Source of the DNA: Armatimonadetes bacterium 13_1_40CM_64_14 | GTDB taxonomy: Bacteria; Sysuimicrobiota; Sysuimicrobiia; Sysuimicrobiales; Kaftiobacteriaceae | NCBI GenBank assembly: GCA_001917855.1 | Contig: MNEU01000007.1 | Span: 1-50,018 of the forward strand | Direction of reading: 5' to 3' | DNA length: 50,018 bases | Part shown: positions 1 through 50,018 of the stretch, one piece after another | Layout: each line of letters begins with the position of its first letter | How positions within the stretch are numbered: position 1 is the first letter of the stretch | Translations under genes and position numbers: made by a program | Notes under the pieces: model-generated | Seen by the model: the letters and a program-made list of their open reading frames with translations, nothing else | Told to the model about the DNA's origin: nothing | The model's database searches: none

Positions 1-23
1 GTCGCGTCGAGAAACGAGACTGA

Positions 24-362
24 TTATTTTGTCTTCTGTGGCACGCAGCAGATGAACTTCAGGGTGGTCTGTCCCGTGTTCTTAATCTGGTGCCGTTCAA
101 ATGGGGCGACCCAGAGGACATGGCCCTCTGTGATGGGAGACTCATTCTTGTCGCTGACCATGACCCCCTGACCGTCCAGGATGTACATCTCTTGCTCGTA
201 CCAATGATTGTGCAACGGGGTGGCCGCGCCGGGGTCGACCTCGAAGACGCGCATCGCGAAGTTCTCGGCGCCGCGCTTGCGGTCGATGACCCAGCGGATC
301 TTGACGCCGGGCATGTTTTCGGGTTGCTCAGCGGGCACGTCCTCGGGGCGGAAAATCTCCAT
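24..362 (-). CDS. Cupin-domain protein
   Basis: 112 aa; single cupin motif pair (TPLHNHWYEQEMYILDGQG ... HVLWVAPFERHQIKNTG). Confidence 0.85.
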   Translation of the reverse strand: MEIFRPEDVPAEQPENMPGVKIRWVIDRKRGAENFAMRVFEVDPGAATPLHNHWYEQEMYILDGQGVMVSDKNESPITEGHVLWVAPFERHQIKNTGQTTLKFICCVPQKTK

Positions 363-440
363 AGGGATGATTTCGCGGGAGACGTCGGGGGGCCCTGCGA
401 CGCACGGACCGGCGGGTTGATAGCCTGAGCGGTGGGCGCG

Positions 441-1754
441 CTACGCGGCGTCTCCGCAGCCGCAGCGATCCCGGTAAGGGCAGTTCTTGGCCATCCAGGC
501 CGGGCAGGCTGGCAACTCAGCCGGCGGCGCTCCTGACTCCAGCAGGTGAAGGCGGCGCTCGAGCTCGGCGCGGACGGCGGGGAGGTCAGAGAACATCACG
601 TCATAGACCATGAACTTGTTTTCTGGGATGGCCTCGTAGTACAGGACCAACCTTCCCGTCTCCGTTCCGATGAGGGCGCACTGGAAGGCCAGCGTGTCCA
701 CGTTCCACGGGCGTTCGGCGGGCAGGCGCTTCCGCTCGATAAAATCCCGCGCCTTCGACGACTTCAGGATGGTAGGGACACCGCGGCAGAGGCGGACACG
801 GTCTGCGAGCTTCCCGACCCGGACCGGGACACTGGTGAAGGCACCCGGCATGCCTCGATAGAGCACGTCGTCCAGCGCGCGGAAGAAACCGCGGCGGTCC
901 AACTGTCCCAGCCGGTCCCGCGTCGTCGGCGTAGCGTCTTCGCCATCGTCGAGGAGACCGAAGGCGGCCTTGCGAGGGAAGGCGAGGTGGTAGAATCGGA
1001 AGCCTGATAGCTGTTCATTGCCCATCTGAAGTCGACCGGCAAACAGGGTCTCTAACCGCTCGTCAGGGTGGATGCTGACGCTGCTTGCCCCCACCAGCGG
1101 GCCGATCTCCGGTGCGGTCTCGCAACCGCACAGCTCCTGGTATTCGCACCGACCAAGCCACGCGCAACGGGGCAGGCCGGTCGGGTCGGCCGTCTCTAAC
1201 GCGTGGCGAAGGAGATCGCGGCGGCGGAGCATTTCGGTTCCAAGGCCGGGCAGATCCGTGAACTCGACCTGGAACGCCCGGAGTTCCGGCGGTCGTCCAA
1301 ACTCTCCCCGGCCATACAGCAGGAGGTGTCCGCCCATTCGTCCAGTCATCACCGCGTACGCGCCCAACTGGTCGAGGTACTGGGGGTAGATCGATTCCAA
1401 CCCGGGACGCAAAGATCGGGTCGTCTTCAGTTCCACAGGGAGGTCCTCGTAGATGTCGATCTTTCCCACGATGCCCTCGTACTCAACCAGCTGTTCGGCG
1501 AACTCCTCGGTAGACACCGCGCGTTCAAATTCGTTGTGAAAGCCAGTGCCGGCCAGCATGGCCTGCGCCCGGTCCGCAGACGGCGGCACCTCCGGATGCG
1601 TGCGGCTGAAAAAGGCTTTGCGGGGATTGATGAGGTCCGTCACCGAAATGCGCCGACGCGTGGACTGCATCTGAATCGCCGCCGCCAACTCGTCTTTGAC
1701 GGTGCGGTTAGCGTCGATGACGCGGATGAATTTGGCGGAAAATGCTTCAGTCAT
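441..1754 (-). CDS. Cas4/RecB-like PD-(D/E)XK nuclease with two tandem modules, each ending in a Cys cluster
   Basis: 437 aa; first module GKIDIYEDLPVELKTTRS (D...ExK) then CAWLGRCEYQELCGC; second module VGKLADRVRLCRGVPTILKSSKARD then CPAWMAKNCPYRDRCGC. Confidence 0.7.
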   Translation of the reverse strand: MTEAFSAKFIRVIDANRTVKDELAAAIQMQSTRRRISVTDLINPRKAFFSRTHPEVPPSADRAQAMLAGTGFHNEFERAVSTEEFAEQLVEYEGIVGKIDIYEDLPVELKTTRSLRPGLESIYPQYLDQLGAYAVMTGRMGGHLLLYGRGEFGRPPELRAFQVEFTDLPGLGTEMLRRRDLLRHALETADPTGLPRCAWLGRCEYQELCGCETAPEIGPLVGASSVSIHPDERLETLFAGRLQMGNEQLSGFRFYHLAFPRKAAFGLLDDGEDATPTTRDRLGQLDRRGFFRALDDVLYRGMPGAFTSVPVRVGKLADRVRLCRGVPTILKSSKARDFIERKRLPAERPWNVDTLAFQCALIGTETGRLVLYYEAIPENKFMVYDVMFSDLPAVRAELERRLHLLESGAPPAELPACPAWMAKNCPYRDRCGCGDAA

Positions 1755-1798
1755 CCCGAACCCACCAGTGATCTTACTCTAGGACTGAGGGTAACGCG

Positions 1799-2377
1799 AT
1801 GGCCACGGGCGTGTCCTATCCGGTCCGTTTCGACGTCCAGTATCTGGGGCGGCTCTCGCGCGGCCTGACTCTCGTGAAGTGGCTGCTTGCCGCGCCCCAC
1901 TACGTCCTCCTTCGGTATGCCTTTGGGCCTTTGCAGTTGGCCTGCTCGGGCATTGCCTTCTTCTGGATCCTCTTCACCGAACGCTATCCGCGGGGATTGT
2001 TTGATTTGTGGGTGGGGACGGCGCGATGGAGCGCGCAGGTGGGTGCCTACACAGGATTGATGCGGGACGAGTATCCGCCATTTACCTGGGCCCCTGGGGC
2101 CTACCCCGTGACCTACGAGGTGGACTATCCGGAGCGGCTCTCGCGGTGGCTGATTTTTGTGAAGTGGTTGCTGCTCGTCCCACATTACATTGTCCTGCTC
2201 GCCTTGTGGATCGCGGCCCTCATCGGGTACATCATCGCCTTGTTCGCCATTCTCTTCACGGAGCAGTTCCCTCGCGGGCTGTTTGACTTTCTCGTCGGCG
2301 TGGACCGCTGGACCTATCGCGTCGTGGCATACTTTGCCCTACTTCGTGATGAATATCCGCCCTTCGGTCTGATCTGA
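1799..2377 (+). CDS. DUF4389-type membrane protein, two tandem repeats
   Basis: 192 aa; repeats YPVRFDVQYLGRLSRGL..KWLL..PHY..RGLFD..RDEYPPF and YPVTYEVDYPERLSRWL..KWLL..PHY..RGLFD..RDEYPPF. Confidence 0.8.
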   Translation: MATGVSYPVRFDVQYLGRLSRGLTLVKWLLAAPHYVLLRYAFGPLQLACSGIAFFWILFTERYPRGLFDLWVGTARWSAQVGAYTGLMRDEYPPFTWAPGAYPVTYEVDYPERLSRWLIFVKWLLLVPHYIVLLALWIAALIGYIIALFAILFTEQFPRGLFDFLVGVDRWTYRVVAYFALLRDEYPPFGLI

Positions 2378-3480
2378 ATTCCATCTCGGGTTCCCCGCAT
2401 CTCGGCCAGGTCGGGGTGGGATTCCGCGGCGGTCTGTTTCCGCAGCAGTCTTTGCCGGCGATGCATCAGGCGGTGCTGAAGCACGGGACGGTCGTCCCCG
2501 AGGGCGGCAAAGGACTGGTCGGCGTACGCGAGGGCGCGGCGGGAGTCGCGGAGTTCCCACTCCCAGATCATCGCCAGACGTTCTAAGGCCTGCCAGCGCG
2601 GGAGCACGCCCCGCTCGACCTCGTCCTCCCACAGGGTCAGTAGCGGAGCCAGTTGTTCAGTCCGGCGGTAGTGGCGGGTGAGCGCGGTAACCGCGCGGCG
2701 CCGCGTGCCGGGGTCGCCTTCGTCCTCAAGAGCCCGCCGATAGCATTCAGAGGCGGATTCTGTCCGCTCGCGTTCGTCGAGCAGACGACCCAGGCCAAAC
2801 CAATCGACCGTCACGGAGACGCGCTCCGGATGCGCGAGGATCTCCCCGGCGATCCCGTGGAGGGCGACGAGGGAGAGGAGATCGTGCGCGTTGTGGGCGA
2901 ACACCGGCTCGAGAAGATCGACGTCGCCCGTGTGCAAGAACTGCACATACAGCGACGGGATCATCCACCCTGGGACATCGGCGGCGCGTTCGACCTTCAG
3001 AATGGTCTGTTCGAGCAGCGCCATGCTGTAGCCGCCCAGGCGCCGGTGCCACAATCGCCGCGCCAGCCCCATCACGTCAAGGTGTTGAGTGGTTTCAAGG
3101 TCAGCGCGCATGCGGCAGAGGAGAAACCGTGTTTGGAGCAACGGTAGGTCAAACCGCGTGCCGTTGAATGTGACCAGGGCGTCGAAGCGGTGGAGGTGTT
3201 TCCCGACGTCCACCAGCATCTCGGGTTCGGCGGCGAGGTCGCGGAGGAAGAATTGGGTGAGGCGGATGCCGCCGTCCTCAACGGTCGCCACGCCAATCAG
3301 AAAGACATAAGTCCCGGTCCCCCCGGCCAAGCCGGTGGTCTCCGTGTCGAGCCACGCGATGGAGGTGCCGGGCGGGCCCGCGGCGCGTCCGACCTCGACC
3401 GCATCCGCGAGCGAGCACACGCCGTGGACGCGGTCGAGGGGCCATGTGCGGGTGTGGATTTCATACCCTGCGGTTCCCAT
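2314..3480 (-). CDS. mrfB: MrfB/YprB-like RNase H-fold (DEDD) exonuclease
   Basis: ORF trimmed to ATG at 3480 (MGTAGYEIHTRTW) to avoid running into mrfA; WLDTETTGLAGGTGTY, FNGTRFDLPLL and NAHDLLSL motifs; C-terminal helical-repeat region; directly downstream of mrfA. Confidence 0.8.
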   Translation of the reverse strand: MGTAGYEIHTRTWPLDRVHGVCSLADAVEVGRAAGPPGTSIAWLDTETTGLAGGTGTYVFLIGVATVEDGGIRLTQFFLRDLAAEPEMLVDVGKHLHRFDALVTFNGTRFDLPLLQTRFLLCRMRADLETTQHLDVMGLARRLWHRRLGGYSMALLEQTILKVERAADVPGWMIPSLYVQFLHTGDVDLLEPVFAHNAHDLLSLVALHGIAGEILAHPERVSVTVDWFGLGRLLDERERTESASECYRRALEDEGDPGTRRRAVTALTRHYRRTEQLAPLLTLWEDEVERGVLPRWQALERLAMIWEWELRDSRRALAYADQSFAALGDDRPVLQHRLMHRRQRLLRKQTAAESHPDLAEMRGTRDGIQIRPKGGYSSRSRAKYATTR

Positions 3481-3491
3481 GCCGTCTGGGC

Positions 3492-5780
3492 TTACGCCGG
3501 GGCCAGCGCCGTCGCGCACGCATCGCGCAGGAGGTTGAGGCAGTCGGCTTTGCCCGAGCTGCCGACATCTAGGACGGGGCCGACGCAGCTCGGGCAGCCC
3601 CACTCGCAGGCGCAGGAGGCAATCAGGTCACGCGCGGAGGCGATGAGCTCATCGTGCAGACGGAACGACCTCTCGGCAAGGCCCACGCCACCAGGGGCGC
3701 GTTCATAGAGGTAGATGGTGGGAGCGCCTGTGTGTGGGGAGCGAATCTCGTACACGCGGCCGAGGTCATGAGGATCGCACATCAAGTACAGAGGGGCGAT
3801 GTTGTGCAGGGCATGAGACAGGGCCGCGAGCGCACCCTGGAGACGGTCGTTGGTCCAGGGGATCGATTCGGTTCTGGTACTCTCGGGGCCGATCGACCAC
3901 CACGCGCTGGTGGTGTGCATCGTTGTTTCCGGCAGGTGGATGCGCCCCCAGCCGATGTTTTCTTGAGTAAAGAGTTTCAGTTTTTTGAAGATCGTCGGGC
4001 GGTAGGTCACGACCACATCGCCGTGCGCCCGGGGAAGCCGTCCGCGGGCAAAGGCGTCTTCGCGGAGGACAGTGATGCCTACGGCGATCTCCGCGTCGGT
4101 GTAGTAGTCGACCTCCACGCGCTTCACGTACGCCTTGCGCTGCGGCCAGTCCAGACGCTCCACGTGGTACTGCCGACCCAGATGCATGTAGATCGCGTGC
4201 TCGTGGACCAGGGCGGGGGCGGAGGCGAGATCGACTTCCCCGACCACGTGGGGGGTGGGATCGGTGTCGTCGATGATGACCACATTTTCGGTCGACGCTG
4301 CACGCAGACTGATTTCCTCGGCGGGGAAGCGTTCGGCCACGTAGTGCCAGCGCTGGCCGTCGTCGTGCACAATGCGCTCGCTCTGGAGGTGCCGCATGAC
4401 CTCGAGTGGGACGGTGGCCCCGTACGGCTCGGCGTGTTCGAGGGGAAGCTCGAACGCCGCGCATTTGAGGTGGCTGGTCAACACCAGCAAATTGTCGGGG
4501 TTGATTAGGGCATGCTCAGGCGACTGGTCGAAGAAGTACTCCGGGTGGTTCATGAGGTATTGGTCCAGGGGGTTGCTGGTGGCGACCAGGCACGCCGCGG
4601 AGAGGTCGGTCGTGCGGCCCGCGCGGCCCATCTGTTGCCAGGTCGATGCGATCGTCCCCGGGTACCCTGCCAACAGAGCGACCGACAGCTGCCCGATGTC
4701 CACGCCCAGTTCCAACGCGTTGGTCGCGGCCACCGCGCGGATCGTTCCCTCGCGCAACCCCCGCTCGATCGCGCGGCGCTCGGAGGGCAGGTATCCCGCC
4801 CGATACCCCCGCACTATCGCCGGGTCCTGACCGTGCTCGCGGGCGAGGTCGGTCAGGTAGGTTGTCAGGAGTTCGGCGGCCAGCCGACTGCGTCCAAAGA
4901 CGATCGTCGGGATGGCGTTGTGGATCAGATCTGATGCCAGATCACGGATTTCCAACAAGGTGTCGCGGCGAATGCCTAGCTCGCGATTTACGACCGGGGG
5001 GTTGATGAAAGCGATGACCTTCTCTCCGGACGGCGCACCGCTGCGATTGATGAGTGTGACAGGTTGGCCAAGCATCCGCTCGGCGTGCTCCTGGGGATTC
5101 CCGATGGTCGCGCTGGTGCAGATGAACTGGGGGGCGCTGCCATAGAATCGGCAGATCCGGTGGAGACGGCGGATGACGTTGGCCACATGGCTGCCGAAGA
5201 CTCCGCGGTACTGGTGCAGCTCATCGATCACGACGTAGCGCAGATTCTCGAACAGACGCAGCCACTTCGTGTGGTGCGGCAGGATCGCCGTGTGGAGCAT
5301 ATCGGGATTGGTGACGACAACGTGGCCCGCGGCGCGGATGGCGCGGCGGGCGGACGCGGGGGTATCCCCGTCGTACGTGTAGGTCTTGATATCGGCGCTG
5401 AGGGTGTTCACCAACTGCTGCAACTCATCCACTTGATCGGCGGAGAGCGCTTTGGTGGGAAACAAGTACAAAGCACGGGCGCCGGGCTCTTCGAGGATGC
5501 GGTTGAGAATGGGCAGGTTGTAGCACAGCGTTTTTCCGCTGGCTGTCGGTGTGACGACGACGATGTTCTGGCCCTGGTGCACGGCCGTAAAGGCGTCAGC
5601 CTGGTGAGAGTACAGGGAAGCAATTCCCCGCCGGCGCAACGCCGCCGCAAGCTCGGGGGACACAGGACTGGGGAAGGGCGCGAATTGGGCTGGTTGGGCG
5701 GCAATCTCTCTCCACGCTGCGATTCGGGACGCGCGGGGGGGATTCGCTCTGAGGTGATGGAGAATCTGCTGTAGAGTCAT
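3492..5780 (-). CDS. mrfA: MrfA/YprA-like superfamily 2 DEAD/DEAH helicase with C-terminal DUF1998/MZB Cys region
   Basis: 762 aa; TPTASGKTLCYNLP, VIDELHQYRG, QQMGRAGRT; C-terminal CACEWGCPSCVGPVLDVGSSGKADC. Confidence 0.88.
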   Translation of the reverse strand: MTLQQILHHLRANPPRASRIAAWREIAAQPAQFAPFPSPVSPELAAALRRRGIASLYSHQADAFTAVHQGQNIVVVTPTASGKTLCYNLPILNRILEEPGARALYLFPTKALSADQVDELQQLVNTLSADIKTYTYDGDTPASARRAIRAAGHVVVTNPDMLHTAILPHHTKWLRLFENLRYVVIDELHQYRGVFGSHVANVIRRLHRICRFYGSAPQFICTSATIGNPQEHAERMLGQPVTLINRSGAPSGEKVIAFINPPVVNRELGIRRDTLLEIRDLASDLIHNAIPTIVFGRSRLAAELLTTYLTDLAREHGQDPAIVRGYRAGYLPSERRAIERGLREGTIRAVAATNALELGVDIGQLSVALLAGYPGTIASTWQQMGRAGRTTDLSAACLVATSNPLDQYLMNHPEYFFDQSPEHALINPDNLLVLTSHLKCAAFELPLEHAEPYGATVPLEVMRHLQSERIVHDDGQRWHYVAERFPAEEISLRAASTENVVIIDDTDPTPHVVGEVDLASAPALVHEHAIYMHLGRQYHVERLDWPQRKAYVKRVEVDYYTDAEIAVGITVLREDAFARGRLPRAHGDVVVTYRPTIFKKLKLFTQENIGWGRIHLPETTMHTTSAWWSIGPESTRTESIPWTNDRLQGALAALSHALHNIAPLYLMCDPHDLGRVYEIRSPHTGAPTIYLYERAPGGVGLAERSFRLHDELIASARDLIASCACEWGCPSCVGPVLDVGSSGKADCLNLLRDACATALAPA

Positions 5781-5793
5781 GGGTGCCGTCTAT

Positions 5794-5809
5794 GCGAACA
5801 GGTGTTCGC
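5794..5809. promoter_or_regulatory. Candidate LexA/DinR (SOS) box
   Basis: gCGAACaggtGTTCGc: perfect CGAAC-N4-GTTCG palindrome, 14 nt upstream of the mrfA start codon, in the divergent mrfA/dinB intergenic region. Confidence 0.72.
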
Positions 5810-5916
5810 TATAGTCGCTAGGCACTCCTGCTGCCCGAAGCGATGTTGAAGAAGTACTCGGCTGCGCTTCGCCTTGCGGGCCGGCGTTCACCACAACCTA
5901 GACATGGGGTGCCTCG

Positions 5917-6375
5917 ATGGACGCGTTGGTTACGTCGCTGACTCAGGTCCTAGACCTGCTGCATGACGATATTCTTGCAGCCGTCGACCCGTTGAAGGAT
6001 GAGGAGGTCAACTGGGTCCACCCACCCCTCAGCAACACGATCGGCATCCTGCTGCGTCACATCGCCGCATCCGAGCGCTATTGGATCGGCGAGGTGGCTG
6101 GGGGCCGGGTCATGCACCGTGTCCGCAGCACGGAGTTTGGGCGCGAGCGGCTCTCCAAGGCGCCGCTGGTAGACGACCTGCGCCACGCCCATACGGAGGT
6201 CCGCGAGGTGGTGCAGAAGCTGACGGGGGCGGACCTCATGGCCGAGATCGAGGTCGACCTGCGCGGCAGCCGTCGGCGGGCGACACGCGCGTGGGTGGTG
6301 ATGTACTCGATGCAACACACGGGGTACCATCTCGGCCAGATCCAGTTGTTTAAGAAGATGGCGACATCCCGCTAG
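5917..6375 (+). CDS. DinB-family protein
   Basis: 152 aa; four-helix DinB pattern with NTIGILLRHIAASERYWIGEV and QHTGYHLGQIQLFKKM. Confidence 0.8.
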   Translation: MDALVTSLTQVLDLLHDDILAAVDPLKDEEVNWVHPPLSNTIGILLRHIAASERYWIGEVAGGRVMHRVRSTEFGRERLSKAPLVDDLRHAHTEVREVVQKLTGADLMAEIEVDLRGSRRRATRAWVVMYSMQHTGYHLGQIQLFKKMATSR

Positions 6376-6391
6376 AGTCAGGAGCGTTTGC

Positions 6392-7408
6392 GTGAGTCGA
6401 TCAATCTTTGGGCAGATCACCGCCGACCTGCTGGTCGCAAAGACCAACCTCCGCGACCGCTTAGTGCCGGCGGTAACCCGTCAGATTCTCCGCGCAGCCG
6501 TTGTACGCAAGAAACGTCAGTACCATCCTGCCCCGGGCGTGAACCTGGTCGGGATTGGCATCGGCGAGAAAGTGGTGGCAAATCGGCGGACGGGGGAGCT
6601 GTGTGTGAAAGTGCTCGTGGCCCGGAAATACCCCAAGGGCAAGATCGCGCGGTCTGACCGGATTCCCCCGACGATTGGTGGGATTCCGACGGATATCGAA
6701 GGAGTGGGTTACGCCAGAAGGTTCCAGATTCCCAATGAGCAGCGGCACCGTCCGGTGCCGGGAGGCGTGTCCGGGAGTCTGGGACCCGAGGCGGTGAAGG
6801 CGCGCTATGCCGGGACGCTGGGCGTGATCGTCGCTGACGAGGCGACTCCGGCGGCACGCTACGTGTTGAGTAATAACCACGTGCTCGCAGACGAGAATCG
6901 GGCGAGCGGCGGCGCCAGCGTGGTGCAGCCGGCGACCCTGGATGGGGGCACCCCCGGCGATCGCGTCGCCTCGCTCACACGTTTTGTGCCCCTCGTGTTC
7001 AACAACGCCCCCAATTTGATGGACGCGGCGATCGCCGAATTCGACACCGCGATGACGAGCGCCCCTACGATTGTGGGTTTGGGGGACCCGACCGGCGTGG
7101 CCGATCCGACGCTCAACCTGCTGGTGCGAAAATCCGGGCGGACGACCGGCGTCACGGAAGGCATCGTCCGCACGCTGCACTTCGATGCGTTCAACATTCG
7201 GTACGAGCAGGGGGTCGTTCGAATGGACGATGTCATGGTCATCGAACGTGTGCAGGGCGCGTTCAGCCGGCCGGGTGACTCGGGATCGGCCATCGTGGAC
7301 GCCGGCGGACGCGTTGTCGGTCTCTTGTTCGCCGGGAGTGATACTGTTACGTTTGCGATTCCGATCCCGCGCATCTTGCGTCAGTTCGGTGTGAGTCTCC
7401 CCGTGTAG
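6392..7408 (+). CDS. Trypsin-like serine protease with N-terminal extension domain
   Basis: 338 aa; SNNHVLAD (His), LMDAAIAEFD (Asp), RPGDSGSAIVD (Ser); GTG start. Confidence 0.8.
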   Translation: MSRSIFGQITADLLVAKTNLRDRLVPAVTRQILRAAVVRKKRQYHPAPGVNLVGIGIGEKVVANRRTGELCVKVLVARKYPKGKIARSDRIPPTIGGIPTDIEGVGYARRFQIPNEQRHRPVPGGVSGSLGPEAVKARYAGTLGVIVADEATPAARYVLSNNHVLADENRASGGASVVQPATLDGGTPGDRVASLTRFVPLVFNNAPNLMDAAIAEFDTAMTSAPTIVGLGDPTGVADPTLNLLVRKSGRTTGVTEGIVRTLHFDAFNIRYEQGVVRMDDVMVIERVQGAFSRPGDSGSAIVDAGGRVVGLLFAGSDTVTFAIPIPRILRQFGVSLPV

Positions 7409-7422
7409 GGGACCTGGGCCGC

Positions 7423-7653
7423 ATGGCAGCACGTCTTCCGGATAAAGTGCAGCGGGCAAAGGAGACCCTGGTCAGGGCCCTCTCCGCCGAACCGGGATTT
7501 GTTGGCGCCGGTGTCGCGAAACGAGGCTCAGGCCGCTATGAGATCGTCGTCATGGTGGTTGAACACGCCAGCCCGGTACGGGCCAAAGTGCCGCAGACGT
7601 GGCAGGGGGTTCCTGTGCGGATGCAAGTCAGCGGCGTCCCGCGCAAGTTTTAA
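7423..7653 (+). CDS. Small stand-alone paralogue of the protease N-terminal domain
   Basis: 76 aa; GFVGAGVAKRGSGRYEIVVMVVEHASPVRAKVPQTWQGVPVRMQVSGV resembles NLVGIGIGEKVVANRRTGELCVKVLVARKYPKGKIARSDRIPPTIGGIPTDIEGVG of the preceding gene. Confidence 0.6.
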   Translation: MAARLPDKVQRAKETLVRALSAEPGFVGAGVAKRGSGRYEIVVMVVEHASPVRAKVPQTWQGVPVRMQVSGVPRKF

Positions 7654-7707
7654 GGGGCTCTGCGGGACCTGTTCTACCGCCCCCCCGGAGTCCTTCTGAA
7701 CCAGCGC

Positions 7708-8760
7708 CTACCGGACGATGATGACACCCTTCATGCCCTCGGGCACGTGGACAATGCACCAGTACTCGTACCGCCCAGGCGTGGTGAAGGTGAGGCTGTA
7801 ACTACGCCGGACATTCCCCGGGATACTGGTGGAGAACAGGAGACCGGAGTTCACGTAGCCTTTCCCATCATAGGTCGTCTGAGGGGTGACGGCGACGGCC
7901 TTCGGGTTGAGGAGGAGCTTGGGTGGACCCTTCGGCTGCGGTTGCACGAGCACAAAGTCGGGGGGTTTTTGCCCGCTCGTGAAGGTCACCGTGTGGGTCT
8001 CGAAGGGATCCTGCATCGTCCACGTCACGGTCGTGCCACGCGTCACGGTCAGCGGCAGCCGCGAGAAGCGCAGCAGCGAGTAGCCGAGGGCGATGCTCCC
8101 CACCATCGGCGCAACCACGGTGGAGCCTTGGCTAGTGGGTTTCCACCCCGCCAGGGCCGCCGTTCCCGCCCGGAGCAAGGCCGCCTGCTCGCGCGCTCCC
8201 TGTGCAGCGGCTGACGTCGGCGCTCCCGAGACACGATCCTTCACCTCCACCGTGCCGCCCATGCCGGGTCCATGCACGACGCACACGTAGTCGTACGTGC
8301 CCGGTTTGGTGAATGTCAGGGTGTAGGTGTGCTGCGCGAAGAGGGCCGGGTTCTCTTGCGGCATGCCGGAGTTATGGTAGCCCGTGCCGTCGTAGGTCGT
8401 GTCCCCCGCGGGGAACGCAACCAGTGGGTTGAAGGAGAGCCGATCGCCGTCTGCGACAAACAGCGCGGGGAACTTTTCTCCTCCCAAGAACGCGACGTTA
8501 TGCACCCCTGCGAACTTCCAGACGACGGTATCGCCGGTCGCGATCTCAATCTTGCGCGGATGAAATGCGTTGGACCACACGCTGAAATCTCTGTTGGTCC
8601 CCCCCGCCACGACCGTCCACGTGCGTGCCGCCCCGAAAGCGGGCGTGCCGGGCGCGCTTCCCCCTGTCAAGATGAGCGCGAGCACCAGTCCTGCCACCGT
8701 TGTACGTCTCACGCCGCCCCTTCCCACGTCAGATCCCGCCGATCCCATCGGTTGGCTCAT
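7708..8760 (-). CDS. Secreted two-domain cupredoxin (plastocyanin-like)
   Basis: 350 aa; signal peptide; two type-1 Cu sites: YDYVCVVHGPGM and YEYWCIVHVPEGM with upstream His (GVHNVAF, ETHTVTF). Confidence 0.8.
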   Translation of the reverse strand: MSQPMGSAGSDVGRGGVRRTTVAGLVLALILTGGSAPGTPAFGAARTWTVVAGGTNRDFSVWSNAFHPRKIEIATGDTVVWKFAGVHNVAFLGGEKFPALFVADGDRLSFNPLVAFPAGDTTYDGTGYHNSGMPQENPALFAQHTYTLTFTKPGTYDYVCVVHGPGMGGTVEVKDRVSGAPTSAAAQGAREQAALLRAGTAALAGWKPTSQGSTVVAPMVGSIALGYSLLRFSRLPLTVTRGTTVTWTMQDPFETHTVTFTSGQKPPDFVLVQPQPKGPPKLLLNPKAVAVTPQTTYDGKGYVNSGLLFSTSIPGNVRRSYSLTFTTPGRYEYWCIVHVPEGMKGVIIVR

Positions 8761-9371
8761 CCCCGCGCCCGAAGCTTGGCAAGGTCGTCGACGATCGCAT
8801 CCGGATCGAGGTTCGTGCCATATGCACCGAGGACGACGCCGCCGCGATCAATGACAAACGTGGGCGACGCGTGGTCTTGGAGGTTCTCGCTGCGCGCTTG
8901 GATTGCGATTCCATACTGTTTGTAGACGGCCTGAGTCGCGCCCGGATCGCCCGTCAAGAAGTGCCACCCGCGCATGTCCGCTTTGTAGCGGGTGGCATAG
9001 GTGCGCAACACCATCGGCGTGTCGCGGAGCGGGTCGGTCGTGATGGTGAGAAACACAACGTCCGTGTCCCACCAGCCGCGGTGCACCAACTCGCGTTGCA
9101 CCCGGGCTAAGGCGGCAGTCGTGAGCGGGCACACATCGGTGCAGTGTGTGTAGATGAAGTTCAGCAGCACGAGTTTACCGCGGAATTGACTCACCTGCAC
9201 GTAGTGGTCGTCCTGATCGATGAGGAGAAAGTTTGGTGCCCTTTTGCCGATGACGGGGAACGGAGCGGGGGCGGCGATCCCGGTTGAAACCACGGTGGCG
9301 GCGAGGAGAATGGCGCCAGCCACGGGCAGCGCATGAAGCCCTCCCTGTAACCACGCAGCGCGCTGCACCAA
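8757..9371 (-). CDS. SCO1/SenC-family copper chaperone/redoxin
   Basis: 204 aa; NFIYTHCTDVCPLTTAAL (CxxxC), HFLTGDPGATQAVYKQYGI; 4-nt overlap with the cupredoxin gene. Confidence 0.85.
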   Translation of the reverse strand: MVQRAAWLQGGLHALPVAGAILLAATVVSTGIAAPAPFPVIGKRAPNFLLIDQDDHYVQVSQFRGKLVLLNFIYTHCTDVCPLTTAALARVQRELVHRGWWDTDVVFLTITTDPLRDTPMVLRTYATRYKADMRGWHFLTGDPGATQAVYKQYGIAIQARSENLQDHASPTFVIDRGGVVLGAYGTNLDPDAIVDDLAKLRARG

Positions 9372-9457
9372 CAGGTCTCCCGGGGGTCCGCGGAACGCGA
9401 CTCGATGCCCTGTGTTTTCTGGCTGAGAGCAGTCCTTCCTGCGTTGGGGGTCAGGAC

Positions 9458-10789
9458 TCAGCGGGGGCTGGTCTGTTGGCGGCGTCCGGGCAGGAACGTG
9501 GCGGCCTGATAGTGGCTAGAGGGGTTCCACAGATACCAGCCGGATGTCAGACCGGCATCATAGGTCGCGTCCATCTGTCTGCGGATGACCGCGGGCGGAT
9601 ACGGCGCCCCCATAGTAAATGCTTGCAGCCATGGGCGCAGTTTGGCCACATGGTCGATCGGGGAGGTTCCGTCGACGCCCTCGGGCAAAGCCCCCAGGAG
9701 GCGCGCAAATCGATGGCGACGCCCCTCGGCGTACTGTAACGAGTAGTGCACAACCTCGTAGGGGTGCTCCGCCGGATTGCCAAACTGCAGGAATCCGGAC
9801 GCATAGTGCGAGGGATAGACCATGGGGGAGATGTAGTCGAAGTATAAGAAGGCATCTTCCAGGATTTGGCCGATCCCCAGATCATCCGGACGCACGGTGG
9901 CATATCCAAACAAGTCTGCGGAGAGGTGTACGCCAGTTGGACGCAATGCAGTCGTCAGGTGCTCAAAGAACCGCCGCAGGACCTGCCGCCGGGCCTGAGG
10001 GGTTGCGTCGGTGACGGGGAAGCGCATGTCCTCCAGTTTGCCGTCAGTGGGGAACCGGATGTAGTCGTAGTTCAGTTCATCAACGCCAGCCCGCGCCGCG
10101 GCGCGGCTGATCTCCACCAGGTACGTCCACACTTCCGGGGAGCCCGGGTCGACCCAGCCTAGCCCCCGATGGTCCCGCCAGATCTGCCCCGTCGCGTCCC
10201 GCACCGCCAGAGACGGCTTGACGGTGAGCAGGTGCTGGTCTTGGAACGCGGCGATGCGGACGATCACGTAGATGCCCTGGCGGTGAAACTGATCGGTGAG
10301 TGCCGCGAGGTCGATGCGCGGCCGGTCGCTCCCTAGCGCCGCGATCAGAGGGTTGTGGGTGGTGAACGCCACGACACCCGAGTAGTCCTTGACGTCGATG
10401 ACCACGCCGTTGATCTCGGTCGTCTGCGCTAAGGCCAGCGCCTCGCGCACGAGCGCGGGCGTCGCGGCGGCCCACGATGTTAAGTAGATGGCGCGAACGT
10501 CGTGGGGTGATGGCCGTGGTGCGGCCGGAATGGCCGCGCGCCTCTCCTCAGCCTCAGCGCGCAGGACGGGCGCGATGACGCCCGCCGGGGGCCTCGGGGC
10601 GATCGCACCCGACGGGAAGATGTGGCCACCGAGTGCGGCGACGTATCCGAGCTGCACCACTGTCGCCCCCATCACGGCGATCGCGATGAGCCGGACGAAG
10701 TGTGTCCGGGTGAGGCGCTCTTCGTGCACCGGTCCGGCCAAACGGGGGAGGGGGTGGAGAGGCCGGTGGGGGGGGGACTGCCGCCACAT
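9458..10789 (-). CDS. Putative glycoside hydrolase (DUF4015/GH13-like TIM barrel)
   Basis: 443 aa; VRAIYLTSWAAATPALVREALALAQTTEINGVVIDVKDYSG, ELNYDYIRFPTDG, FDYISPMVYPSHY. Confidence 0.8.
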   Translation of the reverse strand: MWRQSPPHRPLHPLPRLAGPVHEERLTRTHFVRLIAIAVMGATVVQLGYVAALGGHIFPSGAIAPRPPAGVIAPVLRAEAEERRAAIPAAPRPSPHDVRAIYLTSWAAATPALVREALALAQTTEINGVVIDVKDYSGVVAFTTHNPLIAALGSDRPRIDLAALTDQFHRQGIYVIVRIAAFQDQHLLTVKPSLAVRDATGQIWRDHRGLGWVDPGSPEVWTYLVEISRAAARAGVDELNYDYIRFPTDGKLEDMRFPVTDATPQARRQVLRRFFEHLTTALRPTGVHLSADLFGYATVRPDDLGIGQILEDAFLYFDYISPMVYPSHYASGFLQFGNPAEHPYEVVHYSLQYAEGRRHRFARLLGALPEGVDGTSPIDHVAKLRPWLQAFTMGAPYPPAVIRRQMDATYDAGLTSGWYLWNPSSHYQAATFLPGRRQQTSPR

Positions 10790-10803
10790 AGTCAGCCCCT
10801 CTG

Positions 10804-11370
10804 CTAGTGCGGTCGGAAGGTCAACAGGATGCTCACGAGGAGCTGGAGCTCATCGGCCAACTTCGTGGAGGCTTTTGCCGTCGTCCCCGTGACCACGTAC
10901 GCGTGCGTTCCCGCGATCGTCACCAACTGCATTTGGTATAGCTCGGTCCCGTCGCCCATCGTCCACATGTAGTAGCGGATCAGCGCCGGATACGCGTCGA
11001 TCACGGTCTTGTCGGTGCGCAGCCGTTGGTACCCATGGAACAGCATCCCTAGCCCGGATTCATTTTGGGCATCGTACTGGTCCACGGGGGTATTTGCGCG
11101 GACTTCTTCGTATGTGACGTTGACGTTCATCTTGCGCGCCGGCACCCCCGCCGAGTTCGGGCCGATGGCCATAAACACAATCCCCGTCGGGTTGTTGGAT
11201 ACACTCCAGCCCCCGGGATAGCTCAGCGTGAATCCCAACTCGGGATGGGTGAACATCTGCCACCCCGTGGCGGCGCGGGCGTGGGTAGGAGCAACGAGCA
11301 GAAGTACCCCCAGCAGCACTGCCAGACGGTGCGGCCATCGTCGGGCGGAAGCGTTCGCGTGGATCACCAT
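10804..11370 (-). CDS. Secreted PsbP/DUF1795-like hypothetical protein
   Basis: Trimmed to MVIHANASARRWPHRLAVLLGVLLLVAPTHARA signal peptide; WQMFTHPELGFTLSYPGGWSVSNNPTGIVF. Confidence 0.55.
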   Translation of the reverse strand: MVIHANASARRWPHRLAVLLGVLLLVAPTHARAATGWQMFTHPELGFTLSYPGGWSVSNNPTGIVFMAIGPNSAGVPARKMNVNVTYEEVRANTPVDQYDAQNESGLGMLFHGYQRLRTDKTVIDAYPALIRYYMWTMGDGTELYQMQLVTIAGTHAYVVTGTTAKASTKLADELQLLVSILLTFRPH

Positions 11371-11523
11371 GATGCTGTGATAGCGGAGGCGAGTGGGAGC
11401 GAGACCATGAGGGTCAGGATTGAAGTCAAACAAACCGGCATCTCCCAACCTCCGGGAACGCAGGGGTCATTCAGGTCTCTGCCCGCGTGCCTAAGGCGGC
11501 AGACTCGGGATTTTGCGGTGGGC

Positions 11524-12387
11524 CTACGCGCGGGCCAGCGACACGCCCGCCAGCACGATCGCCGCGCCAGCGGCCTGGAGCAGGCCCAGTGTTTCGCCGA
11601 GCAGCACCCAGGAGGCGAAGGCAGTGACCATCGGAATGAGGTTCGAGTAGACTGCCGTGCGGGGTCCCCCTACTGCCTGCACCGATGCGGACCAGATCGT
11701 GTACCCGATTGCGAGGGGGAACAGCGTGCTAAAGGCGACGGCCGCCCACGACGTCCAGCCCACCTCCGCCCAGGGTTGCTGGACGAGCTCAGGCAGCGCC
11801 GCGAGGATCAGCACCGGGGTGCCCGCGGCCATGGTGAGGGTGGTGAGTTGGAGCGGGGACATGGTGCGCAGAAAGGGGCGCGAGAAGACAGTGTAGGCGG
11901 CCCAGCACAGCGCAGACACGAGCGTCAGACCATCGCCCGCCAGCGTCACGCGGCTGAGGTGCAGCCCCGTGGGGTTCGCCACAAGCAAGAACAAGCCGCA
12001 GAAGGCCAGGACGATGCCGATCCACGTGCGTGGAGAGACGCGGTCGATCCGCAGCGCAACGGAGAGGATGGCCACAAAGAGGGGGACCATCGCAAGAATC
12101 AGGGACGAATTGTCAGCCGTCGTCCGGACCAAACCGTGAATGAACGCGATCTGGTACACCGCGTTGCCCAAGAGGCCGAGGGCGATGATTCCCGGCCACG
12201 CGGCGCGCGGAACAGGCTGGTTGCCCCCACGAGCCCCGACCGCCAAGAGGAGCACGGTGGCCCCACCGAACCGCAGGGCATTGAAGACCATCGGCGAGAT
12301 CTCGCGGAGGGTGATCTTCACGATCGGGAAGTTCACGCCCCAGACGACGACCATGGCGAGCATCGCGGCATCGGCCCGGCGGAGCAT
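11524..12387 (-). CDS. EamA/DMT-superfamily permease
   Basis: 287 aa; MLAMVVVWGVNFPIVKITLREISPMVFNALRF; ten hydrophobic segments, two EamA repeats. Confidence 0.85.
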   Translation of the reverse strand: MLRRADAAMLAMVVVWGVNFPIVKITLREISPMVFNALRFGGATVLLLAVGARGGNQPVPRAAWPGIIALGLLGNAVYQIAFIHGLVRTTADNSSLILAMVPLFVAILSVALRIDRVSPRTWIGIVLAFCGLFLLVANPTGLHLSRVTLAGDGLTLVSALCWAAYTVFSRPFLRTMSPLQLTTLTMAAGTPVLILAALPELVQQPWAEVGWTSWAAVAFSTLFPLAIGYTIWSASVQAVGGPRTAVYSNLIPMVTAFASWVLLGETLGLLQAAGAAIVLAGVSLARA

Positions 12388-12521
12388 TAAGGCGTCGCGG
12401 CGACTTTCACTCGACGCACCAAATCACCCTCACCTGTACTCACGGGACCATTCTACACGGTCGGCCCGCAGGGGCGGCTTCCAGATCCGTGGAAAGCACC
12501 GGCTGATCATCGCACGGGACG

Positions 12522-12962
12522 GTGATTGTGCCAGATCCGGAAGTCATCACAGTCTACGGTCGCCGGCTCCGGATCGTCATCAACGGGCCGGATAGCTCGC
12601 GCCGGTACAATGCGGTGGTCACGGTTCTCGACTCCGGCCGTCTCCTCACGCGCAGCCCGGTCCGGGGCCGCAGTCCCGCTGATGTGCGCGACCGCGCGCT
12701 GGAAGTCATGTACACCCTGCTGGGGATCGAGCGCTTGCACGAACAGATCACCGCCGTTGCGCGGGAGATGGCGCCGGGGGCCATCGTTGAGATCACCGAA
12801 GACGCGCAAGCGATCCACGCCGATCTGTCGGGGGGGTGGGAGTTGACGGCCCCGCTAGCGGTGGCCCGCGATCTGGTGACAGATCCCGGAACGGATTTCG
12901 CCGCCCTGCGCGCTCAGATTGAAGGACATTTTCACACCCATCTCCGCCGGTTCGAGCAGTAA
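12522..12962 (+). CDS. Hypothetical protein
   Basis: 146 aa ORF in an otherwise uncovered interval; no family recognised. Confidence 0.45.
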   Translation: MIVPDPEVITVYGRRLRIVINGPDSSRRYNAVVTVLDSGRLLTRSPVRGRSPADVRDRALEVMYTLLGIERLHEQITAVAREMAPGAIVEITEDAQAIHADLSGGWELTAPLAVARDLVTDPGTDFAALRAQIEGHFHTHLRRFEQ

Positions 12963-13101
12963 AGGACGTGACGGACTTCTCCCCGGTGCGAAACGGCTGG
13001 CTGCTTTCGTCTGGAAAGGATCACACCTCCCGCGTTGATCGTTTCCGATCTTTGACGCGCAGGAGGGAACGGGGAGGGGCGGGGTCGTAGATTCACTTTC
13101 G

Positions 13102-14103
13102 ATGAAACCGAGGTGGCGCATGCCGCGGCTGCAATCCGTAGTGGTGGCGCTAGGAGCGGTCGTACTCATGGTCGCCGGTGCCGCCGCGCAGGGGGGTCCA
13201 AAGATCTCGATCGTCGAGGCCTGGGCCATCTCCAGCGAGTCGATGGGCGATCCCGTCGGCATGGACAAGGGCTACTTTGGCAACCTCCAGGTGCAGATTG
13301 TCAGCAGCACGGGCCAATCACCCATTGACCGCGTCATGACCCTGGCCCGCGCCGGCGAGATCGTCTTCGGCATCGACTACCCCTATAACGTTCTGGAGGC
13401 GCGGGAAACACAAAAGCTCCCGCTCGTGGTTGTGGCGCACGATTTTCAGAAGTCGGCGCTCCACCTGCTCTCATGGGTGCCTTTGAACTCGCCCAAAGAC
13501 GTGAAGGGGACTGTCGGCACCTGGAGCGGATACGACAAACAGATCAAGGCGATGATCGGTCCGGGTTGGGAGCAGCGCATCAAGATCGTCACCCAGCAAG
13601 GCGACCCCGCCACGATCGGGGCCTGGATGAACAGACAATATGACTTCGCCCACGCCATGGGCTACAACGAAGTCTTGGTGGCGAAGCGCGTCGTGAAGGA
13701 TAAATACTTCGTGTACTCCTACGCCGATGACTTCGGCATGCTGTGGCCCGAAAATGTCGTCTTCACCACAGAGAAGATCGTCCGCGAGTATCCGCAGATC
13801 GTCCAGCAGTTCGTCACGGGGCATTACAAAGGGTTCCAGTTCGCCCTGGACAACCGGGAGGACGCGGCCGGGATCCTCCTCAAGTACAATCCGAGCCTGG
13901 ATCGGGCACACGAGATCGAAGGGATGGACTTCTTAGCCTCAGTCGTCCAGACACCGGCCGCCAGGCAGTACGGGCTGGGATACGTGGACCCGGCCGCGTG
14001 GAACCGGCTGACCCGGGATCTCGTGGGCGCACGGATTTTCCTGTCGGTATCCAACGTCGCGGCCGCCTACACCACGAAGTTCCCTAGCGGTGTGAAGCCG
14101 TAG
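13102..14103 (+). CDS. ABC-transporter substrate-binding protein (NMT1/TauA-like), orphan
   Basis: 333 aa; signal peptide; GMDKGYFGNLQVQIVSSTGQSPIDRVMTLARAGEIVFGIDYPYNVLEA; no permease or ATPase adjacent. Confidence 0.7.
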   Translation: MKPRWRMPRLQSVVVALGAVVLMVAGAAAQGGPKISIVEAWAISSESMGDPVGMDKGYFGNLQVQIVSSTGQSPIDRVMTLARAGEIVFGIDYPYNVLEARETQKLPLVVVAHDFQKSALHLLSWVPLNSPKDVKGTVGTWSGYDKQIKAMIGPGWEQRIKIVTQQGDPATIGAWMNRQYDFAHAMGYNEVLVAKRVVKDKYFVYSYADDFGMLWPENVVFTTEKIVREYPQIVQQFVTGHYKGFQFALDNREDAAGILLKYNPSLDRAHEIEGMDFLASVVQTPAARQYGLGYVDPAAWNRLTRDLVGARIFLSVSNVAAAYTTKFPSGVKP

Positions 14104-14206
14104 CGGCCCGCGCCTGGTTACCGGAAAAGACTGAGGGTTCGTGCAGGACGCACTGTACCCGGACGGCGCTGCGCCCTACCCAGGTCGCCGTGGGTCGAGG
14201 AGATCC

Positions 14207-14701
14207 GTGACCGACCCCCTTCCTTCTCCCGAGCTTTCACAGTGGGCGCAGACGTGGGAGCAGACCCGCCGACTCACCTATGACCTGCTCCATGCGCTGC
14301 CGTATCCGGTGATGAATTTCTCCCCCCACCCGGAGTTTGGGACGCTGATTCGGCAACTCCGCCATGCCGCCGAAATGCAAGAGCGTTACATCGCGGCGAT
14401 CCGTAGCGGGCGGATGGAGGTCCGTGCCCAGCCGCGGCAGCGGGGATTGGAACAGTCAAAGGAAAACCTTGAGGCCTACATGCGTCACCTCGATCAAGAT
14501 CTCCTCGACGCGCTGCGCGGGCTCACCCCCGACCAGCTGGGGGGCCGCATTGAGTGGGGCAAGACGGCGCTCACGCTTCGGCAGCACCTGATGCGTTTGC
14601 TGCAACATGAGACCCTGCACCACGGCATGTGGGTTTTCTACGCCAAGATCGCCGATCTGCCGCTGCCCCCTAGCTGGCAGGAGACATGGGAGCGGATCTA
14701 G
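14207..14701 (+). CDS. DinB-family protein
   Basis: GTG start at 14207 preceded by GAGGAG (longer ORF opens at 14141); FGTLIRQLRHAAEMQERYIAAI, HLMRLLQHETLHHGMWVFYAKIADLPLP. Confidence 0.7.
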   Translation: MTDPLPSPELSQWAQTWEQTRRLTYDLLHALPYPVMNFSPHPEFGTLIRQLRHAAEMQERYIAAIRSGRMEVRAQPRQRGLEQSKENLEAYMRHLDQDLLDALRGLTPDQLGGRIEWGKTALTLRQHLMRLLQHETLHHGMWVFYAKIADLPLPPSWQETWERI

Positions 14702-14782
14702 GGTGTAGATGATGGCGGCGTCGTGCGGCGCTACCGTTCAGGTTTTCCCTTGACACCCCCGGGGTCCGTGTGACAGAGTGAT

Positions 14783-14805
14783 AGTGGTCTAACCAATAGA
14801 CCACT
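14783..14805. promoter_or_regulatory. Candidate FadR/PdhR-type operator
   Basis: AGTGGTCT-aaccaat-AGACCACT perfect 8-bp inverted repeat containing TGGTctaACCA; sits between a TTGACA (14750-14755) and the GntR-gene Shine-Dalgarno (14816-14820). Confidence 0.62.
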
Positions 14806-14826
14806 CCGCACTGGTGGAGGGTCGCA

Positions 14827-15567
14827 ATCGCCTCCCACGCTCCCACAATCACCGATGAGCTGGCACCAGTCCGGCGGACTCGTGTCTACGAGGAAGTCGT
14901 AGCCCAGATCCAGCGGCTGATCGCCGACGGGCGGTTGCGCGCTGGTGATCGTTTACCCCCGGAACGAGAACTCGCCGAGCGATTTGGTGTCAGCCGTACC
15001 TCGGTCCGCGATGCCATCCGCGTTCTTGAATTCGTCGGGCTGGTCGAGCCCCGCCAGGGGGAGGGCACGGTCGTCCGCGATCTCAGTCCTGATGCGCTCG
15101 TCACCCCTGTGGCCTCGTTGTTGGCCCGCCACCGGACCTTGCTGGCCGACTTGATGGATGTCCGCAAGATGATCGAACCCGGCCTCGCCGCCCGTGCCGC
15201 CCTCCATGCTAGCCAGGACGATCTCGAGAAACTCGCACAGATCGTCACCCGCCAGCGCGATCGGGTCGCGCAGGGGGAGTCGGCGATCGAGGCGGATTCT
15301 GAATTTCACTACGCGATCGCTACGGCTGCGAATAACCGGGTTGTCTTACGCGTGGTAGACGTCCTCATGGGTTTGCTGAAGGAGAGCCGCGAACGCTCGC
15401 TCCAGGTCGCCGGGCGACCGGAACGGTCTCTGGCTGGGCATCAGCGGATTCTCCAGGCCATTCGCCGCCACGACGCCCAGGCGGCCGAGGGGGCCATGCG
15501 TCGTCACTTGGAGGAAATCGAAACCGTCGTGCTGGGACTGCAGATACAACAAAACGTGGGAGGGTAA
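14827..15567 (+). CDS. GntR/FadR-family transcriptional regulator (apparently non-canonical start)
   Basis: RVYEEVVAQIQRLIADGRLRAGDRLPPERELAERFGVSRTSVRDAIRVLEFVGLVEPRQGEGTVV plus FCD domain; reading frame runs upstream of the TTG at 14935 with no ATG/GTG/TTG; GGAGG 6 nt before ATC at 14827. Confidence 0.72.
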   Translation: MASHAPTITDELAPVRRTRVYEEVVAQIQRLIADGRLRAGDRLPPERELAERFGVSRTSVRDAIRVLEFVGLVEPRQGEGTVVRDLSPDALVTPVASLLARHRTLLADLMDVRKMIEPGLAARAALHASQDDLEKLAQIVTRQRDRVAQGESAIEADSEFHYAIATAANNRVVLRVVDVLMGLLKESRERSLQVAGRPERSLAGHQRILQAIRRHDAQAAEGAMRRHLEEIETVVLGLQIQQNVGG

Positions 15568-15570
15568 CCT

Positions 15571-16803
15571 GTGGGACGCCTCTTTGCAGTCGAGATTGTG
15601 TACCGCGGAATCTTCCAGAAGAACCTCGCCAAGAATATCAGCCGAGGTATTGTGCTCGCCGCCAAACACGACGGCAAGATCGGGATCTCCTTTGGACGGT
15701 ACGGGGATAGCCCGGAGCGCAATGGCATCCCCGCCAAGAGCTTTGCCATCATCGCCACCGACGAGGAGACGCTGCAGGAAGGGATGGCCAAGTACGAGCC
15801 CAAGGAGACTGACATCAGCATCTCTGTCGACGACACGCTGTGCAAGGGCGTGGAGTCCTGGGCGTGGTACGGCCTGCAGCCCATTAACCGGCTGCTGAAG
15901 CCTGGCGGGACGTTGATTGTGACGACGATGCAAGACGCTGACACAATTATCGGCATGGCCCACCGCAAGGACTTTCCCTACCAGCTCGCGCTGTTGCGCG
16001 GCATCCCCAGTTTCTCAGGCCTGTGGGTGTACAAGGACGACCACACGGACGTGAGGATCCTCGGGGCTATCGCCAAGGTGCTCCCGGAGTTACTCAGCTT
16101 GAACGCGGTGGAGCTGGCGATCAAAGAAGAGTGGCATGACGACTTAAAAGTGAAGTCGGCCCGCAAATCCTTTGAGCGGGTGGAGATGCGCGTCGTGGGA
16201 CCGAGCGAGGGGAACCCCGAAACGCCCTACTCGTTTGAACTGCCCAAGTGGCAGGAGATGCGCGAAGGGGTTACCATTCCGGGGATCCCCGCCGGCAAGG
16301 CGATGACCGATCCTCAGACCCAGCAGGCCGGCGGGTTCCGCCCCGACCGGAACCCGACCTTCAAGAAGTTCTCCACCCGCACGATGCGCCCGGTCGTGGA
16401 CTTCGACACCTGCGTGAAGTGTACGTTGTGCTGGCTCCAGTGTCCTGATTCCTGCTTTGACGTCACCCCGGACGCGCTCTACGACGCGAACATGGAAGCG
16501 TGCTGCGGGTGCGGCATCTGTGAGGCGGTCTGCCCCGTCGAGCACTGCATCACGATGGTGAACGAGACGGCCTTCGCGGACAACGCCAGTCAGTGGGAAG
16601 CCTGGAGGAAGGACAAAACCGGCTACCAGACTTGGCTGCAGGACAAGATCACGCACCTGCCGCCGCGGGAGCACGGGTTCCGTATCCGCGGCCAGTACGC
16701 GGAGGAGATCAAAGATCTCGTGAAGGTGGGCGTCGTGGACACCGGGGATGAAAAGATTAGCGAGCAGGTCGTGACCGACCCGCACGAGTCCGGTGCGGGG
16801 TAG
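15571..16803 (+). CDS. 2-oxoacid:ferredoxin oxidoreductase, fused gamma-delta subunit (oxalate oxidoreductase candidate)
   Basis: 410 aa; gamma-domain followed by a 2x[4Fe-4S] ferredoxin domain: CVKCTLCWLQCPDSC and CCGCGICEAVCPVEHC. Confidence 0.85.
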   Translation: MGRLFAVEIVYRGIFQKNLAKNISRGIVLAAKHDGKIGISFGRYGDSPERNGIPAKSFAIIATDEETLQEGMAKYEPKETDISISVDDTLCKGVESWAWYGLQPINRLLKPGGTLIVTTMQDADTIIGMAHRKDFPYQLALLRGIPSFSGLWVYKDDHTDVRILGAIAKVLPELLSLNAVELAIKEEWHDDLKVKSARKSFERVEMRVVGPSEGNPETPYSFELPKWQEMREGVTIPGIPAGKAMTDPQTQQAGGFRPDRNPTFKKFSTRTMRPVVDFDTCVKCTLCWLQCPDSCFDVTPDALYDANMEACCGCGICEAVCPVEHCITMVNETAFADNASQWEAWRKDKTGYQTWLQDKITHLPPREHGFRIRGQYAEEIKDLVKVGVVDTGDEKISEQVVTDPHESGAG

Positions 16804-16836
16804 CGTGCAAAGAAAACCTCACGGGCCGATCGGAGG

Positions 16837-18063
16837 ATGAGCATGGCGAAAGTCATCGAGAAGGCGCAGCAAGAGAAAGAAGCCCTTATCAGCGGGAGCG
16901 AGGCGATTGCGGTTGCCTGCAAGCTGGCTGACGTCGATGTCATCACCGCGTACCCCATCCGGCCGTACGATACGGTGATGCAGTACGTGGCCAAGCTGGT
17001 GGCCAATGGGGAGCTGGATTGTGAGTACATCGTGGCCGAGTCCGAGCACTCCCAGTTTGAGATCGTCAAGCACGCCTCCGCCGTGGGAGCGCGCGTCTTT
17101 TGCGGCAGCAGCGGGGTTGGGTGGATGTACGCGTTTGAGGCGCTGACCGTCACCCCCGCCCTGCGTATCCCGATGGTGGCGATGGTCGGCAATCGCGCCC
17201 TGGACGACCCCGGCGCCTTCGGGGTTGAACACAACGACGCGCTGGCCGTGCGCGACCTCGGCTGGCAGCTCGTCTGGGTCGATTCGGCGCAGGAGGCGCT
17301 CGACACGGCGCTGATCGCCTACCGCGTTGCCGAGGACCGCCGGGTGTTTCTGCCCTGCGCGATCGCCTGCGACGGGGCATTTCTCACGCACTCGCAGTCG
17401 ATGGTGAAAATCCCCCCGCAGGAGTGGGTGAACGCCTTCCTGCCCCCGTACAATCGCGGCGACCTGCAGCTGCATCCCGACAACCCCATCACGATTGCCC
17501 CACAAGTGAACGAGGACTGGCTGATGGAGTTGCGCAAGCACAACGACGAGGCCATGAAACGGTCGCGCGATGTGGTCATTCCCGAGGCCTATCGCGACTT
17601 TGAGCGCATTTTTAACCGATCGTATGGGAACCCGTTCTTTGAGGAGTACCAGACCGCGGATGCGGATGTGGTGCTGGTGGGCATGGGCACCCTGTCCATG
17701 CCGGTGAAAGTCGCCATTCGGCAGATGCGCAAGGAAGGCAAGAAAGTCGGGTTCGTCCGCCTGCGCTGGTTCCGGCCCTTCCCAGCCGAGCAACTCGCCA
17801 AGACACTCAGCCGCTTCGGGGCGATCGGCGTCATCGACCGCGACTTCTCGTTTGGCGCGCCGTACGTCAGCGGGGTGGTGGCCACAGAGATCCGTGCCGC
17901 GCTGTACCCGGTGGACAAGCGGCCGCCGCTGCTGGACTTCATCAGCGGCTTGGGAGGCCGGGAGGTGACGGTGCCCGATGTCCGGCGCATGAGCGACATG
18001 CTGTTTGCCGCGCGGGCCGGCACGCCGCAACCGTTGACGACCTGGGTGGGCGTCCGCGAGTGA
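16837..18063 (+). CDS. 2-oxoacid:ferredoxin oxidoreductase alpha subunit (oxalate oxidoreductase candidate)
   Basis: 408 aa; SGSEAIAVACKLADVDVITAYPIRPYDT, ESEHSQFEIVKHASAVGARVF, GNRALDDPGAFGVEHNDALAVRDLGW. Confidence 0.85.
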   Translation: MSMAKVIEKAQQEKEALISGSEAIAVACKLADVDVITAYPIRPYDTVMQYVAKLVANGELDCEYIVAESEHSQFEIVKHASAVGARVFCGSSGVGWMYAFEALTVTPALRIPMVAMVGNRALDDPGAFGVEHNDALAVRDLGWQLVWVDSAQEALDTALIAYRVAEDRRVFLPCAIACDGAFLTHSQSMVKIPPQEWVNAFLPPYNRGDLQLHPDNPITIAPQVNEDWLMELRKHNDEAMKRSRDVVIPEAYRDFERIFNRSYGNPFFEEYQTADADVVLVGMGTLSMPVKVAIRQMRKEGKKVGFVRLRWFRPFPAEQLAKTLSRFGAIGVIDRDFSFGAPYVSGVVATEIRAALYPVDKRPPLLDFISGLGGREVTVPDVRRMSDMLFAARAGTPQPLTTWVGVRE

Positions 18064-18105
18064 CGCCCGAGAGACCGAATTCGCAGGACCACATCGTGGT
18101 CGGGG

Positions 18106-27884: not shown

Positions 27885-28091
27885 ATGAGTCAATGTCACC
27901 TCTGCGGTACCCCGGATACCGCAACGGTCTTGATCAAGTGTCAGTGGTATGGCCGGGGGACGAAATGGCTGTGCATCCAGTGTGTGCGCACAGTCACCGT
28001 GGGAGACACGAGTCCGTCTCCTGCGAAACCTCGTAGTGCTCGCGCCGTCCGCGGGCGAGTGGCCCCGGAAAGCGGACGCACGATCTTGTGA
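27885..28091 (+). CDS. Small zinc-ribbon-like protein
   Basis: 68 aa from ATG 27885: MSQCHLCGTPDTATVLIKCQWYGRGTKWLCIQCVRTVTVG (CxxC...CxxC); frame also open upstream to an ATG at 27813. Confidence 0.45.
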   Translation: MSQCHLCGTPDTATVLIKCQWYGRGTKWLCIQCVRTVTVGDTSPSPAKPRSARAVRGRVAPESGRTIL

Positions 28092-28145
28092 TGGTAGTTG
28101 CGGAAGTCAATAGTAGGCACGCAAGAGTAGGACCGGCGAGGAAGT

Positions 28146-28250
28146 GCGCCTAGGGTTCCGCCGCACCTACCCGGTGTGGGTCTGGTTCTAGCGGCGCAGG
28201 CCGGCGAAACTGCCGGTTACACCGTCGGGAGAGAAGCCCGAGGGGGAAGT
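28146..28250 (+). ncRNA. ykkC subtype-2 riboswitch aptamer (probably ppGpp, subtype 2a)
   Basis: GCGCCTAGGGTTCCG ... CTGGTTCTAGCGGCGC ... TTACACCGTCGGGAGAGAAGCCCGAGG; stems GCGCC/GGCGC, CCGCACC/GGTGTGG, CCGGC/GCCGG, CGGG/CCCG; immediately upstream of a terminator and gltB. Confidence 0.8.
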
Positions 28251-28324
28251 TCCTCATCCGGAAGGGCAGTAACGCCTTCCGGACCTGGAGACAGGGATGA
28301 GGGGCTGTCCTCTCGGGCTTTTTG
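28235..28324 (+). terminator. Riboswitch expression-platform terminator upstream of gltB
   Basis: AGCCCGAG (28235-28242) pairs with CTCGGGCT (28312-28319), T-rich tail; its 5' arm overlaps the 3' conserved strand of the aptamer; nested CCTCATC/GATGAGG and CCGGAAGG/CCTTCCGG. Confidence 0.82.
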
Positions 28325-28343
28325 TATCTTGCGCTGAGGTAGC

Positions 28344-31300
28344 GTGCGGATGAACGGCTTGCGAGTGGGCGAAGAGCGAGACGCCTGCGGAGTAGGATTC
28401 GTTGCGGATGTCCGAGGACACCGCAGCCACGCCATTCTGCGTCACGCGCTGACCGCCGTTGCGAACTTGAGCCACCGCGGGGCCACCGATGCCGACGGTC
28501 GGACCGGAGACGGTGCGGGGGTGCTGACGCAACTTCCCTATGCGCTGCTGCGTCGGGACCTGACGATCCAACACCCCGATGACCACTTGGCGGTAGGGAT
28601 GCTCTTTCTTCCGCCCACGCCCGATGAGCGCGGGAGAGCAGTCGCGCTGGTGGAGAAGGCCATTGCCGATGAGGCTCTTGGTCTGGTCGGATGGCGGCGG
28701 GTGCCCACCGATTCCCAAGCGCTAGGCGCGCACGCCCAGGGGACGCAGCCCTATGTCGCGCAGGTGGTGGTGCATCAAGCGGGGGAGGTGTCCGGGGATG
28801 CGTTTGATCGGTGCGTGTACTTGTGTCGCCGAAGGATTGAGCGGGAGGCTGTCCAGGCGAACCTGGCGGTGTATGTGCCGTCGTTTTCTCGCCGGACGAT
28901 CGTCTATAAGGCCCTGCTGAGTTCTCCGTGGCTGGCTCGATTCTATCCCGACCTCACCGATCCGACGTATGACACGGCGCTGGCGGTCTTCCACCAGCGC
29001 TACAGCACAAACACATTTCCCAGTTGGAACTTGGCCCAGCCCTTCCGGTTCTTAGCCCACAACGGGGAGATCAATACGCTGCAGGGCAACATGCACTGGA
29101 CGCGGGCTCGGGAGCCTGAGCTCGGGTCCGCGGTCTGGGGCCAGCGGACGCAGGATGTGGTCCCGGTGATCCAAGAGGGCGGGAGCGACAGTGCGATGCT
29201 GGACAACGTCGCCGAGCTGCTCACGCTCTCGGGACGCGACTTCGCCCACGTCATCACGATGCTGGTGCCGGCGGCATGGGAGGCTGACGCTGAACTTGCC
29301 GCGCCGCTCCGCGCCTTCTACGAGTACCACACCTGTCTTACCGAGCCCTGGGATGGTCCAGCTGCCCTCGCATTTTCGGACGGTGTTGCCGTCGGGGCGA
29401 CGCTGGACCGCAACGGACTACGGCCCGCACGGTTCCTGGTGACCCACGACGGTTTGGTGTTGATGGCGTCGGAGGTTGGCGTGTTGGACATCCCCCCGGA
29501 CCAGATCCAGGAGAAGGGCCGGCTGGGACCCGGGCAGATGCTGCTCGTGGATACCGCCAGGGGCAGAGTCTTGCGCGATGCGGACGTCAAAGCCGCACTC
29601 GCTGCGGCCCAACCCTACAGTCAGTGGGTACGTGAGAACCTCATACGCCTGGGGCCAGTTCCGGTCAACGGCGGCGCGGGAGAGGCATCTGCTCTCGCCC
29701 AGCAGGTCTTTGGGTACACGCTGGAGGACACCGAACGGATTCTGTATCCCATGGTGGCGGAGGGGAAGGACCCGATCTTCTCCATGGGCGATGACATCCC
29801 CCCCGCAGTGTTGGCGACCCGGCCGCGACTCCTTTACAACTACTTCCGGCAACGGTTCGCCCAAGTCACCAACCCGGCGATCGATCCCTTGCGTGAGCGC
29901 GGGGTGATGTCGCTTGCGGTCTACCTCGGCCCGCGCCCGACGTTTCTGGAAGAATCGCCCCACCATGCCCGTCTGCTGCAACTGCCTGACCCGATCCTGG
30001 GACCCGACGAGCTCCGCTGGTTGCAGACCCAGGGGCCGTTTCCCACCCGCATCCTCCCCGCCCGATTTTGGGCGGCCGACGGACCCGCAGGGCTCGCGCG
30101 TGGGTTGAACGCGCTCGTCGACGAGGCGGAGGCGGCGGCCCGAGCGGGAGCGCTGATCATCCTCAGCGATCGAGAGTTCGATACGCAGTGGGCGCCGGTC
30201 CCCATGCTGTTGGCTGTGGCCGCCGTTCACCACGGTTTGATCCGTCGAGGATGTCGCATGCGCACCAGCATTATCGCCGACACCGGAGAGGCGCGTGACA
30301 TCCACCAGATAGCCTGTCTGATTGGCTATGGCGCAAGCGCAATCAGCCCATACCTGGTCTTCCAGACGCTCGCGGCCGACCCCCGGATTCCGGGCGACGC
30401 ACACGCGCGGTGGGCATCCTACTCCCGAGCGGCAGCGGCGGGTTTGCTCAAGATCATGTCCAAGATGGGCATCAGCACACTCGCCGGCTATTGCGGGGCG
30501 CAGATCTTCGAGGCCGTGGGACTGGACGCGCCCCTGATCGCAGACTACTTCCCTGGGACTCCGTCGCGGATTGCCGGAATTGGCCTGACCGACCTCGCCG
30601 CCGAAGTCCTCGAGCGCCACCGCGCGGCCTTCTCCGGTCCGCCGGAGCCGCTGACGGAAGCGGGCCTCGTCCGTTTCCGCCGGGGGGGAGAGTATCACGC
30701 CTTCAACCCGTACGTGGTCAAGGCATTACACCGGGCGATCCGGGACGGCGCGTCGCACGAGACGATGGTAGACCTGATCAAGTCCCGCCCGCCGGTGGCG
30801 TTGCGTGATCTGCTAGAGTTCGTCCCTCAGCAGCCCGTCTCGCTGGGAGACGTCGAAGCAGTGGAGGCAATTGTGCAGCGCTTCGTGATCTCGGCGATGT
30901 CGCACGGAGCTCTCAGCCTGGAAGCGCACGAGACGCTGGCGATTGCGGCAAATCGCGTCGGCGCCCGATCGAACACCGGGGAAGGCGGAGAGGATTCCGC
31001 GCGCTACCGGACAGAGTCCAACAGCCGTATCAAGCAGATCGCCTCGGCACGCTTTGGCGTTACCCCCGCGTACATCTTGTCGGCCGACGAACTGGAGATC
31101 AAGATGGCGCAGGGAAGTAAGCCAGGTGAAGGCGGCCAGTTGCCGGGGCATAAAGTCTCAGCAGAGATAGCGCGCATCCGCCGCGCGCAGCCGGGCATCA
31201 CCTTGATCTCGCCCCCTCCGCACCACGATATCTACAGCATTGAGGATCTCGCGCAGCTGATCTACGACCTCAAGCGAATCCACCCGCGCGCCCGGGTGGG

Positions 31301-32780
31301 CGTCAAATTGGTCGCCGAATCCGGCGTCGGGACGATCGCGGCGGGTGTGGCGAAAGCGTTCGCTGACACGATCCAGATCAGCGGCCATGACGGGGGGACC
31401 GGCGCCTCTCCCCTGGACTCCATCAAGAACGCCGGGGTGCCGTGGGAACTCGGACTTGCCGAGACGCAGCAGGTTTTGGTGGCCAACGGCTTGCGGTCCC
31501 GCGTGCGGCTGCGGGTAGACGGCGGAATGAAGATCGGCCGGGACATCGTGATGGCCGCGCTGCTTGGGGCCGATGAATTTGGCTTTGGGACCGCGGCGGT
31601 CGTTGCCCTGGGCTGCGTGATGGCCCGGCAGTGTCACCTCAACACCTGCCCGGTGGGCATCGCCACCCAAAACGAGACGCTGCGCGCGAAGTTCAAAGGC
31701 ACGCCTGAGATGGTTATGGCCTATCTGACCGCGGTAGCAGAGCAAGTGCGGGAGATCCTGGCATCTCTGGGGGCGCGGTCGATCCAGGAAATCATCGGTC
31801 GCGTCGAGTTGCTCCGACCCCGGTCCGTCGACCATCCCAAGGCCGCGCGGTTGAACCTTGACGCGATCCTCAGCCCCCCTGATCCGTCGGGGACGCGGCC
31901 GCGGCAGAATACGGCAGCCCGCAACGATCGGCAGGAGGACATTAACCTCGATGCTCAGATCGTTGCGGACGTGCTCGACAGGAGCCGCCACGGCGAACCA
32001 CTACATTTGCGCTATGCGATCCGCAATGCCCACCGGACCGTCGGGGCCGGGCTGGCCGGGATGCTGGCCGAGACCCACGGGGATGCGGGATTGCCTGAAG
32101 GCGCGATCACCGTCCACCTGAGCGGCGCTTCCGGACAGAGTTTCGGGGCCTTTTGTCTGCCGGGGGTCACCCTGGACCTAGAGGGGGAGGCCAACGACTA
32201 TGTCGGCAAGGGCATGGCCGGGGGAGAGATTGTCATCCGGCCGCCCGAGGCATTTGCAGGTGCCACGCAGCACAACGTGATTCTCGGGAACACCGCACTG
32301 TATGGCGCCACCGGCGGGTATCTGTTTGCAGCGGGGCGAGCGGGAGAGCGCTTCGGCGTGCGCAACAGCGGCGCCACGGCGGTCGTAGAGGGTGTGGGTG
32401 ATCACGGGTGTGAGTACATGACAGGCGGCGTCGTCGTGGTGCTGGGGTCGGTCGGGAGGAACTTTGCTGCTGGCATGACAGGCGGTGTCGCGTATGTGCT
32501 GGACGAGCCGCACGTCTTGCCGATCCGGTGCAACCCAGAGCACGTGAGCTGGGCGCGACTTGGTGATCCCGCCGAGGAGGGGTGCGTCCGAGACCTGATC
32601 GCCGGCCACGCGCGGCGAACCGGGAGCCCGTGGGCGGAGGAGATTCTTCAGCGCTGGGCCGACTACGCCCCGCTGTTTTGGAAGGTGGAGCCAAAAGCGA
32701 GTGGAATGCCAGCCGCGTCCGCCAGCCCGCCATCCCGTCGCGAGATTCTGGCAAATACCGCCAGCACTGCCCGCGTGTGA
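28344..32780 (+). CDS. gltB: Glutamate synthase large (alpha) subunit
   Basis: 1478 aa; RDACGVGFVADVRG N-terminal Cys amidotransferase, FMN domain GGLRSRVRLRVDGGMKIGRDIVMAALLGADEFGFGTAA, CHLNTCPVGIATQ, C-terminal GXGXG domain. Confidence 0.95.
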   Translation: MRMNGLRVGEERDACGVGFVADVRGHRSHAILRHALTAVANLSHRGATDADGRTGDGAGVLTQLPYALLRRDLTIQHPDDHLAVGMLFLPPTPDERGRAVALVEKAIADEALGLVGWRRVPTDSQALGAHAQGTQPYVAQVVVHQAGEVSGDAFDRCVYLCRRRIEREAVQANLAVYVPSFSRRTIVYKALLSSPWLARFYPDLTDPTYDTALAVFHQRYSTNTFPSWNLAQPFRFLAHNGEINTLQGNMHWTRAREPELGSAVWGQRTQDVVPVIQEGGSDSAMLDNVAELLTLSGRDFAHVITMLVPAAWEADAELAAPLRAFYEYHTCLTEPWDGPAALAFSDGVAVGATLDRNGLRPARFLVTHDGLVLMASEVGVLDIPPDQIQEKGRLGPGQMLLVDTARGRVLRDADVKAALAAAQPYSQWVRENLIRLGPVPVNGGAGEASALAQQVFGYTLEDTERILYPMVAEGKDPIFSMGDDIPPAVLATRPRLLYNYFRQRFAQVTNPAIDPLRERGVMSLAVYLGPRPTFLEESPHHARLLQLPDPILGPDELRWLQTQGPFPTRILPARFWAADGPAGLARGLNALVDEAEAAARAGALIILSDREFDTQWAPVPMLLAVAAVHHGLIRRGCRMRTSIIADTGEARDIHQIACLIGYGASAISPYLVFQTLAADPRIPGDAHARWASYSRAAAAGLLKIMSKMGISTLAGYCGAQIFEAVGLDAPLIADYFPGTPSRIAGIGLTDLAAEVLERHRAAFSGPPEPLTEAGLVRFRRGGEYHAFNPYVVKALHRAIRDGASHETMVDLIKSRPPVALRDLLEFVPQQPVSLGDVEAVEAIVQRFVISAMSHGALSLEAHETLAIAANRVGARSNTGEGGEDSARYRTESNSRIKQIASARFGVTPAYILSADELEIKMAQGSKPGEGGQLPGHKVSAEIARIRRAQPGITLISPPPHHDIYSIEDLAQLIYDLKRIHPRARVGVKLVAESGVGTIAAGVAKAFADTIQISGHDGGTGASPLDSIKNAGVPWELGLAETQQVLVANGLRSRVRLRVDGGMKIGRDIVMAALLGADEFGFGTAAVVALGCVMARQCHLNTCPVGIATQNETLRAKFKGTPEMVMAYLTAVAEQVREILASLGARSIQEIIGRVELLRPRSVDHPKAARLNLDAILSPPDPSGTRPRQNTAARNDRQEDINLDAQIVADVLDRSRHGEPLHLRYAIRNAHRTVGAGLAGMLAETHGDAGLPEGAITVHLSGASGQSFGAFCLPGVTLDLEGEANDYVGKGMAGGEIVIRPPEAFAGATQHNVILGNTALYGATGGYLFAAGRAGERFGVRNSGATAVVEGVGDHGCEYMTGGVVVVLGSVGRNFAAGMTGGVAYVLDEPHVLPIRCNPEHVSWARLGDPAEEGCVRDLIAGHARRTGSPWAEEILQRWADYAPLFWKVEPKASGMPAASASPPSRREILANTASTARV

Positions 32781-32976
32781 AGCTCGTGCGGCAGCGGCGG
32801 CCGTTGCCCGGTTTCGCTTCCACTCCGGCATCACGGTGTTGAGGGTAGACTGACGCGCGTTCAAGGAATTCCACACGGCCCTCTTGAACGCGTCGACGAC
32901 GGCCAGCCACGCCGTACGTCCGACCGCTGTGCCGTGGGAGCGTGGCGATTTCCTCGGGCACTCGTGAGATTCTTGA

Positions 32977-33005
32977 TTGACAACTCCCGGGGGGTGTGGT
33001 AAAAA
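32977..33005 (+). promoter_or_regulatory. Candidate sigma70-type promoter
   Basis: TTGACA, 17-nt spacer, TAAAAA, directly 5' of the structured leader. Confidence 0.6.
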
Positions 33006-33021
33006 CAACCCAGAAGAAATC

Positions 33022-33148
33022 CCGAAGATAGATCGGCCATGATGCCGGCGCTGGTGCGCCGGCCTTGTCATTTCAGGAGCCGAGACGGCTCCCCGAGCGG
33101 GCCATGACGCCCTGTCGACGATGTTGTCGCCAGGGCGTTTCTGTTTTT
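33022..33148 (+). ncRNA. Structured 5' leader (unassigned riboswitch/attenuator candidate) upstream of APC permease-glnA
   Basis: Perfect hairpins GCCGGCGC-tggt-GCGCCGGC and GGAGCCG-aga-CGGCTCC, then GGGC-catgac-GCCC overlapping the 5' arm of a terminator ACGCCCTG...CAGGGCGT + TTTCTGTTTTT. Confidence 0.6.
33107..33148 (+). terminator. Intrinsic attenuator terminator in the permease leader
   Basis: ACGCCCTG-t-CGAC-gatgtt-GTCG-c-CAGGGCGT stem followed by TTCTGTTTTT, about 100 nt upstream of the start codon. Confidence 0.8.
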
Positions 33149-33246
33149 GTGGTGTCCACGGTGGAGACCTGGGTGGTGGTGGGGGAGGCGTGGGGTAATC
33201 GGGGGCGAGCCCCGGGCAAAGCGACGAATTACGAGGAGGTGTTGAG

Positions 33247-34782
33247 GTGGCGTCAGAAACGGGATTTCGAAAAACGCTGACCCTCACGGGTGTGACGGTT
33301 AACGCGATGGCCCTCATCGCGCCCGGCGCATTCTTGTGGATCACCTATCAGTTGCAGGCGGCCCAGGTCGATGCTGCTGGCGCGTCGACCGCCATGGATA
33401 TCTGGGCGGGGCTGGCGCTGGCGTTAGTCCTCGCCTTCCTCACGGCGATTTCGTACGCGGCGCTCAGTGAACTGTACCCCGCTGCGGGCACGGGGTCATC
33501 GTACTACTTCGCCGAGAAGGCGTTCCTCGACAAGGAAGAGACCGGGTACCATCGGTGGGCGCGACTGGCCAAATACGTCGTCGGGTGGATCTCCCACCTC
33601 TACTATTGGGTGTATCCGGGCGTGATGGTGGCGATGATGGCCACGATGCTCGTGTACATCGGAGGGCTCTTTGGTCTGACGCTGTCCCCTGTCGCCCAGG
33701 TGGCCATCGCCGTCGTGTTCTCCTTCCTGACCGGCTATGTGGCGTATCGCGGCATCAACGGGTCGACGATGGTGAGCCTGCTCATTAACGTCCTCCAAAT
33801 TGCGGCTCTGGTGGTGATCTCGATCCTGGCCCTCAGTTACCGGTTCGCCAATCCCCAGCACGTGACATTCCTGCATCCCACCTTGGCCAGCGTCGTGTTG
33901 CCGCACAATCTGAGCCACGTGCTATTCCAGTCGACGATTGCTATCTTGCTTCTGGTGGGGTTTGAATCAGCCACCGCCCTGTCGGCGGAGGCGTTGCATC
34001 CGAGTTTCATCCGGCGCGGCGTGATCCTCTCCCTCATCATCCAGGGACTGATCGCCTATCTTTTTGAGTACTTTGCCGCCGGCGCCTGGATCAACGCCGC
34101 GTACGCGATTAAAGACGACAAAGGGAAAGTACTGTCGGGGTTTGACGCCGCGGGCGCGTCCGCGGCGCCGATTGGCGACATGGTGCGCAACCTCGGCGAT
34201 ACGATGCTCGGCGGAATCGGGTTTCCTCTCCTCTTGGTGATTGCCGTCACGGTTGCGATTGCTGTGTTCGGGACGACCCTGGCCTGCATGAATACCGGCG
34301 TACGGCTGACATACGCGATGGGGAAGGACGAAGAGGTCCCGGCGGTCCTCGGACTCTTGCACGGGCGCTACGCCACCCCCCACTTCGGGGTGTGGCTGAT
34401 GAGCCTGGTCTCCGCGGTGATCGGCGGATTTGGCGTCCTCTCGGTCGTGAACTTGACCGCGGTCACGTTCCTGTCAAACATCGGCACGTTCTTGCTCTAT
34501 GGGTTGACGAATCTGGTCGCGTTTGTCGCGTTCCTCCGGACGCCGCGGGCGACCTTCATCAAGCATGTGGCCGTTCCCATCCTGGGCTCCGTGGCCAATG
34601 TCTTGATGCTCCTCGCGGTGATCTACCTGGGAGTGTTGGGTGGGGGAGATACACGGACGGCCGCGCTGATTTCGATCGTCGCCACCGTCGTCTGGTTCGC
34701 CGTCGGGGCCGTGTACTTCATGGCCAGCACCAAGACGCGGGGTCGCCAGGTCTGGGCGCAGCGACCGGCCACAGGGGGTTGA
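33247..34782 (+). CDS. APC-superfamily amino acid permease
   Basis: 511 aa; LTLTGVTVNAMALIAPGAFLWITYQ; twelve or more TM segments; SD AGGAGG, GTG start. Confidence 0.85.
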   Translation: MASETGFRKTLTLTGVTVNAMALIAPGAFLWITYQLQAAQVDAAGASTAMDIWAGLALALVLAFLTAISYAALSELYPAAGTGSSYYFAEKAFLDKEETGYHRWARLAKYVVGWISHLYYWVYPGVMVAMMATMLVYIGGLFGLTLSPVAQVAIAVVFSFLTGYVAYRGINGSTMVSLLINVLQIAALVVISILALSYRFANPQHVTFLHPTLASVVLPHNLSHVLFQSTIAILLLVGFESATALSAEALHPSFIRRGVILSLIIQGLIAYLFEYFAAGAWINAAYAIKDDKGKVLSGFDAAGASAAPIGDMVRNLGDTMLGGIGFPLLLVIAVTVAIAVFGTTLACMNTGVRLTYAMGKDEEVPAVLGLLHGRYATPHFGVWLMSLVSAVIGGFGVLSVVNLTAVTFLSNIGTFLLYGLTNLVAFVAFLRTPRATFIKHVAVPILGSVANVLMLLAVIYLGVLGGGDTRTAALISIVATVVWFAVGAVYFMASTKTRGRQVWAQRPATGG

Positions 34783-34903
34783 GCCCTGATCCGAAGGGGC
34801 GCCCAGCGAGCGTCGCGAAGTCTAGAAGCACTCACCGCGCGTCAGAGCATGGATCACCAAGGGCGGCGCGCGGATGATGATGCAGCAAAGGAGAGGATGA
34901 GGA

Positions 34904-36343
34904 ATGCGTCCACGTTCAGCAAAAGAGGTCCTGGCGTTCGCCCAGGCGCAGGGCGTCAAGATATTTGACCTGCGGTTCGTCGATGTTCCAGGGGTCTGGC
35001 AGCATGCGTCAATCCCGGCGTCCCAGTTTACCGAAGAAACGTTTGCGAAGGGGATAGGGTTTGACGGGAGCAGCATCCGGGGGTTCCAGGCAATCCACGA
35101 GAGCGACATGCTGCTCATGCCGGACTCCAATACGGCGTTCATCGATCCCTTTCTTGAAATACCGACTTTGTCAATCATCTGTACCGTGAACGATCCGACG
35201 ACGCGACTCCCGTATTCCCGAGACCCGCGGTACGTGGCCGAGAAGGCCGAGGAGTACTTGCGGAAGTCGGGCGTGGCGGATACCAGTTACTGGGGCCCGG
35301 AAATCGAATTCTTCATTTTTGACCACGTCGCCTACGACGTGCTCCCGCAGCGCACCGGGTATGCCATCGATTCGCGCGAGGCCATCTGGAACACTGGGGT
35401 CAACGACGGTCAGAATCTCGGGTACAAAGTCCGGCCCAAGGAAGGGTACTTCCCGACACCCCCCACTGATGCGTTCCAGGACGTGCGCAGCGAGGCCGTG
35501 CTTATTTTGGAACAGATGGGCGTTACGGTGGAGATGCACCACCACGAAGTCGCCACCGCAGGCCAGGCCGAGATCGATCTGGAGTACGACAGCCTGGTGC
35601 GGATGGCGGACAAGGTGATGCTCTACAAGTACGTCTTGCGGAACGTCGCCAAACGGAAGGGGTTGACCGTCACGTTCATGCCCAAACCTCTGTTCGGCGA
35701 CAACGGGAATGGAATGCACACGCACCAGAGTCTGTGGAAGAAGGGGGAAAATCTCTTCTACGCCGAGGGGGGCTACGCGGAGTTGAGTAAGGTGGCGATG
35801 CAGTACGTCGCGGGGTTATTGACCCATGTCGATGCACTGCTTGGGGTCACCAGCCCCACGACCAATTCCTACAAGCGGCTCGTGCCGCACTACGAGGCGC
35901 CGGTGAATATTGCGTTCTCCAAACGGAACCGCAGCGCAGCTGTTCGCATACCCATGTACTTCAGTGGACCGGACGCGGCGAAGAGCAAGCGTGTCGAGTT
36001 CCGCTGTCCGGACCCCAGCTGCAATCCCTACCTCGCGTTGCCTGCGATGCTGATGGCAGGACTTGATGGCGTGCGCCGCAAGCTCGACGCGTCGTCGTTT
36101 GGCCCGCTGGATGTGAACACGTACGAACTCTCCCCCGCCGAAGCGGCTAAGGTGAAGAACGTGCCCGGATCGTTGGGTGCCGTTTTGCAGGCTCTGGAAG
36201 CCGACCACGAGTTCCTGCTCGAGGGGGATGTGTTCACTGAAGATCTGCTGACCACCTGGATCGATTACAAGAGGACCAAGGAGTTGCACGAGGTAAATAT
36301 CCGTCCTCACCCGTATGAGTTCTACCTCTACTACGATCTCTGA
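34904..36343 (+). CDS. glnA: Glutamine synthetase type I
   Basis: 479 aa; GIGFDGSSIRGFQAIHESDMLLMPD, NGNGMHTHQSLW, NRSAAVRIPMY; candidate adenylylation Tyr in DVNTYELSPAE. Confidence 0.95.
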   Translation: MRPRSAKEVLAFAQAQGVKIFDLRFVDVPGVWQHASIPASQFTEETFAKGIGFDGSSIRGFQAIHESDMLLMPDSNTAFIDPFLEIPTLSIICTVNDPTTRLPYSRDPRYVAEKAEEYLRKSGVADTSYWGPEIEFFIFDHVAYDVLPQRTGYAIDSREAIWNTGVNDGQNLGYKVRPKEGYFPTPPTDAFQDVRSEAVLILEQMGVTVEMHHHEVATAGQAEIDLEYDSLVRMADKVMLYKYVLRNVAKRKGLTVTFMPKPLFGDNGNGMHTHQSLWKKGENLFYAEGGYAELSKVAMQYVAGLLTHVDALLGVTSPTTNSYKRLVPHYEAPVNIAFSKRNRSAAVRIPMYFSGPDAAKSKRVEFRCPDPSCNPYLALPAMLMAGLDGVRRKLDASSFGPLDVNTYELSPAEAAKVKNVPGSLGAVLQALEADHEFLLEGDVFTEDLLTTWIDYKRTKELHEVNIRPHPYEFYLYYDL

Positions 36344-36520
36344 GACCGCGCGTTAGTTGGCGGGCGCCGCGTCGTACGCGGGTGTAAATGGGTTAGTTGA
36401 CATACGCTGGGTCCGGGCCCCACCCTCGCGTGGGATACCTGGGCCCCGCGTGCTTTGTGACCTTCTTGGCCCTACTGTCGCGCAAACACCGAGTGAACAG
36501 CCGGTATCACCCCCGCAGCT

Positions 36521-37492
36521 TCAGCGGCGCAGCAGGGCTTCGGCGAGCAGGATCGCTATGGCGGTACCTGCGGCCACAAGCCCCAACACGACGAGGGGGT
36601 TTTTGATTAAGCTTTCGCTCACGGGAGAGCTTAAGGGAGGATCTGGACGGTCCACGATGCTGAGGTCGACCTGGTCGGGATGGGCTAAGGCGGCCACGAA
36701 CTCCCCGGCATCGGCGAACCGTTCTTCCTTCCGACGCCGCATCGCTTTCGCGACGAGCGCGGCCACGTGGTCTGGAACGTCATTTCGGAGCTTCCGCAGG
36801 GGTTCGGCGGTCATGTTGAGGTGCTGGTACATCGTGGACAGCGGGTTGGGGCTATGGTAGGGGGGGTGGCCGGCGAGGAGTTCATAGAGGATGACGCCGA
36901 GGGCGTAGACGTCGGTCTGCGGCCCTCCTCGTTCGCCACGGATCTGTTCGGGAGCCATGTACTCGGGGGTGCCTACGAGGCCTGAGAACCCTCGCCAAGT
37001 TACCCGCGGCGCGCCGTCAAGCAACGCGATCCCAAAGTCAATGATGCGTACCGACCCATCCGTATCCACGAGGACATTTTCCGGTTTGAGGTCGCGGTGG
37101 TAGACGTGCTGCTGATGACAGTACGCGATCAGTTCGGCGAGATTCGTGATGATCTGCAGGGCACGCGGGACGGGGAGGCGGGGAGACTCCTGCAAGATCG
37201 TGCGCAGCGATTGCCCTTCCATGTACTCCAGCACGAGGTAGGGGGGCTTCGCGTCTTCGTGGACGTCCAAGACGGCTGGAATGCCGGGGCGGCGGAGGAG
37301 TCGGCCGATCGTCACTTCTCGACGAAAGCGCTCATATGCAGCGATTTCTCCGAGCTGCGTGGGGTCGAAGAACTTCAGGACGACCGGGCGGCCTGTCCGA
37401 AGATCCTGTCCTTGAAAGACCGCTGCTTCCCCGCCTCGCCCTAGCGGGCGCGTGATCACGTAGTGGTCGACTTGGTCACCTGGGTTTGGCAT
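36521..37492 (-). CDS. Serine/threonine protein kinase, C-terminal TM anchor
   Basis: 323 aa; PLGRGGEAAVFQG, VVLKFF, YHRDLKPENVLV, IDFGIALLD, GTPEYMAPEQ; C-terminal hydrophobic segment. Confidence 0.92.
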   Translation of the reverse strand: MPNPGDQVDHYVITRPLGRGGEAAVFQGQDLRTGRPVVLKFFDPTQLGEIAAYERFRREVTIGRLLRRPGIPAVLDVHEDAKPPYLVLEYMEGQSLRTILQESPRLPVPRALQIITNLAELIAYCHQQHVYHRDLKPENVLVDTDGSVRIIDFGIALLDGAPRVTWRGFSGLVGTPEYMAPEQIRGERGGPQTDVYALGVILYELLAGHPPYHSPNPLSTMYQHLNMTAEPLRKLRNDVPDHVAALVAKAMRRRKEERFADAGEFVAALAHPDQVDLSIVDRPDPPLSSPVSESLIKNPLVVLGLVAAGTAIAILLAEALLRR

Positions 37493-37516
37493 CGGGTGGG
37501 GTAGTCGGGGCTGCGG

Positions 37517-38302
37517 TCAGGAAGCGAGGCGGACTCCCAGGACCGTGAGGTTGTCGTAGCCTCCCCGCCGGGTCGCTTCCGCCACACACGTTGCCGCTGC
37601 GCGATCTGGGGGAGAGTTCTCAAACTGCACCCGAACGTCCTCTGGTTCGAGGTGCTCAAATATGCCATCTGTGGCTAAGATGAAGCAATCGCCGGGCTGC
37701 ACGTGGCCGCGGCGCAGGTCCACAGCCACCATGGATTCCCCCCCGATGGTGCGGGTCAGGAGGTGTCGGTGGGGATGCTGGCGCACACGCTGTTGATCCA
37801 GCAGTCCCAGTCGGCGCATCTCTTCGACCACCGTATGATCACGGGTCAGCGGGCGGAGCGTGCCGTCTCGAAGGAGAAAGGCTTTGGAATCACCGACGTG
37901 CCCAAGCCAATACGAGTCCTGGCGGATGGCGAGGGCGGTGAGGGTCGTTTGCATCCCGGAGAAGTCGGGGTGTCCAACGCGCATGTTGTAGACGTGGAGG
38001 TTCGCGTGCTGGATTGCGTGGCGAAGGTGGCGCCCCGCATCGCCCCGAGGGTTGAGGTAGTACTCCTGCAGGACAGCATGGACAGCTTCCGCGCTCGCTA
38101 CCGCCCCGCCGCCCATCCCGCCTACACCGTCGGCGACGAGGAAGAGGTTTCCCCGCGCCCGCACCAGCAACGGGTCGTCTGGGACTTCATACCGGAGGTA
38201 ATCTTCGTTCTTCGGCCGGACGAGGCCGGGGTCTGTGGCGGCGCCGACCTGCAGGGGGAGAGGGGTGGGAAGGGCGGAGGTCGCGGCCGTTGTCATCCGC
38301 AT
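37517..38302 (-). CDS. PP2C-family protein phosphatase
   Basis: Trimmed to MRMTTAATS; PGLVRPKNEDYLRYE, LFLVADGVGGMGGG, YWLGHVGDSKAFLLRDG, DCFILATDGIFEHL, GGYDNLTVLGVRL. Confidence 0.9.
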   Translation of the reverse strand: MRMTTAATSALPTPLPLQVGAATDPGLVRPKNEDYLRYEVPDDPLLVRARGNLFLVADGVGGMGGGAVASAEAVHAVLQEYYLNPRGDAGRHLRHAIQHANLHVYNMRVGHPDFSGMQTTLTALAIRQDSYWLGHVGDSKAFLLRDGTLRPLTRDHTVVEEMRRLGLLDQQRVRQHPHRHLLTRTIGGESMVAVDLRRGHVQPGDCFILATDGIFEHLEPEDVRVQFENSPPDRAAATCVAEATRRGGYDNLTVLGVRLAS

Positions 38303-38310
38303 GCGTGACC

Positions 38311-38901
38311 TCACGAAGGGGGCTCGAGGGCGAGAATCGCTTCGGCGATCTCGGCCACGGTGCGGCGGGAGTTTTTCGCAAGTCGCCGCAGACGCGCGGA
38401 CGCCTCCGCCTCGCTGAGGCCGTGGCGGTCTTGGAGGATCCGCGTCGCCTCGGCAATCCGGCTGGACCGCGCAGCGACAGGCGCCCCCTCCGCGGCGGAA
38501 GCGCGGCCGACCCACTGGAGTTCGGCAAATCGCGCGCGCGCGACTTCAATCGCCGGTTTGATATCCCCTTCGCGGACCGGCTTCATCAAATACGCGAGCA
38601 CCCCGGCGTCCGCGGCCTGTTCGACCAGGGTGCGCTCATTGTACGCGGTGAGGACAATCACCGGGACCGGATGCGTGGCCATCAGCCGGCGCGTCGCCTC
38701 GAGCCCATCCATGACCGGCATCTTGATATCCATGATGACGACGTCGGGATGCAGGGCGGCGGCCTTGTCGAGAGCTTCTTGTCCATTGGCGGCTTCGCCA
38801 ACGACTTCATAGCCGAGGCTGTGGAGAATCGTCCGCATGCCCATCCGGATTAGGGCCTCGTCATCGACAAGGAGCACACGCCCGTGCGCTTGCGCTGTCA
38901 T
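38311..38901 (-). CDS. Response regulator with REC and ANTAR RNA-binding domains
   Basis: REC: LLVDDEALIRMGM, VVIMDIKMPVMDG, VLTAYNE, YLMKPV; ANTAR: RIAEATRILQDRHGLSEAEASARLRRLAKNSRRTVAEIAEAIL. Confidence 0.9.
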   Translation of the reverse strand: MTAQAHGRVLLVDDEALIRMGMRTILHSLGYEVVGEAANGQEALDKAAALHPDVVIMDIKMPVMDGLEATRRLMATHPVPVIVLTAYNERTLVEQAADAGVLAYLMKPVREGDIKPAIEVARARFAELQWVGRASAAEGAPVAARSSRIAEATRILQDRHGLSEAEASARLRRLAKNSRRTVAEIAEAILALEPPS

Positions 38902-38979
38902 GCCTCCGTCCCCCACTTAGCGTCGCTGCGACGTCTCTTCCCGCCCAACGCCTGCGGCCTCCACGAGCAGAATTCCAGA

Positions 38980-39021
38980 GAAAAACACGAAGCCCCCGCA
39001 ACACAGCAGGGGCTTCGTGGC
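38980..39021 (-). terminator. Intrinsic terminator on the minus strand, 5' of the ANTAR operon
   Basis: Minus strand CACGAAGCCCC-tgctgtgttgcg-GGGGCTTCGTG followed by TTTTTCTC. Confidence 0.8.
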
Positions 39022-39141
39022 CCATCGAAATGCTACCATGGGACAGCGGCGTCCATCAAGCTGGCCCTCACCTCAGCCGCAGGCCATCAGGCGTCTGCGC
39101 GCGGCGGGCGTTTCACACGCGCATGTCAGCGGAGGTGATGT

Positions 39142-39501
39142 ATGGCGTGGTTGCAGCCGAAATTCCTTCTGCGGGTCGAAAGTCTTGTGACCACGGCGGG
39201 GCTGCTGGTGCTCTATGGCAGAGCCGGCGGCAGCTGGGTGCTCTTCTTCGCCGCCATCCTCGTGCCGGATCTCTCGATCCTCGGGTATGCGGCGGGGCCC
39301 CGCGTGGGTGCAGCGACGTATAATCTCGCCCATACTTACTCGCTGCCTGTGATCCTGGCGGGTTTTGGCCTGCTGGGTGCTCACCCGCCCCCCGTCTACA
39401 TCGCCGTGATCTGGCTCACCCACATCGGCGTCGATCGGATACTAGGGCTGGGTTTGAAGTACCCCACGGCATTTAAGGACACACACCTGACTCGAGTATG
39501 A
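39142..39501 (+). CDS. DUF4260-family membrane protein
   Basis: 119 aa; LPDLSILGYAAGPRVGAATYNLAHTY, HIGVDRILGLGLKYPTAFKDTHL. Confidence 0.8.
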   Translation: MAWLQPKFLLRVESLVTTAGLLVLYGRAGGSWVLFFAAILVPDLSILGYAAGPRVGAATYNLAHTYSLPVILAGFGLLGAHPPPVYIAVIWLTHIGVDRILGLGLKYPTAFKDTHLTRV

Positions 39502-39527
39502 CGGTCCCCATGGGCCGGCGGCAGACA

Positions 39528-40061
39528 CTACTTCCACTTAATCGTGCAGCCCACCGGTTTCGTCTCCCGGATCTTGGGGGGCGTCCCGGCCAGTAGCGCA
39601 TCGAGCGCATCCCGCAAATACGGTTGGCGGACCGCGTTGACATCTTCGTAGTTATCGTCCGGTGCGCCGTGGTACCGCAAGATTCGCTTCTCGTCGAACA
39701 GGAAGATCTCCGGCGTCCGGGTCGCGCCGTACTGTTTGGCGACGTCCTGCGTTTCATCGACCAGATAGGGAAACGGGTACTGCTTATCCTGCGCGCGCCC
39801 TTGCATCTGCTCAAAGCTGTCGCCCGGATACTTGACCGGGTCGTTGGCGTTGATCAGCACGAGCTGAACGCCGCGGCCGGCGTAGTCGCGTTGGACCTGG
39901 ATCAGGCGACTCTCCCACGCCTGCGCGTACGGGCAGTGGTTGCAGTGGAAGATGACACCGAGGACCTTCGCTTTCGCGGAGTCGTCGGCGCGGTGCACCC
40001 GGCCGTCCGTCCCCTTGAGGGCGAACGGAATCAGACGGGATTCAAGCGCAATGGGAGCCAT
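39528..40061 (-). CDS. Thioredoxin-fold redoxin (AhpC/TSA-like)
   Basis: 177 aa; GVIFHCNHCPYAQAWESRLIQVQRDYAGRGVQLVLINAND, ATRTPEIFLFDEKRILRYHGAPDDN. Confidence 0.85.
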   Translation of the reverse strand: MAPIALESRLIPFALKGTDGRVHRADDSAKAKVLGVIFHCNHCPYAQAWESRLIQVQRDYAGRGVQLVLINANDPVKYPGDSFEQMQGRAQDKQYPFPYLVDETQDVAKQYGATRTPEIFLFDEKRILRYHGAPDDNYEDVNAVRQPYLRDALDALLAGTPPKIRETKPVGCTIKWK

Positions 40062-40082
40062 GCGAGACCCTCCTGGGATGTA

Positions 40083-40475
40083 TCACTCGTTACTGCGTAT
40101 CACGCGCGATGTTCGGTGGCCGGCCGCAGATGAGGGCCGGCGTCGCTTGCGTGTGCTGGCGTTTAGGTGGTCGAGTGCACGTGCAATCATCTCTTGTGTC
40201 GGAAGCGGGGTGACCCTGCCGTCGTCTGTATGGTAAAGACGGCATGTCAGACCGTGGGGTCCCGGCGGGACGGGAAACAGGTCCCGCCCGTCGATCCTCA
40301 TCGTAGGCGATCCGGGGAATTCTAACCCGACCGCCTGCCGTTCGGTCGTCACCTCAACCATGCGAACGGGGTCTGAGATCTGCCGGGCTTGCAGGGCTGC
40401 ACGCAACCGCTGGAGCGCTAGTTCGTGCGACGGGCACTCTTCCCAGTATAAGAACTCAACCTTCACGCTGTCCAC
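40083..40475 (-). CDS. Thioredoxin-fold/alkylmercury lyase-like small protein
   Basis: 130 aa; KVEFLYWEECPSHELALQRLRAAL, FPGSPTMRIDGRDLFP, YGLTCR-type HGLTCRLYHTDDGRVTPLP. Confidence 0.6.
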   Translation of the reverse strand: MDSVKVEFLYWEECPSHELALQRLRAALQARQISDPVRMVEVTTERQAVGLEFPGSPTMRIDGRDLFPVPPGPHGLTCRLYHTDDGRVTPLPTQEMIARALDHLNASTRKRRRPSSAAGHRTSRVIRSNE

Positions 40476-40612
40476 ATACTCCCATGTCGATTTCCCTACT
40501 TTAACTGCGGGACGGGGGCGAGTATTCCCTTCCTGGGCCCCGACCCGGCGAAGACGCGAGGGATGGAGGAGGTGCCAGTTAGACGTACCCGCGGCCCCCC
40601 ACTTCTCACGAT

Positions 40613-41638
40613 TCAGTCACCGGGTTTTGTCCCGCCGACCTGCTGGAGAGTACGCTCGCCCGGCTCCTGCAGTTGCTGGCGCCCGGACGGGGTTGGTACC
40701 TGCTGCGGCGATGTCACCGTCGATTGTGCCGGTGCCGCCGTGAGCGTCACTTGCACGATAGAGGCCTTTCCCAACTTCACTGTCAGGGTGCGGGTAACCG
40801 GAGCGTACCCGGGACGGCTGAACGTGATCGTGATGCTCCCCGGCGCGACCCGCAGGGTTAGCGGGGTCTTCCCGATTGTGCGCCCACCGAGGCGCACAAT
40901 CGCCCCACCCGGCGTGGAGGTGACGAGGACGGCTTGCGTTGCCACGAATTGGGCAGGGTGTTGCTGGGCGATGCTCGGTTGGGATTGCACAGCTTCGGCC
41001 TGACCCGCAAAGAGCCTGCTTCCCCAAGTCCTCGCCGTGTATTCAACCCACGCCGCTGCGGTTGCGGAGAATTCCTTGGTCTGGGGTACATGCGCGTTTA
41101 CGTCAGGGATGAAGCACAATCCGAGGCCCAGGGCGGTTACCACTACCATCTGGGCCGCGGTTCGAAAGGCGATGAGACCGAGGACGCGGACTGTGGTGCT
41201 GGTGAGCTGGGCCAAGGATACATGGGGGCGCAGGGAATGCCTCAGTTTCCGGACGGAGTTCTGCGGCGTCTTCGCGGCGCGGGAGCGCCACCGCATCTGG
41301 GCTTGCTGCATCTGGGCGACAGTCCGAGAGACGATCGAGCCGAGCACGAGGAGAGCGACACGAGTCCGCTGGGTCAGCGGGACCTGCGGGCGCGGGGTGT
41401 GGTTCGGTCTCCGACCCATCTCTGGCAATGTTCCCAGCACGTATGGCAAATCAACACCACACTGCTCGCAAACGGTCGATCCTGGGCTTTGTTGCGGTGT
41501 GCCACACTGAGGACAGATTAGAAGATCGAGTTCACTTGGCCGCCTGAACACCGGGGCGTCCACTGTAGGGCTCCATGGCGGTCCCCTGAGGTCGACTTCG
41601 ACCATGGGAGCCGAACTTCGGGTTGTGCTCCCATCCAT
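40613..41638 (-). CDS. PEGA-domain protein with N-terminal zinc ribbon and two membrane-associated repeats
   Basis: 341 aa; CPQCGTPQQSPGSTVCEQCG; LVTSTPGGAIVRLGGRTIGKTPLTLRVAPGSITITFSRPGYAPVTRTLTV. Confidence 0.7.
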   Translation of the reverse strand: MDGSTTRSSAPMVEVDLRGPPWSPTVDAPVFRRPSELDLLICPQCGTPQQSPGSTVCEQCGVDLPYVLGTLPEMGRRPNHTPRPQVPLTQRTRVALLVLGSIVSRTVAQMQQAQMRWRSRAAKTPQNSVRKLRHSLRPHVSLAQLTSTTVRVLGLIAFRTAAQMVVVTALGLGLCFIPDVNAHVPQTKEFSATAAAWVEYTARTWGSRLFAGQAEAVQSQPSIAQQHPAQFVATQAVLVTSTPGGAIVRLGGRTIGKTPLTLRVAPGSITITFSRPGYAPVTRTLTVKLGKASIVQVTLTAAPAQSTVTSPQQVPTPSGRQQLQEPGERTLQQVGGTKPGD

Positions 41639-41761
41639 AATATGTACCCTCGTCCCGGCCCCCTAGACCCCCAGATGGTGAGGAACGCCCGGCTGGGAGG
41701 GCACTCGCCCAGGCCCGTAGCGGTCGGTGTGATTGCCTGGGGGTACCGAATCAGGTAGATT

Positions 41762-42148
41762 GTGGGCGAAGAGATGCGACTTGCGCGGCGGAAGTTTGAG
41801 GCTCTGGTCGAGCGGGCTCTGGCATCCATTCCCCCCGAGATTCGCGCCCGCATGGACAACGTCCAGGTCGTCGTCGAAGCCTGGCCTGCCGATGACCGCT
41901 TTGCCGAGGTGGGGGTTCAGCCAGGAGAAACGCTGTTTGGGCTCTACGAGGGTGTGCCTCTTATAGAGCGGGGTGTGCTCACCGAGCCGTTGCTCCCCGA
42001 CAAGATTACGATCTTCCAGGGTCCTCTCGAAGAGGCGTGTGAGTCGGATGAGGAGATTGCCGAGGAGATCCGCCGCACCGTGATCCATGAGGTTGCGCAT
42101 CACTTCGGTATCGACGACGCGCGTCTGACTGAACTTGGGTATGACTAA
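41762..42148 (+). CDS. Minimal metallopeptidase (TTHA0227-like zincin)
   Basis: 128 aa; TVIHEVAHHFGIDDARLTELGYD (HExxH...D). Confidence 0.85.
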   Translation: MGEEMRLARRKFEALVERALASIPPEIRARMDNVQVVVEAWPADDRFAEVGVQPGETLFGLYEGVPLIERGVLTEPLLPDKITIFQGPLEEACESDEEIAEEIRRTVIHEVAHHFGIDDARLTELGYD

Positions 42149-42190
42149 CCTTCCTGGGGCTCAGCGCCCTCCCCCTCCTGGTGGTGCGGC

Positions 42191-42670
42191 ATGACTCCCT
42201 GGGCGAAAGGTGCCTTCGCCGGCCTGGCCGTCGGGCTCCTGATCGCGTTTTGGGCTGGGAACACCTCGGTCGATGCATTTATTCGGGTCACAGGGGACGG
42301 CCAACCCCTCCTCGACACCCGGGTGGATGAGTCGGTGGTCGGGCGGCTCGTCAACATTCCGGTGGCCTCGCTCGGCGAACTTGCGGTTTCCAAACGGGTG
42401 TGGCTGGTGGTCACTACCTATGTGTTCACGCTGCGAGTACGGCCGGAGCTCGCCCCAGGACCGGAGCGACCGCTGACCAGGTTACTCGTCAATGTGCGTC
42501 TGCCCGGACGGGTCGTGACCACCAACGCCACCCGTGTCACCGGCGGGACGGCGGTGTGGGAGGGAATGCCCGCGGACGCACTGCAACTCCGCACGGTGGC
42601 CGTCGAGTGGGCGCGCGTCGCGATCCTCGTAGTCGTTCTGGTCGTTGGACTGGGTCTGCGGAGGAGTTAA
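42191..42670 (+). CDS. Hypothetical membrane-anchored protein
   Basis: 159 aa; N- and C-terminal hydrophobic segments; good gene packing, no family recognised. Confidence 0.5.
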   Translation: MTPWAKGAFAGLAVGLLIAFWAGNTSVDAFIRVTGDGQPLLDTRVDESVVGRLVNIPVASLGELAVSKRVWLVVTTYVFTLRVRPELAPGPERPLTRLLVNVRLPGRVVTTNATRVTGGTAVWEGMPADALQLRTVAVEWARVAILVVVLVVGLGLRRS

Positions 42671-42697
42671 TCGCCGCAGGCATGAAGCACATGAGAG

Positions 42698-43537
42698 ATG
42701 GCCTCCTTTCACTCGCTCCGGATTCGCATCATACGCAGCGGCAGCAGTGGAAACGCGATCTTCCTTGAGGGCGGGGGGACCCGGCTGGTAGTAGACGTGG
42801 GGCTCCCCGCAGAGGTCGTTGCCCGGGAACTTGCCTCCCTGCCAGACGCCACTCCGATTGATGCTATTCTCCTGACCCATGAGCACGAGGATCACGCCAA
42901 AGGGGCTGGCGTGCTGTCGCGTGCGCTCGGCGCACCCGTGTTAGCCAATGAGGGCACGTTGTCCGCGGCCGCCGCAATTCTCAACGGGGCGGAAAGGGAA
43001 CGCTTCGCCACGGGGGTGCCGTTCCGTGTCGGGGAGCTGGAGGTCGAGGCGTTTCCTGTCCCGCACGACGCGGTTGAGCCGGTGGGGTTTGCTATCTCGT
43101 CCGGGCCGATTCGTGTGCTTATCGCCACCGACCTGGGCGCCGCTGACGCTGAGCTGACCGCCCGCACGAGGGGTGTTGACGTCCTGATCCTCGAGGCCAA
43201 CTACGACCTCCGCCTGTTGTCGGTCAGCCCGTACCCGTGGTTTCTCAAGAACCGCATCCTCAGCCCCACTGGGCATCTGTCTAACGATGCGGCGGCCCGT
43301 GTGGCGGTGGAGGCAGCCTCCGACCGTCTGCAGACGGTGTTCTTGGTGCACCTCAGCGATATCAATAACTTGACGCCACTGGCCCGCGACACCGTGCAGT
43401 GGGCGTTGCAGCGTGAAGGCCTGGGAGACGTCCGCGTGGAGGCCGTCCGACCGAATGGCACAATGCCTCTCTGGTCCCACGCGGCGGGAACCGCGACGGA
43501 GTACGTCCAGCCGACGGATCGACGTCCCGGTGTTTGA
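42698..43537 (+). CDS. MBL-fold metallo-hydrolase (WalJ/YycJ-like)
   Basis: 279 aa; SGSSGNAIFLEGGGTRLVVDVG, LTHEHEDHAKG, LILEANYD, HLSNDAAA, VHLSDINN. Confidence 0.88.
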   Translation: MASFHSLRIRIIRSGSSGNAIFLEGGGTRLVVDVGLPAEVVARELASLPDATPIDAILLTHEHEDHAKGAGVLSRALGAPVLANEGTLSAAAAILNGAERERFATGVPFRVGELEVEAFPVPHDAVEPVGFAISSGPIRVLIATDLGAADAELTARTRGVDVLILEANYDLRLLSVSPYPWFLKNRILSPTGHLSNDAAARVAVEAASDRLQTVFLVHLSDINNLTPLARDTVQWALQREGLGDVRVEAVRPNGTMPLWSHAAGTATEYVQPTDRRPGV

Positions 43538-44957
43538 ACGGACTCCCTTCGCGGGGAAACCCAACCCCCAGCTCCGGAAGGCGGCAGCGGCCATCTTCAC
43601 GGCCGCGGTGCGGGCCGTGGACCCGGCGGCCGCGGTGCGACGCATGCTGGTGCGTCGCGGGCACCGCCTCCGCCTCGACACGCGGTGGTACGATCTGCGC
43701 CAGAGTCGGCGGATTCTTGTCGTGGGGGCCGGCAAGGCCGCCGCCCCAATGGCGGCCGCGGTGGAACAGGTCCTGGGGAAGCGTATTACCGACGGCCTTG
43801 TGATCGTCAAGTATGGTCATGTGGGACCCCTCCGCCGGATCCGCCTCGTGGAGGCCGGGCATCCGCTGCCTGATACCGCGGGCGAACGCGGCGCGGCCCA
43901 GATGCTGGAGCTGCTCCGCAGCGCATCCGAAGACGACTTGGTCGTGTGCCTGGTGTCGGGGGGCGGATCTGCGCTACTGCCCGCCCCGGTACCGGGGCTC
44001 AGCTTGCAGGAGAAGATCGCTGTCACCGACCTCCTCTTGCGCAGCGGGGCGACGATCCAAGAAGTCAACGTCGTCCGCAAGCACCTGTCACAGGTGAAAG
44101 GCGGGCGCTTGGCACAGGCCGCCGCTCCCGCGCGGCTGTTGGTTTTGGTTCTGTCTGACGTGGTGGGCGATCCACTCGACGCCATTGCGTCGGGACCGGC
44201 GTCGCCTGATCCCACGACGTTTGCAGATGCCCTTGCCGTTGTGCGACGATATCAGATGGAGGAGCGCCTGCCCGCCAGCGCACTCGCCTACCTGCGCCGG
44301 GGCGCTTCGGGCCACGTAGCGGAGACCCCCAAGCCGGGAGATCCGCTGTTTCACCGCGTGCAGGTGGTCGTGGTGGGGAACAACACGCGCGCTCTGGCTG
44401 CGGCCGCCAATCGCGCGAAAGGATTGGGATTCCGCGTCCTCGTGCTTACCCCGTTCCTTCAGGGGGAAGCGCGAGAGGTGGCGCGGGTGTTCGCGAGCGT
44501 GGCACGGAGTATCCGTGCCGTGCGGACCCCGCTCATCCCGCCCGCGTGCCTGTTGGCCGGCGGAGAGACGACAGTGACGGTCCACGGCCCCGGACGCGGG
44601 GGGCGGTGCCAGGAGTTTGCCCTCGCCGCGGCGGCCGAGATCGCCGGATGGCCCGAGACTGTCGTGGCCGGATTCGGGACAGACGGCACGGATGGCCCGA
44701 CGGACGCGGCAGGCGCATTGGTCGATGGGGAGACGACGGCTCGGGCGACATCGTTGGGGTTGGATCTCGATCGCGCCCTGGCTGACAATGACTCCCACGC
44801 CGTTTTCCGCGACCTGGGGGATCTGCTCGTGACCGGTCCGACGAAGACAAACGTCAACGACGTCTATCTTGCCTTAGTGGGGCAAACGGCACCAGCGCGG
44901 GAGGAGACCCGTGTGACCCGACGCAGCAAACACGCCCTGCGCATGACGCGCGGGTGA
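43530..44957 (+). CDS. Glycerate 2-kinase (MOFRL/DUF4147 family)
   Basis: GTG start at 43530 overlapping the MBL stop; VVGAGKAAAPMAAAVE, CLVSGGGSALLPAP, LSDVVGDPLDAIASGP, GFGTDGTDGPTDAAGA. Confidence 0.9.
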   Translation: MFERTPFAGKPNPQLRKAAAAIFTAAVRAVDPAAAVRRMLVRRGHRLRLDTRWYDLRQSRRILVVGAGKAAAPMAAAVEQVLGKRITDGLVIVKYGHVGPLRRIRLVEAGHPLPDTAGERGAAQMLELLRSASEDDLVVCLVSGGGSALLPAPVPGLSLQEKIAVTDLLLRSGATIQEVNVVRKHLSQVKGGRLAQAAAPARLLVLVLSDVVGDPLDAIASGPASPDPTTFADALAVVRRYQMEERLPASALAYLRRGASGHVAETPKPGDPLFHRVQVVVVGNNTRALAAAANRAKGLGFRVLVLTPFLQGEAREVARVFASVARSIRAVRTPLIPPACLLAGGETTVTVHGPGRGGRCQEFALAAAAEIAGWPETVVAGFGTDGTDGPTDAAGALVDGETTARATSLGLDLDRALADNDSHAVFRDLGDLLVTGPTKTNVNDVYLALVGQTAPAREETRVTRRSKHALRMTRG

Positions 44958-44961
44958 GCGC

Positions 44962-50018: not shown

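Follow-up and report, generated by a model that had tools for sequence, protein, structure and literature searches.

A putative ppGpp riboswitch of ykkC subtype 2a upstream of gltB in Armatimonadetes bacterium 13_1_40CM_64_14

The window analyzed here, a stretch of 50,018 nucleotides from contig MNEU01000007.1 of Armatimonadetes bacterium 13_1_40CM_64_14, carries on its forward strand a structured leader RNA directly ahead of gltB, the gene for the large subunit of glutamate synthase. The gltB frame starts at ATG 28350 (GTG 28344 is also possible), contains four Pfam domains and matches NF008730 with 1722.6 bits (cut-off 1047), in line with the placement upstream of gltB made in a first-pass annotation of this DNA. 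The next genes are one resembling amino-acid transporters, for which NCBIfam gave only weak matches, and glnA. On the opposite strand, a single frame at 25620-27458 (-) combines a PAP2 phosphatase domain with an MGDG-synthase-like and glycosyltransferase part, and is possibly a fusion in lipid or glycolipid metabolism. The features of the leader and its gene are the following:

28138-28255 (+): aptamer of ykkC subtype 2a (ppGpp type), from P0 to P0, as assigned from RF00442, the class model R1 and the minimum-energy fold
28138-28143 (+): 5' strand of P0, GAGGAA, with its partner at 28250-28255; three double changes across 43 copies
28145-28198 (+): P1 (28145-28150/28193-28198) with P1a/P1b inside, including CTAGGGTTCCG at 28150-28160 and the subtype letter C28192 (position 49)
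28200-28217 (+): P2 (28200-28205/28212-28217), with double changes in 5/6 pairs
28219-28249 (+): J2/3, P3 (28225-28229/28237-28241) and the ligand pocket, from the motif numbering of PMC6031431 and a structural alignment with comparators
28220, 28241, 28248 and 28249 (+): pocket letters by motif numbering, namely C28220 (C75), A28241 in place of G96, A28248 in place of G104 and G28249 (G105)
28250-28255 (+): 3' strand of P0, TTCCTC, common to the terminator
28235-28323 (+): intrinsic terminator in the minimum-energy fold; its 5' arm, 28235-28257, comprises the 3' sides of both P3 and P0, its 3' arm is 28297-28319, and it encloses two hairpins and ends in a T-run at 28319-28323
28350-32780 (+): gltB

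At gathering cut-offs the default Rfam scan gave no match in the window, and a permissive scan of 28000-28400 was used for this reason. It returned a full-length match to RF00442, the ykkC aptamer model, at 28139-28247 (+) with 59.3 bits and E=3.3e-10, thus bearing out the covariance-model check that the first-pass annotation had proposed. The score lies below the gathering score of 63 bits, which is expected because the RF00442 model describes guanidine-I. Copies of this kind escape the default scan and would be mislabelled if named after the family, Guanidine-I. Entries named as microRNA, lncRNA or IRES in the permissive output were set aside as chance or hairpin matches. Across the whole genome RF00442 has exactly two matches, the gltB leader and one on another contig. 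All the conserved blocks quoted in the earlier reading are present in the ykkC order within 28146-28324, CTAGGGTTCCG being joined by CTGGTTC (28182-28188), TTACACCG (28217-28224) and GGGAGAGAAGCCCGAGG (28227-28243). The element delimited there as 28146-28324 is real, but the 5' strand of helix P0 had been left out. Folded alone, 28121-28255 adopts the four-way junction P0-P1-P2-P3 as its minimum-energy structure, and the leader folds better than 200/200 dinucleotide shuffles (z=-4.15). The class model R1, built from 43 aligned copies, scores the window with 113.8 bits at 28136-28255, a value reached partly by construction since the window copy is among the 43 model sequences.

RF00442 searches of 43 genomes (species) of the window's class, which is a single order, recovered 44 copies in 33 of them, the window genome included, with one to three copies per carrier species. 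The gene that follows is gltB in 24 cases, of the ilvB type in 18 and citramalate synthase, which serves isoleucine synthesis from pyruvate, in two. The latter are third copies lying directly before citramalate synthase (TIGR00977, ~800 bits) in two related genomes (L145 1354-2979 and L147 2116-3723, both on the reverse strand). In two of the 18 ilvB-type cases, L118 616-2526 (+) and L136 696-2609 (+), the first gene encodes a distant acetolactate-synthase-like protein of ~640 aa, far below family cut-offs, which in L118 lies ahead of the true ilvB. The second ppGpp-type aptamer of the window's own genome (L001 1198-1606, reverse strand) carries a terminator of its own, after which come a T-box (RF00230, E=2.8e-14) and the genes ilvB-ilvN-ilvC-leuA-leuC-leuD-leuB; tandem ppGpp/T-box leaders are described in the literature as probably acting as an AND gate (PMC9481103). 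By eye, the T-box specifier looks like CTC (Leu), and a clear TTGACA-type promoter lies upstream of this copy. When run against 80 gltB loci of other bacteria (two Clostridium and one Paenibacillus included), a few of which hold little upstream DNA and so provide no test, the class model matched at no better than chance level (E=0.33). Of 148 genomes drawn from the class of Clostridium caldaquaticum, 19 match RF00442 with all subtypes counted, against the 33 of 43 in the window's class. Putative ppGpp riboswitches are thereby placed throughout this class, whose genomes are mostly drafts, in about three quarters of the species searched and on two pathways only (glutamate and branched-chain amino acids), which suggests that stringent control acting through RNA is a main route in this class.

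The pairing scheme was evaluated on 43 of the 44 class copies, L155 being left out for its long P2 insertion. RNAalifold recovered P0, P1, P1a, P2 and P3 from these copies without being supplied a structure. Standard pairs fill 97.0% of cells against 90.0% in shuffled alignments, and both partners vary in 13 of the 26 pairs against a shuffled mean of 7.2; in both cases 0/500 shuffles were as high, counts that are not probabilities given that the aligned sequences are related. Pairing falls to 41-54% when partners are shifted by one column. P0 itself is paired in 97.7% of cells, with double changes in three of its pairs. The copy left out (L155 3735-3901, reverse strand, genome G017) precedes gltB, has a P2 arm ~50 bases longer and, read by eye, spells P0 as GCGA/TCGC.

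The ppGpp riboswitch corresponds to ykkC subtype 2a (Sherlock, Sudarsan and Breaker 2018, as relayed in PMC5912903 and PMC7266159). Solved structures of PRPP- and ppGpp-binding aptamers have their two ends paired as P0, which is part of the expression platform, whereas guanidine-I is without P0; a pyrimidine at position 49 separates subtype 2 from guanidine-I, and G96 separates PRPP from ppGpp (PMC6031431). As comparators we aligned Clostridia and Paenibacillus copies with the window, their classes being set by downstream genes as named from our own reading of the translations (purL/purC for PRPP; small multidrug transporters and others for guanidine-I; natA-type ABC ATPase and ilvB for 2a). 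C28192 aligns with the A of the guanidine-I comparators and, together with the add-on helix P0, argues for subtype 2 and not guanidine-I. The PRPP-specific G96 is absent, with A28241 in its place, which argues for the ppGpp class. C28220 (C75), the pairing partner of the ppGpp guanine, is retained. Both published tests, at positions 49 and 96, thus put the window on the ppGpp side as far as its letters can tell, and the inspection of specificity nucleotides suggested in the first-pass annotation for telling 2a from 2b came out as it had anticipated. That annotation preferred ppGpp over PRPP from gene context; an amino-acid context does accompany 44/44 copies, but the decider is the binding-site letter and not context only. 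It had also named glutamate synthase as a 2a target, and glutamate synthases are indeed listed among the subtype 2a genes at the definition of the class (PMC5912903). Judged from sequence, the leader before gltB is almost certainly a ppGpp riboswitch of an already known kind, and we consider it highly probable that it is a ykkC subtype 2a RNA with ppGpp as its ligand and antitermination control of gltB transcription. What is new is only the bacterial lineage, the comparators having been Clostridia and Paenibacillus copies, and one unusual binding-site letter.

The terminator is built from the aptamer's own strands. The segment 28235-28255 pairs in it with 28299-28319, the fold of 28234-28319 reaches -57.5 kcal/mol, and the entire leader attains -110.3 kcal/mol in the terminator fold versus -97.0 kcal/mol with the aptamer enforced. 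The arms noticed earlier, AGCCCGAG (28235-28242) and CTCGGGCT (28312-28319) with T's to 28323, belong to this structure; aptamer and terminator are mutually exclusive in the folds, as had been claimed, but P0 competes with the terminator alongside P3. A hairpin from the same strand and downstream sequence follows 44/44 class copies with varying T-runs; a terminator scan requiring a T-run gave none for 15 copies, in which the hairpin was seen by reading each and some T-tracts are weak. In another ppGpp riboswitch, ppGpp stabilises the equivalent helix (there P1) against the terminator, and read-through has been measured (PMC10687018). By analogy, a P0 held by ligand should allow read-through, and we infer that the gene would be ON with ligand. 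When ppGpp is absent, the 3' sides of P3 and P0 would pair downstream to form the terminator just before the gltB start codon. Amino-acid starvation would raise ppGpp, presumably made by the RelA/SpoT protein encoded in the genome (E=2.3e-40); ppGpp would then occupy the pocket of P3 and P0, with C28220 as partner of its guanine, and once bound would stabilise P0, block the terminator and allow gltB to be transcribed.

A promoter scan found no consensus sigma-70 promoter just upstream of the aptamer, and the best candidate by eye has 8/12 matches (TTGTGA 28086-28091 and AATAGT 28109-28114); several relatives have clear TTGACA-type promoters. A 68-codon open frame at 27885-28091 (+), MSQCHLCGTPD...WLCIQCVRT, with two CxxC pairs and a zinc-ribbon-like appearance, ends ~50 bases before the aptamer and matches nothing in Pfam or NCBIfam. 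Should this frame be a gene, the promoter of the riboswitch must sit either at the end of the frame or ahead of it.

The unusual letter is A28248. Its column, which precedes the final G of [A/G]GGTTCC, holds G in 43/43 other class copies (L155 read separately from the alignment). The letter corresponds to G104 by motif, not by structure, with G28249 (G105) kept, and both solved complexes have a ligand contact at the N1 of G104 (PMC6031431). A base that probably touches the ligand is thus naturally replaced at A28248, and one could envisage a 2a-derived RNA in which ppGpp binding has been lost or much weakened through G104A, leaving gltB mostly terminated or constitutively attenuated. However, all other pocket letters and helices are intact, and in the terminator fold A28248 pairs with T28306, where relatives mostly have G-C, so that the letter looks maintained and not decayed. 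An A is also present at the same column in five Clostridial natA/2a-like copies (L174, L177, L178, L180 and L181). Because the terminator has changed to match and natA-type copies provide precedents, we regard such a loss of function as quite improbable; the partner T28306 makes an assembly error less likely as well. We take A28248 to be tolerated variation, perhaps with a changed affinity. A more specific proposal, in our opinion unlikely, is that A28248 and T28306 retune the pocket, such that the gltB switch differs from the ilv-leu switch of the same cell in ppGpp threshold or alarmone preference. If true, this retuning would lead to graded starvation responses.

One rival identity is the PRPP riboswitch (subtype 2b), which would have the same fold and would switch gltB on by sensing PRPP; P0 and nearly all conserved letters are common to the window and 2b (PMC6031431). 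Yet G96, >97% conserved in 2b (PMC6031431), is absent, GCCCGAGG standing where purC/purL copies have GCCCAG[G/T]CGGG (the window reads GCCCG-A28241-GG, and the register at 96 is uncertain in 2a, also according to PMC6031431), and a purine gene follows 0/44 class copies, making PRPP a very improbable ligand. A guanidine-I riboswitch, the identity that the name of RF00442 as sole matching Rfam family would suggest, has next to no probability with C28192 where guanidine-I has A (the position of A46), a P0 that is present and covarying unlike in guanidine-I, and a guanidine transporter or carboxylase downstream of 0/44 class copies. Both identities were rejected on letters 49 and 96 together with P0, and the ppGpp riboswitch of subtype 2a is the reading we retain.

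Set against known systems, the window has in common with guanidine-I RF00442 (subtype 1) the P1-P3 core and the CTAGGGTTCCG and ACACCG/AAGCCCG blocks, but differs in having P0, in carrying C and not A at the diagnostic position, and in its genes. The NDP riboswitch (ykkC 2c), compared by gene context alone, has a NUDIX/HAD hydrolase context unlike that of the class copies. With the PRPP riboswitch 2b (PMC5912903, PMC6031431) the window shares P0, almost the whole consensus and, as predicted here, an ON switch by antitermination, whereas G96 and purine genes are missing. From the ppGpp riboswitch 2a it departs in the A at the G104 position (also found in natA/2a-like comparators), in a branched and unusually long terminator, and in a lineage outside Clostridia. 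In contrast, the core fold, P0, C at 49, the lack of G at 96, C75, the gltB, ilv-leu and amino-acid context, a terminator exclusive with P3-P0 and the tandem T-box at the ilv copy are all shared with 2a.
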